Source: Kutzneria viridogrisea
GTDB taxonomy: Bacteria; Actinomycetota; Actinomycetes; Mycobacteriales; Pseudonocardiaceae
Assembly (NCBI GenBank): GCA_014138725.1
Contig: JACJID010000001.1
Span: 372,001 to 436,000 of the forward strand
Length of the DNA stretch: 64,000 nucleotides
Direction of reading: 5' to 3'
The stretch's first letter is position 1, and every line of letters begins with the position of its first letter. A model generated the notes under the pieces. It was not told where the DNA came from, did no database searches, and saw nothing but the letters and a program-made list of their open reading frames with translations. The translations under genes were made by a program, and so were the position numbers. Below, in pieces: positions 1 through 64,000 of the stretch.

Positions 1-134
1 AGGAAGCGGTGGGCGATCACCCGAATGAGTGCAGTAGTCGCTATTTCCAGGAAAGCGCTAACGGGTTTTGAGAGTGTCTCGATAGCTGTCCTCGGAACCG
101 ACCGTTGTCCGATCCGACCTATTCGGGAGCGTGA

Positions 135-1337
135 ATGGTGGTACCTGAGGTGCTCGTGGTCGCAGGAACCCGTCCGGAGGCGATCAAGGTGGCCCCGTTG
201 GCGATGAGCATGGCCCGCGCGGGCCGACTCAGACCCGTGCTGCTGGCGGCGGGACAGCACCCGAGGCTGGTCCGCGAGTCCCTGGCGGCCTTCGGGCTGG
301 CGCCCGCGGTGTCGGTGCACCTGCGCAGGCGCAGCGGCACCCTGGCCGAGCTGGCCGCGGAGGTGGTGCGCGAACTCGACGCGGCGATGGCCGCCCGGCC
401 ACCGGACGCGGTGGTCGTGCAGGGCGACACCAGCACCGCCGCGATGGCCGCGCAGGTCGCGTTCTGGCGGCGCATCCCGGTGGTGCACCTGGAGGCCGGG
501 CTGCGCTCGCACGACCTGTACTCCCCGTTCCCGGAGGAGGCCAACCGCAAGATCATCGCGCAGGTCGCCGCCCTGCACCTGACGCCGACCGAGGAGGCCG
601 CGCGCAACCTGGCCGCCGAGGGCGTGGCCGGGTCCACGGTGCTGACCACCGGCAACACCGTGGTCGACGCCGTGCTGCACGTGGCGGCGAACGCCCCGGG
701 CTGCGCCGACCCGCGGGTGGAGGCCGCCGTGACGCGTGCCCGCGCGGGGCAGCGCAGGCTCGTGCTGGTCACCGCGCACCGCAGGGAGTCCTGGGGCGAG
801 CCGCTGGAGCAGGTGCTCGCGGCGGTCGCCGACCTGGTGGCGGCGCACCCGGACGTGGAGGTGGTGCTGCCGACGCACCCGAACCCGGCGGTGTCCGGGC
901 TGGTGCACCGCGTGCTGGACGGCCTCGAGCGGGTGGTGCTCACCGCGGCGCTGCCCTACCCGGAGCTGGCGCGGGTGCTGTCCGCCGCGACGCTGGTGCT
1001 GTCCGACTCCGGCGGCATCCAGGAGGAGGCGCCCTCCTTCCAGGTGCCGGTGCTGGTGCTGCGTGAGGTCACCGAGCGCATGGAGGCGGTCAAGGCGGGC
1101 TGCGCCCTGCTGGTGGGCACCGATCGCGAGCTGATCGTGAAGACCGCCGGCGGGCTGCTGCGCGAGGAAAGCGCTCGCCGTGCCATGACCACCGTGAGCA
1201 GCCCCTTCGGTGACGGGCTGGCCGCCGACCGCGCGGAACAGGCCATCGCCTGGCTGCTCGGTTGCGCACCCCAGCGTCCCGCCGAGTTCGCCGCGACCAG
1301 CGGCGTGCCAGCGGGCAGACCAGGAGGAGTTCGATGA
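135..1337 (+). CDS. wecB: UDP-N-acetylglucosamine 2-epimerase (non-hydrolysing)
   Basis: This is a 400-residue cytosolic enzyme of the WecB/MnaA family. The family interconverts UDP-GlcNAc and UDP-ManNAc for cell-surface polysaccharide synthesis. The family blocks are present in order: GTRPEAIK near residues 11-18, QGDTSTAA near 96, HLEAGLRS near 119, PEEANRK near 133, TAHRRESWGE near 213 and SDSGGIQEE near 290, so the catalytic Asp, Glu and His positions appear intact. The length is normal for the family. The ATG at 135 is used; an in-frame GTG follows at 138. The stop overlaps the next start in an ATGA, so the two genes are translationally coupled. Coupling to a secreted deacetylase-like protein suggests a role in exopolysaccharide or wall polymer production (inference). 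Confidence 0.93.
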   Translation: MVVPEVLVVAGTRPEAIKVAPLAMSMARAGRLRPVLLAAGQHPRLVRESLAAFGLAPAVSVHLRRRSGTLAELAAEVVRELDAAMAARPPDAVVVQGDTSTAAMAAQVAFWRRIPVVHLEAGLRSHDLYSPFPEEANRKIIAQVAALHLTPTEEAARNLAAEGVAGSTVLTTGNTVVDAVLHVAANAPGCADPRVEAAVTRARAGQRRLVLVTAHRRESWGEPLEQVLAAVADLVAAHPDVEVVLPTHPNPAVSGLVHRVLDGLERVVLTAALPYPELARVLSAATLVLSDSGGIQEEAPSFQVPVLVLREVTERMEAVKAGCALLVGTDRELIVKTAGGLLREESARRAMTTVSSPFGDGLAADRAEQAIAWLLGCAPQRPAEFAATSGVPAGRPGGVR

Positions 1338-3082
1338 CCGCACGAAGATGGACCAGGGCAGGTGTGGCCGCGCTGCTGGCACTCGCCGCGGCGACCGCCG
1401 TGACGCCCGCCTCGGCCGCGCCTGCCCCCCAGTTGGTGTCGCACGCCGCGGACACCAGGAGCCTGCCAGCACCACCCGCGCCGCCCACCAGCGTGCCGCG
1501 ACTGGTGTCCGGACTGGGCAAGTTGCTGACGAACCCCTTGCCGCTGCTGAGTAGCCTGCTCGGTCCGGCGAGCAACGCCGCGCCGGGCGCCAACCCGAAC
1601 CAGCGCACCCTGGTGCTCTACGACAGCACCGGCCCGTACGCCTGGCTCGGTGAGGCCTACGCGGTGGAGGCCGCCAACCTGATCAGCCACGGCAGCGCGT
1701 ACAAGATGCAGCCGGTGGCCCAGTACACCGCCAACGAGATGGCCGGCTACACCGGCGTGGTCTACCTCGGTTCCACCTACGACGAGCCGATCCCCACCGC
1801 GTTCCTGGACGACGTGCTCAGCGGCAGCCGCCCGGTGATCTGGATGAACGACAACCTGTGGCAGCTCACCCAGCGCTCCGCCAACTTCACCGCGCAGTAC
1901 GGGTTCACCTGGACCGGCTTCGACTTCTCGAACACGCCCACGGTGACCTACAAGAACACCACGCTGCAGCGCGACGTACTGGCCGCGCCCTCCGGCCTGC
2001 TGGCCACGACGATCACCGATCCGGCCAAGGCCAGCTCGCTGGCGGTGGCCAACCGAGCCGACGGCAGCAGCCTCAACTGGGCCGTGCGCGGGTCGAACCT
2101 GACCTACATCGGCGAGATTCCCTTCAGCTACGTGGGTTTCAACGACCGCTACTACGCCGCGGCCGACCTGCTGACCCTGCTCGCCAACCCGGCGACGCCC
2201 AACCGCAAGCGGGCACTGGTGCGCATCGAGGACGTCAGCCCGGGCAGCGACCCCACCGAGCTGCGCCAGATCGCGGACTACCTGTACTCGGCGGGAGTGC
2301 CGTTCTCGGTGGCCGTGATCCCGCAGTACAAGGACCCCAACGGGTACTACAACAACGGCACCGCGCAGAACATCTCGCTGGCGGGCGCGCCCGCCGTGGT
2401 CTCCGCACTGCGGTACATGCAGTCGCACGGTGGCACACTGGAGATGCACGGCTACACCCACCAGTACTCGAACGTGGCCAACCCGTACAGCGGGGTCAGC
2501 GGCGACGACTTCGAGTTCTACCGCGCGCACATCGACTCCGCCAACAACGTGGTCTACGACGGGCCGCCCGCGGAGGACTCCGCGCTGTGGGCGCAGTCCC
2601 GGATGACCATGGGCAAGCTGAACTTCACGCTGGCCGGGCTGCCCACGCCCACGGTGTTCGAGCCCCCGCACTACGCGGCCTCGGCCGTGGACTACCAGGT
2701 GGTCGCCAGCAACTTCGCCGCGCGCTACGACCGGGGCCTGTACTTCGGCGGCTGGTGCCCCAACGGTTCCTGCGGCAGCGGAACCCCCGACTACAGCAAG
2801 CTGTACGGGCAGTACTTCCCGTTCCTGGTACGTGACATCTACGGTTCACCGGTGATCCCCGAGCAGCTGGGCAACGTGGAACCCGTGCCGTACAACAACC
2901 ACCCGGCGCGGCTGCCCGCCGACATCCTGGCCACCGCCCAGAGCACGAGCGTGGTCACCGACACGGTGCAGAGCTTCTTCTACCACCCGTACCTGGGCAC
3001 CTCGTACCTGCGGCAGATCGTCACCGGCCTGCAGGGTATGGGCTACGGCTTCGTGACCGCCTCGGCGGTGGCCGCCGGATGA
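1334..3082 (+). CDS. Secreted DUF2334 polysaccharide deacetylase-like protein
   Basis: The ATG at 1334 has AGGAGG seven bases upstream and gives a 582-residue protein. A longer in-frame reading from 1262 lacks a ribosome site. The N-terminus is a Sec signal (arginines, a leucine/alanine-rich core, then TPASAAPA). The C-terminal half resembles DUF2334, a relative of NodB-type polysaccharide deacetylases: an Asp-containing block IEDVSPGSDP near residue 296, then EMHGYTHQ near 370, with the HGYTH pair a likely metal ligand. The N-terminal ~230 residues look like the accessory domain that often precedes it. The gene overlaps both its neighbours by ATGA, so it is the middle gene of a three-gene operon. 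Substrate is not known; export and modification of the polymer supplied by the epimerase is inference. Confidence 0.82.
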   Translation: MTARRWTRAGVAALLALAAATAVTPASAAPAPQLVSHAADTRSLPAPPAPPTSVPRLVSGLGKLLTNPLPLLSSLLGPASNAAPGANPNQRTLVLYDSTGPYAWLGEAYAVEAANLISHGSAYKMQPVAQYTANEMAGYTGVVYLGSTYDEPIPTAFLDDVLSGSRPVIWMNDNLWQLTQRSANFTAQYGFTWTGFDFSNTPTVTYKNTTLQRDVLAAPSGLLATTITDPAKASSLAVANRADGSSLNWAVRGSNLTYIGEIPFSYVGFNDRYYAAADLLTLLANPATPNRKRALVRIEDVSPGSDPTELRQIADYLYSAGVPFSVAVIPQYKDPNGYYNNGTAQNISLAGAPAVVSALRYMQSHGGTLEMHGYTHQYSNVANPYSGVSGDDFEFYRAHIDSANNVVYDGPPAEDSALWAQSRMTMGKLNFTLAGLPTPTVFEPPHYAASAVDYQVVASNFAARYDRGLYFGGWCPNGSCGSGTPDYSKLYGQYFPFLVRDIYGSPVIPEQLGNVEPVPYNNHPARLPADILATAQSTSVVTDTVQSFFYHPYLGTSYLRQIVTGLQGMGYGFVTASAVAAG

Positions 3083-3693
3083 CCAGGACCGGGGCGGGCG
3101 ACCGCCAGCGCCCGCCCCGTGTCCACCCGGTCCTGGCCGCCGCCCTGCTCGCGGCCGGGTGCGCCGCCACCGGTACCGAGTCCACCGGCTGGACGGTGAC
3201 CGTCTACTACACGGCCGTCGCCGAGCTGCACCACGGGCCGCCGCAGCTCGTGCGCGGCTGCCCGGTGCTGGACTGCGCGCACGGCAGCGCGGAACTGGGC
3301 AGCTTCCCGGCCGACTTCGTGGCCGCCGTGCGATCCGAGGGCGCCGGGCGCATCGCCGTGGGCAAATACCTGAACTGGTCCTCGGACACCGGGTTCTGGC
3401 TGGACACCGCGGCTCGCGACACCGCGGGCAGGCCGCTGCGACCCTGGCGCAGCGCCGCCGCCGACGACCTGGCGCCGGGCACCCGCGTGCGGTTGACCGG
3501 GTGCGGGCAGGGCGCCGAGCAGGCCGTGTGCGACCGGCTCAGCGCGGGGGAGTGGACCATCAGCGACGCGTTCACCCCGGGCCTGGGCGGCGCCAAGCAC
3601 GTGGATCTGTACGTGGGCGAGGAAAGCGGCCCCGACTTCACCAATGATCCGATGTTCACCACCCTGCACGGGGCGAGTCTGCGCACCGGCTAA
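3079..3693 (+). CDS. Small secreted lipoprotein-like protein, possibly 3D/double-psi barrel fold
   Basis: A 204-residue protein whose start overlaps the DUF2334 stop by ATGA. The N-terminus has a hydrophobic segment ending LLAAGCAATG, which approximates a lipobox (the -3 residue is Ala rather than Leu), so it may be a lipoprotein. The mature part carries four further cysteines, a VTVYYTAV strand near residue 38, and an AKHVDLYVGEE segment near 172. That layout loosely recalls the 3D domain, whose end motif contains an Asp followed by a strand, but the match is weak. It is the last gene of the polysaccharide operon. Function unknown. Confidence 0.7.
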   Translation: MTRTGAGDRQRPPRVHPVLAAALLAAGCAATGTESTGWTVTVYYTAVAELHHGPPQLVRGCPVLDCAHGSAELGSFPADFVAAVRSEGAGRIAVGKYLNWSSDTGFWLDTAARDTAGRPLRPWRSAAADDLAPGTRVRLTGCGQGAEQAVCDRLSAGEWTISDAFTPGLGGAKHVDLYVGEESGPDFTNDPMFTTLHGASLRTG

Positions 3694-3723
3694 CGGCGGG
3701 CCTGGCAGGGCCGATCTCCTACT

Positions 3724-6700
3724 GTGACTCACGTCAACGTTGTTGTGGCCCGGGACATCACCGGTGGCGTGAACTTCGGCGGGGCCAGACGGCGCCTGGC
3801 CGGGGTGTTGCCACACGAGCAGATGGTGCGGCGGCTGTCCACCGTGCAGGACCGCACCGTTGAGCGACCGGAGTTCGTCAGCCCCGGTATCGATCACGCC
3901 TCGGACCCGCGCAACCTGCTCGACACGCTGCGGGCCCGGCGGGGCGGCCGGGGCATCGTACTGATCGGGGCGGCCGGGACGGGCAAGAGCCGGACCTGCT
4001 TCGAGGTGGCCGAACTGGCCGTGCGGGAGGGGATGCGCGCGCTGTACGTGCTCTCCAGTGAGCACACGGTCACCGCCGAGGACCTGATCGAGGCCGTCAC
4101 CGCGGAGCCCGGCGAGGTGCTGGTGGTCATCGACTACCTCAACGACTGCCACGGGTTCGCCTACTCCGAGCTGCGCACCAGGGTGGCGCCCGCGGCCCGC
4201 GCCGAGGGCGTCACCGTGCACGTGCTGGCCTCCGCGCGGCCCGGCTGGAAACAGGCCGGAGACCTGCCCGAGGTCAAGCAGGAGTTCGACCTGGTGGAGC
4301 TGCGTGTCGACCGCGCGCACCACCGCGCGGTGTGCGCGGCGATCCTGGAGGTCGAGGCGCAGACCGCGCTGTGCCGCTACGACCGGGAGCGAGTCGAACG
4401 GGCCTGCGGGCACAAGCCGGTCATCGCCAAGCTGATCGCCCGTGAGATCGAGCGGCACGCCCTGGCTGGTGAGGAGCTCGTGGCGGAGCGATCCGGGGAC
4501 CTGCTCGGCTGGCTGCTGCGCATGTTCGCCTCCTACCAGCTCCTCATGCCGCCCTCCGAGGACCCACTCCGGCCGGTCCCGCCCGGGGAACGGGTGCGCG
4601 GGGCGGTCGCGGTGGTAGCCGCCTGCCCCCAGCCCCGCGACGCCGTGGAGCAGGTCGCGGCGACCGTGCTCGACGGGGACCCGGTCGCGGCGCAGGGCTG
4701 CGTGGACATGTTGCTGCGCATGGGATGGGTGGAGCAGGAGGAGGTCAACCTCGTTGTCGTGCACGACATCGTGGTGGACACGCTGTTGGCGCAGACGTTG
4801 CTCGACGAGTTCACCGATCGGGTGCGCGAGCAGTTCGCGGACACCCTGCTGGCGCCCGCGGTGCGGGACGCGCGCACGGCCAGCCGGTTCGTGCTGCACC
4901 TGAACCGGCTCACCCGGGATCTGGCCGAGGGGCGTGCGCGGCACCTGGCGGAGTACTGCCAGCGGTGGCTGCGCGGCAACGCCGTCGACCTGGGCGCCAC
5001 CCTGTTGGAGGAGGCACAGGCCAGCGGGTTCGCCCTGGGCACGCTGCTCAACGGGGAACCGTGGGCGGAGGCCGCCATCGAGTGCTGGTCCGAGCTGGTC
5101 GGCCCGTGGCTGGCCAAGTACGGACGGACCCAGCAGGCGCGTCACCTGTACGACAAGGGCCTCTACATGGCGCCCGCGGAGCGCGCGAGCTACCTCGCCG
5201 AGGACGCCATCACCTGGCTGACCGAGCACGGCACCAAGCCCAACGCCGCGTTCGTGCTCAGCGGCCTGCTGCACCAGAACGGGCTCGGCCCGCACAAGCA
5301 CATCGTGACCAGGCACGCCCTGGACTGGGCGAGGCGGCACAGCGAACGGGTCGAGGCGCAGTTCGTGCTCACCTCACTGCTGGTCAGCGTCGAGCCAGGG
5401 CACGAACGGACGCTGGTCGTGGAGTTCGCGCGCCGCTGGCTCAAGCACCACCACGGCCGGGACGACGCGCGGTACGTGCTGGGCCTGCTGATCCCGCTCG
5501 ACCTCGGCCTGGCCACCAAGGAGATCCTCGCGCGGGCGCTGACCTGGCTGGAACTGCACTCCGGGGCGGTCGCGTCCATGGTGCTCAGCGCCCTGCTGCG
5601 CGCCCGCGGTACCGTGGCCACGGAGCGGGCCCTGTCGTGGTTGGCGGAGCACCACAAGCTGCCCGCCGCGCACCACGTCCTGCAACCGTTGCTGGCCAGC
5701 GGCGAGGCAGGTGAGCTCATCGGCTGGACCGTCGCGTGGCTGCGCGACAACCTGCACCGGTTCTCCGGTGGCTTCCTGCTCAAGGTGTTGCTCGACCGGG
5801 AACTCGGCGCACACGAGGCGGAGGTGCTCGGCCTCGCGGTGCGCTGGCTGGGGGCGAACCGGACCGAGCAGGTTGCCGGGCACGTGCTGGTCAAGCTGAT
5901 CGCCCGCACGGACCTCGGTGACCAGCGCCCGGTGGTGCTCGCCCACACCGACGCGTGGCTGAGGCTGTACAACGAGTCGCACTTCGCCGCCGACACCGTG
6001 ATCGCCGCGCTGATCACGGCGGACTGCCCGAACATCGTCGAGCACGGCGTGGCCTGGCTGGCCGACAACCGCAAGAACGACAAGCTGCCGCTGGTGGCCA
6101 CCGCCCTGCTCACCCGCAGGGACCTGGGCAGCCACCTCGACCTCGTGCAGGCCACCGCCTTCCGCTGGCTGGTCACCCACCAGGCCAACAAGCACGCCGA
6201 CCTGGTCCGGGCCGGGCTGTGCACCGGTACCGCCACCGACCTGGACGCCGCCCTGGCCTGGCTCGACCGGCGCGGCCGCGTGCCCGCGGCCGGACCGCTG
6301 ATCCGCCACCTGGCGCTGTACACCGAGACCGACACCGCCGAGTACGCCCTGGCCTGGCTGGGTGCGCACGGGGCCATCGCCGAGGACGGCCTGCTGCTCA
6401 AGAGATTGCTCGCCGACGAGCGCACCGCTGAGCGGGTCGTGCCCGTGGTGCTGGCCTGGTTCGACACCGAGGAGATCGTCGAACACGAGCCGCACCTCGC
6501 GGTGCTGCTGCCCTTGCTGCAACTGGACCGGCACACCGAGCGCCCCGAGGTCCGCGACCGCGCACTGCGCTGGCTGGACAGCCACGACACCGGCCAGGAC
6601 GAGGTGCTGGCCCTGCTGCTGCAACGCGCCGACCTGGCCCCGGTGCGCGAACCCGTGCTGCGCCACGCCTTCACCTGGGTGCGTGCCAACCCCGCCGACC

Positions 6701-7113
6701 GCGACGCCTACCACGTGCTGAGCAGGCTGCTGGCCTGCCCGCACCTGGGCGACCAGGCCGCCGCCGCGATCGACCTGGCCTGCGGCTGGCTGCGGGTCCG
6801 CACGCTGCGATCCCGGGACTGCTTCGTGCTCAGCCGCCTGCTTGCCCGCGAGGACCTCGGCGAGCGGGCCGATGAGGCGGTGGAACACGCGGTGCGCTGG
6901 CTGGACAGGAACCCGTCCAGCGCCAGCGCGGGCGCGGTGCTCGGCCCGCTGCTGGCTCGCCCCGAACTTGGGCGGCACGTGCCGTTCGTGGCTGAGTGCG
7001 CCAGGCGCTGGCTGGACTCGGCGCCCGCCGAGCACAGCCACCACGCCGCGGTCGAGGCCGGCCTGGCTCAGGTCGTGGCCAACTCCGTCAGCACCGACCA
7101 CAGGTCCGAGTAG
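3724..7113 (+). CDS. Large P-loop NTPase with C-terminal tandem helical repeats
   Basis: A 1129-residue protein starting at GTG 3724. The short N-terminal block NVVVARDITGGVNFGG resembles the glycine-rich 'GGxFxG' openings found in actinobacterial signalling NTPases. A Walker A motif GAAGTGKS lies near residues 82-89 and a Walker B-like VLVVIDYL near 132. From about residue 400 to the end the protein is built from roughly 16-18 units of 30-40 residues, each with an A..WL helix and a second helix of the form VL..LL.R.DLG. There is no signal peptide or membrane segment. The architecture (NTPase plus superhelical scaffold) is that of STAND-type regulatory or conflict proteins, but no effector domain is recognisable. 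It converges on and overlaps the downstream phosphotransferase by 46 bp. Function unknown. Confidence 0.85.
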   Translation: MTHVNVVVARDITGGVNFGGARRRLAGVLPHEQMVRRLSTVQDRTVERPEFVSPGIDHASDPRNLLDTLRARRGGRGIVLIGAAGTGKSRTCFEVAELAVREGMRALYVLSSEHTVTAEDLIEAVTAEPGEVLVVIDYLNDCHGFAYSELRTRVAPAARAEGVTVHVLASARPGWKQAGDLPEVKQEFDLVELRVDRAHHRAVCAAILEVEAQTALCRYDRERVERACGHKPVIAKLIAREIERHALAGEELVAERSGDLLGWLLRMFASYQLLMPPSEDPLRPVPPGERVRGAVAVVAACPQPRDAVEQVAATVLDGDPVAAQGCVDMLLRMGWVEQEEVNLVVVHDIVVDTLLAQTLLDEFTDRVREQFADTLLAPAVRDARTASRFVLHLNRLTRDLAEGRARHLAEYCQRWLRGNAVDLGATLLEEAQASGFALGTLLNGEPWAEAAIECWSELVGPWLAKYGRTQQARHLYDKGLYMAPAERASYLAEDAITWLTEHGTKPNAAFVLSGLLHQNGLGPHKHIVTRHALDWARRHSERVEAQFVLTSLLVSVEPGHERTLVVEFARRWLKHHHGRDDARYVLGLLIPLDLGLATKEILARALTWLELHSGAVASMVLSALLRARGTVATERALSWLAEHHKLPAAHHVLQPLLASGEAGELIGWTVAWLRDNLHRFSGGFLLKVLLDRELGAHEAEVLGLAVRWLGANRTEQVAGHVLVKLIARTDLGDQRPVVLAHTDAWLRLYNESHFAADTVIAALITADCPNIVEHGVAWLADNRKNDKLPLVATALLTRRDLGSHLDLVQATAFRWLVTHQANKHADLVRAGLCTGTATDLDAALAWLDRRGRVPAAGPLIRHLALYTETDTAEYALAWLGAHGAIAEDGLLLKRLLADERTAERVVPVVLAWFDTEEIVEHEPHLAVLLPLLQLDRHTERPEVRDRALRWLDSHDTGQDEVLALLLQRADLAPVREPVLRHAFTWVRANPADRDAYHVLSRLLACPHLGDQAAAAIDLACGWLRVRTLRSRDCFVLSRLLAREDLGERADEAVEHAVRWLDRNPSSASAGAVLGPLLARPELGRHVPFVAECARRWLDSAPAEHSHHAAVEAGLAQVVANSVSTDHRSE

Positions 7114-8060
7114 CTCTCCTCGACGCCCTCGGTGTTGCCCAGCCGGTGCCGCTCCAACCGGATCGCGCCGAGGGTGCGCGCGCGGTAGATCAGTGCCCTG
7201 CGCCGCGCGGACCAGCTGTCGGCCAGCGGCCCGTAGGTGTTCCAGAACGCGTCCCGCTCGGTGCCCGGCCTGCGCTGCGCCATGAAGATCGTCCAGTCGG
7301 ACTCCGGGTCGCCCCAGGAGGTCCGGTCGCAGTCGAACACCCCGGTGATCGTCGGTTCCCGCGCGTCACCGGAGATCATGGTGTTGACGATCCACAGGTC
7401 CCCGTGCAGCAGCCTCGGTTCGGTGATCTCGTCCAGCACCGCCCGTTCGCGCCGCACGAGTTCGGCCAGCTGGCGCACGTCCCCGGCGGCCAGCCCGGCC
7501 TGCTCCAGGTCGGCCGCCGTGTCCGCCAGGTACGCCAGCAGCGCATCGCTCCACCGCTCGTGCAGCGGACCCATGACCGGGCCGAATCCCTTGCCGCGCA
7601 CCGAATGTAGCCTGCGCGTGAGCGTGCCGAGCTGCTCGAAGTAGCCCGTCCAGGACGGCCGCGGGTAGGCCGACAGCCCGCCCGCCGCGGGCACCCCGTC
7701 CAACAGGGTCTGGAACAGGTAGTCCCGGCCGATCAGCTCGTGCGTGAAGTCCACCGCCAGCGTCCTGGGCAGCATCGCGGCGAGTGGCGCCAGGTAGGGC
7801 ACGCTCGCGTGCTCGTTGCGCATCAGGTCGCGCTCGATGCGGTACTGCCTGGCCGGTTCCGGGGCCACCCGCAGGATCACCGGCCGCTGCCCGGCCAGCT
7901 CGACCCGGTAGGTGTTGTTGTACATGCCCTTGCCCAGTTCCTGGGCCGCCAGCACCCGCGTCCCCGCACCGAACGCCCGCGCGCACATGACCTCGACCTG
8001 TCCGGCGGTCACGCCCTGCTGGAAGGCCCCTGGCGCGCGCTCGACCGGTCTGAAGTCCAT
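7068..8060 (-). CDS. Aminoglycoside phosphotransferase (APH) family protein
   Basis: A 330-residue kinase-like protein. The catalytic loop LLHGDLWIVN (Asp base plus Asn) lies near residue 220 and the metal-binding Asp sits in GVFDCDRTSWGD about 25 residues later. An N-lobe reading VILRVAPE supplies a likely ATP-binding region. This is the APH/choline-kinase fold. Members phosphorylate aminoglycosides, macrolides or small metabolites, and the substrate cannot be read from sequence. The start ATG is at 8060. It is transcribed towards the NTPase gene and their 3' ends overlap. Confidence 0.85.
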   Translation of the reverse strand: MDFRPVERAPGAFQQGVTAGQVEVMCARAFGAGTRVLAAQELGKGMYNNTYRVELAGQRPVILRVAPEPARQYRIERDLMRNEHASVPYLAPLAAMLPRTLAVDFTHELIGRDYLFQTLLDGVPAAGGLSAYPRPSWTGYFEQLGTLTRRLHSVRGKGFGPVMGPLHERWSDALLAYLADTAADLEQAGLAAGDVRQLAELVRRERAVLDEITEPRLLHGDLWIVNTMISGDAREPTITGVFDCDRTSWGDPESDWTIFMAQRRPGTERDAFWNTYGPLADSWSARRRALIYRARTLGAIRLERHRLGNTEGVEESYSDLWSVLTELATT

Positions 8061-8127
8061 GCCGGGATGCTACGCGCTGCCACTTCCTGCAGCGCGTATT
8101 GCGTGACCGGGTCGGCCCGGTGCCAGC

Positions 8128-8298
8128 ATGGCCGCCATGCCAAGCACAATGGTACTGATGCTCAGTTCCGCGCTGTTGCTGCCGACCTGGACCCCCACCC
8201 CGGTACCGGCCGTCAGCGGTGGGTCGAGCCTGGACGCCGTGAGCGCCGTGTCCACCAAGGACGCCTGGGCCGTGGGCATCGCCGCCGTCTCCAGCTGA
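8128..8298 (+). pseudogene. Remnant of a secreted DAWAVG-repeat protein
   Basis: This 56-codon frame (alternative ATG at 8137) begins with a signal-peptide-like segment (STMVLMLSSALLLPTW) and ends with SSLDAVSAVSTKDAWAVG and eight more residues before a stop. The block AVSxxDAWAVG is the opening of the beta-propeller repeat found many times in large secreted actinobacterial proteins. Only the first half-repeat survives, so this is most likely the 5' stub of a gene lost by deletion. It lies between two convergent/diverging gene sets with no room for the rest of the gene. Confidence 0.55.
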
Positions 8299-8299
8299 G

Positions 8300-8695
8300 T
8301 CAGCCCGCCACCAACTCCACCTCGAAGCCCTGCGCGTCCTCCAGGTAGGCCGCGTAGTGCTGCTCGCCGCCCGCGTGCGGGTGCCGGTCACCGAACATGA
8401 GCCGCCACCCGTGCTCGGGCGCCAGCGCCGTCAGCCGGTCCACCTCCGCGCGGTCCCGCACGTGGAACGCCAGGTGGTTCAGTCCCGGCCGACACCGCTC
8501 GTGCCGCTGTGCCGTCAGCGCCGGGGACTGCTCGAACACCAGGTAGGTGCCGCCCAGCCGCCAACTGCGCCCCGCCGCCCACTCCTGGTGCACCTCGTAG
8601 CCCAGTTCACCCAGCAGCCAGCCCCAGCTCGCCACCGCACTGGCCAGGTCCGGGACCCAGACCTCCACGTGGTGCAGCGCCCCGTGCTCAGCCAA
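8300..8695 (-). CDS. VOC (glyoxalase/bleomycin-resistance) family protein
   Basis: A 131-residue protein with the paired beta-alpha-beta-beta-beta layout of the vicinal-oxygen-chelate superfamily. It opens LHHVEVWVPDLASAV near residue 7, has a central GLNHLAFHVRD near 71 and ends YAAYLEDAQGFEVELV. The two His and the C-terminal Glu fit the usual metal ligands. Reaction unknown. The start overlaps the end of the upstream YccF gene by 8 bp, so the two are probably co-transcribed. Confidence 0.85.
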   Translation of the reverse strand: MAEHGALHHVEVWVPDLASAVASWGWLLGELGYEVHQEWAAGRSWRLGGTYLVFEQSPALTAQRHERCRPGLNHLAFHVRDRAEVDRLTALAPEHGWRLMFGDRHPHAGGEQHYAAYLEDAQGFEVELVAG

Positions 8696-9095
8696 CCGTG
8701 AACGCCCCCGACCCCCGGTAGGTCCTGCTGTCCACGATCTCCTTGCCCAGTGGCACCAGCGAGACCGGGATCAGTTTGAAGTTCGCCAGCCCCAGCGGGA
8801 TGCCGATGATCGTCAGGCACTGCGCGATCCCGGTCAGCAGGTGCCCCAGCGCCAGCCACCAGCCCGCCACCACGATCCACAGCACGTTGCCGATCAGCGA
8901 GCCCGCCCCCGCGTCCCGCCGGTCCACCAGGGACCGGCCGAAGGGCCACAGCGCGAAGCTCGCCATCCGGAACGAGGCCAACCCGAACGGGATCGTGATG
9001 ATCAGCACGCAGCAGATCACCCCGGCCAGTGTGTACGCCAGCGCCAGCCAGAATCCGCACAGCACGAGCCAGATCAGGTTCAGCAGCGTCCTCAT
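8688..9095 (-). CDS. YccF-domain inner-membrane protein
   Basis: A 135-residue integral membrane protein made of two related halves. Each has a hydrophobic helix followed by an IPFGLASFRMA-like or IPLGLANFKL-like block (near residues 35 and 98), which is the hallmark of YccF/DUF307. Four to five membrane segments are visible. The family has no established function. It overlaps the downstream VOC gene by 8 bp. Confidence 0.88.
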   Translation of the reverse strand: MRTLLNLIWLVLCGFWLALAYTLAGVICCVLIITIPFGLASFRMASFALWPFGRSLVDRRDAGAGSLIGNVLWIVVAGWWLALGHLLTGIAQCLTIIGIPLGLANFKLIPVSLVPLGKEIVDSRTYRGSGAFTVG

Positions 9096-9223
9096 GCCCG
9101 TCAGTGTCCCGCACCGGAGCCCCGCGCCACGTCAGGGTTGACCCCGATTGGTCCCCTGGGACCAGTCCCAGACGCGCGGTCCTAGGTTCGGCTCCGCAGC
9201 GTCACCGACACTGGGGAGACACC

Positions 9224-10114
9224 ATGATCAGCAGGTCCGTCGCCGGGTTCACGGCGGTGCTGGCCACCGCGCTCTGCACCTGTCCCGCCCACGCGGCCCG
9301 GCCCACCTACGGGGCGGGCCCCGCCATCCCGGCCACCTGCACCGTGCGGGCCACCAGCCAGCGACAGCTCGCCTCGGTCCAGCCCGGGGACGTGGTGTGC
9401 CTGGGCGCCGAGCTGGCCAAGTCCCGGCTCAAGATCACCAAGGGCGGCACCGCCGACAAGCCGATCACCTACGACGGCAAGGGCGGCAGCGTGGACGGCA
9501 TCACCGTCGAGGCCGACAACGTGATCGTCATGAACTACACGATGAACCAGCCGCAGGCCCCCGGCATCGAGATCACCGGGAACCACATCACCCTGCAGAA
9601 CAACACCGTGACCAAGCCGGTCAAGGGCGACGGCGACGGGATCCGGTTCTTCGGCAGCCACCTGAGGATCCTGCACAACACGGTCAGCGGCACCAGCAAC
9701 CGCAACGGACACGCCGACTGCATGCAGACCTTCGCCAGCGACACCCCGGCCAGCCAGGACGTGCTGATCGAGGGCAACCGTTGCGAGAAGATCGACAACA
9801 TGGGCCTGATGGCCGAGGGCCCCAACGACGGGGAGGGCGACGGCAAGGGCCACTCCGACCACTTCACCATCCGCGGCAACTACTACGAGACGCTCAAGGC
9901 CAGCCAGGCCCTGATGTTCGAGGACATCCAGTACGCCACGATCAGCGACAACGAGTTCGCCGCCGCGCCGACCAAGGCCATCGGACTGGCGATCCACTCC
10001 ACCAACGCCCACGTCAGCGGCAACAAGGTCAGCTCGGGCATCCGCTACGAGGTGGGCATCGACAGCTCCTCCAGGAAGGGTTACGAGGGCCCCACGCCCG
10101 GCGGCCAGCCCTGA
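9224..10114 (+). CDS. Secreted right-handed beta-helix protein (polysaccharide-lyase-like)
   Basis: Starting at ATG 9224 (GGGGAGAC just upstream) this gives 296 residues with a clean Sec signal ending CPAHAARP. The body is a parallel beta-helix: successive turns such as ITVEADNVIVMNYTM, IEITGNHITLQNNTV, IRFFGSHLRILHNTV and VLIEGNRCEKI, with N-rich turns. This resembles the pectate-lyase-like fold. No catalytic set could be assigned with confidence, and many relatives are binding proteins. Predicted extracellular. A longer in-frame start at 9029 runs through non-coding sequence and was not used. Confidence 0.8.
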   Translation: MISRSVAGFTAVLATALCTCPAHAARPTYGAGPAIPATCTVRATSQRQLASVQPGDVVCLGAELAKSRLKITKGGTADKPITYDGKGGSVDGITVEADNVIVMNYTMNQPQAPGIEITGNHITLQNNTVTKPVKGDGDGIRFFGSHLRILHNTVSGTSNRNGHADCMQTFASDTPASQDVLIEGNRCEKIDNMGLMAEGPNDGEGDGKGHSDHFTIRGNYYETLKASQALMFEDIQYATISDNEFAAAPTKAIGLAIHSTNAHVSGNKVSSGIRYEVGIDSSSRKGYEGPTPGGQP

Positions 10115-10117
10115 GCC

Positions 10118-10744
10118 TCACCGTGGGCTGACCAGCACCTCGCTGCCGACCGGCATGAAGCCCGCGGCCAGGAACGCCCGCAGCGAGCGGGCGTTGCCCG
10201 GGGCCACGGCCGCGAACACCGGCGCGCCGACCGGTACCAGTGCCAGCGCGTCGGTGATCAGCGAGCGGCCCACGGCCCCGCCCTGCCGCTGGGGCGCGGC
10301 CTCAACGGACATCTCCACCCGCCCGGCCAGCCCGCTGGCCAGGGTCACCAGGCCCCGCTCGTCCCCGTGCACGAGGACCCCGCTGCGCTGCGCCCGGGCG
10401 TAGCGCACCCTGGGGTGGTCGTCGAGGTCGGTGCGCAGGGGCAGCCCGCCACCTCCGGTGCCACGCGCCACCAGCGTGACATCGAGGTCGCCGACCACCC
10501 CGGTGCTGCCCGCCAGCAGGAGCAGCATCTCGGGGCGCAGGGCGGCACCGAACCCGTCCAGCCCGAGCCCGTGGAAGGCCTCCCGCGGCAGGGAGGTCGC
10601 CACGGCCGCGTGCCCGGTCAGCGACACGACGGCCTGCATCCCGCCGACCAACGGTGGCAGGAACCGAACGGTTCCGTCAGCGGGCGGGAACACGCCATCG
10701 GCAGCCGCGAGCAGCACTGCCAGCAAGGGGTGTGGTTCGGGCAT
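10118..10744 (-). CDS. GNAT family N-acetyltransferase
   Basis: A 208-residue protein from ATG 10744. The C-terminal region carries the acetyl-CoA binding loop QRQGGAVG near residue 152 and the typical GNAT ending NARSLRAFLAAGFMPVGSEV. The N-terminal half is divergent. The substrate is not predictable. The gene ends 4 bp from the convergent beta-helix gene. A longer in-frame reading to 10846 has no ribosome site near its start. Confidence 0.78.
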   Translation of the reverse strand: MPEPHPLLAVLLAAADGVFPPADGTVRFLPPLVGGMQAVVSLTGHAAVATSLPREAFHGLGLDGFGAALRPEMLLLLAGSTGVVGDLDVTLVARGTGGGGLPLRTDLDDHPRVRYARAQRSGVLVHGDERGLVTLASGLAGRVEMSVEAAPQRQGGAVGRSLITDALALVPVGAPVFAAVAPGNARSLRAFLAAGFMPVGSEVLVSPR

Positions 10745-10970
10745 GCGGTGATCATGCCGGTTCTGCTCGGGATATCGCGCCTCCTTCCGCGGGTGACTGT
10801 GGGACCGCCACGACCACCGTGCGCCTTGCCCTTGGGGCCAGGTCAAGCCGCGGGGTCGGTGCAGCTCGTCCGCAGGGAGTCGCTGACGCAGAACTGACGG
10901 GTTCCCACTGGCTGGGACGCGGAACAGCTCACCCGCGACGGCGTTTCACCTGATGACGGAAGGAGCGGTG

Positions 10971-11759
10971 ATGAGCACCCAACTGGTCAGTGACTGGCAG
11001 GAGTGGAAGATCGCGAGGGAGCGTGACCTGGCCGACCCGTACGGCTGGCTCGCCCTGGTGTCCCTGGACTGGCTGACCGAGGTGCCGCGCGCCTACCCGG
11101 GGCTGCCCGGCCTGTGGTGGCAGGACGAGCAGGCGGCCCACCTGGACCCGCAGGGCGCCGAGGCCCGCCACGAGGGCGAGCCGGTGACCGGGCCGCGCCG
11201 GTTCGAGCTGGTGAACAGCGGGGCGGGCACCCGTGTGCTGGCCGGTGGGCTGGAGATCGAGATCGCCCGCCGCGGCGGCTACCTGATCCGCGTGCACGAC
11301 CCGGAGGCCCAGGTGCTCAGGGACTTCCGCGGGGTTCCCGCCTACGAGCCGAGGCCGGAGTGGGTGCTCACCGGCCGGTTCGAGGCCTTCGACCAGCCGC
11401 GGCCGACCACCGTGGGCGCGGTGGTGGAGGGGCTGAGCCACGTCTACACCGCGCCGGGTGTGGTGCGCTTCGAGCACGAGGGCGCCGAGCACGTGCTCAC
11501 CGCGTTCAACGGCAAGGACGGCGGGCTGAGCATCCTGTTCACCGACGCCACGAGCGGGGTCACCACCTACGCGGCGAACCGCTCCCTGGCGGTGCCCGCT
11601 CCCGCCGAGGACGGCACCGTGGTGCTCGACTTCACCCGTGCGGTCAACCTGCCCTGCGCCTTCACCGATTTCGCGACCTGCCCGCTGCCGCCCGAGGGCA
11701 ACCGCCTGCCCTTCGCCGTGGAGGCGGGGGAGAAGTTGCCCTACGAGCGCCAGCGCTGA
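10971..11759 (+). CDS. DUF1684 domain protein
   Basis: A 262-residue cytosolic protein. The ATG at 10971 is preceded by GGAAGGAGCGGTG, a strong ribosome site, so it is preferred over the in-frame ATG at 10953. The sequence follows the DUF1684 pattern: PYGWLALVSLDWL near residue 23, RRGGYLIRVHDPEAQVLRDF near 100, and the C-terminal block PCAFTDFATCPLPPEGNRLP near 233. The family is widespread in actinobacteria and has no proven function. It converges on the esterase gene, with 4 bp between the stops. Confidence 0.85.
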   Translation: MSTQLVSDWQEWKIARERDLADPYGWLALVSLDWLTEVPRAYPGLPGLWWQDEQAAHLDPQGAEARHEGEPVTGPRRFELVNSGAGTRVLAGGLEIEIARRGGYLIRVHDPEAQVLRDFRGVPAYEPRPEWVLTGRFEAFDQPRPTTVGAVVEGLSHVYTAPGVVRFEHEGAEHVLTAFNGKDGGLSILFTDATSGVTTYAANRSLAVPAPAEDGTVVLDFTRAVNLPCAFTDFATCPLPPEGNRLPFAVEAGEKLPYERQR

Positions 11760-11763
11760 GACC

Positions 11764-12672
11764 TCAGGGCAGCACGTGGTTGCCGAAGAACTGCCACATC
11801 AGGTCGGTCGCCTTGATCGTCTGCGTGGTGTGGCCCGGCCCGCTCTTGCTCGCGGTGCCGGGCCACGTGTGGTCCCCGCCGGTGACCTTGTAGTGCTGCA
11901 CCTCGCTGCCGCCACGGCACCCGCTCCAGCGCTCGCCGGTCACGTCCTCCTTGGTGAAGAACGTGGCCGGGTCGCTGGTGCAGCCGTCACGGCCCGCCCA
12001 GCCGGTGAGCCAGTCCGGGATCGAGGGCAGCTTGCGGTCCGGGGCGCCCTGGTACGGGATGACCGAGTCGGCGGTACCGTGGAAGTCCAGCACGGGCATC
12101 GGACGCTGCGGGGCGCACTGCTGGCCGGTGTCGTAGAACGCCGCCGCGACGGGTGCGATCGCCGCGATCCGCGTGGACAGGCGGCAGCCCAGCACGCCCA
12201 CGAACCCGCCGCCGTTGGACTTGCCGGTGGCGTAGACGCGGTGCGAGTCCACGCAGACCTGTTGCCGCAGCGAGGAGATCAGATCCTCGGTGAACCGCAC
12301 GTCATCGGCACCGGAGGAGTACGGCGCGCCCTGCCAGCCCGCCTGGCCGTTGCTGGTCGCGGTGCCCTGCGGGTACACCGTGATCGCGGGCAGCGCGTCC
12401 AGCCCCGAGTAGGTCTCGATCAACTGGTCGCTCTGGCCCCGGCCGTGGAACGCCAGCACCATCGGCACGGCCTTGCCCTGCTCGTAGTTCGCGGGCACGT
12501 GCACCAGGTAGTCGCGGTGCAGTCCACCAGAGGTGATCGATCCGCTGGCGGTGCTGCCGGGCGCCGTGGGCGGCGCGACAGAGCACCCGGTGTCCGCCGT
12601 CGGGGTGGCGTGGGTCGGTGTGCAGGCGATCGAGGCGACCACCGCGAGCACCGACAGCAGTGCTGTGCGCAT
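11764..12672 (-). CDS. Secreted PHB-depolymerase/feruloyl-esterase-like hydrolase
   Basis: A 302-residue alpha/beta hydrolase with an N-terminal signal peptide and several cysteines, as in secreted polyhydroxybutyrate depolymerase-like esterases (CE1/LpqC type). The oxyanion region is VLAFHGRGQSD near residue 74. The nucleophile is the Ser of GKSNGGG near 148. The acid/His region reads LDFHGTADSVIPY near 191 and GGDHTWPG near 268. It probably cleaves polymer or feruloyl esters outside the cell; the substrate is inference. It lies 11 bp downstream of the gntR gene on the same strand, which suggests control by that regulator. Confidence 0.86.
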   Translation of the reverse strand: MRTALLSVLAVVASIACTPTHATPTADTGCSVAPPTAPGSTASGSITSGGLHRDYLVHVPANYEQGKAVPMVLAFHGRGQSDQLIETYSGLDALPAITVYPQGTATSNGQAGWQGAPYSSGADDVRFTEDLISSLRQQVCVDSHRVYATGKSNGGGFVGVLGCRLSTRIAAIAPVAAAFYDTGQQCAPQRPMPVLDFHGTADSVIPYQGAPDRKLPSIPDWLTGWAGRDGCTSDPATFFTKEDVTGERWSGCRGGSEVQHYKVTGGDHTWPGTASKSGPGHTTQTIKATDLMWQFFGNHVLP

Positions 12673-12683
12673 GCTGTACCTCT

Positions 12684-13361
12684 TCAGTTGACGACGAGCC
12701 GCTTCTCGACGGCGTGCTGGATCTCGGCGAGGTGGTCGCGCATCAGGTCGTGCGCGGCCGTGGGGTCCCGGTCGGCGACCGCGTCCACGAGTGCCCGGTG
12801 CTGGCGGATGTCGCGCAGCCGGTTCGTGTAGATCTTGCGGACCTTGCTCTGCTCGCGGCTGTTGGCCACGAGCAGCGTGTCCACTACCTCGTACAGCACG
12901 GGGTTGTTGGCGGCCCTGGCCAGTTCGCGGTGGAAGTTCCAGCGCAGCGGGGCGGCGCCCTCGCCCGCGGTGTGGTTGCGGGTGGCGTCCTTGAGGACCT
13001 CGCGCAGGTGGGCCACGTCGGACTCGGTGCGGTGCCGCGCCGCGTGCGCGGCGATGCCCGGCTCCAGCACGGAGCGGGCCTGCACCAGGTCCAGGACCCG
13101 CTCCAGCGTGGGCCGGGTCAGGTTCGGGTTCGGCAGCACCGTGCGGTGCACGTTCGGGCCCACGTAGATGCCCGAGCCGTGCCGCAGCTCCACCGTGCCG
13201 GTGGCCTGTAGGCGGCGCAGTGCCTCACGGATCGTCGGCGCCGTGACCTCGAACCGCTCGGCCAGGTCGCGCACCGAGGGCAGTGCCTGGCCGACCGCCA
13301 GTTCGCCGGCCAGGTCCAGGATGCCCGCTGTCAGCGAGTCCGACAGGTTCTCTCGCGCCAC
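12684..13361 (-). CDS. FadR-subfamily (GntR/FCD) transcriptional regulator
   Basis: A regulator of about 225 residues. The N-terminal winged helix reads LPSVRDLAERFEVTAPTIRE with the wing RHGSGIYVG, and the C-terminal ~150 residues form an all-helical FCD ligand domain (HREL, the N.VLYEVVDTL helix, and a closing DH..EI helix). I chose GTG 13361, which has GGAGG upstream. An in-frame TTG/GTG at 13379/13376 would place the start inside a 41-bp perfect palindrome that looks like this regulator's own operator. The gene sits between the polymer synthetase and a secreted esterase, all on one strand. FCD regulators usually bind small organic acids; the ligand is unknown. Confidence 0.86.
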   Translation of the reverse strand: MARENLSDSLTAGILDLAGELAVGQALPSVRDLAERFEVTAPTIREALRRLQATGTVELRHGSGIYVGPNVHRTVLPNPNLTRPTLERVLDLVQARSVLEPGIAAHAARHRTESDVAHLREVLKDATRNHTAGEGAAPLRWNFHRELARAANNPVLYEVVDTLLVANSREQSKVRKIYTNRLRDIRQHRALVDAVADRDPTAAHDLMRDHLAEIQHAVEKRLVVN

Positions 13362-13373
13362 GGCACCTCCACT

Positions 13374-13414
13374 CACCAAGTCACCAAGTGACTAAATCAC
13401 TTGGTGACTTGGTG
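13374..13414. promoter_or_regulatory. 41-bp perfect palindrome, probable GntR operator
   Basis: Two 18-base arms, CACCAAGTCACCAAGTGA and its exact complement, flank a 5-base spacer (CTAAA). Each arm contains a direct repeat of CACCAAGT. It occupies almost the whole gap between the synthetase stop and the gntR start. An autoregulatory operator is the simplest reading. The stem could also fold in RNA and act as a terminator for the synthetase gene. Confidence 0.7.
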
Positions 13415-13420
13415 GTCAAG

Positions 13421-16400
13421 TCAGCCAGGTCGGCCGGGGTGGCGGGGGGCTCGGTGGCGGCCGAAGCCGATCTCCACGGGGTGCACGCCCCAGAGCGTGT
13501 CGCCGAGTTCGCGGCGGCGGATGTCGTAGCCCTCGTTGCCCGCACCGGGCTCCTGGCGGCGGGTCGGGGCACCGGCGTAGCGCAGGCCGGGCTCCAGGTG
13601 CTCGCGCTTCATGACCACGCTGTGCGGCATCACCGAGGTGTACTCGCCGACCACCGCGCCGTAGAGCGGCACGGTGGCGTTGCCCAGGGTGGAGTGCGCG
13701 CCCACCCGCACGTGGCCGATCTTCAGCACGCGGTCCTCGAAGGTGTGCGCCTGGAACATGGCGTTGACGGTGGCCCCGTCGCCGAACTCCAGCATGTCGG
13801 GGTCCACGATCTGCGCGAAGCCCTCGCCGAGCACGACCCGCCTGCCGATGCGCATGCCGATGCAGCGCAGGTAGATCGGCAGCAGCAGGGTCCCCTCCAG
13901 TGTGGACAGTGCCCGCCCGGCGATGAAACCCCAGGCCACGTAGAGGAAGTCCCAGCGGCTGCACCAGCAGGACCACAGCGGGTGGGTGCCCTCGCGGACC
14001 CGTCCGAGCAGGCCCCACTTCAGCACCAGCACCACCAGGCACAGCCCCGCCGCGGTGGCCAGGCTGACCGCGGGCACACCCACCAGCAGGAAGGCCCAGA
14101 ACGGCAGCACCGAGACCGCGACCACGCCCGCGGTCCACAACGTGAAGGCGGCCAACGGGAACAGGGGCAGGGTGAACCGCAGCCACTCCCAGAAGAAGCG
14201 GTTCACCACGCGGATCGTGGCGGGCTCGTGGGTCAGCGAGCGGTCCACGCTGACCACCTCGCGGCGCGGCAGCTCGAACGGCGGATGGCCGAACCACGAG
14301 CTGCCCGGGCGCACCAGGCTGTCGTCGGCCACGGTGGAGATGCCGATCAGGATGTCCTCGGGCAGGCTCTGCCCTGGCGGGATCACCGCGTGGTTGCCGA
14401 GGAAGGTGTTGGCGCCCAAGGACACCTCGCCCAGCGACACCACACCCCGCTGGATGCGCGGGCCGCCAAGGTAGATGCCGTCGGCGAAGAAGGTGTCCCG
14501 GTCGATCCGCACCAGTTCGGGCACCACGTCGATGATCGTGCTGATCTCGCAGCCCGTGCCCAGGCGCATACCCGCGGCACGCAGCCACCATGGCCAGAAG
14601 ATGCCGCCGCTGAGCCAGGTACCGGCCGAGTTGACCAGCCCCGACTTGAGCCACACGCGGATGTACCCCGGGCTCCACCGGCTGATCACACCGGGTGTGA
14701 CGGGGCCGAGTACCTGTGCCGCAACGGCTTGCACCGCCACCGAGCCGACTAGCGCCAGGCAGGCGGACACCGCCAGCGTCACGAGCAGCGGCAGGTTGTC
14801 GGCCGGGTGGGCCAGCGCCGCGAGCAGCGACTTGTAGCTGAGGTCGAACCAGGCGCTGATCAGCACGAAGCTCAGGGTGTACGGGATGGCGGTGAACCAG
14901 CTCAGCGCGCTGTTGGCGAGGATCGTGGCCAGGCCGTGCATGCGCGGTGAGAGCTGGCGGCCCGTGCTGGTCGGCCACGGCGGGGTGGGCGCCGCACCGG
15001 CCGGTTGCGCGGGCACCCCGTCCCAGCGCTCGCCCTCTGCAACCGTGCCACCGGCGGGTAGGAAGGCCAGGGCGGACAGCCAGGAGTCGCGGCCCAGCGT
15101 GGTGTTGGGCCCCATCCCGGACCGGGTCTCCAGCGTGGCGCCCTCGTGCAGGGTGACGCTGCCGAGCACGACCTGCCCCGCGTCCAGGTGCACCAGCCCG
15201 AGCTGCACGTCCTGGCCGATGGTGACGTCGTCGCCGATCTCCAGCAGGTCCCAGCCGCCCTGCTGGAGGTTGACCCCGCGGTGGATGTGCACGCGTTTGC
15301 CGATGCGCGCGCCCAGCGCGCGCAGTGCCGTGCACTGGAACTCGGTGCCCGCGATGGTGTTCCACGGCACGAAGCGCAGGAACTGGCGCACCACCCACAT
15401 CCGCACGTGGAAGCCGCTCCAGGCCGGGGCGCGCACCGCCTCGTACCGGCCGATCAGCAGCTTCTTGGCCGTGACGGCGATGGCCACGGACAGCGGGGTG
15501 AACACGGCCGTGACCAGGCTGAACAGGAGCGGGGACAGCTCGATCAGCGGTACCAGACCGAGTACGTCGGACAGCCAGGGCAGCACCCAGAAGACCGTGA
15601 AGAAGGCGACCGCTGCGCCCAGCACCAGTTCGCCGAGCAGCCACACCGACTGCGCCGCGGTGGCGGCCAGCGCGTTTCCGCTGCCGTACCTGGACTTCGC
15701 GGAGTCCGAAGTGGACTCCGGCGGCACGGCACGGCGGGCGAGTTCGCCGACCGTGCGCGCCTCGTACAGGTCGCGCACGGTGATACCGGCTGTCGCGGGC
15801 TGCTTGCGCAGCTCGGTGATGAGCATCGCGCCCGTCAGCGAGTTGCCGCCCAGCGCGGTGAAGAAGTCCTCGTCCGCGGCGGGCGGGTGGCTCAGGTTGA
15901 GCACGCGCTGCACGGCCTGGGCGATGCCCAGTGCCAGGGGGTCCTGTGGCGGGGGACCAGCGCTGCGCGGCCCGCTCGTGCCCACGGCCAACTCGGGCAG
16001 CTCGCGGCGGTTGAGCTTGCCGCTGGTGTTGCGCGGCAGCTCGGCGATCGTGCCGAACACCGCGGGCACCATGTACTCCGGCAGGGACTGCCGCAGTCCC
16101 TGCCGCAGGGACTCGTCCTCCGGCGGTGCGGCCGGGTCGACGGGCACGATGTGCGCGGCGAGCACCTGCCCGGCGCCCTCACCCTGCACCCGGCAGGCCG
16201 CCTCGCGCACGCCGGGGCAGCGCGACAGACAGGACTCGATCGCCTCCAGCTCGATCCGGTAGCCGCGCAGCTTGACCTGCGAGTCGATCCGGCCGTGGTA
16301 GAAGATCGTGCCGTCCGGCTCGGCGTGCACCAGGTCGCCGGTGCGGTAGACGCGCCCGAAACCGGGATGGCGCGGGAACTTGTCCGCGTCCAGCTCGGGC

Positions 16401-17512
16401 TGGTTGAGGTAGCCGACCGCCAGGCCCGGCCCGCCCATGCACAGCTCGCCGCGCTCACCGGCCAGCACCGGGTTCAGGTCCTCGTCCAGCACCCAGGCCC
16501 ACATGCCGGGCACCGGCTTGCCGATCGCGACCGGTTGTCCCGCGACGATGTCCTGGCGCAGGCAGGTCACCGTGCACTCGGTGGGGCCGTAGCCGTTGAC
16601 CATGCGGCGCCCGCGCGACCAGCGCTCGGCCACGTCCTCGGGCAGCGCCTCACCGCCCACGTAGAGCAGGCGCAGCGCGGGCAGTTCGGTCTCCGGGTCG
16701 GCGCACCCCGTGGCGCGCAACAGGGTCGGCGGCGGGCAGAGCACGGTGATGCGCTCCTCGCGCAGCCACGGCACCAGGTCCGGCCCCAGCCGGGCGGTCT
16801 CGTCGTCCATCGGCACGACCGTGGCGCCCGCGGCCAGCGCCAGCCACACCTCCTCCACCGAGGAGTCGTAGGCGGGGGAGGAGCCCTGCGCCACCCGGTC
16901 GTCGATGCCAAGGCCGAACTCGGCCAGGTCCCCGCCGACCAGGTTGCCCGCGCCCCGGTGGGTGATCATCACGCCCTTGGGACGGCCCGTGCTGCCCGAG
17001 GTGTAGATCAGGTACGCCAGGTCCTCCGGCTCGGGGTGCGGGGGCAGCGGGGCGGCCACCGGCAGCAGCGGCAGGTCCGCCCGGATCACCGGACCGCCAT
17101 AGCCCACGCGGGCCGCCCGCTGTGCGCCCACCTCGTCGGTGATCAGCGCCCCGGCCGCGCTGTCCCGCAGGATGTGCGCGAACTGGTCGTCGGGGAAGGA
17201 CGGGTCCACGCACACGTAGGCCGAGCCCGCGCGCAGCACGGCCAGCTGCGCCGCGTACAGGCGCGGGGTGGTGCGGCCCAGCAGGATCGCGGTGACGCGG
17301 CCCTGGCCGGCGGCGGCCCGCACCATGCCCGCGAGCAGGTCGCTGTCCCGCTTGAGTTCCGCGTAGGTCAGGGTCTGGCGCTGTGGGCGGTCGGAGGCGG
17401 GTGGCACGTCGACCGCGAGGGCACCGGGCCAGCGTCGTGCGGAGTCCTCGAAGAACTCGCTGAGCACCGCCGGGGAACTGGTCCGGGGCCGCTGCTCAAC
17501 GGTGGAGGACAT
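13421..17512 (-). CDS. Pls-like NRPS: adenylation-thiolation plus membrane and acyltransferase-like C-terminus
   Basis: A 1363-residue single-module synthetase. The adenylation domain spans residues ~20-500: YTSGSTGRPKG near 170, NGYGPTE near 305, YRTGDL near 400 and NTSGKLNRREL near 490. A carrier domain has GGNSLTGAM near 560. The remainder is the 'NRPS terminal domain' (TIGR02353-type): hydrophobic segments alternating with three left-handed beta-helix-like blocks starting GARIGKRVHIH, GTGCEISTI and GMRIGRRVVLG. This layout and length match epsilon-poly-L-lysine synthetase (Pls, about 1,320 residues). The hand-read specificity residues D-S-E-C-Y-G-G-V-T-K include Glu at position 239, as in lysine/ornithine-type codes. 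There is no condensation or thioesterase domain. The start lies inside the SET gene's end. Confidence 0.87.
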   Translation of the reverse strand: MSSTVEQRPRTSSPAVLSEFFEDSARRWPGALAVDVPPASDRPQRQTLTYAELKRDSDLLAGMVRAAAGQGRVTAILLGRTTPRLYAAQLAVLRAGSAYVCVDPSFPDDQFAHILRDSAAGALITDEVGAQRAARVGYGGPVIRADLPLLPVAAPLPPHPEPEDLAYLIYTSGSTGRPKGVMITHRGAGNLVGGDLAEFGLGIDDRVAQGSSPAYDSSVEEVWLALAAGATVVPMDDETARLGPDLVPWLREERITVLCPPPTLLRATGCADPETELPALRLLYVGGEALPEDVAERWSRGRRMVNGYGPTECTVTCLRQDIVAGQPVAIGKPVPGMWAWVLDEDLNPVLAGERGELCMGGPGLAVGYLNQPELDADKFPRHPGFGRVYRTGDLVHAEPDGTIFYHGRIDSQVKLRGYRIELEAIESCLSRCPGVREAACRVQGEGAGQVLAAHIVPVDPAAPPEDESLRQGLRQSLPEYMVPAVFGTIAELPRNTSGKLNRRELPELAVGTSGPRSAGPPPQDPLALGIAQAVQRVLNLSHPPAADEDFFTALGGNSLTGAMLITELRKQPATAGITVRDLYEARTVGELARRAVPPESTSDSAKSRYGSGNALAATAAQSVWLLGELVLGAAVAFFTVFWVLPWLSDVLGLVPLIELSPLLFSLVTAVFTPLSVAIAVTAKKLLIGRYEAVRAPAWSGFHVRMWVVRQFLRFVPWNTIAGTEFQCTALRALGARIGKRVHIHRGVNLQQGGWDLLEIGDDVTIGQDVQLGLVHLDAGQVVLGSVTLHEGATLETRSGMGPNTTLGRDSWLSALAFLPAGGTVAEGERWDGVPAQPAGAAPTPPWPTSTGRQLSPRMHGLATILANSALSWFTAIPYTLSFVLISAWFDLSYKSLLAALAHPADNLPLLVTLAVSACLALVGSVAVQAVAAQVLGPVTPGVISRWSPGYIRVWLKSGLVNSAGTWLSGGIFWPWWLRAAGMRLGTGCEISTIIDVVPELVRIDRDTFFADGIYLGGPRIQRGVVSLGEVSLGANTFLGNHAVIPPGQSLPEDILIGISTVADDSLVRPGSSWFGHPPFELPRREVVSVDRSLTHEPATIRVVNRFFWEWLRFTLPLFPLAAFTLWTAGVVAVSVLPFWAFLLVGVPAVSLATAAGLCLVVLVLKWGLLGRVREGTHPLWSCWCSRWDFLYVAWGFIAGRALSTLEGTLLLPIYLRCIGMRIGRRVVLGEGFAQIVDPDMLEFGDGATVNAMFQAHTFEDRVLKIGHVRVGAHSTLGNATVPLYGAVVGEYTSVMPHSVVMKREHLEPGLRYAGAPTRRQEPGAGNEGYDIRRRELGDTLWGVHPVEIGFGRHRAPRHPGRPG

Positions 17513-18014
17513 AGCCGTCGCGCACCGCCTCGTCGGCCAGGTGGGGTAGCAGGTGCTCGGCCAGCAGCGGGCGCAGCCGCCGCCTGCTCTGCGCGGACAG
17601 GTGGCGGAAGCCGCTGATCCGGCCCTCGCACTGCGCGCTGCCGCAGCGGCAGTCGAAGGGCTCGGCCATCTCGTACTCGGTGGTGCCGTAGTGGAAGGTG
17701 ATCTCCTGCCAGCGCTCGATCGGGCGCAGGGCGAAGAACTGCCTGCCGTCCAGCCGCACGTTGGGCTCGCAGCTGTGGTTGGTGAACCGCCAGAAGAACC
17801 GGTCCATCACCTCCTCGGTGCCGTACCTGTCCGGCAGGTCGATGTGGCTGTCGGGGCCGATCTGCACGGAGTACCGGGTGGGTACCCCGGTGATCTCCCC
17901 GTTGACCTCGAACAGGCGGCTACCGGTGGCGAAGGGCCTGCTCGCGACGATCGTGTACTCGCCGCCGGACCGCACTACCGCGACTCCGCTGTTCTCGCTG
18001 GTCATCACGTGCAT
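17496..18014 (-). CDS. SET-domain lysine methyltransferase-like protein
   Basis: A small SET protein of about 172 residues. The SAM-binding signature RFTNHSCEPNV is near residue 80, EITFHYGT lies about 30 residues later, and a post-SET cysteine cluster FDCRCGSAQC follows. A second N-terminal ATG at 18005 is equally plausible, with GAGGTGGG lying just upstream of 18014. SET enzymes methylate lysine side chains with S-adenosylmethionine. The last 17 bases overlap the start of the Pls-like synthetase, so the pair must be co-translated. That makes a lysine-bearing product of the synthetase an attractive substrate, though this is inference only; protein substrates are equally possible. Confidence 0.82.
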   Translation of the reverse strand: MHVMTSENSGVAVVRSGGEYTIVASRPFATGSRLFEVNGEITGVPTRYSVQIGPDSHIDLPDRYGTEEVMDRFFWRFTNHSCEPNVRLDGRQFFALRPIERWQEITFHYGTTEYEMAEPFDCRCGSAQCEGRISGFRHLSAQSRRRLRPLLAEHLLPHLADEAVRDGYVLHR

Positions 18015-18154
18015 CCCACCTCGGTACCGTGTTGTGTCGGACACTGTCCTGGCACTACGGGTGCGGTGGTGTCGTGGTTCATCCTGGGCGCGAAGTCACT
18101 TCGGGTTCAAGGCTCCGGCACGGTCAGCCCGTTCGGCTGCCTTCCCAACAGGTC

Positions 18155-19315
18155 TCACCGAACCGGGTGAGCAGCCGAGTAGTCCGCCAGTTCGATGCGG
18201 GTGGCGAACCTGTCGGTCATCCTGAGCAGCATCCGCAGCAGCAGGCCCGAGCGGAACATGGCGTTGCGGGCCCACATGCCCGGCCTGCTGCGCGGCGCCA
18301 GGAACGGGCCCGCGCTGCCCTGCCTGGAGACCTTCGCGTAGCCGCGGAACGCCTCCTCGTAGCGCTGGAACGCCACGCGGTGGTCCCCGCCCGCCGCGAG
18401 CAGTTCCCCGGCGAGCACGTAGGCGCCGACCACGGCCAGGCCCGTGCCGAACCCGCCCAGCGTGTTGCCGTACGCGGAGTCACCCAGCAGCACGACCCGG
18501 CCCCTGGCGTAGTGCTCGACGCTCACCCGGCTGATCGAGTCCAGGTAGAACCCGGACGAACCCGGCACCCGGTCGAGCAGTTCGGGGATGCGCCAGTCAC
18601 CGCCCTGGTAGGCGTCGATCACCAGCTTCTGCTGCTGCGCCACGTCGTACCGGTCGTAGCTCAGCGCCGGTGCGGCGAACACGAACAGGGCCGGTGCCTT
18701 CGGGCCGCCCAGCGCCACCATACGGCCCGGCTCGTTGTACATCACCGCCTGCGCCGAGCCGAGGCCCAGATCGGCCAGCGCGTAGTAGTAGCCCAGGTGC
18801 TCGACGTAGTCCGACTCCGGGCCGAACGCCAGGCGCCGCACGGTCGAGTGGATGCCGTCCGCGCCCACGACCAGGTCGAAACCGCGCGCCGGGCCCTGCT
18901 CGAAGGTCACCTCCACCCCGTCCGCGGACTCGGTCAGCGAGGTGATCGAGTCGCCGAACACGTACTCGCAGTCCTGGGCGGTGCGCTCGTACAGCAGCCG
19001 GGACAGGTCGCCCCGGCGGATCTCGATCTCCCCGCCGGTGAACTCGCCGGGGATCACCGCCAGCCGCTGGCCCCGCGCGTTGACGATCGTCTGGTCCCGG
19101 CCGCCGGTCTGCTGCCGACGCACCTCCGCCAGGATGCCCATGCGCTCCAGCACCGTGCGGTGCGTGGCACCCTTGAAGTCGACCGCCTGCCCGCCCTCGC
19201 GCAGGGCGGGGGCCCGCTCCACGACCGTGACCTCGCAGCCGTAGCGGGCCAGCCAGAGGGCGAGCGCGGGTCCGGCGATGCTCGCGCCGGAGATCAGGAC
19301 CTTGGTGTTCTGCAT
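18155..19315 (-). CDS. FAD-dependent monooxygenase
   Basis: A 386-residue flavoprotein of the aromatic-hydroxylase/TetX-like type. It has the Rossmann motif VLISGASIAGPALALWL at residues 5-21, an internal DG segment (VVGADGIHSTVRR near 155) and the FAD-ribityl block VVLLGDSAYGNTLGGFGTG near 275. ATG 19315 was chosen because the protein then starts immediately before the first beta-strand. The substrate is unknown. The 110-bp gap to the SET gene leaves it unclear whether it shares the synthetase transcript. Confidence 0.87.
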   Translation of the reverse strand: MQNTKVLISGASIAGPALALWLARYGCEVTVVERAPALREGGQAVDFKGATHRTVLERMGILAEVRRQQTGGRDQTIVNARGQRLAVIPGEFTGGEIEIRRGDLSRLLYERTAQDCEYVFGDSITSLTESADGVEVTFEQGPARGFDLVVGADGIHSTVRRLAFGPESDYVEHLGYYYALADLGLGSAQAVMYNEPGRMVALGGPKAPALFVFAAPALSYDRYDVAQQQKLVIDAYQGGDWRIPELLDRVPGSSGFYLDSISRVSVEHYARGRVVLLGDSAYGNTLGGFGTGLAVVGAYVLAGELLAAGGDHRVAFQRYEEAFRGYAKVSRQGSAGPFLAPRSRPGMWARNAMFRSGLLLRMLLRMTDRFATRIELADYSAAHPVR

Positions 19316-19393
19316 GGCCAGATCCTGTAAGGGCCCGCGCACCGCCGACTGACCGCGCGCTGACCCGCCGCTGACGGGGTCTACCGGGGTGGG

Positions 19394-20818
19394 TCAGGGC
19401 GCCGCGTTGAGCAGGTCCAGTGCGCTCTGCTGGCGGGCCGCGTCGAGCTGGTCGAGTGGGCCGGCCCACATCAGCCCGTAGGCGTCGAAGGTGTTGCGGT
19501 CGTGGGCGTAGGCCGAGGCCGCCTGCCTGGACAGGTAGGAGCTGTACGGGTGGTCGGACAGCGCGCGGTTGAGCGCGGCCAGACCCCGCACGTAGGCGCC
19601 CTTGAAGGACGGGCCGTCGGCCCCGCTGCCGCCCGGGGACTCACCGGGGTCGCGCAGGACGCCGCCCGGGTTGAGCGAGCCGCTGCCGGTGGAGGCGTTG
19701 GCCAGGGTCCGCGCCGTGCCGAGCAGGCCGGTGTCCCCGGTCGCCCGGGACAGCTCGGTCAGTGCCGCCAGCGGTACGCCCTGGTTGTAGGTCCACACCG
19801 TGTCCCCGTTGTTGGTGCAGGTGTTGAGGTTGATGCCGTCGTTGACCAGGTTCGAGCTGTTGATCATGCGGGTGCCCTGGAACCAGGACCAGTCGGCGCG
19901 GGCGCGTCGCAGGTACGTGCTGTCCCCGGGGATCCTGTTGTGCAGCGCGGAGTTCAGCTGGATGTAGAGCGAGTTGGTGATCGCGTTCTTGTAGGTCTTC
20001 TTGGTGCTCCACCAGACTCCGCCGCCGCAGGTGCCGTCCCAGTAGCTGAACATGTGCTCGGCGGCGGTGCGGGCGGTGCTCAGGTACCGGCTGTCCCCGG
20101 TCAGGTCGTAGGCGTCCACCCAGGCCATGCCCCACCACCCGGTGTCGTCCAGGTAGTCGTTGGTGAACGCCCCGTGCTGCGCGTCGTAGGTGTTGGCGAT
20201 GGCGTAGCGGTAACTGCCCATGCCGGTCACGCGGATGTTGTCGATGACGGCGGTCAGGGCGTTGGCGGAGTTCCACCAGTTGGTGGTGGCCCACAGGCCG
20301 GTGCTCCGCGTGTAGTTCATCATCAGCGCGGTGGCGGCAGCGGTGCGCCGGTTGCCCGCGTTCCAGGTGGTGCGGTACCAGGCCGTGCAGGCGATGGCAC
20401 CTGAACCACCCGCCTGGCCGCAGGCGCGCAGCAGGCCGATGCCACCGCTGTTCCAGTCGTCGGAGTTGTACATCAGGGTCCGCCAGCCGGTCTGGCCCGC
20501 CGGTGTGACCGTGTCGCCGAGCTTGCTGCCGCCCGTCCAGGTCCGGCCGCTGTCGAAGGACCGGTCCAGCCACACGTGGTCGCCCGCGGCCCCGCCGGAG
20601 ATCGAGGCCCAGCCCATGTCGTCGCTGTCGTCCAGGTGCAGGGTGAGGCGCCTGCCGCCGGTGCCTGCCTCGCCCACCTGGCGATCGCCCGGCGACAGCG
20701 CGGGATCCCTTGTGTCGCAGTACTTGTTGCAGATCGCGGCACTGGGCGCGGCGTGCGCCGGAGCCGGAACCAGCAGTGCCGTCAGGGCGGCTGTCGTGAG
20801 GATGGCCGCTCGGACCAT
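19394..20818 (-). CDS. Secreted glycoside hydrolase family 76 (alpha-1,6-mannanase)
   Basis: A 474-residue exported protein with a signal peptide ending APAHAAPS. After an N-terminal segment of ~130 residues comes an (alpha/alpha)6-barrel with the GH76 signature of consecutive aspartates in [12 protein letters not shown] near residue 222. Further family blocks are [18 protein letters not shown] near 262 and [12 protein letters not shown] near 340. GH76 enzymes cleave alpha-1,6-mannan of fungal walls or actinobacterial glycans. It lies 12 bp downstream of the SGNH hydrolase on the same strand, so the two are probably one secreted-enzyme operon. Confidence 0.9.
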
Positions 20819-20830
20819 GAGACCTCCCCG

Positions 20831-22312
20831 TCACTCGGTGACCACGCCGGTCGCGATCTGTCCGAAATCGGACTGGTTCACCCAGGCGTGCACCGAACCG
20901 TCCTGGTTGACCACCAGGTAGTCGGCGTGGCCGTCCCCGGTGACATCGGCGTAGCGGACCTGGTCCGGCACGGTGGTGGCGCCGGGGTTCGCCTGGCCCC
21001 CGTCCACCCAGCCGCCGTGCCCGTCCCCGCCCCTGTTGTAGAAGACCCGGGTCGAGCCGTCCTGGTTGACCAGCAGGTAGTCGGCCCGCCGGTCCCCGTC
21101 CAGGTCGGCCAGCCGCACGCGGTCGCGGTCGGTGGTCAGGCCACCGGCCACCTGCCCGTCGTCGACCCAGCCGCCGTGCCCGTCACCGCCCCGGTACAGC
21201 CAGGCGTGCACCGAGCCGTTGTCGTTGAGCACCAGGTAGTCGGCGTGGCCGTCCCCGTCCAGGTCCGCGAACCTGACCTGCTCGCGGTTGGTGGTGGTCC
21301 CGGTGGCGACCTGGCCGCCGTCCACCCAGCCCCCGTGGCCGTCACCGCCCCGGTTCAGCCAGGCGTGCACCGAGCCGTTGTCGTTGAGCAGCAGGTAATC
21401 TGCGTGGCCGTCCCCGTCGAAGTCGGCGAGGCGCACGCGGCCGCGGTCGGTGGTCAGCCCGGAAGCGACCTGGCCCCAGGGGATCCACCCGCCGTGGCCG
21501 TCCCCGCCCTTGTTGATCCAGGCGTCCACGGAGCCGTTGTCGTTGAGCACCAGGTAATCCGCGTGGCCGTCCCCGTCCAGGTCGGCCCAGCGCACCTTGC
21601 TGCGGGTCTCCGGCGCGCCCGGCGCGGGCACCCTGCCCTGGAACCAGCCGTTGGCGTAACCCTGGCGCAGCCCGGCGTCGAAGGCCCGCGCCATCGTCGC
21701 GTAGCCGGAGTCGTTGGGGTGCAGGCGGTCGTTGAGCTGCGCCGAGGTCAGCGGCAGGTCCTCGTACACGATCTTGCCCCCGCTGGCGCGGTACTGGGCC
21801 ACCAGCGCGCGGGCCCGGTTGTTGTAGTCGGCGACCAGCGACTCCAGGCCCGGGGTCACCCCGATCAGCCCGGACAACACGAGCGTCACCCCGGGCCGGT
21901 CGGCGTAGATCCGCGCCACCAGCGCCGCGAGCCGGTCCGCGGCGTGCGGCTTGTCCGCGCCCCGGTCCAGGTCGTTGATGCCGATGTGCAACAGCACCAC
22001 GTCCGGCCGGTAGGTGGCCAGCCAGACGTCCACCTGTCCCGCGATGTCGTTGATCATCCACCCGCTGTGGCCCTCGTTGTCCGGATCGGACAGCTGGCCC
22101 GCCCGCACCGAACCGACCAGGTCCAGCCGGTAGTTCGACTGGCCCGCCTGCGCCTGGGACAGCGGGAGCCGGTAGCCCGCCCCGGTCGAGCTGCCCACCC
22201 CGAAGGTGATCGAGTCGCCCAGCGGCATCACGCGGACCACGGGCAGCGGGGCGGGTGCGGACGGACTCCCGGCCAGCAGTGCGGTCAAGACCAGTGCGGC
22301 AGCAGTCCTCAC
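20831..22312 (-). CDS. Secreted SGNH/GDSL esterase with C-terminal FG-GAP repeats
   Basis: A 493-residue protein starting at GTG 22312, which has AAGGAGG seven bases upstream; a longer ATG frame at 22351 has no such site. A signal peptide is followed by the SGNH set: MPLGDSITFG, HIGINDL and DRLHPNDSGY. The C-terminal half carries five ~50-residue FG-GAP/VCBS-type repeats, each with a D.DGDGHADYL calcium-loop motif (one reads DLDGDRRADYL, another DVTGDGHADYL), predicted to form a propeller. It probably deacylates a surface or plant polysaccharide. The repeats are highly alike in DNA, a sign of recent duplication. Confidence 0.9.
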   Translation of the reverse strand: MRTAAALVLTALLAGSPSAPAPLPVVRVMPLGDSITFGVGSSTGAGYRLPLSQAQAGQSNYRLDLVGSVRAGQLSDPDNEGHSGWMINDIAGQVDVWLATYRPDVVLLHIGINDLDRGADKPHAADRLAALVARIYADRPGVTLVLSGLIGVTPGLESLVADYNNRARALVAQYRASGGKIVYEDLPLTSAQLNDRLHPNDSGYATMARAFDAGLRQGYANGWFQGRVPAPGAPETRSKVRWADLDGDGHADYLVLNDNGSVDAWINKGGDGHGGWIPWGQVASGLTTDRGRVRLADFDGDGHADYLLLNDNGSVHAWLNRGGDGHGGWVDGGQVATGTTTNREQVRFADLDGDGHADYLVLNDNGSVHAWLYRGGDGHGGWVDDGQVAGGLTTDRDRVRLADLDGDRRADYLLVNQDGSTRVFYNRGGDGHGGWVDGGQANPGATTVPDQVRYADVTGDGHADYLVVNQDGSVHAWVNQSDFGQIATGVVTE

Positions 22313-22373
22313 CGGTGCCTCCTTCGGCGCGCAGGGAGATCCAGTGTCCACCCGGCGCGGCGAAGTGTGCGCA

Positions 22374-22392
22374 GTCCTGTCCTGGACAGGAC
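22374..22392. promoter_or_regulatory. 19-bp perfect palindrome upstream of the SGNH esterase
   Basis: GTCCTGTCC and its exact complement flank one central base. It lies about 62 bp upstream of the esterase GTG and 17 bp beyond the stop of the preceding gene. Placement fits an operator for the esterase/mannanase operon; it is short for a terminator. Confidence 0.45.
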
Positions 22393-22408
22393 AAGAGGCG
22401 CCGCCGCC

Positions 22409-22909
22409 CTAGACGGCCACCGGCTCCAGGGCGCCGATCTCCGCCAGGGACAGGCCGATCTGCTCGTGCAGGAAGCGCACCATGGTCCAGTGCGGCAGCG
22501 CGTCCTCGTCGAACGGCCCGAACTCCCGCTGGTAGAGCGGGATCCACCGCAGCGCCTGCTCGATCGCCTGCTCGCGGCCCGGTTCCCGCTGGTAGTCCTC
22601 GTAGGCGATGCTGCGGTGCTCGATGAAGCAGCGGCCGGGCAGCGCCTGTTCGCACAGCTGGCGGTACTCCGCGGTCTGCAGGATCAGGTAGTGCCACACC
22701 TCGTCGATCTCCTGCTCCACCGGCAGGAACAGCCCGGCCAGCCGCTCGCGGTGCTTGGACACGAGGTAGAGGTAGCGCAGGCATTCGAGGACCTGGCGGC
22801 GCACGAAGGGCTCCTCGGCACCGGTCTCGTGCACGAAGTGCTGGACGACCTCCTCGTGCAGCTGCTCGCCGAGCAGCGCGCGCAGGTGGTCGGCGGTGAC
22901 CGCGGGCAT
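22409..22909 (-). CDS. GRDP/DUF1399-like protein of the putative RiPP cassette
   Basis: A 166-residue protein read from ATG 22909, with CAGGAGTAGTC upstream; the gap to the ligase stop is 2 bp. The central block EIDEVWHYLILQTAEYRQLC near residues 68-86 and FIEHRS near 95 resemble the D..WH....Y...C.....H pattern of glycine-rich-domain-containing (DUF1399) proteins, where the polar residues look like a metal or active site. No function is established for that family. Being the third gene after a short precursor and an adenylating enzyme, it is a candidate modification or partner protein. Confidence 0.62.
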   Translation of the reverse strand: MPAVTADHLRALLGEQLHEEVVQHFVHETGAEEPFVRRQVLECLRYLYLVSKHRERLAGLFLPVEQEIDEVWHYLILQTAEYRQLCEQALPGRCFIEHRSIAYEDYQREPGREQAIEQALRWIPLYQREFGPFDEDALPHWTMVRFLHEQIGLSLAEIGALEPVAV

Positions 22910-22911
22910 GA

Positions 22912-24159
22912 CTACTCCTGTCCTGAGCCGAGCTCGTTCACCAGCCAGGCGTACTTGCCCGACTTGCCGATCGGGATGTGGGTGCTGTGCAGCACCTCGC
23001 AGCGCAGTCCGGTGGCCTCGAACACCGTTCGGGCCAGTCGCGACTCGTCCTCCGGCGACAGGGAGTGGTTGTCGAAGGTCGTGTACGACAGCCGCGCGGT
23101 CTCCGTCACGTGCAGCTGGTACACGAAGACCTCCGGCGTGGTCCCGCTGATCCAGCTGTCCAGGTCGTCCTGGGAGACCAGGGCCCGGTCCAGCCGCAGC
23201 AGTTCCTTCTCCCGCCCGCAGAAGCGGGTGATCTTGGTGGGGTCGGGCGTGCCGTCGGCGGTGCGGGCGCAGTCCCCGGAGCGGTAGCGGATCAGCGGCA
23301 TGTACGGGTTGCGCACGCTGGACACGATCAGGCTGTAGATCGTGCTGCCCGGCGCGACCGGCAGCAGTTCCACGCTCATCTTGTCCAGGTACGGCCGGTA
23401 GGTGCCGTCCGGGTCGCTGTAGTACATGTAGCCCAGTTCGGTGCTGCCGAACAGGTCCACGATGGGGCAGTCGAACACCAGCTCCAGGTACCGCCGCACG
23501 TTCACCGGGGTGTACTCGTAGGCGTGCACGATGCTGGCGGGCTTGGGGAACCGGTCCCACAGGTCCCACTCGGTGACCTTCCTGGCCAGGTGGGCCAGGT
23601 GGTAGCTGGAACAGTCCAGGTGGTACCAGCCCTGCGGATGTGCCTGCTGTACAAGGGAGATCTCCGACAGCATGCGCTCGACGTCGGCGCGCTGCCACAG
23701 CTGTGGGTCCAGGTGCAGGTTGAGGTACGTCGTGCGCTCGTCCAGCCGCCGGTCCGCCAGGCTGGGCACCGGCTGCGGCTGCCCGCCGTGCTTGGCCGCG
23801 TTGACCCGCGCCACGTGTTCGGTGGCCAGCACGGTGGTGATCGACACGCGCTGGCAGTCCGCCGCCCAGGTGCGGCTCAGCTCGGGGTGCTCGCTCCACA
23901 GCCGGTAGTAGGACTTCAGCAGGAAGTACGGCGGCCGGATGATCTGCATCCGGGCGTGGTTGGTCCCGGTGGACAGCACGAACTCGGCCTGTCCCGTGCG
24001 CAGGGCCTCAGCCAGCTGCGGGGTCATCCAGTTGTCCGGGAAGCCCCGCGCGATCTCCGTCTTCTCCAGCACGGGGAAGTGGCCCCGGCGCACCGAGTCT
24101 CGGTAGATCGGGATCTGGCTGACCTGCTCGACCATCTCAGCGGTCGGTTGACCGTCCAT
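22912..24159 (-). CDS. PaaK-like adenylate-forming enzyme of the putative RiPP cassette
   Basis: A 415-residue protein from ATG 24159. It resembles the phenylacetate-CoA ligase/CapK group of the ANL superfamily: LSTGTNHARM near residue 62, DLFGSTELGYMYY near 220 (equivalent of the A5 motif), PLIRYRSGDCA near 275 and FCGREKELLRLDR near 300 (hinge region). The C-terminal domain looks present but short. Such enzymes activate a carboxylate as the acyl-adenylate, often forming a thioester. No carrier protein is nearby. A 42-residue peptide gene lies just upstream, so the target may be that peptide (inference). Confidence 0.8.
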   Translation of the reverse strand: MDGQPTAEMVEQVSQIPIYRDSVRRGHFPVLEKTEIARGFPDNWMTPQLAEALRTGQAEFVLSTGTNHARMQIIRPPYFLLKSYYRLWSEHPELSRTWAADCQRVSITTVLATEHVARVNAAKHGGQPQPVPSLADRRLDERTTYLNLHLDPQLWQRADVERMLSEISLVQQAHPQGWYHLDCSSYHLAHLARKVTEWDLWDRFPKPASIVHAYEYTPVNVRRYLELVFDCPIVDLFGSTELGYMYYSDPDGTYRPYLDKMSVELLPVAPGSTIYSLIVSSVRNPYMPLIRYRSGDCARTADGTPDPTKITRFCGREKELLRLDRALVSQDDLDSWISGTTPEVFVYQLHVTETARLSYTTFDNHSLSPEDESRLARTVFEATGLRCEVLHSTHIPIGKSGKYAWLVNELGSGQE

Positions 24160-24185
24160 GGACCTCGTTCCCCAGGTGGTGGTGG

Positions 24186-24213
24186 GGCGGGGTGGGCACC
24201 GGCCCACCCCGCC
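24186..24213 (-). terminator. Hairpin directly after the 42-residue precursor gene
   Basis: A perfect 12-bp GC stem (GGCGGGGTGGGC with its complement) around a 4-base loop, 6 bp past the precursor stop and 26 bp before the ligase start. There is no T tract. It probably acts as an attenuator or RNA stabiliser that makes precursor mRNA exceed enzyme mRNA. Confidence 0.6.
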
Positions 24214-24219
24214 CTCGGG

Positions 24220-24348
24220 TCAGCGGCTGATGCAGCCGGTCTTCGCCCGGGAGATACAGCCGTCCTTGCCCGAGCCGTTGGCGGAGTTCGCCGCGACCCA
24301 CTGGGACCAGTTGCCGTCCTGGGCGATCTTCTTGATCAGCTGCTCCAT
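24220..24348 (-). CDS. Candidate RiPP precursor peptide (42 residues)
   Basis: This short frame has an excellent ribosome site (AGGAGGTTCGGC then ATG). The peptide opens MEQLIKKIAQDGNWSQW, an amphipathic leader-like helix. A small-residue linker (NSANGSGKD) follows, and the end is GCISRAKTGCISR, in which GCISR occurs twice. The C-terminal part holds both cysteines plus Ser and Thr, typical of a modified core. It is followed at once by a hairpin and then two genes for an adenylating enzyme and a DUF1399-like protein. No lanthionine, lasso or YcaO enzyme is beside it, so the modification type is unknown. It could instead be a small structural or signalling peptide. Confidence 0.68.
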   Translation of the reverse strand: MEQLIKKIAQDGNWSQWVAANSANGSGKDGCISRAKTGCISR

Positions 24349-24454
24349 GCCGAACCTCCTGGGATGGTGATCTACGGACGCCTCCGACAGTAAAGGCATG
24401 GCAAAGCAAGGGTCAAGGCGTCGATCGGACCGATTGGCCTCGTGACCTGGTATT

Positions 24455-25336
24455 ATGACTTCAGTGGTGAGTGAAAATATTCTCGTACTCGACGGCGGGC
24501 TGTCCAACCAGTTGGTGGCCGGCGGACACGACCTGTCCGACCACCTGTGGTCGGCGCGGCTGCTGCGGGACGAGCCCGCGGCGATCGAGGCCGCGCACCT
24601 GGCCTACTTCCGTGCCGGGGCCGACGTGGCCACCACTGCCAGCTACCAGGCCAGCTTCGAGGGCTTCGCGCGCAGCGGCCTGGACCGTGCCCGGGCCGAG
24701 GAGTTGTTGCGGCGCAGCGTGGAACTGGCCCGCAGTGCCGCCGACAAGTCCGAAGTGGACCGTCAACTGCTGGTGGCGGCCTCGGTGGGGCCGTACGGGG
24801 CGGTGCTCGCCGACGGCTCGGAGTACCGGGGCCGGTACGGGCTGAGCGTGGCCGAACTGGCCGAGTTCCACCGGCCCCGCGTGCGGGCTCTCGCCGCTGC
24901 CGGGCCGGATCTGCTTGCGCTGGAGACGATCCCCGACGTGGACGAGGCCCGCGCCCTGCTGTCGGTGGTCGGCGGACTGGGGGTGCCGGTCTGGCTGTCG
25001 TTCAGCGCGCGAGGTGCCCACACCTGCGCCGGTCAGCCGTTGGCCGAGGCGTTCGCGCTGGCCCGTGAGGTCGACGAGGTGATCGCCGTGGGTGTCAACT
25101 GCTGCGAGCCCGCCGATGTCGACCGCGCCGTGCCGCTGGCCGCCGAGGTCTCCGGCAAGCCGGTGGTGGTCTACCCCAACAGCGGGGAGCGCTGGGACGG
25201 GTCATGGCGGGGGAGTCGCACCTTCGACCCCGCCCGGGTCAGCGCCTGGCTCGCCGCCGGGGCACGACTGGTCGGCGGCTGCTGCCGGGTCGGGCCCGAG
25301 CAGATCGCCGAGGTGGCGCGGGTGGTGCGGGGGTGA
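24455..25336 (+). CDS. mmuM: Homocysteine S-methyltransferase
   Basis: A 293-residue barrel enzyme that moves a methyl group from S-methylmethionine or S-adenosylmethionine to homocysteine, giving methionine. LVLDGGLSNQL opens the barrel. The zinc-binding cysteines are in VGVNCC near residue 212 and GGCCR near 274, all three present. TATTAT at 24451-24456 overlaps the ATG; if it is a -10 box, translation would begin leaderless at GTG 24464 or 24467. Divergent from the RiPP precursor gene with a ~105-bp shared promoter region. Confidence 0.92.
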   Translation: MTSVVSENILVLDGGLSNQLVAGGHDLSDHLWSARLLRDEPAAIEAAHLAYFRAGADVATTASYQASFEGFARSGLDRARAEELLRRSVELARSAADKSEVDRQLLVAASVGPYGAVLADGSEYRGRYGLSVAELAEFHRPRVRALAAAGPDLLALETIPDVDEARALLSVVGGLGVPVWLSFSARGAHTCAGQPLAEAFALAREVDEVIAVGVNCCEPADVDRAVPLAAEVSGKPVVVYPNSGERWDGSWRGSRTFDPARVSAWLAAGARLVGGCCRVGPEQIAEVARVVRG

Positions 25337-25362
25337 GGCCCGCCGAGACGGCTCGGCGGGCC
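25337..25362. terminator. Bidirectional hairpin between mmuM and htpG
   Basis: A perfect 11-bp stem (GGCCCGCCGAG) with a 4-base loop, located between two convergent stop codons. Placement suits a shared rho-independent-like terminator. Confidence 0.75.
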
Positions 25363-25367
25363 CCCGC

Positions 25368-27242
25368 TCACAGCGACTGCTCCAGGCGGTTGGCCAGGAG
25401 CTTGACGAAGCGCGACGGGTCACCGAGTTCGCCGCCCTCGGCGAGCAGGGCCATGCCGTAGATCAGCTCGGCCGTCTCGGGCAGCCGCTCGTCCTCGGGG
25501 TGCTCGGCGTGCGCCGCGCGCAGGCCCGCCACCAGCGGGTGCCCCGGGTTGAGCTCCAGGATGCGCTTGATCTGCGGCAGCTGCTGACCCATCGCCCGGT
25601 ACATCTTCTCCAGGGTGGGCGTCATGTCGTGGCTGTCGCCGACGATGCAGGCCGGGGAGGTGGTCAGCCGCGAGGACAGCCGCACCTCCTTGACGTGCTC
25701 CTCCAGTGCGCTGCCCATCCAGGTCAGCAGCCCGGCGAACTCCGCCTTCTGCTCCTCGTCCTGGTTCTCGTCCAGGTCCACCTGGCCCTTGGCGATGGAC
25801 TGGAACTGCTTGCCCTCGAAGCCGGGGACCGCGTCCACCCACATCTCGTCGATCGGGTCGGTGAGCACCAGCACCTCGAAACCCTTGGCCTGGAAGGCTT
25901 CCAGGTGCGGGGAGTTCTCGATGGCGGTGCGCGACTCGCCGGTGAGGTAGTAGATGTGCTCCTGGCCCTCCTTCATCCGCTCCACGTACTGGGCCAGCCT
26001 GGTGGGCTTGTCCGCGTCGTGGGTGGACTCGAAGGAGCAGATCTCCAGGATCGCCTCCCGGTTGTCGAAGTCGTCGAGCAGGCCTTCCTTGACCGCCCGG
26101 CCGAACTCCTTCCAGAAGGTCCCGTACTTCTCCGCGTCCAGGGACTTCACCGTGGACAGCACCCTCTTGACCAGGCGCTTGCGGATCAGCTGGATCTGCC
26201 TGTCCTGCTGGAGGATCTCCCGCGAGACGTTCAGCGACAGGTCCGCGGCGTCCACCACGCCCTTGACGAAGCGCAGGTACTCCGGCATCAGCGCTTCGCA
26301 GTCGTCCATGATGAACACGCGCTTGACGTAGAGCTGCACCCCGCGCTTGCGCTCGCGCATGAACAGGTCCATCGGCGCCCGCGAGGGGATGAACAGCAGC
26401 GCCTGGTACTCGAACGTACCCTCAGCCTGGAAACGCACCGTCTCCAGCGGGTCGTTCCAGTCGTGGCTGATGTGCTTGTAGAACTCGGTGTACTCCTGCT
26501 CGGTGACCTCGCTGGAGGCGCGTGCCCACAGCGCCTTCATCGAGTTGACCGTCTCCACGGTCGGCTCGGCGCCCTCCTCGGTGGGCTCCGCCGCCATCCG
26601 GATCGGCCAGGTGAGGAAGTCCGAGTAGCGCTTGACGATCTCGCGGACCTTCGCCGCCGAGGTGTAGTCGAACAGTTGGTCCTCGGCGTCGACCGGCTTG
26701 AGGTGCAGGGTGACCGCGGTGCCCTGCGGGGCGTCCGCCACCGGCTCGATCGTGTAGGTGCCCGCGCCCTCCGACTCCCAGCGCACGCCCTCGTCCGAAC
26801 CCGCCTTGCGGGTCACCAGCGTCACCTTGTCGGCCACCATGAAGCTCGCGTAGAAGCCCACGCCGAACTGGCCGATCAGCTCCTGCGAGGCCGCCGCGTC
26901 CTGCGACTCCTTGAGCTTGCGCAGGAACTCCGCGGTGCCCGACTTGGCGATCGTGCCGATCAGGCTGATGACCTCGTCCCGGCTCATGCCGATGCCGTTG
27001 TCCCGCACCGTCAGTGTGCGCTGCTCGCTGTCGATTTCGATCGCCACGTGCAGGTCCGAGGTGTCGGCCTGCAACTCCTTGTCGCGGAACGCCTCCAGCC
27101 GCAACTTGTCCAGTGCGTCCGAGGCGTTGGACACCAGCTCGCGCAGGAAGGTGTCCTTGTTCGAGTAGATCGAGTGGATCATCAGCTGCAACAGCTGACG
27201 GGCCTCGGACTGGAACTCCAGGGTTTCGATCGGCGCGGTCAC
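25368..27242 (-). CDS. htpG: HSP90 family chaperone HtpG
   Basis: A 624-residue chaperone starting at GTG 27242 with GGAAAGGAAG upstream. The GHKL ATPase motifs are intact: [10 protein letters not shown] near residue 36, [10 protein letters not shown] near 80 and [11 protein letters not shown] near 118. The middle and C-terminal dimerisation domains are full length. It assists late protein folding in the cytosol in an ATP-driven clamp cycle. It is a conserved single-gene locus. Confidence 0.96.
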
Positions 27243-27334
27243 GTGCTTCCTTTCCAGCTGTCTCCCCACGACTGCCGACCGATCTTACCGGACGGGCCGG
27301 CCCCGAATCCTCGAAGCCCGCACATTGCCCGCCG

Positions 27335-28471
27335 TCAAATCGGCGGGCCCGGACAGAATTGTTCTTGTCTTCGTTTGAGCCAGTTCGGCGGGGTGAATTC
27401 CGGTCGCCCGTTGGTGATTCGTACTGTCCAGCCGCTGTGGTGGACCAGTCTGTGGTGCATTCCGCAGAGCAGCACCAGGTTGGCCAGCGCCGTCTCTCCT
27501 CCGTTCGCCCAGTGGGTGATGTGGTGCGCGTGGCAGGTGCTGGGCCTGCGCCTGCATCCCGGGAATGCGCAGTGTTTGTCCCTGACGATCAGTGCTCGTC
27601 GGAGGTGAGGCGGCACGGTGTAGCTGATCCGCCCGATATCGAGCGGTTCGGAGTTGCTGCCCAGTATCACTGGGAGGACCTTCGCGTCACAGGCCAGTCG
27701 GCGGATCGCTGACGGGGCGAGTTCGGCGCTGCCGAGCCCGTTCTGGAGTGTTGTCAGCGGGATCGTCACCGCGATGTGCGGGCGTTCCCCACCCTCCGTC
27801 GGCGTGGTGCTGGTTTCCAGCAGTTCCGCGAACGCGTCCCCTTGCCGTTCGGGCAGGGTTCGTGTGTCGCTGGCGTCGTGTGGTTTCGCCAGCGGGCTGA
27901 GGACTGCCCCCAGCAGTGCGCCGGTCTCCGCGTCTAGGCGCCCGTGGAACCGTACTGATCCGTCCCGCCGTGTGTCGTAGCGGAACTCACGTCGGGGATG
28001 GGTGAGTTCGTCCTCGCTCGGTAGCGCCCCGTCGGGGTCCAGCCGGTTGACGATCTCCCGGCCCAGTGGCACCAGGTTGGAGGCGTCCAGTGTCTGGGCG
28101 GCTGCTGCCAGGACCTCCACCGCGTGTCCGCGCTCGGTCTGATCCACGTGTGGCGGCAACTCCCGCAGCACCCGGTTGATCACCGACAACTGCTCCGGCT
28201 CAAGTGGAACTGCCACCGGAACGCCCGCGTGCGCGATCCGCTGCCTGGCTTCCTTCTTGCTCACGCAGAGCACCCCGCGCAGCAACTCTGCCAGGTTCGG
28301 ATACCCCACCCGCTCCGCCACACCCCGCGCTTCGGCCTCTGCGACCAACCCCAACACCTTCGCATAGGCTTGCCGCAGAACCACTTCCGCGTCCTGCAAC
28401 TCACCCAACAGCTCCGCGTCCCCCAACCGCCACAACCCTGCGGCAGGCTGAGTCTCCACGAATGCTGTCAT
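27335..28471 (-). CDS. DUF222/13E12-family HNH endonuclease, copy 1
   Basis: A 378-residue protein with an N-terminal DUF222 region and a C-terminal HNH nuclease. The HNH part has the zinc-finger cysteines KHCAFPGCRRRP, HAHHITHW with the catalytic His, the Asn of ALANLVLLC, and CGMHHRLVH. It is nearly identical to the plus-strand copy at 49957-51069. The differences cluster in a short middle segment and the last ten residues. The 75 bp before its ATG and the adjoining inverted-repeat element are shared with copy 2. The family is multicopy in actinobacteria and its role is unresolved; a mobile or homing-type nuclease is the usual suspicion. Confidence 0.92.
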   Translation of the reverse strand: MTAFVETQPAAGLWRLGDAELLGELQDAEVVLRQAYAKVLGLVAEAEARGVAERVGYPNLAELLRGVLCVSKKEARQRIAHAGVPVAVPLEPEQLSVINRVLRELPPHVDQTERGHAVEVLAAAAQTLDASNLVPLGREIVNRLDPDGALPSEDELTHPRREFRYDTRRDGSVRFHGRLDAETGALLGAVLSPLAKPHDASDTRTLPERQGDAFAELLETSTTPTEGGERPHIAVTIPLTTLQNGLGSAELAPSAIRRLACDAKVLPVILGSNSEPLDIGRISYTVPPHLRRALIVRDKHCAFPGCRRRPSTCHAHHITHWANGGETALANLVLLCGMHHRLVHHSGWTVRITNGRPEFTPPNWLKRRQEQFCPGPPI

Positions 28472-28546
28472 ACCAACAATTCTACTCCACTATTCGCACC
28501 AAAACCGTTGCCCGCCAATGGCTAACCATGTGGGTGACCAACCCGG

Positions 28547-28660
28547 GGTTGGTTTTGTGTGGGTAGCGGCGGCCTTACGCTGGCTGGCGAAATCGGGGCT
28601 GCCTGCACGCCCCGACTACCCCGATTAGGGCCGCCGCGAGGGACCCGCACCAAACCAACC
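28547..28660. repeat. 115-bp inverted-repeat element, copy A
   Basis: The ends are imperfect ~30-bp inverted arms (GGTTGGTTTTGTG... against ...CACCAAACCAACC, both continuing through CGGCGGCC), with a nested AATCGGGG/CCCCGATT stem inside, so the whole element folds as one long cruciform. The same element occurs at 49133-49246 and 49767-49881 in opposite orientation. It sits exactly 75 bp upstream of the HNH gene, between it and the GGGACTC array. It may be a non-autonomous mobile element, a nuclease target or a structured promoter region. Confidence 0.82.
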
Positions 28661-28692
28661 CACGTCACCAGCCCGGCAACACCCCGCACGCC

Positions 28693-29196
28693 GGGACTCG
28701 CGCCCCCCACACCGGGACTCACGCTCCTCAGCCCGGGGCTCACCGACCTGAGCCCGGGACTCGCGCTCTGGAGCCCGGGACTCACCGACCTGAGAGCGGG
28801 ACTCGCGTGCCGGAGCCCGGGACTCGCGCCCCCCACGCCGGGACTCGCGCTCTGGAGCCCGGGACTCACCGACCTGAGAGCGGGACTCGCGTGCCGGAGC
28901 CCGGGACTCGCGCCCCCCACGCCGGGACTCGCGCTCTGGAGCCCGGGACTCACCGACCTGAGAGCGGGACTCGCGTGCCGGAGCCCGGGACTCGCGCCCC
29001 CCACGCCGGGACTCGCGCTCTGGAGCCCGGGACTCACCGACCTGAGAGCGGGACTCGCGTGCCGGAGCCCGGGACTCGCGCCCCCCACGCCGGGACTCGC
29101 GCTCTGGAGCCCGGGACTCACCCACCTGAGAGCGGGACTCGCGCCCCTCAGACCGGGACTCGCGCTCCCCAGCCCGGGACTCACGCCCCCACACCG
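28693..29196. repeat. Array of 24 x 21-bp GGGACTC repeats with an 84-bp higher-order unit
   Basis: GGGACTC begins at 28693 and recurs in strict 21-bp register to 29176, which is 24 units (one reads GGGGCTC). Each unit continues RCG or ACC and then ~11 variable bases. Four different units (variable parts ending in CCTGAGAGC, TGCCGGAGCCC, CCCCCCACGCC and CTCTGGAGCCC) form an 84-bp block repeated about four times from 28777. Since 21 is a multiple of 3 and the units lack stops, long spurious frames open on both strands with GTR heptads. There are no spacers, so it is not CRISPR. Confidence 0.93.
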
Positions 29197-29370
29197 GAAC
29201 ACACCAACCCCCAACACACCACCCCCCAACCCCCAACACACCACCTCGGAACCCCCAACACACCACCCCGCAACGTCGAACACACCACCCCGCAACGTCG
29301 AACACACCGCCCGCAACGTCCGACACACCACCCCGCAACGTCCGACACGCGCCGCATCCCCAACCCCGCC
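29197..29370. repeat. Second short-repeat family (CACACCACCCCGCAACGTC type)
   Basis: Immediately beyond the GGGACTC array, several 21-22-bp units built on ACACACCACCCCGCAACGTC recur (CAACGTC at about 29271, 29293, 29314 and 29336). The same family, in complement, is interleaved with the GAGTCCC arrays at 48.8 and 49.3 kb. No gene is seen here. Confidence 0.75.
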
Positions 29371-29411
29371 GCACCCCGTCAACCCCTCACCCCCACCTCA
29401 CCCCGTCACCC

Positions 29412-32405
29412 TCACCCCGTCACCCTCACCCCCACCCGGCCCCCCGCTGGCTCACCCGCCTCGCGGCTGCCGTACTGGCGGAAGGTCGCCAGCGCCTCCT
29501 GCCAGGTCGTCTCGGCGGCGGCGCTGTCGCCCGCCAGCGCCTGGGCGCTGGCCACGTCGCGCAGGGTGCGGGCCCGCCACAGTGGCAGGTCCAGTCCGCT
29601 CCACCACTGCACGGCGCGGTCGAGGTAGTCCAGCGCGGCCTCGGCCCGCCCGTCGGCCAGTTCGCGCTCGCCGAGGGTGCGCAGCATCAGTGCCTGCCCG
29701 AACCCGTCCTGCACCTCGTGGCAGGTCCGCAGGCAGTCGGTGAGCCAGTCGAGCACCTGGGCGCCGCGTCCCTGCCGGATCAGCACCTTGGACAGGGACT
29801 GCGTGGCGTAGGCGAGCATGTGCTGGTCGCCGATCTCGCTCATCATGCGGCGGGCCAGCACGCAGTCGCGCTCGGCGAGGTCGAGTTCGCCGAGGGCGCG
29901 GTGGATGATCCCGGTGGAGCGGATCGCCAGCGCCTGCCCGTACCGGTCGTCCAGGTCCTGGTACGCGGCGACGGCCCGCTCGCACTCCTGGGCGGCGGCG
30001 GGCAGGCGCCCCAGCTCGGTGAGGATCATGGCCCTGCCGTGCACCGCGCGGGCACTGAGCTGCGGGTCGCCCAGTGAGCTCAGCACGGGGGTCAGTTCGT
30101 CCAGTGTGGACAGTGCGGGGCGCAGTCTGCCCCACTCCCGCTGCGCGCTGCACAACTTCAGCTGGGCCACGGCGCGGCCGTAGTCGTCCCCGGTCTCCCG
30201 GTAGATCGTCCGCGCGCGGTCCAGGTAGTCCACGGCCTCGTCGAGCCGGTCCTGCTCGAAGCGCAGGTTGCCCAGCCCCACCAGCAGGGAGGCCTCGCTG
30301 GCACGGTCCCCGCTGCGGTGCGCGGCGTCCAGTGCCGCCGAGTGCGTGTGCCACCACTGGCTGAAGTGGTTGCGCACGGAGAACGCGGAGGAGGACAGGG
30401 TGGCGGCCAGCGTGGCCGCCGCGGTGACCAGCCCCAGCTCCGAGGCGCGTTCCACCAGGCCGACGAGCACCGAGCCCTCGGCGTCCAGCCAGGCGGTCGG
30501 GTTGGTGAGCAGCCTGCGCGTGACCTCCTCGCCCAGCGGCGGCTGCCCCAGGTGACGGGTCAGCTCCGGCGCGGTCCCGCGGGGCATGTGGTGGGTGGCG
30601 AACTCCACCAGCGCCGCGGCGTACCGCGTGCAGCGCTCCACCGCCTCGGGTTCGGGCTCGGCCTGCTCACGGCAGAACTCCCGGGTCAGGTCGTGCAGGG
30701 TGTACCGGACCGCTCCGGTGCCGTCGGGCGTGGCGGTGTCCAGCAGGGTGGCGTCCACGAGGCGTTCCAGCACCTCGTCGGCGGCCTGCGGCGGCAGGTC
30801 CAGCAGCGCGGCGACCAGCCAGCCCGCGAAGTCGGTGACGCCGAGCATGCCGAGTCGGCGCAACGCGATCCGCTCCAGCTCACCCAGTCCCTCGTAGCTG
30901 AGCATCAGGCTGCCGCGGACCTCCAGGTCGCCCAGCACCAGCTCGTTGAGCAGGCGGTGCTGCGCGCGCAGCCTGCCCTGCAACTCGGCGAGGGGCCACT
31001 GCGGACGGGCGGCCAGCCGTGCGCCGGTGATGCGCACCGCGAGCGGGAGGTGGCCGCACAGCCGCACGATGTCGGCGGCCTGCTCCGGCTGTGCGGCGAC
31101 CCGCTCCGGTCCGGCCAGCGCGCCGAGCAGGGCCAGCGCCTCGGTGTCGGCGAACACCGGCAGGTCCACGTGCACCGCACCGGCCACCGCGCCCAGCCGT
31201 CTTCGGCTGGTGATCAGCACCGCGCAGCCCGCCGCGCCGGGCAGCAGCGGGCGGACCTGCCCCTCGTCGGCCGCGTCGTCCAGCACCACCAGTGCCCGGC
31301 GGCCCGCCAGCAGGGAACGGAACAGGGCCGCCCGCTCGTCCAGGCCGGCGGGTACGCCGTCCTCGGGCACACCCAGCGCGTGCAGGAACCGGCCGAGCAC
31401 GGCGCTGGGCTGCTGCGGGCTCGCGGTGGCCCCGCGCAGGTTGACGTAGAACTGGCCGCCGTCGAAGTGCTGCCGCACCCGGTGGCAGACCCGGATGGCC
31501 AGCGCGCTCTTGCCCGAGCCCGGCTTGCCCGCGACGGCCGCCACGGCGATCGTGCCCTGCTCGGCGAGCAGGTGCGCGGCCAGCCTGGTGATCTCCTCCT
31601 CGCGGCCGGTGAAGTCGGAGATGTCGGGTGGCAGCTGGGCCGGTGCGGGCGCGTTGTGCCGCGGCTCCACCCGCCGGGGGCCGTCGCCGCGCAGCACCTG
31701 GGCGTGCACGGCCCGCAACTCCGCGCCCGGCTCGATGCCCAGTTCCTCGACCAGCAGCCGGCGGATCTGCTCGTAGCAGCGCAGCGCCTCGGCCTTGCGG
31801 CCCGCCTGGTGCAGCGCCAGGACCAGTTGCCCGCGCAGGCGTTCCCGCAGCGGGTGCTCGGCGACCTGGGCGGTCAGCTCGGCGACCAGCTCCGCGCCCT
31901 CGCCCAGGGCCAGTCGGGCGTCGGCCAGGTCCTCCGAAACGGCCAACCTGGTCTCCGCCAAACGGTCCCGTTCAGCGACGGCCCACTCGCCGTCCACGTC
32001 CAGCAGGGCCGTGCCACGCCACAGCTCCAGCGCGGCGAGCAACTCCTCGGCGGCCTGCTGGAACCGCTCCTCGGCCAGCGCCGACCTGCCGCTGGCCACG
32101 CGCGCGGCGAACACCTGAAGGTCGACCCGCGCCGCCTCGGCGACCAGCAGGTACCCGGCTGACCTGCGCACGACCAGTTCGCCGCCCAGCGCCGAGCGCA
32201 CCGCGGAGACCAGGCTGTGCAACCGGGCCCTCGGGTCCGACGGCGGATCAGCCCCCCACAGCGCGGAGATCAACGCCTCCGCCGACACCACCCGTCCCGC
32301 GTTGACCGCGAGCACGGCCACCAACGCCTTGGGCTTGCGCCCGGTGATCGGTACTTCCACACCGTTCCGCAGGGCCAGTACCGGCCCCAACACGCACACG
32401 TCCAC
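29412..32405 (-). CDS. SARP/AfsR-family transcriptional regulator
   Basis: A 997-residue regulator read from GTG 32405. It has an OmpR-type winged helix (VDVCVLGPVLALRNG to ~95), a bacterial transcriptional-activation helical domain (~100-250), an NB-ARC ATPase with Walker A AGKPGSGKSAL near 300 and VVLDDAAD near 380, then a winged-helix region and C-terminal TPR-like repeats from ~650. SARPs activate secondary-metabolite or morphological genes by binding direct repeats near -35. It is divergent from the secreted hydrolase/lectin pair (122-bp gap), which are its most likely neighbours under control. Its 3' end reaches the short-repeat region, so the last residues (GGRVGVRVTG) may be repeat-derived. 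Confidence 0.9.
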   Translation of the reverse strand: MDVCVLGPVLALRNGVEVPITGRKPKALVAVLAVNAGRVVSAEALISALWGADPPSDPRARLHSLVSAVRSALGGELVVRRSAGYLLVAEAARVDLQVFAARVASGRSALAEERFQQAAEELLAALELWRGTALLDVDGEWAVAERDRLAETRLAVSEDLADARLALGEGAELVAELTAQVAEHPLRERLRGQLVLALHQAGRKAEALRCYEQIRRLLVEELGIEPGAELRAVHAQVLRGDGPRRVEPRHNAPAPAQLPPDISDFTGREEEITRLAAHLLAEQGTIAVAAVAGKPGSGKSALAIRVCHRVRQHFDGGQFYVNLRGATASPQQPSAVLGRFLHALGVPEDGVPAGLDERAALFRSLLAGRRALVVLDDAADEGQVRPLLPGAAGCAVLITSRRRLGAVAGAVHVDLPVFADTEALALLGALAGPERVAAQPEQAADIVRLCGHLPLAVRITGARLAARPQWPLAELQGRLRAQHRLLNELVLGDLEVRGSLMLSYEGLGELERIALRRLGMLGVTDFAGWLVAALLDLPPQAADEVLERLVDATLLDTATPDGTGAVRYTLHDLTREFCREQAEPEPEAVERCTRYAAALVEFATHHMPRGTAPELTRHLGQPPLGEEVTRRLLTNPTAWLDAEGSVLVGLVERASELGLVTAAATLAATLSSSAFSVRNHFSQWWHTHSAALDAAHRSGDRASEASLLVGLGNLRFEQDRLDEAVDYLDRARTIYRETGDDYGRAVAQLKLCSAQREWGRLRPALSTLDELTPVLSSLGDPQLSARAVHGRAMILTELGRLPAAAQECERAVAAYQDLDDRYGQALAIRSTGIIHRALGELDLAERDCVLARRMMSEIGDQHMLAYATQSLSKVLIRQGRGAQVLDWLTDCLRTCHEVQDGFGQALMLRTLGERELADGRAEAALDYLDRAVQWWSGLDLPLWRARTLRDVASAQALAGDSAAAETTWQEALATFRQYGSREAGEPAGGRVGVRVTG

Positions 32406-32527
32406 ACGATCCCCCTCCCCCCGAACAGGAGCTTGGCCAGCGTTCCTTCCGCTGTCAAGGAGATCCACGCAGGCGGTGCACAGGAATCGAGCAGGAATCG
32501 GGAAGGTCGGGCACCGAGGCTGCGGGC

Positions 32528-34042
32528 ATGAACGTGACACGAACAACCAGAGGGCGGGGGCACCGTGCCAGACGCGTGCTCACCGGCCTGCTCGCCACGG
32601 CGGGTCTGCTGGTGAGCGGGTTGAGCCTCGGTACGGCCCCGGCCACCGCCAGCTCGGTCGGCGGCCAGATCACCAGGGACGAGGTCCTCTCCCGGGCCCA
32701 GGACTGGATCAACGAGCACGTCCCGTACAGCCAGAGCCGTTCCTGGACCGATGCCAACGGTACCTACCGCCAGGACTGCTCGGGCTACGTCTCGATGGCC
32801 TGGCACCTGCCCAAGCTGCCCGGCGGTGGGGACTACAGCACCGCCACGATCACCCAGGTCACCAACACGATCGCGCGCGGTGACCTGAAGCCGGGCGATG
32901 CCCTGTGGCGGCGGGACTCCAGCGTGCAGCACATCGGCCTGTTCATCGCCTGGGCGGACGCCGCCCACACCAGCCCGGTCGTGCGCCAGGAGCCCGAGGA
33001 CGGCAAGTTCGCCGAGCAGGTCACCTGGTCCGCTTCCTATGCCAACACCTTCACTCCGGTGCGGTACAAGAACATCGTGGACGGGGCGGCCCCCAGCGAC
33101 CCGCTGCCGGGTTCCGCGTCCTACCGGTACAACAACCAGCAGCTGTCCTTCGCGCGTGGCGCCGACGGCAGCCTCCAGCACTACTGGTGGATTCCCGGTG
33201 AGGGCACCCGGCACGACTCCTGGGGCGGCCAGATCGTCGGCCAGCCCACCGGCTTCGTCTACGGCAACCAGCAGCACGTCTTCGCCCGGGGCGTCAACGG
33301 CACGTTGCAGCACTGGTGGTGGATCGATGACGGCTCAGGCGTGCACTTCGCCGACTGGGGCGGGGAACTGACCTCCGACCCGACGGCTGTGGTGTGGGGC
33401 GATCAGCAGCACATCTTCGCGCGGTCGAAGAAGGGCACGCTGGAGCACTGGTGGTGGACCCCGCAGGACGGGCTGCACATCGCCGACTGGGGCGGGGAAC
33501 TGGCCGGTCGGCCCACCGCGATCTCCTACGGCAACCAGCAGCTGATCTTCGCCCGTGGTTCGGACAACCAGTTGCACCACTGGTGGTGGATCAACGACGG
33601 TTCCGGGCTGCACTACGACTCCTGGGGCGGCTCGCTGGACGGGGACCCGGCCGCGATGGTCTGGCAGAACCAGCAGTTGGTGTTCGCCCGCGGCACCGAC
33701 GGCACGTTGCAGCACTACTGGTGGATGCCCGAGTCGGGGCTGCACCACGACTCCTGGGGCGGTCAGATCGTTGGCAGGCCCGCGGTGATGGTGTGGGACA
33801 ACCAGCAGTTGGTGTTCGCCCGCGGTACCGACGGCAGTCTCCAGCACTACTGGTGGATCTCCGGTGAGGGCACCCGGCACGACTCCTGGGGTGGCAAGCT
33901 GACCGACGACCCCTCGGCCTTCGCCTACGACAACCAGCAGCACGTGTTCGCCAAGACCACTGACAACTCGCTGTTCCACTGGTGGTGGATCAACGACGGT
34001 CAGGGCACGCACACCATCAGTTGGGGCGGGAGCCTGGGATGA
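32528..34042 (+). CDS. Secreted NlpC/P60-like hydrolase with seven-bladed lectin-like propeller
   Basis: A 504-residue exported protein (signal peptide to about residue 42). Residues ~45-185 resemble the NlpC/P60 cysteine-peptidase fold: YRQDCSGYVSMAW (catalytic Cys) near 85 and VQHIGLFIAW (His) near 135. Residues ~195-504 are seven repeats of about 44 residues, each of the form NQQ.VFARG.DG.L.H.WW.......H..SWGG, as in tectonin/PLL-type sugar-binding propellers. It probably cleaves peptidoglycan peptides while bound to glycan. Its stop overlaps the next gene by ATGA; the two proteins share the same propeller type. Confidence 0.85.
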   Translation: MNVTRTTRGRGHRARRVLTGLLATAGLLVSGLSLGTAPATASSVGGQITRDEVLSRAQDWINEHVPYSQSRSWTDANGTYRQDCSGYVSMAWHLPKLPGGGDYSTATITQVTNTIARGDLKPGDALWRRDSSVQHIGLFIAWADAAHTSPVVRQEPEDGKFAEQVTWSASYANTFTPVRYKNIVDGAAPSDPLPGSASYRYNNQQLSFARGADGSLQHYWWIPGEGTRHDSWGGQIVGQPTGFVYGNQQHVFARGVNGTLQHWWWIDDGSGVHFADWGGELTSDPTAVVWGDQQHIFARSKKGTLEHWWWTPQDGLHIADWGGELAGRPTAISYGNQQLIFARGSDNQLHHWWWINDGSGLHYDSWGGSLDGDPAAMVWQNQQLVFARGTDGTLQHYWWMPESGLHHDSWGGQIVGRPAVMVWDNQQLVFARGTDGSLQHYWWISGEGTRHDSWGGKLTDDPSAFAYDNQQHVFAKTTDNSLFHWWWINDGQGTHTISWGGSLG

Positions 34043-35544
34043 GGACCACGAGACTGATCGCCGCCGCGTCGAGCCTGCTGGCCACCGCGGCCCTGTTGGC
34101 CGGTGGGCAGACCGCGAGCGCGCAGCCGGACGCCGTCCGGGTGCCCGCGGGCGTGGCCAAGCCCGCGAACTGCTCGTCCATTCCGCCGGACCGCGACCTC
34201 AACGTCACCACCACGGTGCACCAGGTGGGTCTGGACCTCGGGGTGTCGGACAAGGTGATGCTGGCCGGGTTCGAGACCGGCTGGGTCGAGTCGCACATGA
34301 ACAACCTCAGCTGCGGGGACCGCGACTCGCTTGGCGTGTTCCAGCAGCGGCCGAGCCAGGGCTGGGGAACGCCCGCGCAGATCATGGATGTGCGTTACGC
34401 GGCAACGCAGTTCTTCACCCGCGCGATCAACAGCGAGCGCAACCACCCGGGGTACTCGGCCGACCAGATCGCCTGGGACGTGCAGCGTTCCTGCTGCCCG
34501 GCGGCCTACGCCAACGCGCTGGGCAAGGCGCAGTCCATGCTGGCCGAGGTGGCCGGTTCCGGACCGAGCAACTCCGACGGCATCGGCGGGGCCAGGGCGT
34601 ACAAGTGGGGCGACCAGCAGCTGATCTTCAGCCGTGGCACCGACGGCGCGCTGCACCACTGGTACTGGATTCCCGGTCAGGGCACCAGGTCCGACTCCTG
34701 GGCCGGTACGGTCGTCGGTGAGCCCACCGGGTTCGCCTACGGCAACCAGGAGCACGTCTTCGCCCGTGGCCCGAACAACACGCTGCTGCACTGGTGGTGG
34801 ATCGACGACGGTTCGGGCCTGCACTTCGCCGACTGGGGCGGGCAGGCCTTCAGCGACCCCACGGCGTTCGTGTGGAACGGTCAGCAGCACATCTTCGCGA
34901 AGAACTCGGCCGGCCAGTTGTTCCACTGGTTCTGGGATCCGACCGACCTCCAGGTGCACACGGTCAACTGGAACGGGGCACCCGCGCCCTTCGTGGGCAA
35001 CCTGTCCTCGTTCGCGTACAAGAACCAGCAGCACGTGTTCGCGCGCGGTCCGAACAACACGCTGTACCACTGGTGGTGGGACCAGTCCACCGGCAAGGTC
35101 AACTTCGCGGACTGGGGCGGGCAGGCCTTCAGTGACCCGACGACCTTCGTGTGGAACGGTCAGCAGCACATCTTCGCGAAGAACTCGGCCGGCCAGTTGT
35201 TCCACTGGTTCTGGGATCCGACCGACCTCCAGGTGCACACGGTCAACTGGAACGGGGCGCCGGGCACGTTCGTCGGCACTCCGTTCGGGTACTCCTTCGG
35301 CAACCAGCAGCACGTGGTGGCCCGTGGCCCGAACAACACCCTGTACCACTGGTGGTGGGACCAGGGCACCGGCAAGGTGACCTTCGCCGACTGGGGCGGG
35401 CAGGCCTACAGCGACCCGGTGGCCTTCGTCTACGGCGACCAGCAGCAGATCTTCGCCACATCCAGCAAGAACACGCTCTACCACTGGTGGTGGACCCCGC
35501 AGGAGGGCGGCCTGCAGAACGACTGGGGCGGTAACGCGTCCTGA
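34039..35544 (+). CDS. Secreted lytic-transglycosylase-like protein with seven-bladed lectin-like propeller
   Basis: A 501-residue exported protein starting in the ATGA overlap. After the signal (ending TASAQPD) comes an actinobacterial lysozyme-like domain: FETGWVESHMNNLSCGDRDS near residue 77 with a likely catalytic Glu, then GVFQQRPSQGWGT. Seven ~45-residue propeller repeats follow (Q.HVFARGPNNTL.HWWW...WGG). Two repeats are unusual (FHWFWDPTDLQVHTVNWNGAP) and are copied almost exactly. Together with the upstream NlpC/P60-like partner this makes a pair able to cut both glycan and peptide parts of peptidoglycan. Confidence 0.85.
   Translation: MRTTRLIAAASSLLATAALLAGGQTASAQPDAVRVPAGVAKPANCSSIPPDRDLNVTTTVHQVGLDLGVSDKVMLAGFETGWVESHMNNLSCGDRDSLGVFQQRPSQGWGTPAQIMDVRYAATQFFTRAINSERNHPGYSADQIAWDVQRSCCPAAYANALGKAQSMLAEVAGSGPSNSDGIGGARAYKWGDQQLIFSRGTDGALHHWYWIPGQGTRSDSWAGTVVGEPTGFAYGNQEHVFARGPNNTLLHWWWIDDGSGLHFADWGGQAFSDPTAFVWNGQQHIFAKNSAGQLFHWFWDPTDLQVHTVNWNGAPAPFVGNLSSFAYKNQQHVFARGPNNTLYHWWWDQSTGKVNFADWGGQAFSDPTTFVWNGQQHIFAKNSAGQLFHWFWDPTDLQVHTVNWNGAPGTFVGTPFGYSFGNQQHVVARGPNNTLYHWWWDQGTGKVTFADWGGQAYSDPVAFVYGDQQQIFATSSKNTLYHWWWTPQEGGLQNDWGGNAS
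34867..35258 (+). repeat. 113-bp perfect internal duplication encoding one propeller blade
   Basis: Bases 34867-34979 and 35146-35258 are identical over 113 bp, offset by 279 bp (93 codons, two blades). Synonymous sites have not diverged, so the copy is recent or maintained by gene conversion. Confidence 0.9.
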
Positions 35545-35554
35545 GTGGACAGAC

Positions 35555-35594
35555 GGGTCGAGGCGGTTCCCGAGCGCGGGAGCCGCCTCGACCC
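35555..35594 (+). terminator. Strong terminator hairpin after the lectin-hydrolase operon
   Basis: An 18-bp stem (GGGTCGAGGCGGTTCCCG against its complement, one G-T wobble) with a 4-base AGCG loop, 10 bp past the stop of the second hydrolase. Confidence 0.8.
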
Positions 35595-35601
35595 AATGTT
35601 C

Positions 35602-35615
35602 TGGGAGCGCTTCCA
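35602..35615. promoter_or_regulatory. CebR/LacI-type operator
   Basis: TGGGAGCGCTTCCA differs at one base from the palindrome TGGGAGCGCTCCCA bound by CebR-type LacI repressors in Streptomyces. Flanking TTC and GAA extend the symmetry. It is 115 bp upstream of the lacI-type gene, so autoregulation is likely. Confidence 0.65.
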
Positions 35616-35729
35616 GAACCGCGCTGGCGGCCGGTTCCGGGCTGGACGAGGTCGAGGCGGTACTAAGCTGAGCGGGCTGTGGTACTCGAGGGTGACGCGG
35701 GGCAACGCATTGCCGGAGTAGGGGAGTCC

Positions 35730-36746
35730 GTGGTCGAGCAGAGCCGGGAGATGCCGACCCTGGACGAGGTCGCCAGGGTCGCCGGGGTGTCCCGGTCCAC
35801 GGCCTCGCGGGCCATCAACGGGCAGGTCTACGTCAGTGCCAAGGCCCGCGAGGCGGTGACCAACGCGGTGGCCAGCCTGGGCTACAGCCCGAACCTGCTG
35901 GCCCGCTCGCTGGCGACCAAGCGCACCAACTCGATCGCGCTGGTGCTGTCCGAGCGCGGGGACACCGTGCTGGCGGACCCGTTCTTCGCGCGGGTGCTGC
36001 GCGGGGTGCACGCGGGCCTGTCCGGCAGCGGCATGCAACTGGTGCTGCTGATGGCCCAGGACGAGCAGGCCCAGGGCGAGCTGGGGCAGTACCTGTGCGC
36101 GGGGCATGTGGACGGGGCGCTGGTGGTCAGCCTGCACGGGGACGACCCGCTGCCCGACCAGCTCGCGAGCTCCGGCCTGCCCGTGGTGCTGCTGGGCAGG
36201 CCGCTGGCGAAGGTGGACGTGCCGTACGTGGACGCCGACAACTCCACCGGCGGGGAGCTCGCGGCGGCACACCTGGTCGAGCGCGGGCGGCGGCACATCG
36301 CCACGATCGCCGGACCGCGCGACATGGCCGCGGGCATCGACCGGCTCTCCGGCTGGCGGCGCGGCATGACGGCCGCCAAGCGCAGGCCCGCGGGCGTCGT
36401 GCACGCCGACTTCACCGCGGCCGGTGGCGCCGCGGCGATGCGCGAGTTGCTGGCGGCGCACCCCGAGGTGGACGGGGTGTTCGCCGCCTCCGACCTGATG
36501 GCCGTGGGCGCCATGCAGGTGCTGCGCGAGGCCGGTCGGCGCATCCCGCAGGACGTGGCCGTGGTCGGCTTCGACGACTCCGAGCTGGCCGAGACTGCGG
36601 TGCCCCCGTTGACCAGTGTGCGCCAGCCGATCGAGGAGATGGGCAGGGCCATCACCCTGCGGCTGATCGCGCAGATCAACGCCGTGGCCGACCAGCCGTC
36701 CTCGGTGCTGCTGCCGACCGAACTGGTCCCCCGCGAGAGCAGCTGA
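35730..36746 (+). CDS. LacI-family transcriptional regulator
   Basis: A 338-residue repressor starting at GTG 35730 with GGGGAG upstream. The helix-turn-helix and hinge are in the first 60 residues: TLDEVARVAGVSRSTASRAI, then GYSPNLLARSLATKRT. A periplasmic-binding-protein-like sugar domain follows, ending VGFDDSELAETAVPPLTSV. The CebR-type operator just upstream suggests control of glucan or cello-oligosaccharide use, perhaps including itself; no sugar transporter is adjacent. An ATG at 35679 in the same frame lacks a ribosome site. Confidence 0.91.
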   Translation: MVEQSREMPTLDEVARVAGVSRSTASRAINGQVYVSAKAREAVTNAVASLGYSPNLLARSLATKRTNSIALVLSERGDTVLADPFFARVLRGVHAGLSGSGMQLVLLMAQDEQAQGELGQYLCAGHVDGALVVSLHGDDPLPDQLASSGLPVVLLGRPLAKVDVPYVDADNSTGGELAAAHLVERGRRHIATIAGPRDMAAGIDRLSGWRRGMTAAKRRPAGVVHADFTAAGGAAAMRELLAAHPEVDGVFAASDLMAVGAMQVLREAGRRIPQDVAVVGFDDSELAETAVPPLTSVRQPIEEMGRAITLRLIAQINAVADQPSSVLLPTELVPRESS

Positions 36747-37064
36747 GTCAGCGCAGCAGTAGCACGGCCAGCTCGTCGAGCAGTTCGCTCACGCGGTCGG
36801 GCGTGGCGCGGGTCAGGGTGCGCGAGAGTCTACGGCCGACCGCTGCCCGGCCCGTCCCGCAGCGGCTTCGTCACCGCGACCCGCATATCGCGCTAATCGG
36901 CGGACTTCACGTTTAAAACCAGATCCGTGGGCGCCCCGACTGTTTCGTGACCGGTGATTAGCGCGCATTGACAAACTCCTCGTGCACGGTTGTGCCCGCG
37001 AATTGGCTGCCATTACGGTCGGCTGCGCTGGTGGACCGATCTCAATGACGAGGAGGAATCGACA
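36747..37064. other. 318-bp gap: degraded coding fragment and inverted repeat
   Basis: On the minus strand, a frame ending at 36748 reads LTRATPDRVSELLDELAVLL with one Arg before the stop. It has a helical, coding-like composition but no usable start; upstream the sequence falls out of frame, suggesting a frameshifted small gene. Further right, CGCGCTAATC (36889-36898) and GATTAGCGCG (36956-36965) form a 10-bp perfect inverted repeat 57 bp apart, around AT-richer DNA that may hold the promoter of the next gene. Confidence 0.4.
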
Positions 37065-37667
37065 GTGGCAGCGATCACGCGCCGGGCGAGGAGCAGGAAT
37101 GCGACCAGAGCTGGAGTGCTCACCGCCGTCACGGCTGTCGCACTGGGGGTTTTCGGAGCGGGAATGGCCGCGGCGGCTGACAAGTCGCTGACCTTCAAGG
37201 GCGCATTCCCGCTCATCGGTCAGCAGAGCGTGCACACCGTGGTGCACGTGAACATCCCGGCCAAGGCCACGCCCGGTCAGGCCCTCACGGTGCCCTTCAG
37301 CATCGATGTGGACGCGGGCAAGGCGGCCGGTGACGGGCTGCGCCTGGTCGGGGCCAAGAACGTCGCCGGGACGATCAAGTCCTCGGTGACGCTCAAGGCC
37401 TCGGACGGCAGGACCGTGCCGCTGCCGATCGAGCTGCCGATCCCGAAGACCGCGGTGCCGCCGCAGGGGGCGCTGACCTTCGCGGCCAAGGGCTCGGTGC
37501 GGTTCACCGTGCCCAAGGGCGTGGCGGCCGGTGCCGCGAAGACCTCGGTGGACGCGACGGCCACCACCCACGTGGTGACCGACAGCTCGCTGGGCCAGTT
37601 CGACGTCAAGCTCACGCTCGACCCCGCTGGCCAGGACACCGTCCTGGGCAGCACGCAGGTCGGCTGA
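37065..37667 (+). CDS. Secreted DUF6801-like protein
   Basis: A 200-residue exported protein starting at GTG 37065 with GAGGAGGAATCGACA upstream. A signal peptide ends GMAAAADKS. The mature region follows the DUF6801 pattern: FKGAFPLIGQQSVHTVVHVN, GLRLVGAKNVAGT and PQGALTFAAKGSVRFTVP, an all-beta surface domain. The cysteine often found before the FPLIG block is replaced by Ala. Function unknown. A hairpin follows and separates it from the desaturase operon. Confidence 0.72.
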   Translation: MAAITRRARSRNATRAGVLTAVTAVALGVFGAGMAAAADKSLTFKGAFPLIGQQSVHTVVHVNIPAKATPGQALTVPFSIDVDAGKAAGDGLRLVGAKNVAGTIKSSVTLKASDGRTVPLPIELPIPKTAVPPQGALTFAAKGSVRFTVPKGVAAGAAKTSVDATATTHVVTDSSLGQFDVKLTLDPAGQDTVLGSTQVG

Positions 37668-37674
37668 TCCACCC

Positions 37675-37708
37675 TCCCGGTGCGGGGCGGGCACGTCCCG
37701 CACCGGGA
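37675..37708 (+). terminator. Terminator hairpin after the DUF6801-like gene
   Basis: A perfect 12-bp stem (TCCCGGTGCGGG) around a 10-base loop, 8 bp past the stop. Confidence 0.75.
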
Positions 37709-37730
37709 CCCTCCACTGAGGACTCAACCC

Positions 37731-38831
37731 ATGACCGAGCGCGGCGCACATCCCAAGGTTCCTTTGGTGCGCAAGCAATTCCTGCGGGCCGTGCGCTCGC
37801 TGTTCTCCCCGCTGCTGCCCGACGACTACCTGGAGCTGATCAACCCGCTGTGGTCCACCCGCGAGCTGCGCGGACGGGTGGAGCGGATCGAACGGGAGAC
37901 CTCGGACACCGTGACGGTGCTGATCCGGCCCGGGTTCGCCTGGCAGGGCCACCGACCCGGCCAGTACCTGCGCATCGGCGTGGTCATCGACGGGGTGCAC
38001 CACTGGCGGGCCTACTCGCTGACCTCCGACCCCGACCGCGCCGACGGCCTGATCAGCGTGACGCCGAAGCTGGTCGAGGGCGGCAAGGTCTCCCCGTACC
38101 TGGTGCGCCGCCTCGCGCTGGGCTCGGTCGTGCGGCTGGGCCGCGCCGAGGGCACGTTCACCCTGCCCGAGCGCGTGCCGCCCAAGCTGCTGTTCGTCAG
38201 CGCGGGCAGCGGCATCACGCCGATCATGAGCATGGTGCGCAGCCTCGCCGACCACGGGCAGCTGCGCGACGTGGTGCACCTGCACTCGGCGCGCACCGAG
38301 CAGGACGTGATCTTCCGACCTGACCTGGCGGACCTGGACCGTCGCCACGAGGGCTACCGGCTGCACCTCCAGCTGACCGCGGAGCACGGCCGGATGTCCC
38401 CGGCGGACCTGGACGAGCTGTGCCCGGACTGGCGTGAGCGGGAGGCGTTCTGCTCCGGACCCGGCGAGTTCCTGGACCAGCTCACCAGCCACTTCGAGCG
38501 CGAGGGCAAGCGGGAACGCCTGCACCTGGAGCGGTTCCAGCCCAGGATCCTCGGCGGTGAGGTCGAGCCGGGCAGTGGTGGCCCGGTGCGGTTCCTCAAG
38601 GGCGGCAGGAACACCGAGTGCGACGGGCGCACGCCCATCCTGGTCGCCGGTGAGCGGGCCGGACTGGAACTGGCCTACGGCTGCCGCATCGGCATCTGCT
38701 TCACCTGCGTGGGCCGACTGCGCTCGGGCCGCGTCCGCGACCTGCGCACCGGCGAGGTGTCGGGCAGCACGGGGGAGCTGGTGCGCACCTGCGTCAGCAC
38801 CGCCGAGGGCCCCGTCGAGATCGAACTCTGA
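37731..38831 (+). CDS. Ferredoxin-NAD(P)H reductase with plant-type [2Fe-2S] domain
   Basis: A 366-residue electron-transfer protein starting at ATG 37731 (GAGG upstream). The FAD domain has WRAYSLTSDP near residue 90. The NAD(P) domain has LLFVSAGSGITPIMSM near 155 and FCSGPGEFLD near 240. The C-terminal ferredoxin domain has the CX4CX2C cluster in YGCRIGICFTCVG plus the last Cys in VRTCVS. It is 14 bp before a membrane desaturase, matching the known mycobacterial pairing in which such a reductase (Rv3230c) feeds DesA3, so it most likely supplies electrons to its neighbour. Confidence 0.9.
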   Translation: MTERGAHPKVPLVRKQFLRAVRSLFSPLLPDDYLELINPLWSTRELRGRVERIERETSDTVTVLIRPGFAWQGHRPGQYLRIGVVIDGVHHWRAYSLTSDPDRADGLISVTPKLVEGGKVSPYLVRRLALGSVVRLGRAEGTFTLPERVPPKLLFVSAGSGITPIMSMVRSLADHGQLRDVVHLHSARTEQDVIFRPDLADLDRRHEGYRLHLQLTAEHGRMSPADLDELCPDWREREAFCSGPGEFLDQLTSHFEREGKRERLHLERFQPRILGGEVEPGSGGPVRFLKGGRNTECDGRTPILVAGERAGLELAYGCRIGICFTCVGRLRSGRVRDLRTGEVSGSTGELVRTCVSTAEGPVEIEL

Positions 38832-38845
38832 GAGCGAGCCACACC

Positions 38846-40087
38846 ATGACCCAGTCCCAGATCCCGAGCCCGATCGCGCACCTGAGCGCCGAGCAGGTCG
38901 AGCAGCTCGGCCGCGAGCTCGACGCCGTGCACGCCGAGGTGTTCGCCGACCTGGGCGACCGGGACCGCCGCTACATCAAGGCGGTCATCGCCGTGCAGCG
39001 CCAGCTGGCCGTGGCCGGGCGCGTGCTGCTGCTGGGCTCCCGGTTCCGGCCCGCCTGGCTCGCGGGCACCGCCTGCCTGGGGGTGGCCAAGATCCTGGAG
39101 AACATGGAGATCGGCCACAACGTGCTGCACGGGCAGTGGGACTGGATGAACGACCCGTACATCCACTCCTCGACCTGGGACTGGGACACCGCCTCCACCG
39201 CCGAGGCGTGGAAGCACTCGCACAACTACGTGCACCACACGTTCACCAACATCCGCGGCAAGGACAAGGACCTCGGCTACGAGATCATGCGGATCGACCC
39301 GCACCAGCCCTGGCACCCGGTGTACCTGTTGCAACCGTTCTACAACCTGCTGCTGATGGCCCTGTTCGAGTGGGGCGTGGCCCTGCACGACCTGGACCTG
39401 GAGGCGATCCGCGCGGGGGAGAAGCCGGTTCCCCAGGTGGTCGAGGAGCTCAAGGGCATCTCGGGCAAGGCCCGCGACCAGGTGGTCAAGGACTACCTGG
39501 GCTGGCCCGCGATCAGTGCGCTGGCAACGGGTCTGGTCGGGCTGGTGGCCTACCGGGCGCGGGGTCGCACCGGCGTGCTCGGCGCCGCGGCCCGGCTGGC
39601 CCGGCGAACCTTCGTCAGCACCGCCGTGGCCAATGCCGCCGCCAACGTGGTGCGCAACGTGTGGGCGCACGGCATCATCTTCTGCGGCCACTTCCCCGAC
39701 CAGACCTACACCTTCAGCGAGGAGGAGGCCCGCGACGAGAGCCGTGGCGGCTGGTACGCGCGCCAGCTGGTGGGCGCGGCCAACATCGAGGGCGGCCCGC
39801 TGTTCCACGTGCTCAGCGGCAACCTCGGCTACCAGGTGGAGCACCACCTGTTCCCGGACATGCCCAGCACCCGGTACGCGCAGATCGCCCCCAAGATCAA
39901 GGACATCTGCGAGCGCTACGGGCTGCCGTACAACTCCGGGCCGCTGCTCAGGCAGTGGGGCATGGTGCAGCGCACGATCCTGCGCCTGGCGTTCCCCGGC
40001 GGCAAGCCGCGCCCGAAGCCCGGGCCGTACCGGGGCGGTGACCGGCCGGTGGTGAGCAGTCCCGAACCGGTTCTTGTTGACCGCTGA
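38846..40087 (+). CDS. Membrane fatty-acyl desaturase (DesA3-like)
   Basis: A 413-residue diiron desaturase. The three histidine boxes are present: GHNVLHGQW near residue 92, HSHNYVHHTF near 128 and YQVEHHLFPDMP near 330. Hydrophobic segments occur near residues 55-75, 160-180 and 225-245. In mycobacteria this family inserts a delta-9 double bond into stearoyl-CoA. It needs electrons from a reductase, encoded immediately upstream with a 14-bp gap. Confidence 0.91.
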   Translation: MTQSQIPSPIAHLSAEQVEQLGRELDAVHAEVFADLGDRDRRYIKAVIAVQRQLAVAGRVLLLGSRFRPAWLAGTACLGVAKILENMEIGHNVLHGQWDWMNDPYIHSSTWDWDTASTAEAWKHSHNYVHHTFTNIRGKDKDLGYEIMRIDPHQPWHPVYLLQPFYNLLLMALFEWGVALHDLDLEAIRAGEKPVPQVVEELKGISGKARDQVVKDYLGWPAISALATGLVGLVAYRARGRTGVLGAAARLARRTFVSTAVANAAANVVRNVWAHGIIFCGHFPDQTYTFSEEEARDESRGGWYARQLVGAANIEGGPLFHVLSGNLGYQVEHHLFPDMPSTRYAQIAPKIKDICERYGLPYNSGPLLRQWGMVQRTILRLAFPGGKPRPKPGPYRGGDRPVVSSPEPVLVDR

Positions 40088-40171
40088 GCAGGTTCACGAG
40101 GCGGCCTTGCCCGGGGGACCGGCCCGGCCTAGGGTCCGGCCACAGTGATCACACGGTGGAACGGGGCGGGA

Positions 40172-40996
40172 ATGCTTACCAGTTACCAGGAATCCGTCGC
40201 GGGGGCCTTCGACCGCTCGGCCGAGAGCTACGACGCGGTCGGCGTGGAGTTCTTCCAGGTGTTCGCGCGGCAGCTGTTGGACGATCTCGTTGTGCGCCAA
40301 GGGGATCGTGTGCTCGACGTGGGCTGTGGCCGCGGCGCCGTGCTGTTCCCGGCCGCCGAACTGGTGGGGCCGAACGGGTCGGTGACCGGGATCGACCTGT
40401 CCGAGGGCATGGTGCGGCACACCCTCGCGGAGATCGAGGGCCGGGGGCTGTCCAACGTCACGGCCCAGGTGATGGACGCGCAGCGGCCCGCGCTGCCCGG
40501 CGGCGCGTTCACCGCGGTGCTGGCCTCCTGCGTGGTGTTCTTCCTGCCCGACCCGCTCGCGGGCATGCGCGCCTGGCACGACCTGCTCGCGCCCCGCGGG
40601 CGGATCGGCATGACCACCTTCGCCTCCGGCGACCCGAGGTGGGCTGCCGTGGAGCAGGTCTTCGCGCCGTTCGTGCCGCCGAGCACCCTGTGGGCGCTGG
40701 CCGCGGCGGCACAGACCTTCGGCAGCACCGAGTCCTTCGAGCGGGCCGTGGCCGCCGCGGGGTTCGCGGGGATCAACTCCGTGGTGCGCGAGCACCCGAT
40801 CCACTTCGCCGACCGCGAGCAGTGGATCAGGTGGTCCTGGTCGCACGGTCAGCGCATGTTCTGGGAACTGATACCCGAGTCTCAGCAGCGGTCCGTGCGC
40901 GAGCAGGTGCTCGAGTGCCTGCGTCCGCTGTGCCGCGAGGACGGCAGCCTGGTGCTGAACCAGGTCGTGCGCTACACCGTGGCACGGCGGGACTGA
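40172..40996 (+). CDS. Class I SAM-dependent methyltransferase
   Basis: A 274-residue methyltransferase. Motif I reads VLDVGCGRGAVLFPAAE near residue 51, the acidic loop VTGIDLSEGM follows, and motif IV lies in VLASCVVFFLPD near 122. It resembles ubiquinone/menaquinone-type and small-molecule methyltransferases; the substrate is not predictable. A GTG at 40145 is an alternative start; neither has a strong ribosome site. Confidence 0.85.
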   Translation: MLTSYQESVAGAFDRSAESYDAVGVEFFQVFARQLLDDLVVRQGDRVLDVGCGRGAVLFPAAELVGPNGSVTGIDLSEGMVRHTLAEIEGRGLSNVTAQVMDAQRPALPGGAFTAVLASCVVFFLPDPLAGMRAWHDLLAPRGRIGMTTFASGDPRWAAVEQVFAPFVPPSTLWALAAAAQTFGSTESFERAVAAAGFAGINSVVREHPIHFADREQWIRWSWSHGQRMFWELIPESQQRSVREQVLECLRPLCREDGSLVLNQVVRYTVARRD

Positions 40997-41082
40997 TCAC
41001 TCCGATGGCGGTTGCCTTCGTGTTGCCGGGGTGTATTTGATCTGCGAGTATCACACTCCGTCACGAATCGAAGGAGCGTTCG

Positions 41083-41496
41083 ATGACCGCTCGGCTCAAT
41101 CCCTACATCAGCTTCTCCGGGGACGCCCGGCAGGCGATGGAGTTCTACCAGTCCGTCTTCGGCGGCGAGCTCGTGCTGAACACCTTCGGCCAGTACGGGC
41201 CGCCGGACTCACCGATCGCGAACCAGATCATGCACGGCATGCTGGAGACCCCCAGCGGGTTCACGCTGATGGCCTCGGACACCCCGCCCGGCATGGAGTT
41301 CAAGCCCGGCACCACCATGACCGTGAGCCTGAGCGGGGACAGCGCCGAGGAACTGCGCGGCTACTGGGACCGGCTCTCCGAGGAGGGCTCCGTGTCCGTC
41401 CCGCTGGAGAAGCAGATGTGGGGCGACGAGTTCGGGGCCTGCGCCGACAAGTTCGGCGTCTCCTGGATGGTCAACATCGGCCAGCCGCAGAGCTGA
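41083..41496 (+). CDS. PhnB-like VOC family protein
   Basis: A 137-residue protein with GAAGGAGCG upstream of its ATG. It opens LNPYISFSGDARQAMEFYQSVFG, the typical start of the PhnB/3-demethylubiquinone-like branch of the VOC superfamily, and ends with WGDEFGACADKFGVSWMVN, the usual closing block. Family members are often of unknown function. It is followed by a strong hairpin terminator. Confidence 0.88.
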   Translation: MTARLNPYISFSGDARQAMEFYQSVFGGELVLNTFGQYGPPDSPIANQIMHGMLETPSGFTLMASDTPPGMEFKPGTTMTVSLSGDSAEELRGYWDRLSEEGSVSVPLEKQMWGDEFGACADKFGVSWMVNIGQPQS

Positions 41497-41516
41497 AACC
41501 CTCTCACTTCCGAGCT

Positions 41517-41551
41517 GGGCCCGTGACCTGAGCCCCCGTGGTCACGGGCCC
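41517..41551 (+). terminator. Rho-independent terminator after the PhnB-like gene
   Basis: A perfect 12-bp stem (GGGCCCGTGACC) with an 11-base loop, followed by TTCCTCTT. Confidence 0.85.
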
Positions 41552-41639
41552 TTCCTCTTGCTGCAACGCCCCTTCCGGCCATCACGCGGCTGGCTCCATG
41601 GTGTGCGGGTACGTGTCACGCGCACCTGAGGAGCCCTGC

Positions 41640-42158
41640 ATGTCCACCAGAAACCGCGTTGCCGTCCTGCTCGCCGGCGCCGCCGCGATCGGCTGCGCCG
41701 CACTGCCCGCCCAAGCCGCCGCCGCGCCCAGCGACGTGCGCGCCAGCATCGCCAAGATCGCGCTCGGCGAGGTCGGCTACGAAGAGGGATCCAACAACTG
41801 CAACAAGTACGGCCCCTGCGAGGAGTGGTGCTCGCTGTTCGCCACCTGGGTCTGGAACAAGGCGGGGGACGCCATCCCGCACTACGCCTACACCGGTGAC
41901 GTCTACGAGTGGGGCGTGCGCAACGGCCGGGCGCACGCCAGCAACACCGGCATGAAGCAGGGCGATGTCGTGTTGTACGGCACCCGGGACAACAGCCTGC
42001 ACATCGGCGTGGTCGTCTCGGTCGCCAGCAACGGCCAGATCACCACCGTCGAGGGCAACGACCGCAACGCCGTGCGCAAGGACGGGCCCTTCGACCCGAC
42101 GCACGCCAAGGCCGCCGGGCGGCCCGGCAACATCTACGGCTGGGTCTCGGCCGTGTAG
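41640..42158 (+). CDS. Secreted CHAP-domain amidase/endopeptidase
   Basis: A 172-residue exported protein (signal ending AAAAPSD). The CHAP fold is clear: NCNKYGPCEEWCSLFATWVW near residue 55 with the catalytic Cys in EWC, and LHIGVVVSV with the His near 121. CHAP enzymes cleave peptidoglycan peptides or glutathionylspermidine-type amides. It is a minimal, single-domain member, with its own promoter region and terminator. Confidence 0.9.
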   Translation: MSTRNRVAVLLAGAAAIGCAALPAQAAAAPSDVRASIAKIALGEVGYEEGSNNCNKYGPCEEWCSLFATWVWNKAGDAIPHYAYTGDVYEWGVRNGRAHASNTGMKQGDVVLYGTRDNSLHIGVVVSVASNGQITTVEGNDRNAVRKDGPFDPTHAKAAGRPGNIYGWVSAV

Positions 42159-42175
42159 CAGCGCACCGAGGAGGA

Positions 42176-42206
42176 CCCCTGCACGGCTGCCGAAGCCGTG
42201 CAGGGG
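42176..42206 (+). terminator. Terminator hairpin after the CHAP gene
   Basis: A perfect 13-bp stem (CCCCTGCACGGCT) with a 5-base loop, 17 bp past the stop. Confidence 0.82.
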
Positions 42207-42314
42207 CCAGGGTGCGGGCTCGGTGGTCACCCCTTCAGCCCATTCCGCAGTGCTATGAGGACATAGCCACCTTGGGCTTCTGCTTGGGATATCCGATTCG
42301 TCAGGCTGAGTGGT

Positions 42315-43370
42315 ATGACGGCACCGTGGGGAAAACGCGGGGACATGATCGTCCACGAAAGTGAACCGTTCAACGCCGAGCCGACCCCCGCGGCATTGGC
42401 GCGGGCGGTGTTGACCAGTACCGACGCGTTCTACGTGCGCAACCACGGTCCAGTGCCGGAACTGGACCCGCGGACGTGGCGACTGTCCGTACGGGGACTG
42501 ATCGCCCGGCCACTCACGTTGTCGTTGGCGGACCTGCAAAGCAGGTTCGACCACCACCGGGTGATCGCCACCATGCAGTGCGCGGGCAACGGCAGGGCCG
42601 GGTTGATGGCGGTGCGCGCCATGCCGGGGCACCCGTGGCAGCGGGGCGCGACCGCCACCGCGACCTGGACCGGGGTCCGGCTCGCCGACGTGCTCACCGC
42701 TGCCGGCCTGGACACCACCCGCGGTCACGTTGCCTTCGAAGCCCCTGACATCGCCGTGGACGCCTGCCCGCCGCAGCGTTTCGGTGCTTCCATTCCGCTC
42801 GCCAAGGCGATGAGCGACGAGGTACTGCTGGCGTGGCGGATGAACGGCCAACCGTTGCACGCGGTGCACGGCGCGCCTGTCAGGGTGGTGGTGCCCGGCT
42901 ACATCGGCGCTCGCAGCGTCAAATGGGTGGACCGCGTCACGGTGCGGGAACACCCGTCGCTGAACTACTTCCAGGACGTCGCCTACCGGCTGGCGGGGCA
43001 GGCGCTGGGGCCGATCGCGGTGAACTCCGCCATCCTCGCCCCGGACGACGGTGCCACCGTGGCCGCCGGACCGGTCACGATCACCGGATATGCCATGGCC
43101 GGCGACGGACGCGGCATCACCCGCGTGGAGGTCAGCCTGGACGGCGGTCGGCAGTGGCACCGGGCGGAGTTGGGGAGCCGACTCAGCCAGTGGGCCTGGC
43201 GTCAGTGGAGCATCACCCTCGACCTGCCGCCAGGCGAGGTGGAGGTGACTGCTCGAGCGTGGGACGTCACCGCGGCCACGCAGCCCGAGCACGAAGCACC
43301 GCTGTGGAACCCCAAGGGATACGCCAACAACGCCTGGGCGCGCACCCGCTACCTGGTCAAAGCTAGGTGA
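42315..43370 (+). CDS. Sulfite-oxidase-family molybdopterin oxidoreductase
   Basis: A 351-residue soluble enzyme with no signal peptide. The molybdenum-ligating Cys lies in IATMQCAGNGR near residue 86, GAPVRVVVPGYIGARSVKW near 191 completes the cofactor domain, and a C-terminal Ig-like dimerisation domain follows from ~235 (VTITGYAMAGDGRGITRVEVS). There is no heme domain. Relatives oxidise sulfite or act on unknown substrates. The last codons border a decayed region. Confidence 0.88.
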   Translation: MTAPWGKRGDMIVHESEPFNAEPTPAALARAVLTSTDAFYVRNHGPVPELDPRTWRLSVRGLIARPLTLSLADLQSRFDHHRVIATMQCAGNGRAGLMAVRAMPGHPWQRGATATATWTGVRLADVLTAAGLDTTRGHVAFEAPDIAVDACPPQRFGASIPLAKAMSDEVLLAWRMNGQPLHAVHGAPVRVVVPGYIGARSVKWVDRVTVREHPSLNYFQDVAYRLAGQALGPIAVNSAILAPDDGATVAAGPVTITGYAMAGDGRGITRVEVSLDGGRQWHRAELGSRLSQWAWRQWSITLDLPPGEVEVTARAWDVTAATQPEHEAPLWNPKGYANNAWARTRYLVKAR

Positions 43371-43794
43371 GCTCGACCGGCACACCGACTCCCAGCCTGC
43401 TGCGGTGTCACTCCAGGTCTGGCGGGCCGGTAGTCACCGGTATTGCGCTTGCTGAGCTTGTAGGTGTGATGTCGGTTGGCGATGGACAGGCGATGACCAT
43501 CGCGGTATGCCCAGGTCATGAGGTATCCACAAGCGAGCCGCCAGGCCCCGGCGCGACGCGCGCTCGAACGCGACGACCAGATGGTAACCGGCTGGATGAA
43601 ACAGGGGTGGCCCCAGTGATGGTCCTCGAGGACGCTGCGGGATTCTCGCGGACGCCGCCCACTCCTGGGCCTGGCGCGGCCACACGCTGATCGTGCGGGT
43701 AACAGGGTCGCTCCCGTCCTAGCTGCGGTGTACCGTGCTGGCCACCGGGCGTTCACTGATCCCGAGGACCTGATCTACGCCGTCTGGCGAGGCT
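43371..43794. other. 424-bp region without a convincing gene
   Basis: Several overlapping frames exist on both strands but none has a ribosome site, a recognisable domain or consistent actinobacterial codon use. The local GC is lower than in the flanks. A minus-strand stretch reading AYRDGHRLSIANRHHTYKL is coding-like but isolated. I read this as decayed DNA. Confidence 0.45.
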
Positions 43795-44031
43795 TTACGT
43801 CAACTCCAGTACCGCCACGACGTCCTCGACGGCTGCCCAACCGGTACCGGGCTCCTCGGAGAACGCCCGCAGGAGGTACTTCACCGTCTGGACTTCCAGC
43901 GCCTTGCCCCGCGCCAGTACGGAGGCCACCAGGTTCGTGATCTGGCTGATCTGCTTGGGGAGGGCCTGGTCCTCTGTTCGCCTCCGGATTCCGTTCCGCA
44001 TCGGAAGAAGAGAACGGATCGAGAGGGCCAT
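43795..44031 (-). CDS. Small hypothetical protein
   Basis: A 78-residue frame; an internal Met at residue 11 (ATG 44001) may be the true start. The body (PKQISQITNLVASVLARGKA, then a helical stretch ending DVVAVLEL) is predicted helical. It lies 27 bp downstream of another unknown gene on the same strand and the pair looks like a small operon. No family recognised. It could be a remnant, given the poor coding context around it. Confidence 0.45.
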   Translation of the reverse strand: MALSIRSLLPMRNGIRRRTEDQALPKQISQITNLVASVLARGKALEVQTVKYLLRAFSEEPGTGWAAVEDVVAVLELT

Positions 44032-44058
44032 GATCGGGACGAGGCCTTCCGGGCTCGG

Positions 44059-44583
44059 CTAGGTCTCGTTCCCGCGTGGCTCGCCGGCGTAGGGAATCCA
44101 CTCGAACCCCTGCGCGAAGGAGTGGAAGCCTGTCGTGGAGCCCAGTGCCAAGCGGGCCTCGCTGGACAGGACCAGACCAGGAAGGCCGCCGACGCGCAGC
44201 TCCTCTGACCAGTCCACCCGCAGCTCGTCCAAGTCTACGAACCCCTCCGGGTCCCACCCGACCATCGCGGCCTGATAGCCGTCCAGTCGCTCCAACACTT
44301 TGTACAAGCCGTCGCCCAGTGCGGACAGCTGGGCCTTGTTCAGGATGGCGCGCTCGATGCTGCGGTCGTGCGGCAGTCCCCACGACACGCCCATCGGAGC
44401 CACCGCCAGCTCCACATAGCCAACTCCCGCATATGAGATGGCATCGCGCAGGAACGGCGGGTGCAACCCGATCAGACGCTCGTCCACCGGGACCGGCCCC
44501 ATCGTCGCGAGTGAGTCACGGGCTTGCTCGGCAGCGGATCGTTCCACCCCGAAGTTCATCACCAGTTCGAAGATGACCGCCAT
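44059..44583 (-). CDS. Hypothetical protein, possibly immunity-like
   Basis: A 174-residue acidic soluble protein with balanced amino-acid use. It begins MAVIFELVMNFG and has a WGLPHDRSIERAI segment near residue 68 and a GWDPEGFVDLDELRVDWSEE stretch near 108. I do not recognise the family. Size, acidity and single-domain form are similar to immunity proteins of polymorphic-toxin systems, but no toxin gene is adjacent, so this is only a suggestion. Confidence 0.6.
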   Translation of the reverse strand: MAVIFELVMNFGVERSAAEQARDSLATMGPVPVDERLIGLHPPFLRDAISYAGVGYVELAVAPMGVSWGLPHDRSIERAILNKAQLSALGDGLYKVLERLDGYQAAMVGWDPEGFVDLDELRVDWSEELRVGGLPGLVLSSEARLALGSTTGFHSFAQGFEWIPYAGEPRGNET

Positions 44584-44930
44584 ATCGACACCGGGCTCTC
44601 ACAAGGTCAGGACCACCGGGCCGAAGACTACCCACTCCCGATCGAGACGCCAGCCCAAGACCGGCCATCGTCGCAGCCTCGGTCTCTTCCCGCCGTCCAG
44701 GGAGCAACGGAGCGCTCGTCAAGTCAGCCTTTTGCCGTTGGGCCGGACCTCTTCCTCCCGACAGGGTTGGTATGCCGCACTCGCCCTGGCGCTGGCGCGG
44801 TCGGCCAGTGCATGCGCGTCGGGGCAGGCCGAGTTCGGCGTTGCCCGGCCAGTACGAGCCGACCTTCACCCCGGCGGTGTGCGCGGTGGCCGTCGACTTC
44901 ACGGTGAACCGGCTCACCGACTCCCACACC

Positions 44931-45006
44931 GCGAGTCCCGCCGACAGGCGCACGAGTCCCGTTCACCAGGGCGTGACTCACGCGCACCAGAGCGGGACTC
45001 GCGGGT
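44931..45006. repeat. Small GAGTCCCG repeat cluster with internal inversion
   Basis: GAGTCCCG occurs at 44933 and 44954 and, inverted, GTGACTC at 44973 and GGGACTC at 44994. Within each pair the spacing is 21 bp. It is the same motif family as the large arrays near the HNH genes, but no HNH gene is next to it. Confidence 0.8.
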
Positions 45007-45049
45007 GGTGTCTTGACAAGGCCTGCGCGAATCTGTTTGTTTGTGACGT

Positions 45050-45064
45050 ATTGCACCCTGCAAT
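45050..45064. promoter_or_regulatory. ATTGCA-CCC-TGCAAT palindrome upstream of GH31
   Basis: A perfect 6-bp inverted repeat with a 3-base centre, 30 bp before the GH31 start. It resembles the TTGCA...TGCAA operators of LacI-family maltose/alpha-glucoside regulators. It lies downstream of a possible TTGACA -35, where a repressor would block transcription. Confidence 0.55.
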
Positions 45065-45093
45065 GAGCAATTTTGTGCATCGAGGAGGGCGGC

Positions 45094-47088
45094 ATGCGCT
45101 CAGCGGTGATCGTCGGGCTCGTGGTCGTGGCGGCGGCGAGCACGGCGCCGGTCGCGGCGGCAGAGCCCCTGGGGCTGACTCGCACGGAGGGCGCCGTGAC
45201 GGTGGCGGTCCCGCGCAGCGCGGGCGCACCGGGCTACCAGCTGCGGATCAGCACGGCGAGGTTGGGGCTCACGGCGCAGCGGGGCGGGGAGCCGCTGCTG
45301 CGCACGGCGCCGGACGCGTTCACCTACGGGGCCGGCGTGGCGACGGCCGTGCGGTCGGTGCAGGTGCGTGGGGACTCGGTGGTGGCGGAGGCGGACAGCA
45401 GCACGGGCCGGGCGGTGACGCTGGTGCTGACCCCGCGCGCGGACCGGTTCGACCTGCGCTGGTCGGTGGCGGGCGAGCCGCCGGGGGACCGGGCGGCGCA
45501 CTTCGAGCTGGCGGCCTCGGGCCAGTGGTACGGCGGGGGCGAGACCAGCGAGGGCAAGGAACAGCCCTACCCGCTGTCGGCGGGCACGGTCAACGAGCCG
45601 GAGTTCTCCCCGGCGAGCTACATGATGCAGGAGCCCTACTTCTACACCTCGAAGTCGATCGGCCTGTACGTGCGCACGGCCCAGCCGATGAAGGTCGCGC
45701 TGGCGCAGGGCAGGGCCGATCTCACGGTGACCGGTGCGAACGAGTTCTCCAGCACGGTGTTCGTGGAGTCCAGCCGCCGCGCGGTGTACGAGGACTACAT
45801 CGGCGAGGTGGGCAAGCCGGCCAAGAGCGACGCCACCGACGAGGAGTACCGGCGTCCACTGTGGAACTCGTGGGCGCAGGACTACCGGGACATCACCCAG
45901 GACAAGATCCTGCAGTGGGCCGGTGAACTCAAGGCCGCGGGCGTTGCGGGGCACACGATCCAGTTGGACGACAAGTGGGAGTCCAACTACGGCAACATGA
46001 CCTTCGACGCCACGACCTTCCCCGACCCGAAGAAGATGGTGGACACCATCCACGGCATGGGGCAGAAGTTCGGCCTGTGGACGACGTTCTGGGTCAATCT
46101 GGACTCCAAGAACTACGCCTACGCCAGGGACCACGGCTACCTGGTGCGGGCCAAGGGCGACAGCACCAAGCCCTGCACGGTGACCTGGTGGAACGGCACG
46201 GCAGGCATCATCGACCTGGCCAACAAGGCCGCCCGCGACTGGTACACGGGCAACCTGCGCGCGCTGATGTCCCAGTACGGGGTGGACGGCTTCAAGTTCG
46301 ACACGAGGTTCTTCGACGACAGGTGCGCTACCTCCGACGGGCTCACCCCGCAGGACTACCAGCGGCTCGGCGCGGACATGACCGACCAGTTCGACCAGCA
46401 GGGCGTGGGCATCCGCACGCACTGGGGTAACCAGCGCTACGGTTTCGTCATCAGGGCGGTGGACGCGGACACCACCTGGACCGGGCTGCGCACGAGCCTG
46501 CGCAGGTCCATGGCGATCTCCGCCAACGGTTACCCGTTCGTGGAGACCGACATGATCGGCGGTTCGAACAGCATGCCGCCGCCCTCCCGCGAGGTGCTCG
46601 TGCGCTGGGCGCAGGCGGCCTCGCTGATGCCGCTGATGTACTCCTCGACCTCGCCGGTGCGCACCGTGGACACCACGACCGGCAAGCCGGTGACCTATCC
46701 CGCCGACACCGCACGGGTGTACGCGCAAGCCGTGCGCACGCACGAGAAACTGGCCCCGTACCTGCTCGACCAGGTGCACACGGCGGTCGCCGAGGGCACC
46801 CCGATCATGCGGCCGGTGTTCTTCGACTTCCCCGCCGACCACCGCTTCGACGCGGTCGACGACGAGTGGATGCTCGGCCCGGCGCTGCTGGCCGCGCCGA
46901 TGATCACCGAGGGCAGCGCGAGGGACATCACCCTGCCGGAAGGCCTCTGGTACGACCCGAACCGCGGTCAGGTGCTGTTCGGCGGCAGGGTGCTGCACGA
47001 CTACCCGGTGCCGCTGGACACCACGCCGATGTTCGTGCGGCTGGGCGCACCCGGCGCGGTCGGGCTGATCGGTGCCCTGAACAGGTGA
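45094..47088 (+). CDS. Secreted glycoside hydrolase family 31
   Basis: A 664-residue exported enzyme from ATG 45094, with GAGGAGGGCGGC upstream. The signal ends APVAAAEP. An N-terminal beta-sandwich (~30-220) precedes the TIM barrel. The nucleophile Asp is in VDGFKFDTRFF near residue 402 and the acid/base Asp is probably in RAVDADTTW near 455. GH31 covers alpha-glucosidases, alpha-xylosidases, alpha-galactosidases and sulfoquinovosidases; the specificity is open. It is followed by another secreted glycosidase, and a LacI-type operator precedes it. Confidence 0.91.
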   Translation: MRSAVIVGLVVVAAASTAPVAAAEPLGLTRTEGAVTVAVPRSAGAPGYQLRISTARLGLTAQRGGEPLLRTAPDAFTYGAGVATAVRSVQVRGDSVVAEADSSTGRAVTLVLTPRADRFDLRWSVAGEPPGDRAAHFELAASGQWYGGGETSEGKEQPYPLSAGTVNEPEFSPASYMMQEPYFYTSKSIGLYVRTAQPMKVALAQGRADLTVTGANEFSSTVFVESSRRAVYEDYIGEVGKPAKSDATDEEYRRPLWNSWAQDYRDITQDKILQWAGELKAAGVAGHTIQLDDKWESNYGNMTFDATTFPDPKKMVDTIHGMGQKFGLWTTFWVNLDSKNYAYARDHGYLVRAKGDSTKPCTVTWWNGTAGIIDLANKAARDWYTGNLRALMSQYGVDGFKFDTRFFDDRCATSDGLTPQDYQRLGADMTDQFDQQGVGIRTHWGNQRYGFVIRAVDADTTWTGLRTSLRRSMAISANGYPFVETDMIGGSNSMPPPSREVLVRWAQAASLMPLMYSSTSPVRTVDTTTGKPVTYPADTARVYAQAVRTHEKLAPYLLDQVHTAVAEGTPIMRPVFFDFPADHRFDAVDDEWMLGPALLAAPMITEGSARDITLPEGLWYDPNRGQVLFGGRVLHDYPVPLDTTPMFVRLGAPGAVGLIGALNR

Positions 47089-47160
47089 GGGCTCAGCGGG
47101 GCTCGTCGGTGACCAGGTCGACCGCGGCCTGGACGCTCGGCGCGCCCCGCCTCCCCCGGG

Positions 47161-47174
47161 CGGTGTATACACCG
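47161..47174. promoter_or_regulatory. CGGTGTATACACCG perfect palindrome
   Basis: A 14-bp perfect palindrome 53 bp before the DUF4038 gene. The GTGTATACAC centre fits GntR/HutC-type operators. The regulator is not identifiable here. Confidence 0.55.
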
Positions 47175-47227
47175 TTTGCGGTGGCAAGCACGCGCTGACA
47201 GGCTGCCCCGAAGCGACAGGGGGCCTG

Positions 47228-48550
47228 ATGGGACTTCGCGCGATGCTCACGACGCTGGTGCTGGTGGTGGGGCTGGCGGTCCCGGCGGACGCGGCGGTGC
47301 CCAACCGCTACACGTGGCCGACCGGGGTCAGCGCCAACGGGCGGTACCTGGTGGACCAGCACGGCAAGCCGTACCTGATCGCGGGTGACTCTCCGCAGGG
47401 TCTGTTCGTCACCATGTCCGAGCCGCAGGCGTGGCGGTTCTTCGTCAACCGCAGGATCGCCGGGTTCAACGCCCTGTGGATCAACTCACTGGTCACCGTG
47501 GACCAGGGCGGCCGTCCCGACGACAGCACCTTCGACGGCATAGTCCCGTTCACCACACCGGGCGACCTGTCCACTCCGAACGAGCAGTACTTCGGACGGA
47601 TCGAGCGCATGGTGGCCATGGCCCAGGGGCAGGGCCTCACGATCTGGCTCAACCCGGTGGAGACCTGCGGCCACCTGCCGCTGTTGCGGGCCAACGGGGT
47701 GGACAAGGCCCGTGCGTTCGGCGCCTACCTGGGCAAGCGGCTGCGGTCCTACCCCAACATCGTGTGGTTCAACGGCTGCGACCTGCAGACCTGGCGGGAT
47801 CCGGCCGACACCGCGCTGGTGCAGGCCGTGGCCAGGGGCATCAAGGACGTCGATCCCGGGCACCTGCAGACCGTGGAGCTGAACTACCTGAGCAGTGGCT
47901 CGCTGGACGACCCGACCTGGGCCGAGTACATCAAGCTGGACGCGGCCTACACCTACTACCCGACCTACGCCCAGGTGCTCAAGGAGTACAACCGGCCGCA
48001 GCACATGCCGGTGTACCTGACCGAGGCCAACTACGAATCCGAGCACGACTACACCGGCCCGAAGACCCTGCGGCGCCAGGAATACTGGACCACGCTCAGT
48101 GGTGCGACCGGGCAGTTCTACGGCAGCGGCTACACCTGGCAGTTCAAGCCGGGCTGGCAGGACCACGTGGACACCCCCGGCACCGAGCAGTTCGAGTACG
48201 TCACCGACATCCTCCGCGAGAACCGTTGGTACGACTTGGTTCCCGACCAGCAGCACACCCTGGTCACCGCCGGGTACGGCACGTTCAACCCGTACGGCAA
48301 CGTGAACGACAACGACTACGCCACCGCTGCCCGCACCGAGGACGGCAGCACGGCACTGGTCTACGTGCCCACCGCGCGCACGGTCACCGTGGACCTGGGC
48401 AGGATGCGCGGTGAGGTGACGGCCGTCTGGTACGACCCGACGAACGGGGAGTACCGGGACACGGCAGCCGACGGTAGCGGCCGGTTCACCACCCCGGGCC
48501 GCAACGCCGAAGGCGAGGACGACTGGGTGCTGTTGCTGCAGGCGGGGTAG
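47228..48550 (+). CDS. Secreted DUF4038/GH140-like glycosidase
   Basis: A 440-residue exported protein (signal ending VPADAAVP). The N-terminal TIM barrel of the DUF4038 family shows LIAGDSPQGLFVTMS near residue 50, IWLNPVETCGH near 137, YPNIVWFNGCDLQTW near 175 and VYLTEANYESEHDY near 260; the Glu in the last is the likely nucleophile. A C-terminal beta domain starts near 355. Relatives in GH140 remove apiose from pectin, but specificity here is unknown. It is probably co-regulated with the GH31 gene upstream. Confidence 0.86.
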   Translation: MGLRAMLTTLVLVVGLAVPADAAVPNRYTWPTGVSANGRYLVDQHGKPYLIAGDSPQGLFVTMSEPQAWRFFVNRRIAGFNALWINSLVTVDQGGRPDDSTFDGIVPFTTPGDLSTPNEQYFGRIERMVAMAQGQGLTIWLNPVETCGHLPLLRANGVDKARAFGAYLGKRLRSYPNIVWFNGCDLQTWRDPADTALVQAVARGIKDVDPGHLQTVELNYLSSGSLDDPTWAEYIKLDAAYTYYPTYAQVLKEYNRPQHMPVYLTEANYESEHDYTGPKTLRRQEYWTTLSGATGQFYGSGYTWQFKPGWQDHVDTPGTEQFEYVTDILRENRWYDLVPDQQHTLVTAGYGTFNPYGNVNDNDYATAARTEDGSTALVYVPTARTVTVDLGRMRGEVTAVWYDPTNGEYRDTAADGSGRFTTPGRNAEGEDDWVLLLQAG

Positions 48551-48599
48551 GGGGTGGGGGTCGGCGTTGCGGGATGGTGAGTTGGGGGTTGGGGGCGGT

Positions 48600-49740
48600 G
48601 TGTCCCGGCGTGGGGGCCTGGGCTGAGTGGCGTGAGTCCCGTTGTGTGTGGCGCGAGTCCCGGTCTCGGGTAGGTGAGTCCCGGTCTCCGGAGGGTGTGT
48701 CCCGGTCGGAGGTGTGAGTCCCGGTGTTGAGTGGGTGGGCTCAGGTTGTGGAGAGTGAGTCCCGGTGTTGGGAGAGTGGGGCTCGGGTTGGGGAGAGTGA
48801 GTCCTGGCGTGCGGGGTGCGGTGGCGCGTGTCGGACATTGCGGGATGGCGTGTCGGCGGTTGCGGTGCGGTGTGTTCGACATTCCGGTGCGGTGTGTAGG
48901 GGCTTCTGGTGCGGCGTGTCCCGCTGTGGGGAGGGCGAGTCCCGGTCTTCAGCACGCGAGTCCCGGTCTTCAGCACGCGAGTCCCGCTGTGTGTGGCGCG
49001 AGTCCCGCTCTGGGGTAGGTGAGTCCCGTTGTCTGGTGCGCGAGTTCCGCTCTGAGGTGGGTGGGTCCCGGCTTCTGCCGTGTGTTGGTGCTTGCGGGGT
49101 GTACACGGGGTGTGGCGGGGTTGGGGGTGTGGGGTTGGTTTGGTGCGGGTCCCTCGCGGCGGCCCTAATCGGGGTAGTCGGGGCGTGGAGGACGCCCCGA
49201 TTTCGCCAGCCAGCGTAAGGCCGCCGCTACCCGCACAAAACCAACCCGGGGTTGGTGGGCGGTGTGCCGGGGTTGGTGGTGCGTGGCGCGCGGGGGTGTG
49301 GTGCGTGTCGGGCGTTGCGGGGTGGTGTGTCGGACGTTGCGGGGTGGTGTGTTGGTGGTTGGGGTGCGGTGTGTTGGAGGTTGTGGTGCCGCGTGTTCGG
49401 TTTTGCGGTGCGGTGTGTTGGCGGGTGTGGGGTGGCGTGTTGGCGGCTGCGGGCGGCGTGTCCCGCTGACCGGAGCGCGAGTCCCGCTCTGAGGGGCGCG
49501 AGTACCGGTCTCCAGCAAGCGAGTCCCAGGCTGAGGGACGCGAGTCCCGGTCTGGGGTAGGTGAGTCCCGGGCTCCGGTGGGTGAGTCCCGCTGACCGGA
49601 GCGCGTGTCCCGTTGTGGGAGGGCGAGTCCCGGTCTCCAGCACGCGAGTCCCGCTTTCAGGTGGGTGAGTCCCGGGCTCCAGAGCGCGAGTCCCGGTGGG
49701 GGCGTGAGTCCCGGGCTGGGGAGGGTGAGTCTCGGCGTGC
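48600..49740. repeat. Composite short-repeat region (GAGTCCC and TTGCGGGGTGGTGTG families)
   Basis: About 1.1 kb with no credible gene. GAGTCCC-centred units spaced ~21 bp occur in three blocks (48634-48810, 48937-49075 and 49458-49735). They are interleaved with units of the second family (GTGTCGGACGTTGCGGGGTG-like) and one copy of the 115-bp element. The units are degenerate compared with the 28.7-kb array and are mostly in the opposite orientation. The bordering 48551-48599 and 49741-49766 stretches show the same decayed units. Confidence 0.88.
49133..49246. repeat. 115-bp inverted-repeat element, copy B
   Basis: It has the same outer arms (GGTTGGTTTGGTGCGGGT... and ...ACCCGCACAAAACCAACC) and inner ATCGGGG/CCCCGAT stem as copies A and C, in orientation opposite to copy A. 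It stands alone inside the repeat region, about 520 bp from the next copy. Across the three copies the arms are more conserved than the centre. Confidence 0.82.
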
Positions 49741-49766
49741 GGGGTGTGTCGGGCTTGGGGGTGTGG

Positions 49767-49881
49767 GGTTGGTTTGGTGCGGGTCCCTCGCGGCGGCCTG
49801 TGATCGGGGTTTCCGGGGCAAGGGGGGATGCCCCGATTCGCCGACGAGCGTAAGGCCGCCGCTACCCGCACAAAACCAACC
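49767..49881. repeat. 115-bp inverted-repeat element, copy C
   Basis: It ends exactly 75 bp before the second HNH gene, the same distance as copy A from the first. The arms are shared with copies A and B; the centre has diverged (TTCCGGGGCAAGG in place of the copy A/B loop). Confidence 0.82.
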
Positions 49882-49956
49882 CGGGGTTGGTCACCCACAT
49901 GGGTAGGCGTTGGTGGGCAACGGTTTTGGGGTGGATTGGGGAGTAGAATTGTTGGT

Positions 49957-51069
49957 ATGACAGCATTCGTGGAGACTCGGCCTGCCGCAGGGTTGTGGCG
50001 GTTGGGTGATGCGGAGCTGTTGGGTGATTTGCAGGACGCGGAAGTGGTTCTGCGGCAAGCGTATGCGCGGGTGTTGGGGTTGGTCGCGGAGGCGGATGCG
50101 CGGGGTGTGGCGGAGCGGGTGGGGTATCCGAGCCTGAGTGAACTGCTGCGTGGTGTGCTCTGCGTGAGCAAGAAGGAAGCCAGGCAGCGGATCGCGCACG
50201 CGGGTGTTCCGGTCGCAGTTCCACTGGAGCCGGAGCAGTTGTCGGTGATCAACCGGGTACTGAGAGAACTGCCGCCACACGTGGATCAGACCGAGCGCGG
50301 ACACGCGGTCGAGGTCCTGGCAGCAGCCGCCCAGACACTGGATGCCTCCAACCTGGTGCCGCTGGGCCGGGAGATCGTCAACCGGCTGGACCCCGACGGG
50401 GCGCTACCGGGTGAGGACGAACTCGCCCATCCCCGGCGCGAGTTCCGGTACGACACACGGCGGGACGGGTCAGTACGGTTCCAGGGGTGCCTGGACGCGG
50501 AGACCGGCGCACTGCTGGGGGCCGTGCTCAGCCCGTTGGCGAAACCACACGACGCCCACGACACACGAACTCTCGCCGAACGGCAAGGGGACGCGTTCGC
50601 GGAACTGCTGGAGACCAGCTCCACGCCGACGGAGGGCGGAGAACGCCCCCACATCGCAGTGACCATCGACTGGCACACGCTCACAACCGGCACAGGAACC
50701 ACCGACCTCACCCCGTCAGCGATCCGCCGACTGGCCTGTGACGCGAAGGTCCTCCCAGTGATACTGGGCAGCAACTCCGAACCGCTCGATATCGGGCGGA
50801 TCAGCTACACCGTGCCGCCTCACCTCCGACGAGCACTGATCGTCAGGGACAAGCATTGCGCGTTCCCAGGGTGCAGGCGCAGGCCCAGCACCTGCCACGC
50901 GCACCACATCACCCACTGGGCGAACGGAGGAGAGACGGCGCTGGCCAACCTGGTGCTGCTCTGCGGAATGCACCACAGACTGGTCCACCACAGCGGCTGG
51001 ACAGTACGAATCACCAACGGGCGACCGGAATTCACACCACCGAATTGGCTCAGCCGGAGGCGGGAATGA
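49957..51069 (+). CDS. DUF222/13E12-family HNH endonuclease, copy 2
   Basis: A 370-residue near-identical paralogue of the minus-strand gene at 27335-28471, from ATG 49957. It has the same DUF222 region and HNH core (CAFPGC, HAHHITHW, CGMHH). One variable patch (TIDWHTLTTGTGTTDL against TIPLTTLQNGLGSAEL) breaks the identity. The last 20 bp overlap the convergent methyltransferase gene. Both copies appear intact, with no frameshift, so both may be functional. The in-frame ATG at 49828 lies inside the inverted-repeat element and was rejected. Confidence 0.92.
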   Translation: MTAFVETRPAAGLWRLGDAELLGDLQDAEVVLRQAYARVLGLVAEADARGVAERVGYPSLSELLRGVLCVSKKEARQRIAHAGVPVAVPLEPEQLSVINRVLRELPPHVDQTERGHAVEVLAAAAQTLDASNLVPLGREIVNRLDPDGALPGEDELAHPRREFRYDTRRDGSVRFQGCLDAETGALLGAVLSPLAKPHDAHDTRTLAERQGDAFAELLETSSTPTEGGERPHIAVTIDWHTLTTGTGTTDLTPSAIRRLACDAKVLPVILGSNSEPLDIGRISYTVPPHLRRALIVRDKHCAFPGCRRRPSTCHAHHITHWANGGETALANLVLLCGMHHRLVHHSGWTVRITNGRPEFTPPNWLSRRRE

Positions 51070-51877
51070 GTTCGCTGGCGAAGTCGGCCCTGGCCACGCA
51101 GCAGAACGCCAGCGAGGGCTGACCGGTCGGCGGGGCCGGCCAAGTGTCCGGTGTGGACATACCCGCGCCGTCCAGTCGCCAGCCGAGCAGCGCGGACCGG
51201 AACTCGGCCCTGCTGCGCGGGGTGCAGCGTTGGGCGGCGGCGAACCGGGCCAGACGCGCGCGGTCGGCAGGGGCGAGGTAGTCGGGGCTGAGGTGGCTGA
51301 CCGCCAGCGCGCTGCCCTCGGCCACGGCGAGCCGGTAGCGGTGCAGCAGTTCGGGCACGTCCTCGACCAGGTGCAGCACGTGCAGCATCAGCACTGCGAC
51401 GGGGCGGGACGGGTCCAGCACGCGGCGGACCGCCGGGTGCGCGAAAATCGTTGCTGGTGCACGGAGATCGGCCTCGACCGCCACGGTGTCGGCGGACCCG
51501 AGCACCAGGGCGCGGCCCTGCGCGGCGGTGGCCGGGTCGTTGTCCACGTACACCACGACCTCGCCGGGCGCGACCACCTGGTGCAGGTGGCCGGCAGTGG
51601 GCAGCCCGGAGCCCAGTTCCAGGAACTGGCCGATCCCGCGCTCGCGCAGCACACCGACCAGGCGGTGCAGGAAGCGCCGGTTCGCGCGGGCGAGCCGGGC
51701 GGTACCCGGTAGCTCGCGCTCCAGCACGGAGGCCGCATGTCGGTCCACGGCGCTGTTCAGCGCGCCGCCGAGGAGGTGGTCCCAGACCCTGGCCTGGTGC
51801 ACGGCCCGCTCCTTCCCGCCTCCTCGATGGTAGGCGAAGGCAGCCACCTCATCGGGTGAACTGGTTAGCGGTAACAC
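51050..51877 (-). CDS. SAV2177-type (DUF574) SAM-dependent methyltransferase
   Basis: A ~275-residue protein. The characteristic opening ARVWDHLLGGALNSAVDR near residue 30 is the SAV2177/DUF574 signature. FLELGSGLPTAGHLHQ near 89 is motif I, VVYVDNDPATAAQGR follows, and the C-terminus carries FCCVARA. The start is uncertain; GTG 51877 gives the family's usual length. These proteins are abundant in actinomycetes, often near regulators, and have no defined substrate. It converges with the HNH gene, 20 bp overlapping. Confidence 0.85.
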   Translation of the reverse strand: MLPLTSSPDEVAAFAYHRGGGKERAVHQARVWDHLLGGALNSAVDRHAASVLERELPGTARLARANRRFLHRLVGVLRERGIGQFLELGSGLPTAGHLHQVVAPGEVVVYVDNDPATAAQGRALVLGSADTVAVEADLRAPATIFAHPAVRRVLDPSRPVAVLMLHVLHLVEDVPELLHRYRLAVAEGSALAVSHLSPDYLAPADRARLARFAAAQRCTPRSRAEFRSALLGWRLDGAGMSTPDTWPAPPTGQPSLAFCCVARADFASELIPASG

Positions 51878-52068
51878 CCACTTGGGGCCTGCCCGGGCAC
51901 TCGTGAGAGTAGATCGTCGCCACAGTGGCGTCGCCCGAACGGGAACGGAGACCGAGTGCTTGACCAGATCATGGCGTGGGGAGGTGCGCACCACCAGCGC
52001 CGGGGCCCGTTAGCGGTGCGGACACCCCCGGCCGCGAGGACCCCAGAACCGGGCGAGGACAACACGGC

Positions 52069-52608
52069 GTGAACAGCGCTCGCGACGAGTACCGCGGCCA
52101 GGAGCAGTTCCGGGCCGCGTTCACCGAGTTCTTCAACAGCAACTTCGAGGCCGTCGAGACCTACATCAGACGGTTGTGGCCTGCCGCCGACGCGACGGCG
52201 ATCGCGCAGGACACCTTCGCGGTGCTGCTGTTGCGCTGGGACGAGATCACCAGCAGCAGGCGCGGTTACGCCTTCCGGGTGGCGCGGCACAAGACCATCG
52301 AGGAGTACCAGCGCCGCCGGGAGGTCGCCACCGGCCTGGCCGACGTCACCGGGGTGGACCGCATCGTGCAGCCGCACTACCCCAGCGACCAGGAGCACGT
52401 GGTCGCGGCCATCCACGCCCTGCCGCCCCGGCTGCGCGAAGCGATCTCGCTCTCGGTGCTGGACTGGCCGCCCACGCGCATCGCCAAGGCCATGCGGCTG
52501 CCGGTCAGAACGGTGCACGGCTACCTCAGCGAGGCCCGTGCCCGCATTCACGAACACCTGTACGGGCCGCGCCGCCGCCGCCACGTCCGGGCCGAGGACG
52601 AGGAGTGA
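52069..52608 (+). CDS. ECF-type RNA polymerase sigma factor
   Basis: A 179-residue sigma factor from GTG 52069 (GAGGAC upstream). Region 2 covers ~20-85 (ATAIAQDTFAVLLLRWDEI and RGYAFRVARHKTIEEY). Region 4 covers ~115-165 (LPPRLREAISLSVLDW and TRIAKAMRLPVRTVHGYLSE). No anti-sigma factor is adjacent. Instead the stop overlaps the start of a degenerate GGDEF-EAL protein (GTGA), which is likely to control or be controlled by it. Confidence 0.9.
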   Translation: MNSARDEYRGQEQFRAAFTEFFNSNFEAVETYIRRLWPAADATAIAQDTFAVLLLRWDEITSSRRGYAFRVARHKTIEEYQRRREVATGLADVTGVDRIVQPHYPSDQEHVVAAIHALPPRLREAISLSVLDWPPTRIAKAMRLPVRTVHGYLSEARARIHEHLYGPRRRRHVRAEDEE

Positions 52609-54854
52609 CCCCAGTGCTGACCACGCTGCTGACCCGGCTCACCGCGCTGCGCGGGGCCCGCCGCGACCGCAGGGTGCAGCAGCACCTGGACGGCCTGACC
52701 GCACTGGTGCTGCGAGAGCGCAGGGAGCCCACCGGACCGGCCGCGCGGGCAGAGATCCTCACCGGCCTGTTCCAGGAGGCGGGGTTCGGCCCCGTTCGGC
52801 GGCTGCGGGCCGCCCCGGGGGAACTGGCCCTCGCGGAGACCGCCGCGTCCTGGGAACGGTTCGTGCGCGGCAACGCCGTGATGACCGAGTCGTCCCTGGA
52901 CACCCAGTCGGCGCTCGAGTCGGTGCTGCACGAGCTCGCCGACTGGGTGCGCGACCCGGCCGGACCGGTCCCGGAGCAGGTCGGCAGGCGGCTGGCCGAC
53001 GAGCTGTGGCTGGACGCGGAGTCCTTCGGCCACGGGCTCATCCTGATCCAGGACCTGTGCGAGCGGCTGCACGCCGACCGCGCCGACCGGTTCCGCATGG
53101 TCTCGGCGCTGACCGTGGGCTTCACCCAGGGCACCCGGCAGCGGGTGCTGGCCGAACAGACCGCGATCCACCAGGGCCGTGCCGAAGCGCTGACCAAGGC
53201 GCAGCGGCACCGCAGCGCGCAGCGCGGCCAGTTCCTGGCCTGCTACGGGGAATTCGGCATCGCCATGGGCCTGCTCGACGCCGCGGGCCGGGTGCTGGTC
53301 GCCAACCCGGCGTTGCGCGAGCTGCTGCGGCGGACCGATGCCCAGTTGATCGGCACCGCGCTGTCCGAGCTGGTCGACCAGGTCGATGCCGGGCACACGG
53401 CCAGCGCCTGCGAGACCGTGCGCGCGCACTGCCCGCACGTCTACCTCACCGTGCGGCTGCGGGCCGCCGAGGTCCACCTGGCGTTGCACTGGTCGGAGGA
53501 CGGCACTTCCGAGGGGGCGGTGCACCTGGTCGTCGACCACGAGCCGGTGACCCGGTTGTCCCCGGACTGGCTGCGCCAGGCGGCCGGACCCGACCCGGTG
53601 ACCGGGCTGCCCGGCCCGCAGTACTTCGCCCACCGGTTGGAGCAGGCGCTGCGCGGGGCGAGCCAGCAGGAGCCGATCAGCCTGTGCCTGGTGCGCCTGC
53701 GCGCGTGGACGGGGGTGCGCAGGGCACACGGTGCCGCCGCGGCGGAGGCCGTGCTGCGCGCGATCGTGCCCCGGCTGATCGCGGCCTGTGACGCGGCGCA
53801 CCTGCTGGCCCGGATCGAGCCGGACACCTTCGCCCTGCTGCTGACCGGGCGCGACGCCTGGACTCGCGGCATGGACCTGGCCGCGCGCTGCCGGGACTGG
53901 GTCGGCGCCGCGGTGCACCACGGGGACCGGCTGCTGCTGCTCGACCCGGCGGTGGCGTTGGCCACCAGCACCGGGCAGGTCGGTGGCCACGAGCTGGTGC
54001 GGCGCGGCCTGGGCAGGCTGGAGCAGCCCGGACCCGTGCTGGCCCCGGTGCCCCGCCCCGCGCCCGCCGAGCGGGACCTACTGGTGGAGTTGCCCGCCGC
54101 CTTCCGCCGCGAGGAGGTCGAGCTGGCCTACCTGCCCACGGTGCGGTTGGCCGACAACACCCTCGTCGCGGCGGAGGCCACCCTGCGCTGGCGGCACCCC
54201 ACCCGGGGGCTGGTCCCCATCGACCACCTCATCCAGCGTGCCGAGGACATCGGCCTGCGGCTGCCGCTGACCGCACTGTTCCGCACGGCCTGCGCGCACG
54301 CCCGCGGCTGGCACGAGGAGCTGGGCCGGTCGGCACCGCACCTGATCGTCAACGTGCCAGCCTGGCTGGCCCGTACCGACCGGCTGGTCGGCCAGGTCAC
54401 CGGGGTGCTCAGCAAGACCGGCCTGCCACCCGCTTCGGTCCACTTAGGACTGACCGAGGCGGGTCTGCTCTGCGAGCACGGCGGCATCCGGCCACACCTG
54501 CCGCTGCTGGCCGGGCACGGGCTCGCCCTGCGGCTGAACAACTTCGGCCTCACCTTCGCCCGGTTCGACCAACTGCCCGAGCTGACCCTGCGCGAGATCG
54601 CCATCCCCTCGCCCCGTGGACCGGGGGACGGGGCCTCGGCCGCGCAGTGCAGGCAGACCGTGACCGAGCATCTGGTGCGACTGGGCCGCCAGCTCAGCCA
54701 CGCCATCACCCTGCAGGGCGTCGCCAGCGCCACCGACGTGGCGCTCGCCCACGCGATCGGCGCCGACTACGTGCAGGGACCGAGCCTGGGTGAGCCCTGC
54801 CCCGCCGAGGAGATCGCCCACCGGGTGCTGCACCCCGTGCCGCCGCTGCCCTGA
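52605..54854 (+). CDS. PAS-GGDEF-EAL protein with degenerate catalytic motifs
   Basis: A 749-residue cytosolic protein starting at GTG 52605, coupled to the sigma factor. Domains: an N-terminal helical region (~1-210), PAS (~215-310), GGDEF (~325-470) and EAL (~490-745). The GGDEF signature is replaced by ARIEPDTFALL. The EAL motif reads AEATLRW, the acidic DDFG loop reads LNNFG, and the LEITE strand reads LGLTE. Key residues for both synthesis and hydrolysis of c-di-GMP are lost, so it probably senses a nucleotide or a partner rather than catalysing. Confidence 0.85.
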   Translation: MTPVLTTLLTRLTALRGARRDRRVQQHLDGLTALVLRERREPTGPAARAEILTGLFQEAGFGPVRRLRAAPGELALAETAASWERFVRGNAVMTESSLDTQSALESVLHELADWVRDPAGPVPEQVGRRLADELWLDAESFGHGLILIQDLCERLHADRADRFRMVSALTVGFTQGTRQRVLAEQTAIHQGRAEALTKAQRHRSAQRGQFLACYGEFGIAMGLLDAAGRVLVANPALRELLRRTDAQLIGTALSELVDQVDAGHTASACETVRAHCPHVYLTVRLRAAEVHLALHWSEDGTSEGAVHLVVDHEPVTRLSPDWLRQAAGPDPVTGLPGPQYFAHRLEQALRGASQQEPISLCLVRLRAWTGVRRAHGAAAAEAVLRAIVPRLIAACDAAHLLARIEPDTFALLLTGRDAWTRGMDLAARCRDWVGAAVHHGDRLLLLDPAVALATSTGQVGGHELVRRGLGRLEQPGPVLAPVPRPAPAERDLLVELPAAFRREEVELAYLPTVRLADNTLVAAEATLRWRHPTRGLVPIDHLIQRAEDIGLRLPLTALFRTACAHARGWHEELGRSAPHLIVNVPAWLARTDRLVGQVTGVLSKTGLPPASVHLGLTEAGLLCEHGGIRPHLPLLAGHGLALRLNNFGLTFARFDQLPELTLREIAIPSPRGPGDGASAAQCRQTVTEHLVRLGRQLSHAITLQGVASATDVALAHAIGADYVQGPSLGEPCPAEEIAHRVLHPVPPLP

Positions 54855-54864
54855 CAGGGGTCGC

Positions 54865-54911
54865 GTGAAGGTGGCTTTCACTGACCCCAGCGCAGTGAAA
54901 GCCACCTTCAC
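54865..54911. terminator. 19-bp perfect hairpin between convergent genes
   Basis: GTGAAGGTGGCTTTCACTG and its complement flank a 9-base loop, in the 64-bp gap between convergent stops. A bidirectional terminator is likely. The core GAAAGCCACCTTC recurs in a variant form near 60742-60754, which hints at a dispersed intergenic repeat. Confidence 0.78.
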
Positions 54912-54918
54912 GGCGCCC

Positions 54919-56751
54919 TCAGCCCACCACGGGGATCCGCACGCTGCTGTCGTCCAGCGCCACCGAGACCTTGGTCCCGGCGGGGTAGTGCAGGGTGTAG
55001 TCCCGGTCGGTGACCAGCAGCACCACGCCGATGCGGTGACCGGCCTTGAGCTGGTACTGCCTGGGCTGCAACTCCCAGTCGAACCGGTAGTTGCGGCCCG
55101 CCTGGATCGGCTCGGTCTCGTCGGCGGCGTGCCGGTTGCGCACGTCCAGCCAGCCGCGGCTGATCACCTGGTACGGGGTCTTCGCGGTGCTGTAGGCGTA
55201 CCGGGTGCGGCAGCCGGAGTCGGTGCCCAGCGTGTCGCCGAAGCACCAGCTGTCCTTGGTGGGGCCGAACCCGGTGATCCGGGTGTCCTCGCCGTAGTCG
55301 ACAAGCAGCGCGCTCAGGTACGGGGACTTGCCGTCCACGGAGGCGCGCACACTGATCTGCGGGGTGCCCGAGACACGCACGTCACGCGGCAGCGGGGCGG
55401 AGAGGTAGAGCAGCCGGTTGGGATCTGCCTTGTCCGGTGCGGAGATCAGGCTGTCGGCGGTGCGCTGCGGGTCGTCGACGAAGCTCTGCCGCTGGGTTCC
55501 CAGCCGCAGGGTGAGGTCGCGCGCCCCCGGCTCGGGCCAGTCCCGGTAGTCGGTCCACTTGCCCGGCGCGGTCTCGAAGTGCACCTTCGGCTCGCGGAAC
55601 ACGTCGTTGCGCACGTGGTACAGCTCGTGGTCGAACCACTTGTGCACCGCGTCGAGCCAGGACTGCTCGGCCACGTAGAGCGGGTCGTCGTGCCCGGCCT
55701 GGTGCAGCCACAGCTTGCGTGGGATGTCGTTGTCCCCCAGGGCAGTCCACAGGTCGGTGAAGTTCTTCGGCTTCACGTTCCAGTCGTTGATTCCCGCGAC
55801 CTGGAACACGCTGCCGCGGTAGTTGCCCAGGTCCTTGGCGAAGTTGCGCTCGTCCCAGAAGTCGTTGTAGTCCCCGGAGACGCGGTCCATCCGCTGTTCC
55901 ATCTCGCGGATGGGCGCCTCACAGACCGCGGCGTTCTTGCGGGTCAGCACCACCTTGGCGTGCAGGTCCGCGTCCTCGCCCACGTAACCGCCCGGTGCGA
56001 CCACCGCGCCGTTGGCCCGGTAGTAGTCGTACCAGCTGGCGATGCCCGAGATGGACACGATGGTGCGCAGGCCCTCGACCCCGGTGCTGGCCACCGCCAC
56101 CGGCAGCGTGCCGTCGTAGCTCTTGCCCGCCATGGCCACGTCACCGGTGGACCAGGAGGCCCTGATCTCCTTGCCGTCCTTGCCGAACGCCCTGGCCTTG
56201 CCGGTCAGCCACTGCACCACGGCCTTCATCCCGGCCTTCTCGTCCGGGCCGACCGCGGTGGGGCAGCCCTCGGAGTCCCCGGTGCCCAGGGTGCTCGCGC
56301 TGAGCACGGCGTACCCGCGCGAGACGAAGTAGTTGTCGTAGTAGACCCGGTCGTAGCTGACCGGCGGCTGCGCCCCGGTCGGCGGGGTCCACGGCGCCAG
56401 CCTGGGCACGTCGGTGACCTCGGCCGGGTGGTACGGCGGGTCCAGCGTGCCCCCGTAGTACGGGCTGGGCTCCACGATGCTGGCGACCTTCAGCGCACCG
56501 TTGGTCTCCTTGGGCCGCACCACGAACACCGACAGCCGGTCCCGTTTGCCGTCCCGGTCGCTGTCCACCGGCGTCTCCACGAACACCTGCTCGCGGATCG
56601 CCTGTGCGTAGTCGTAGACCGGTTTCGTCTCGTTGTCCCGGACCACCACGTGCTGCGTGCGGTCCTCGGCCGCCGCGGCGGGCGTCGCCACCACCGTCAG
56701 CACGGACAAGCCGACCAGCCCCGCGGCGGTGAGCACGCGCAAGCCTCGCAT
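54919..56751 (-). CDS. Secreted S15-family X-Pro dipeptidyl-peptidase-like enzyme
   Basis: A 610-residue exported serine hydrolase (signal ending ATPAAAAEDR). The S15/CocE catalytic domain shows SVFVVRPKE near residue 75 and the nucleophile in MAGKSYDGTLP near 207. The acid and His lie in FQVAGINDWNVKP near 317 and HQAGHDDP near 350. A C-terminal jelly-roll domain runs from ~400. It probably removes X-Pro dipeptides or hydrolyses esters outside the cell. Divergent from the lanthipeptide operon with a 170-bp gap; as a secreted peptidase it could serve as leader peptidase, but that is speculation. Confidence 0.89.
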   Translation of the reverse strand: MRGLRVLTAAGLVGLSVLTVVATPAAAAEDRTQHVVVRDNETKPVYDYAQAIREQVFVETPVDSDRDGKRDRLSVFVVRPKETNGALKVASIVEPSPYYGGTLDPPYHPAEVTDVPRLAPWTPPTGAQPPVSYDRVYYDNYFVSRGYAVLSASTLGTGDSEGCPTAVGPDEKAGMKAVVQWLTGKARAFGKDGKEIRASWSTGDVAMAGKSYDGTLPVAVASTGVEGLRTIVSISGIASWYDYYRANGAVVAPGGYVGEDADLHAKVVLTRKNAAVCEAPIREMEQRMDRVSGDYNDFWDERNFAKDLGNYRGSVFQVAGINDWNVKPKNFTDLWTALGDNDIPRKLWLHQAGHDDPLYVAEQSWLDAVHKWFDHELYHVRNDVFREPKVHFETAPGKWTDYRDWPEPGARDLTLRLGTQRQSFVDDPQRTADSLISAPDKADPNRLLYLSAPLPRDVRVSGTPQISVRASVDGKSPYLSALLVDYGEDTRITGFGPTKDSWCFGDTLGTDSGCRTRYAYSTAKTPYQVISRGWLDVRNRHAADETEPIQAGRNYRFDWELQPRQYQLKAGHRIGVVLLVTDRDYTLHYPAGTKVSVALDDSSVRIPVVG

Positions 56752-56921
56752 CGTCCCTCCCAGAAGTTGACGGCACGACTCTGCTGCCTGCGCGCCAGGC
56801 CCCGCAACCTACTAACGTCGCGGTGTCCGTTGACGCTTGCCCCATCGGCCGCCCTTCGGGGCGCTCTGACCAGCACTGTCGCCCTCTGCCCCGTGACGAC
56901 GCTCACTGCCATGCTGGGCCG

Positions 56922-59546
56922 ATGGCACTTCCGTCGATCGCGCAACGGGTTCTGCGCGGCTGGACGCTCAGCCAGGGCGAGACCTGGTGCTCGGCCACGC
57001 CGCCCGGTCACGTGCCGCGGCGGCAGGGCTGGAAGCTGCACGTGTCGGCCACGGCCGCCTCGGCGCCGCGGGTGCTGGAGCGGGCCCTGCCGGTACTGGC
57101 CGAGCACGCCTGTGCCTTCAAGTTCGCCGTCACGACAAGGGTCCTGGCCGAACTCACCGCCGCGCGCGGCCCACGCGCCCAGTCCGGCAAGTTCCTCACG
57201 GTGTACCCCGCGGACGACGAGCAGCTGCGCGAGCTGGCCGAGGGCCTGCACCGAGCAACCCTCGGCCTGGCCGGGCCGGTGGTCCTCTCCGACCGCAGGT
57301 ACCAGCCGGGCAGCCTGGTGTCGTACCGCTACGGCTGCTTCTTCGCCCAGCCCGAGCTCAACGACGAGGGCTTCTACGAGGGTCGGCTGCGTGCCCCGGA
57401 CGGCAGCACCGAGCCCGACCAGCGCAACGCCTGGTTCTCCCCGCCGCCGTGGGCGACCCCGCCCTTCCCCGCACCCGTCACGGCCAGGGGCGGCCCCGTG
57501 CTGCTCGCCGGGCGCTACCTGGTCCGCGAGGCGATCCGGCACGCCAACCGGGGCGGGGTCTACCGGGCGCTGGACCAGAGCACCGGCCAGGACGTGCTGC
57601 TCAAGGAGGCCCGCCCGCACATCGGTTCCGGCCACGGCGACAGCGACGTCCGCGACTGGTTGCGGCACGAGGCCGAGGTGCTGGCCCGGCTCGGCCCGCG
57701 CGGGATCACGCCCGAGGTGCACGAGGTGTTCGAGGCCGCGGGCCACGTCTTCCTGGCCGAGGACCTGATCGAGGGCACCAGCCTGAACGAGTGGTCCGCC
57801 GGGCCCGAACTGCCCACGGTGGCTGCGTTGTGGCAGCTCGCCCGCGACCTGACCCGGTTGCTCGGTGAGGTGCACGAGGCGGGCTACGTGGTCCGCGATG
57901 TCAAGCCCAGCAACGTGATGATGACTCCGAAGGACACGCCGGTACTGGTGGACCTGGAGTGCACGGTCCCACTCGGTGGCAAGGCGTACGTCGGCGGCAC
58001 ACCGGGGTTCACCGCCCCTGAGCACCTGTCCGCACCTGAGGGTAAGGCGCCGCTCGGCCCGGAAGTCGACTGCTTCAGCCTGGGCGCCACCCTGCTGCAC
58101 GCGGCGAGCGGCATCAATCCCGTGCTGGCACAGGACAGTGAGCCCGCCCGCCCCGACGCCGACCGGCTCGCCGCGATCGTGACCGCGGCGGCTCCGGACA
58201 ACCCAGCGCTGCACGCGCTCGCCCCGCTGGTGCTCGGCCTCACCGCCGAGGTCTCCGCCCGCTGGTCCCTGCCCGAGGCGGCGGCCTGGCTCGCCGCCGA
58301 ACCGCAGGTCCCCGCCGCCGAACCCGGTGTGGCCCTGCCCGCCAGCGCCGTGCGGCGCCTGCTGGACGACGGGCTCGCCCACCTGGCGCGGACCGCCGAC
58401 CCCGCCGCCGAACACCTGTGGCCCCGGCCCCGCTCCGTGCCGCCCAGCGATCCGTGCAGCGTGCAGTTGGGAGCGGGTGGGGTGCTCGCCGTGCTCGACC
58501 GCGCGGTGCGCACCGGGGCATACCCGCAGGCCGAGACGACGTTGCGGGTCGCCGCGGACTGGTTGGACGAGCGGCTCACCCGGCCGGGGCGGGTGTTGCC
58601 CGGGCTCTACTTTGGACGGTCCGGCACGGCCTGGGCCCTGTACGAGGCGGCCCGCACGCTCGGCGACACCGCGCTGGCCGCCCGCGCCGCGGAGTACGCC
58701 CTGCGCATCCCGCTGGACTGGCACAACCCGGACGTCTGCCACGGGCTGTCCGGTGCCGGGTTCGCGCAGCTGCACCTGTGGCGGCGCACCGGCGACCAGC
58801 GCTTCGCCGCCCGCGCCGCGGAGTGCGCGGACCGCGTGCTGTCGCTGACCGGTACGGCCGAGCGCGGCGTGGACTGGCCGCTGGGGCCCGAGCACCGCGG
58901 GGAGCTGGCCGGGTCGGCCCTGTACGGGTTCGGGCACGGGGTCGCGGGCAACGCGGCGTTCCTGCTCGGCGCGGGCATCGCCCTGGACCGGCCCGACCTG
59001 GTCGAGGTGGCGACCGCTGGCGGGCACGCACTGTGCGCGGTGGCCGAACCGGTGGGGGATGCGGCGCGCTGGCCCAAGGGACCGGGCCGCACCGAGCGGA
59101 TGGGCCTGAACCTGTGGTGCAACGGGGGTTCCGGCATCGGCACGTTCCTGATCAGGCTGTGGCGGGCCACCGACGAGCCGCTGTTCCTGGCGCACGCCGA
59201 GCGCGCGGCCCGCGCCGTGCACGACGACCGCTGGCGGCTGGGCGCGAGCGCCTGCCACGGGGTCGCGGGCAACGCCCAGCTGTTGCTCGACCTCGCCGAG
59301 ATCACCGGGGAGCGGCGCTACCGGGACTGGGCCGCCGAGTCGGCGACCTGCCTGTGGGTGCGGGCCGCGCGCCGGGACGGGCTGCTGCTCGTGCCGGACG
59401 AGACCCTGCGCGAGGTGCACGCGAGCTACCAGATCGGACTGGCCGGAGTGCTGGACTTCCTGCTCCGCCTCAGCCACGGCGGCGGCCGAAGCTGGCTGCC
59501 GGACACCGACGAGCCGTGGGGAGGGGGTGACGAACATGGAGAGTGA
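56922..59546 (+). CDS. Class IV lanthipeptide synthetase (LanL)
   Basis: An 874-residue trifunctional enzyme. The N-terminal phosphoSer/Thr lyase domain (~25-185) has KLHVSAT, AFKFAVT, GKFLTVYP and YRYGCF. The kinase domain (~190-465) has VLLKEARPHI, DVKPSNVMM and the variant DFG VLVDLEC. The C-terminal cyclase (~480-860) keeps zinc ligands in NLWCNGGSG and SACHGVAGN, which separates class IV from class III. It phosphorylates, eliminates and cyclises Ser/Thr/Cys in a precursor. ATG 56922 gives the usual N-terminus. The stop overlaps the precursor gene by 11 bp. Confidence 0.92.
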   Translation: MALPSIAQRVLRGWTLSQGETWCSATPPGHVPRRQGWKLHVSATAASAPRVLERALPVLAEHACAFKFAVTTRVLAELTAARGPRAQSGKFLTVYPADDEQLRELAEGLHRATLGLAGPVVLSDRRYQPGSLVSYRYGCFFAQPELNDEGFYEGRLRAPDGSTEPDQRNAWFSPPPWATPPFPAPVTARGGPVLLAGRYLVREAIRHANRGGVYRALDQSTGQDVLLKEARPHIGSGHGDSDVRDWLRHEAEVLARLGPRGITPEVHEVFEAAGHVFLAEDLIEGTSLNEWSAGPELPTVAALWQLARDLTRLLGEVHEAGYVVRDVKPSNVMMTPKDTPVLVDLECTVPLGGKAYVGGTPGFTAPEHLSAPEGKAPLGPEVDCFSLGATLLHAASGINPVLAQDSEPARPDADRLAAIVTAAAPDNPALHALAPLVLGLTAEVSARWSLPEAAAWLAAEPQVPAAEPGVALPASAVRRLLDDGLAHLARTADPAAEHLWPRPRSVPPSDPCSVQLGAGGVLAVLDRAVRTGAYPQAETTLRVAADWLDERLTRPGRVLPGLYFGRSGTAWALYEAARTLGDTALAARAAEYALRIPLDWHNPDVCHGLSGAGFAQLHLWRRTGDQRFAARAAECADRVLSLTGTAERGVDWPLGPEHRGELAGSALYGFGHGVAGNAAFLLGAGIALDRPDLVEVATAGGHALCAVAEPVGDAARWPKGPGRTERMGLNLWCNGGSGIGTFLIRLWRATDEPLFLAHAERAARAVHDDRWRLGASACHGVAGNAQLLLDLAEITGERRYRDWAAESATCLWVRAARRDGLLLVPDETLREVHASYQIGLAGVLDFLLRLSHGGGRSWLPDTDEPWGGGDEHGE

Positions 59547-59667
59547 TGTCTTGGAGCTCCAGGCGCTGCCGGAGACCGAGGTCGAGCCCTTGGGCCCGGT
59601 GATGTGCTGCGACACCGACTGGACCAGTGGTCAGTGCACCGACATCGGACCGCGCTGTCACGCCTGA
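59536..59667 (+). CDS. Class IV lanthipeptide precursor (LanA)
   Basis: A 43-residue peptide too short for routine gene finding. The leader MESDVLELQALPETEVEPLG carries the ALPET block also present in venezuelin-type class IV leaders. The C-terminal ~20 residues hold four Cys (residues 24, 25, 34, 41) and four Ser/Thr (27, 30, 31, 35), so up to four rings are possible. One Trp (29) stands between them. The start lies inside the lanL end, a perfect hairpin follows, and a lanC-like gene comes next, all typical of a lanthipeptide operon. GAGGGGGTGACGAAC supplies the ribosome site. Confidence 0.85.
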   Translation: MESDVLELQALPETEVEPLGPVMCCDTDWTSGQCTDIGPRCHA

Positions 59668-59676
59668 TGACCGGGG

Positions 59677-59708
59677 CCGGTTCCGCGCGAGCGCTCGCGC
59701 GGAACCGG
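59677..59708 (+). terminator. Hairpin directly after lanA
   Basis: A perfect 32-bp palindrome: 16-base arms CCGGTTCCGCGCGAGC with no spacer, 9 bp past the lanA stop and 23 bp before lanC. In RNA the tip would open to a small loop. It probably attenuates transcription into lanC and raises lanA mRNA. Confidence 0.72.
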
Positions 59709-59731
59709 TCAGTCCACTGTGGAGGTTCGTG

Positions 59732-60718
59732 GTGAGCTGGCAGGCGGTGCACGGGCTCGCCGGGCGGCCCCGGCACACCCCGGACCGCGTGCGCCCCGAT
59801 CTCGCCGACGGCGGTCCGGGTCTGGCCCTGGCCTACCACCAGCTGGACCGCTGCCAGCCGGGACGCGGCTGGGGTGAGATGGCGCGGGGCTACCTGGCCG
59901 CGTCCGCCGCGGGCGCCCAGCGACTCGGCGGGACTGGTGCCGCACCTGGGTTGTACGGCGGGCTCGCTGGGCTGGCGCTGGCCGCGTGGATCGTGACCGG
60001 CGATCCCGGTGTGCTGCCCGAGGTGCACGACAGCGTGCTGCGCCAAGCCCTCGTCCGCGCCGAAGCGCTCGCCGACCCCGCGCCGGAGCGGGCCGTCGAC
60101 CTGATCTCGGGGCTGACCGGGACCGCCGCGTACCTGTTGTGCCGACACCCCGAGACCGATCACGTGCTGCGCGCGGTGCTCAGTGCCCTGGTCGCGCAGC
60201 GGTACGAGCTCGACTGCGGTGTGGCGCACGGGGATTCGGGGCCGCTCGTGCTGCTCTGCCTGGCCGCCGACTGCGGGGTTGTCGTCCCAGGGCAGCACGA
60301 GGCGATCGCCCGGCTGGCCGCGCGGCAGGTCGAAGAGTTGCCGTTCGTGTCCTGGTGTCGTGGCGGCGCCGGGCTCGCGTGCGCCCTGTGGGCTGCCGGG
60401 GTCACCCTGGACGACGTGGGCCTCCGCGAGCGCGCGGTGCGCACGCTCAAGTCCGTGCACCGCCGGGCCGTGACCACCCCGTACCTCGGCCTGTGCCACG
60501 GCAAGGCCGGGCTGCTGATCATCACCACCCGGTTCGCCCGGCTGACCGGTGACGGCGAGCTCGTGGCTGCCGCCGACCGGCTCCTCGCGGAGGTGGCCGC
60601 CACGCCCGTGACCAGTGGGCCGGGGCTGCTCGACGGTGCGGCTGGGGTGGTGCTCGCGCTGCTCGCCGCCCTCACCGAGGAACCGCCGACCTGGGCGCGG
60701 GTGCTGTTGCTGTGCTGA
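59732..60718 (+). CDS. Stand-alone LanC-like cyclase
   Basis: A 328-residue toroid-type protein from GTG 59732, with GGAGG six bases upstream. LanC zinc motifs are present: VSWCRGGAG near residue 208 and GLCHGKAG near 254, with CGVAHGDSG near 165. It duplicates the function of the LanL cyclase domain. Two cyclases for one precursor is unusual: this one may set ring stereochemistry or ring order, or be a scaffold. It is followed by the monooxygenase gene after 59 bp. Confidence 0.86.
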   Translation: MSWQAVHGLAGRPRHTPDRVRPDLADGGPGLALAYHQLDRCQPGRGWGEMARGYLAASAAGAQRLGGTGAAPGLYGGLAGLALAAWIVTGDPGVLPEVHDSVLRQALVRAEALADPAPERAVDLISGLTGTAAYLLCRHPETDHVLRAVLSALVAQRYELDCGVAHGDSGPLVLLCLAADCGVVVPGQHEAIARLAARQVEELPFVSWCRGGAGLACALWAAGVTLDDVGLRERAVRTLKSVHRRAVTTPYLGLCHGKAGLLIITTRFARLTGDGELVAAADRLLAEVAATPVTSGPGLLDGAAGVVLALLAALTEEPPTWARVLLLC

Positions 60719-60777
60719 CAGCGGGCGGCGTGAGTCGCCGCGAAAGCCACCTTCCGGTAAGGAGAGGGGAGAGTCGG

Positions 60778-62199
60778 GTGGACGTGGTGGTTGCCGGGGC
60801 GGGGCCCACGGGGCTCGTGGTGGCGATCGAGTTGGCCAGGCGCGGGGTGGGCGTGCGCGTGGTGGACCGGGCCGCGGAGTTCGCGGCCAACTCGCGCAGC
60901 GACTCGTTGCGGCCCCGCACCCTGGAGGTGTTCGAGGACCTCGGGGTGCTCGACGCGGTGCTCGCGGCGGGCAGCCACAAGTATCCGATGCGCGTGCATC
61001 ACAACGGTGTGCCGGTGCGGGAGCGGTCCACCTCCCGGCGGCAGGAGCCCACTCCCGACCGGCCCTACCCGAACATGTGGCTGCTCGGCCAGGCGCGGAC
61101 CGAGCAGGTGCTGCGGGACCGGCTCGCCGAGTTCGGGGTGCGCGTGGAACTGGACTGCGCCGTGACCGGCGTGGAGCAGGACGAGCACGGGGTTTCGATA
61201 CAACTGCATCACAACGAGACGGTGCGGGCGGCCTACCTGGTCGCGGCCGACGGGGGCAAGAGCTTCGTGCGCCGCGCACTGGGCGTGGCCTTCGAGGGCA
61301 GCACCGACGAGTCCACCCGGATGATGATCTGCGACGTGCTGGTGGACGGGCTGGACCGGGGCTGCTCGCACTGGTTCGCCCGCGCAGAGGCCCCCGGGGT
61401 CGGGCTCGCGCTGGTGCCGGTGTCAGGGCAGCCGCAGTTCCAGGTCCGCGCCGCGCTCGGCGCCGACCGGGAACCGGGCACGCTGGCGGAACTGCAGGCC
61501 CTGCTGGACCGGCTCTGCGACGGGCACCGGGTGCGGCTGCGCGAGCTGACCTGGTCCACCGTGCTGCGCTCGAACCTCCGTGTGGCGCAACGCTTCCGCG
61601 TGGGACGCGTGCTGCTCGCCGGCGACGCGGCGCACGTGCACCCGCCCACCGGCAGCCAGGGTCTCAACACCGGGGTGCAGGACGCGCACAACCTCGGCTG
61701 GAAGCTCGCCGCCGCCGTGTCGGGCGCACCCGAGGCCGAGCTGCTGCTGGACAGCTACGAGCAGGAGCGGCGCGCGGTAGCCCTGCGCGTCCACGCCATG
61801 ATCACCGACCTGATGCGCAGCTATACCGGGCGGACCGCGCACCCCGCCCCGCTGGAGGTCAGCTACCGGGACAGCCCGCTGTCGGTGGACGAGCGCCCCG
61901 CACCCAGCGGCCTGCGTGCTGGTGACCGCGCCCCCGACGCACCCCTGCTCGGCCCGGACGGGCGGCCCACCCGGCTGTTCGAGCTCTTCCGCGGGCCGCA
62001 CGCCACGCTGCTGGCCTTCGGCGAGGTCGCGGCCGACCGCCCGCACTGGCCCGGTGAGCTGCGCGCCCACCACATCGCGCCAGCCGGGACCCCGGGCGAA
62101 TTCGTCGACACCGCAGGGCACGCGTTCGCCGCCTACGGGGTCGCACCCGGCACGCAGGTGCTCGTCCGCCCGGACGGTCACATCGGCCGGGTGCGCTGA
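60778..62199 (+). CDS. FAD-dependent aromatic hydroxylase, lanthipeptide tailoring candidate
   Basis: A 473-residue group A flavin monooxygenase from GTG 60778 (AAGGAGAGGGG upstream). It has DVVVAGAGPTGLVVAIELA at the N-terminus, YLVAADGGKSFVRRALG near 160 (DG motif), and VLLAGDAAHVHPPTGSQGLN near 283 (GD motif), plus a C-terminal thioredoxin-like extension (~400-473), as in phenol/polyketide hydroxylases. It is the last gene of the operon. The only aromatic residue in the core peptide is Trp29, so hydroxylation there is the natural guess, and it is untested. Confidence 0.88.
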   Translation: MDVVVAGAGPTGLVVAIELARRGVGVRVVDRAAEFAANSRSDSLRPRTLEVFEDLGVLDAVLAAGSHKYPMRVHHNGVPVRERSTSRRQEPTPDRPYPNMWLLGQARTEQVLRDRLAEFGVRVELDCAVTGVEQDEHGVSIQLHHNETVRAAYLVAADGGKSFVRRALGVAFEGSTDESTRMMICDVLVDGLDRGCSHWFARAEAPGVGLALVPVSGQPQFQVRAALGADREPGTLAELQALLDRLCDGHRVRLRELTWSTVLRSNLRVAQRFRVGRVLLAGDAAHVHPPTGSQGLNTGVQDAHNLGWKLAAAVSGAPEAELLLDSYEQERRAVALRVHAMITDLMRSYTGRTAHPAPLEVSYRDSPLSVDERPAPSGLRAGDRAPDAPLLGPDGRPTRLFELFRGPHATLLAFGEVAADRPHWPGELRAHHIAPAGTPGEFVDTAGHAFAAYGVAPGTQVLVRPDGHIGRVR

Positions 62200-62203
62200 C
62201 CGC

Positions 62204-62953
62204 TCACAGCCGTCCGGCCTGGATCACCCGCCGCAGGAACTGCCAGGTCCGGTCGTGCTCCGGGTCGACCAGCACCCGCTCCGGCGGCCCGGACTCCACC
62301 AGCACCCCGCCGTCCAGGAAGCACACCCGGTCGGCCACCTGCCTGGCGAAGCCCATCTCGTGCGTGGCCATCAGGATCGTCGTGCCCTGCTCGGCCAGTT
62401 CCCGCACCAGCGCCAGCACCTCGCCGACCAGCTCCGGGTCCAACGCGCTGGTGATCTCGTCCAACAGCAGCAGCCGGGGCTCGTAGGCCAGCGCGCGCAC
62501 GATCGCCACCCGCTGCTGCTGCCCGCCGGAGAGCCGGTCGGGGTAGGAGCCCGCCCGGTCGGCCAGCCCGACCCTGGCCAGCAGGGCCCGCCCGCGCTCC
62601 TCGGCCTCCGCCCGGCCCAGCCCGTGCACCACGCGCGGGGCCAGGGTCACGTTGTCCAGCACCGACAGGTGCGGGAACAGGTTGTAGGACTGGAAGACCA
62701 CGCCCATCCGGCGGCGGGCCAGGTCCGGGTCCACCCTCGGATCGGAGACGTCCTGCCCGTCGAGCAGGATCTGCCCGTCGTCGATCTCCTCCAACAGGTT
62801 GACGCAGCGCAGCAGCGTGGACTTGCCCGAGCCGGAGGCGCCGATCAGCACCACGATCTCGTGCTCGCCGACCGCCACGTCCACCCCGTCGAGCACCCGG
62901 CGCTCGCCGTAGTCCTTGACCAGGCCCCGAACCTGGAGCACTTGCTCACTCAT
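62204..62953 (-). CDS. Polar amino-acid ABC transporter ATPase
   Basis: A 249-residue ATPase of the GlnQ/HisP type. Walker A is GASGSGKSTLL near residue 38, the signature LSGGQQQRVAIVRAL is near 141, Walker B LLLLDEITSALD near 161 and the switch His in ATHEMGFA near 196. It overlaps the permease gene by ATGA. It provides energy for amino-acid uptake across the membrane. The stop lies 4 bp from the convergent monooxygenase. Confidence 0.94.
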   Translation of the reverse strand: MSEQVLQVRGLVKDYGERRVLDGVDVAVGEHEIVVLIGASGSGKSTLLRCVNLLEEIDDGQILLDGQDVSDPRVDPDLARRRMGVVFQSYNLFPHLSVLDNVTLAPRVVHGLGRAEAEERGRALLARVGLADRAGSYPDRLSGGQQQRVAIVRALAYEPRLLLLDEITSALDPELVGEVLALVRELAEQGTTILMATHEMGFARQVADRVCFLDGGVLVESGPPERVLVDPEHDRTWQFLRRVIQAGRL

Positions 62954-63783
62954 CCACTGCCCTCCCTGCGCGCCAGCCTGCGGCCCGCCGCGTCCGCCAG
63001 CCGTGCGCAGGGCACCGCCAGCAGCACGAACAGCAGACCGGCCACCACGTACGGCGTGAAGTCGTAGAACCGCGCGGTCGCGATCTGCGCCGCGCGCACC
63101 GCGTCCACCGCGCCCAGCACCGAGATCAGCCCGCAATCCTTCTGTAGGGCCACGAAGTCGTTGAGCAGCGGGGGCAGCACCCGGCGGACCGCCTGCGGCA
63201 CCACCACGATGCGCATCGTCTGCGCGTGGGTCAGCCCGATCGAGCGGGCCGCCGCCCGCTGCGAGGGGTGCACCGAGTCGATGCCAGCGCGGAACACCTC
63301 GGCCACGTAGGCGGAGTAGATCAGCACCAGCGCGATGCCGCCGAGCAGCACCGGGTCGTTGGGCACCCCGGACAGTCGCAGGCCGGGCAGCCCGAAGCCG
63401 ACCAGGTACAGGCAGATGATCAGCGGCAGGCCGCGGAACAGGTCCACGTAGCCGGTGGCCAGCGCGCGCACCGGGAACCACACCGGCCCGCGCAGGGTGC
63501 GCAGCGCGGCGATGCCCAGGCCCAGCACCAGGATCAGCAGTTCGCAGACCACCAGCACGCGCAGGTTCAGCCACAGCCCGTCCAGGATCGCGGGCAGCGC
63601 GGACACCGCCGTGTCCAGGTCCAGGAACGAGGACCGCACGGTGGACCAGCCGGGCGCGGAGGTGACCGCGAACCAGGCGACCACGGCGAAGACCACAGTG
63701 GACAGCAGGGCGACCGCGGTGGACCGCCTGGTGCGGGATCGCTTGTACGCCAGGCGATCCCGCTGCAACTGGCTGACCGTCAC
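62950..63783 (-). CDS. Polar amino-acid ABC transporter permease
   Basis: A 277-residue inner-membrane permease of the HisM/GlnP family with about six membrane segments. The EAA-like loop reads AAARSIGLTHAQTMRIVVVP near residue 178. GTG 63783 overlaps the stop of the binding-protein gene (GTGA), so it is preferred over an upstream ATG. Middle gene of the operon. Confidence 0.92.
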   Translation of the reverse strand: MTVSQLQRDRLAYKRSRTRRSTAVALLSTVVFAVVAWFAVTSAPGWSTVRSSFLDLDTAVSALPAILDGLWLNLRVLVVCELLILVLGLGIAALRTLRGPVWFPVRALATGYVDLFRGLPLIICLYLVGFGLPGLRLSGVPNDPVLLGGIALVLIYSAYVAEVFRAGIDSVHPSQRAAARSIGLTHAQTMRIVVVPQAVRRVLPPLLNDFVALQKDCGLISVLGAVDAVRAAQIATARFYDFTPYVVAGLLFVLLAVPCARLADAAGRRLARREGSG

Positions 63784-64000
63784 TTCAACACCGGGGCGTT
63801 GGCGTTGGTGGACAGCCACTGCGTGGTCAGCTTGCCGAGCGTGCCCTCCGAACGCAGCGCCTCGACCGCGGCGGACACGCAGCCGGTCAGCGGGCTGCCC
63901 TTGTCCAGCACCGCGCCGAACTGCTCGGCCCTGCCCGTGCCGGGCAGTTGCCCGACGATCACCGCGTCCTTGACCTCACCGGCCCCGGTGATCTCGAAGG
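63780..64000 (-). CDS. Amino-acid ABC transporter substrate-binding protein (partial)
   Basis: Only the C-terminal ~73 residues are in the window; the 5' part lies beyond 64000. The visible part (VIVGQLPGTGRAEQFGAVLD, then LTGCVSAAVEALRSEGTL and a closing QWL helix) matches the end of family 3 solute-binding proteins. Probably a secreted lipoprotein that captures a polar amino acid. Its stop overlaps the permease start, so the three genes form one operon. Confidence 0.85.
   Translation of the reverse strand, partial: FEITGAGEVKDAVIVGQLPGTGRAEQFGAVLDKGSPLTGCVSAAVEALRSEGTLGKLTTQWLSTNANAPVLK

Follow-up and report, generated by a model that had tools for sequence, protein, structure and literature searches.

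A minus-strand peptide and ligase cassette of Kutzneria viridogrisea as a candidate new class of RiPP cluster

Known systems and the layout of the cassette

Cyanobactins, some microviridins and some fungal RiPPs are made from precursors in which a leader is followed by several near-identical core units, and the acylated RiPPs known as selidamides and lipolanthines use GNAT or FAS/PKS systems. The benzoxazole amide and ester ligases ClxA, NatL2 and AjiA1 join two small aromatic acids; ClxA is described as making amides and esters by way of an acyl adenylate (PMC12519233), NatL2 as forming an ester, and PaaK enzymes as acylating a thiol, that of CoA (PMC7204872). The cassette of Kutzneria viridogrisea described here resembles the multi-core precursors in its leader and repeated cores, but its unit is KxGC[I/V]S, and an AMP ligase and a GRDP-like protein take the place of their enzymes. 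With the selidamides and lipolanthines it would have acylation in common, as we propose below, but through a PaaK-like ligase. That ligase is like ClxA, NatL2 and AjiA1 in fold and sequence family, yet identity is about 15%, and its constant partner gene encodes a ribosomal peptide. Our reading, to which we give a probability of roughly 0.6, is that the cassette is a compact cluster and a candidate for a new RiPP class, with an acyl group put on every KxGC[I/V]S unit by the ligase.

The window, by which we mean the whole 64-kb stretch of K. viridogrisea DNA analyzed, carries the cassette as three consecutive minus-strand genes: one of 42 codons for the peptide (24348..24220), a gene for a PaaK-family AMP (adenylate-forming) ligase of 415 residues (24159..22912) and, 2 bp further on, a gene for a GRDP-like, predicted all-helical protein of 166 residues (22909..22409). 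The peptide gene was assigned as a precursor gene from its homologues, dN/dS and unit pattern, the ligase from a profile match to ClxA and a Foldseek match to PaaK1, and the third gene from its profile family and structural model. Translation of the peptide would start from an AGGAGG ribosome binding site whose last base lies 6 bp from the ATG, and a stem-loop (24214..24185, minus strand) separates the peptide and ligase genes. The initial annotation had given exactly these coordinates for the three genes and had rightly noted the near-perfect ribosome site and the 2-bp gap; its 12-bp hairpin is real, but the stem is a perfect 13 bp. It had also reported no lanthionine, lasso, YcaO, radical-SAM or graspetide enzyme beside the peptide gene. 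This agrees with our searches, as no family of lanthipeptide, lasso, YcaO, radical SAM or graspetide enzymes matched the cassette proteins (Pfam and NCBIfam), seven neighboring proteins of the window (Pfam) or, at the other loci, the recurrent neighbors. Nor was any protease, RRE or aromatic-acid pathway gene recognized in the cassette or among the named recurrent neighbors. According to the Pfam scan of the window, the cassette is bordered upstream by a homocysteine S-methyltransferase gene on the plus strand and downstream by a gene for a GDSL/FG-GAP protein. Neither was seen among the recurrent neighbors elsewhere, as called by a simple gene caller that merged some genes and missed the window's own ligase and GDSL genes.

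A promoter-like site of the form TTGACx-N18-TACxxT precedes the peptide gene (putative promoter at 24387..24416, minus strand, with TTGACC, an 18-bp spacer and TACTGT). Overlapping it are three in-phase TT[TG][AG]C units with an 11-bp period on the same strand, the first of which starts at 24416. The three-unit pattern at this period was present in 30 of 84 upstream regions and in none of the 84 at any other period between 7 and 16 or on the reverse strand, and it was absent in 50 rounds of mononucleotide shuffling. Repeat spacing of about 11 bp recalls the operators of SARP-type activators. A SARP-like gene is present in the window, and among the comparison loci a similar gene was found only at L081. 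The AfsR-like regulator gene (BTAD, NB-ARC, TPR; window 29412-32546, on the cassette's strand) was rejected as a conserved regulator, since only the window and L081 matched among 113 sequences. As for the intergenic stem-loop, at 73 of 90 loci (a count that includes duplicate records) the best hairpin beat all 20 mononucleotide shuffles. It is perhaps an attenuator or an RNA stabilizer, and it may govern how much peptide is made relative to the enzymes.

Distribution and co-inheritance of the three genes

To survey the ligase we scanned genome contigs of 84,980 species, one genome per species, with a method that reaches close relatives only. This yielded 77 loci, 68 of them in Streptomyces and nine in Kitasatospora, Amycolatopsis (two), Actinokineospora, another member of the Pseudonocardiaceae, Sinosporangium and Sorangium (three). 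Among 390 genomes of Pseudonocardiaceae, 11, the window's own included, encode a full-length ligase scoring at least 587 bits, and the next match reaches only 45.6 bits, so that paralogues are well separated. Among 396 genomes sampled from the phylum, the window's genome alone matched at E 1e-15. For comparison we compiled 84 distinct loci, window included and most of them from Streptomyces, with other Actinomycetota and three Sorangium, after merging L001, L006 and the window as one locus, together with four identical pairs, and after dropping L020 (28% identical) as a paralogue; further Streptomyces loci from the 372-genome survey described below are outside this set.

A peptide homologue was found 60-344 bp before the full-length ligase gene at all 84 distinct loci, where distances and starts outside the window were extrapolated from tblastn matches. 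The weakest case, at L071, matched only at E 0.053, and it has the leader and four units. A GRDP-like gene follows the ligase at 81 of the 84 loci; at L093 and L106 the contig border intervenes, and L110, from Sinosporangium, lacks the gene. The peptide at this last locus (L110:7784-7900) has a single unit, KSGCVS, so that the locus stands as a minimal version of the cassette. Moreover, of 372 Streptomyces genomes 46 were hit by the ligase profile and 46 by a peptide profile run independently, and 45 were shared (Fisher p about 1e-55, kinship ignored). These genomes were assigned to Streptomyces because 15 of 30 retrieved loci match named Streptomyces loci identically from end to end. In the one genome with a peptide and no ligase (G862), the contig stops 30 bp past the peptide, and the one with a ligase and no peptide (G1077) holds a decayed operon, in which the ligase match spans 103 residues, the GRDP-like frame is broken and an MFS-like frame is present. 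The co-occurrence of the three genes, which the initial annotation had put forward for checking, is thus found at the compiled loci, and that of ligase and peptide also in the 372 genomes. Full-length ligase homologues lacking the short gene, its own suggested counter-evidence, did not appear among the 84 loci. We regard it as close to certain that the cassette is a real, co-inherited unit.

The Streptomyces survey places the ligase in 46 of 372 sampled species, with 45 of the 46 intact in length. The cassette is therefore present in about 1 in 8 sampled species of the genus best known for natural products, and named strains such as S. griseus (L077), S. rimosus (L039) and S. noursei (L040) carry it. 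In an unrooted ligase tree of 84 rows built with a quick method, the window, the other Pseudonocardiaceae and the three Sorangium loci were grouped with a support of 99. The Sorangium ligases form a single clade inside this group, a nesting that suggests transfer across phyla. Plasmid-borne spread was rejected, as PLSDB gave no match at E 1e-20.

The peptide and its repeated units

The window peptide, MEQLIKKIAQDGNWSQWVAANSANGSGKDGCISRAKTGCISR, consists of a leader-like segment (residues 1-22), a spacer (23-27), the units KDGCIS (28-33) and KTGCIS (36-41), and a final R. No Pfam or NCBIfam model describes it, and Ldi, a Pfam family matched by 15 of 32 peptides (best E 0.00085), was taken for a chance hit. 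Homologues follow one plan, in which a conserved N-terminal segment of about 22 residues, mostly terminating in NSA in the 83 distinct peptides, is followed by a spacer of variable length and one to six K-x-G-C-[I/V]-S units. L4, W14, W17 and N21 are invariant in an alignment of 32 of the 83 sequences available. The pattern GC[IV][SC], of which the Cys is by construction a part, matched 242 units in the 83 distinct peptides, leaving out a few degenerate ones, and a Lys stands two residues before the Gly in 239 of them. Three units are present in 60 peptides, two in 15, four in five, and one, five and six in a single peptide each; successive units are spaced by 7, 8 or 9 residues in 154 of 159 cases. 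GCISR, the repeat singled out by the initial annotation, does occur twice in the window peptide, but the true unit is the six-residue KxGC[I/V]S. In Sorangium (L051, L085, L104) the units read KKAGCIS or RKAGCIS, and of the six GCIS units in L051 the first lacks the Lys.

Selection is strongest on these units. Over 359 non-independent pairs, dN/dS fell from 0.47 in the N-terminal segment to 0.37 in the spacer and 0.16 (0.157) in the units. A chance ORF is rejected by this purifying selection and by the homologues at 84 loci, and a hypervariable core by the fact that the units are the most constrained part. The conserved leader expected in the initial annotation was thus found, but the variable core was not. 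Conservation along the whole length, which that annotation would have held against itself, applies to leader and units, and the spacer, the number of units and the tail vary.

The peptide is therefore a ribosomally encoded product under selection, with a constant segment, a variable spacer and tandem units as its leader and core segments, and constant enzyme-like partner genes accompany it, as the 84 loci and the Streptomyces survey show. We infer that the N-terminal segment works as a leader, and, judged from the alignments, the architecture is that of a multi-core precursor with a core that is conserved rather than variable. With so conserved a core, the product should be nearly alike in all producers, and this suggests a single product with a conserved role, for example metal binding or signaling, rather than an arms-race antibiotic. 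The same conservation counts against a RiPP, as many RiPP cores vary. Nevertheless, we consider the cassette very probably a RiPP-type cluster. The RiPP-like reading of the peptide and its partner genes is thus supported by the near-perfect co-occurrence in both directions and by the leader with tandem core units, and had to be changed as regards the definition of the unit and the variability of the core.

The ends of the peptides bear on a different role for the ligase. It might adenylate the peptide's own carboxylate, for instance the terminal Ser of released units, which would give a ring or joined units. Consistent with this, the last unit's Ser is also the final residue in 70 of the 83 peptides, and release could thus leave internal and terminal units with one and the same C terminus. 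However, the other 13, the window's included, have residues beyond the last unit, and cleavage would have to come before adenylation, leaving the leader useless. We judge this unlikely, and keep to the acylation of each unit in what follows.

Enzymes, accessory genes and the proposed pathway

The window ligase has no Pfam match, only 2 of 48 aligned ligases gave a weak match to Pfam AMP-binding (best E 0.026), and in NCBIfam it stays below cut-off to the families of AMP-dependent CoA ligases, PaaK included (TIGR02155, phenylacetate-CoA ligase PaaK, 18.5 against a cut-off of 646.3 bits). The first solved structure reached by the ligase profile is ClxA (9s3l, E 3.2e-8). An AlphaFold model (pLDDT 92) has PaaK1 (2y27, E 1e-17) as its first Foldseek match in the PDB, followed by NatL2, ClxA, BT_0428 and AjiA1, and the highest TM-score belongs to BT_0428, a putative acyl-CoA ligase. 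The S63-T66 loop (STGT), T240, E241, D296 and K402 are invariant in a 48-row alignment (48 of 88 records, duplicates counted). Fold and nucleotide-binding residues thus agree in placing the protein among the PaaK-family/ANL adenylating enzymes, as its earlier label as a PaaK-like adenylating enzyme had implied. In ClxA, T222, D281 and K393 are described as binding phosphate, ribose and phosphate, respectively, and the paper and our alignments together liken ClxA to the window ligase in its ribose, phosphate and catalytic Lys residues (PMC12519233). We take these three as the equivalents of residues of the window ligase; for K402, the correspondence to K393 is our reading of the motif, as the profile alignment stops earlier.

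As ClxA and NatL2 make an amide or an ester straight from the adenylate, we prefer direct transfer to the peptide. Ordinary CoA ligation would be the alternative, and the first fold match of the predicted model, PaaK1, is a true CoA ligase, which speaks against certainty. A related alternative is that the peptide is a carrier, whose Cys thiols are loaded as thioesters and whose acyl groups are acted on by the GRDP-like protein, the peptide then being reused or degraded. The thiol of CoA acylated by PaaK enzymes (PMC7204872) would be a precedent, every counted unit has a Cys, albeit as part of the search pattern, and the conservation of the units (dN/dS 0.157) would fit. But a carrier leaves the near-invariant Lys (239 of 242 units) without a role, and a precursor would better explain why the number of tandem units varies when the segment before them is constant, so that we think a carrier improbable.

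On the preferred reading of a modified precursor, the N-terminal segment would be a leader bound by the ligase or by the GRDP-like protein. The ligase would adenylate a small carboxylic acid, perhaps aromatic, and the acyl group would be moved to a side chain of each unit, most likely the amine of the Lys, otherwise the Ser or Cys. The GRDP-like protein would then complete or assist the modification, a host protease would release the units, and the adjacent MFS protein, often present, would export them. That the ligase acylates the units has, in our estimate, even or slightly better odds; its substrate and its acceptor are guesses.

For the GRDP-like protein of the window, no Pfam or NCBIfam model matched. 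Single relatives gave weak hits in Pfam (Octopine_DH the best, E 0.0019, in 1 of 49), which were taken for chance. D69, E70, W72, H73, C86, H98 and R99 are invariant in a 49-row alignment (49 of 85 records, duplicates counted), and the His, Cys and Asp among them might form a metal site. The model contains predicted helices only (pLDDT 87) and has no fold match in the PDB (best E 3.6). RREs are usually winged-helix domains, so a protein predicted to be purely helical does not look like one of them. The DUF1399-like label of the initial annotation survives as a remote relation only, since PF07173 matched neither the window protein nor its 48 aligned relatives. GRDP-like/DUF1399 proteins (PF07173) share with the cassette family the stretch around vDeiWHxxILxTxxYxxxCxxxxGxFxxH, but the link passes only through an intermediate: the family profile reaches the L124 protein at E 0.009, and this protein reaches PF07173 at E 0.0027, with 18.8 bits under a curated cut-off of 22.7. 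The L124 protein is one of the scattered bacterial proteins hit by the profile, which carry the motif vDexWHxxILxTxxYxxxC...GxFxxH. Elsewhere in the window's genome there is a free-standing relative (L197:5916-6422; contig C1:1682915-1683418), which has a Cys-rich tail, DCGNCHEDGNC, and retrieves the cassette protein at E 1.5e-6. Its gene overlaps an unknown ORF of 376 residues, followed by an ORF that by eye looks like a phosphotransferase, and a similar kinase-like gene lies near a relative at L125; the L197 locus is possibly another module with a function of its own.

Accessory genes were counted within 8 kb at the 64 loci that had 6 kb or more of flanking sequence on each side, their Pfam families being confirmed on one example each. 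An MFS gene was present at 46 of the 64, a beta-carbonic anhydrase at 34, SulP also at 34 and a flavin monooxygenase-like gene at 11. In a separate query search, nearly all MFS matches (50 of 53) sit 2.0-2.8 kb downstream on the same strand, and at eight distinct Pseudonocardiaceae loci a different MFS gene lies downstream, on the opposite strand. The flavin monooxygenase-like gene is downstream in Sorangium (L051, L085, L104) and some Streptomyces, and in some Amycolatopsis on the opposite strand. Four arrangements of the carbonic anhydrase gene were seen, and no fewer than eight changes on the ligase tree are required to account for where it is present. In 20 Streptomyces genomes, hand-picked mostly for few contigs, this gene was within 10 kb of the cassette in 16, against 0.22 expected by chance (kinship ignored); the proximity script covered 53 of 97 rows, and for the four negative genomes the remaining rows, viewed by eye, showed none within 10 kb. 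At E 1e-15 the queries for MFS, carbonic anhydrase, SulP and flavin monooxygenase find nothing in the window itself, and we therefore consider the accessory genes lineage-specific and not part of the core.

These neighbors also bear on whether the peptide is modified at all. It could act unmodified, as a small regulator or a metal-binding partner of the ligase and the GRDP-like protein: purifying selection extends over the whole peptide, tandem Cys units could bind metal, and carbonic anhydrase, often encoded nearby, is a zinc enzyme. Yet a released product is the better fit to units that vary in number and spacing and to the presence of an MFS gene close to 46 of 64 cassettes, and we hold an unmodified partner to be improbable. 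Going further with acylated units, a PaaK ligase acting on about three of them could yield a conserved product that is multidentate, bears thiols and has a role linked to inorganic carbon or zinc, with the adjacent carbonic anhydrase and SulP as a protected target or a partner pathway. We offer this as speculation that is unlikely to be right.

We consider the cassette new because no Pfam or NCBIfam models cover the window peptide and the GRDP-like protein and because the open-access papers searched contain no description of it. Most subscription chemistry journals lie outside the scope of that search, and an earlier description there is possible. None of six strings from the window peptide's repeat turned up in the open-access papers searched either, and the main text of PMC7794033 makes no mention of phenylacetate, adenyl, carbonic or AMP-binding. 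Should the peptide be modified by the ligase, PaaK-family AMP ligases would join the known enzymes of RiPP pathways, and a GRDP-like protein would gain a first function.

Finally, two other features of the window deserve mention. A gene for a Pls/PosA-like NRPS (13421-18044; TIGR02353 below and TIGR01733 above cut-off) overlaps the gene of a SET-domain protein, and we know of no NRPS/SET-domain pairing of that kind. Positions 28522-29382 hold long in-frame tandem repeats (SPGLQSASPGVGGASPGLR and similar), which are readable in several frames and on both strands.
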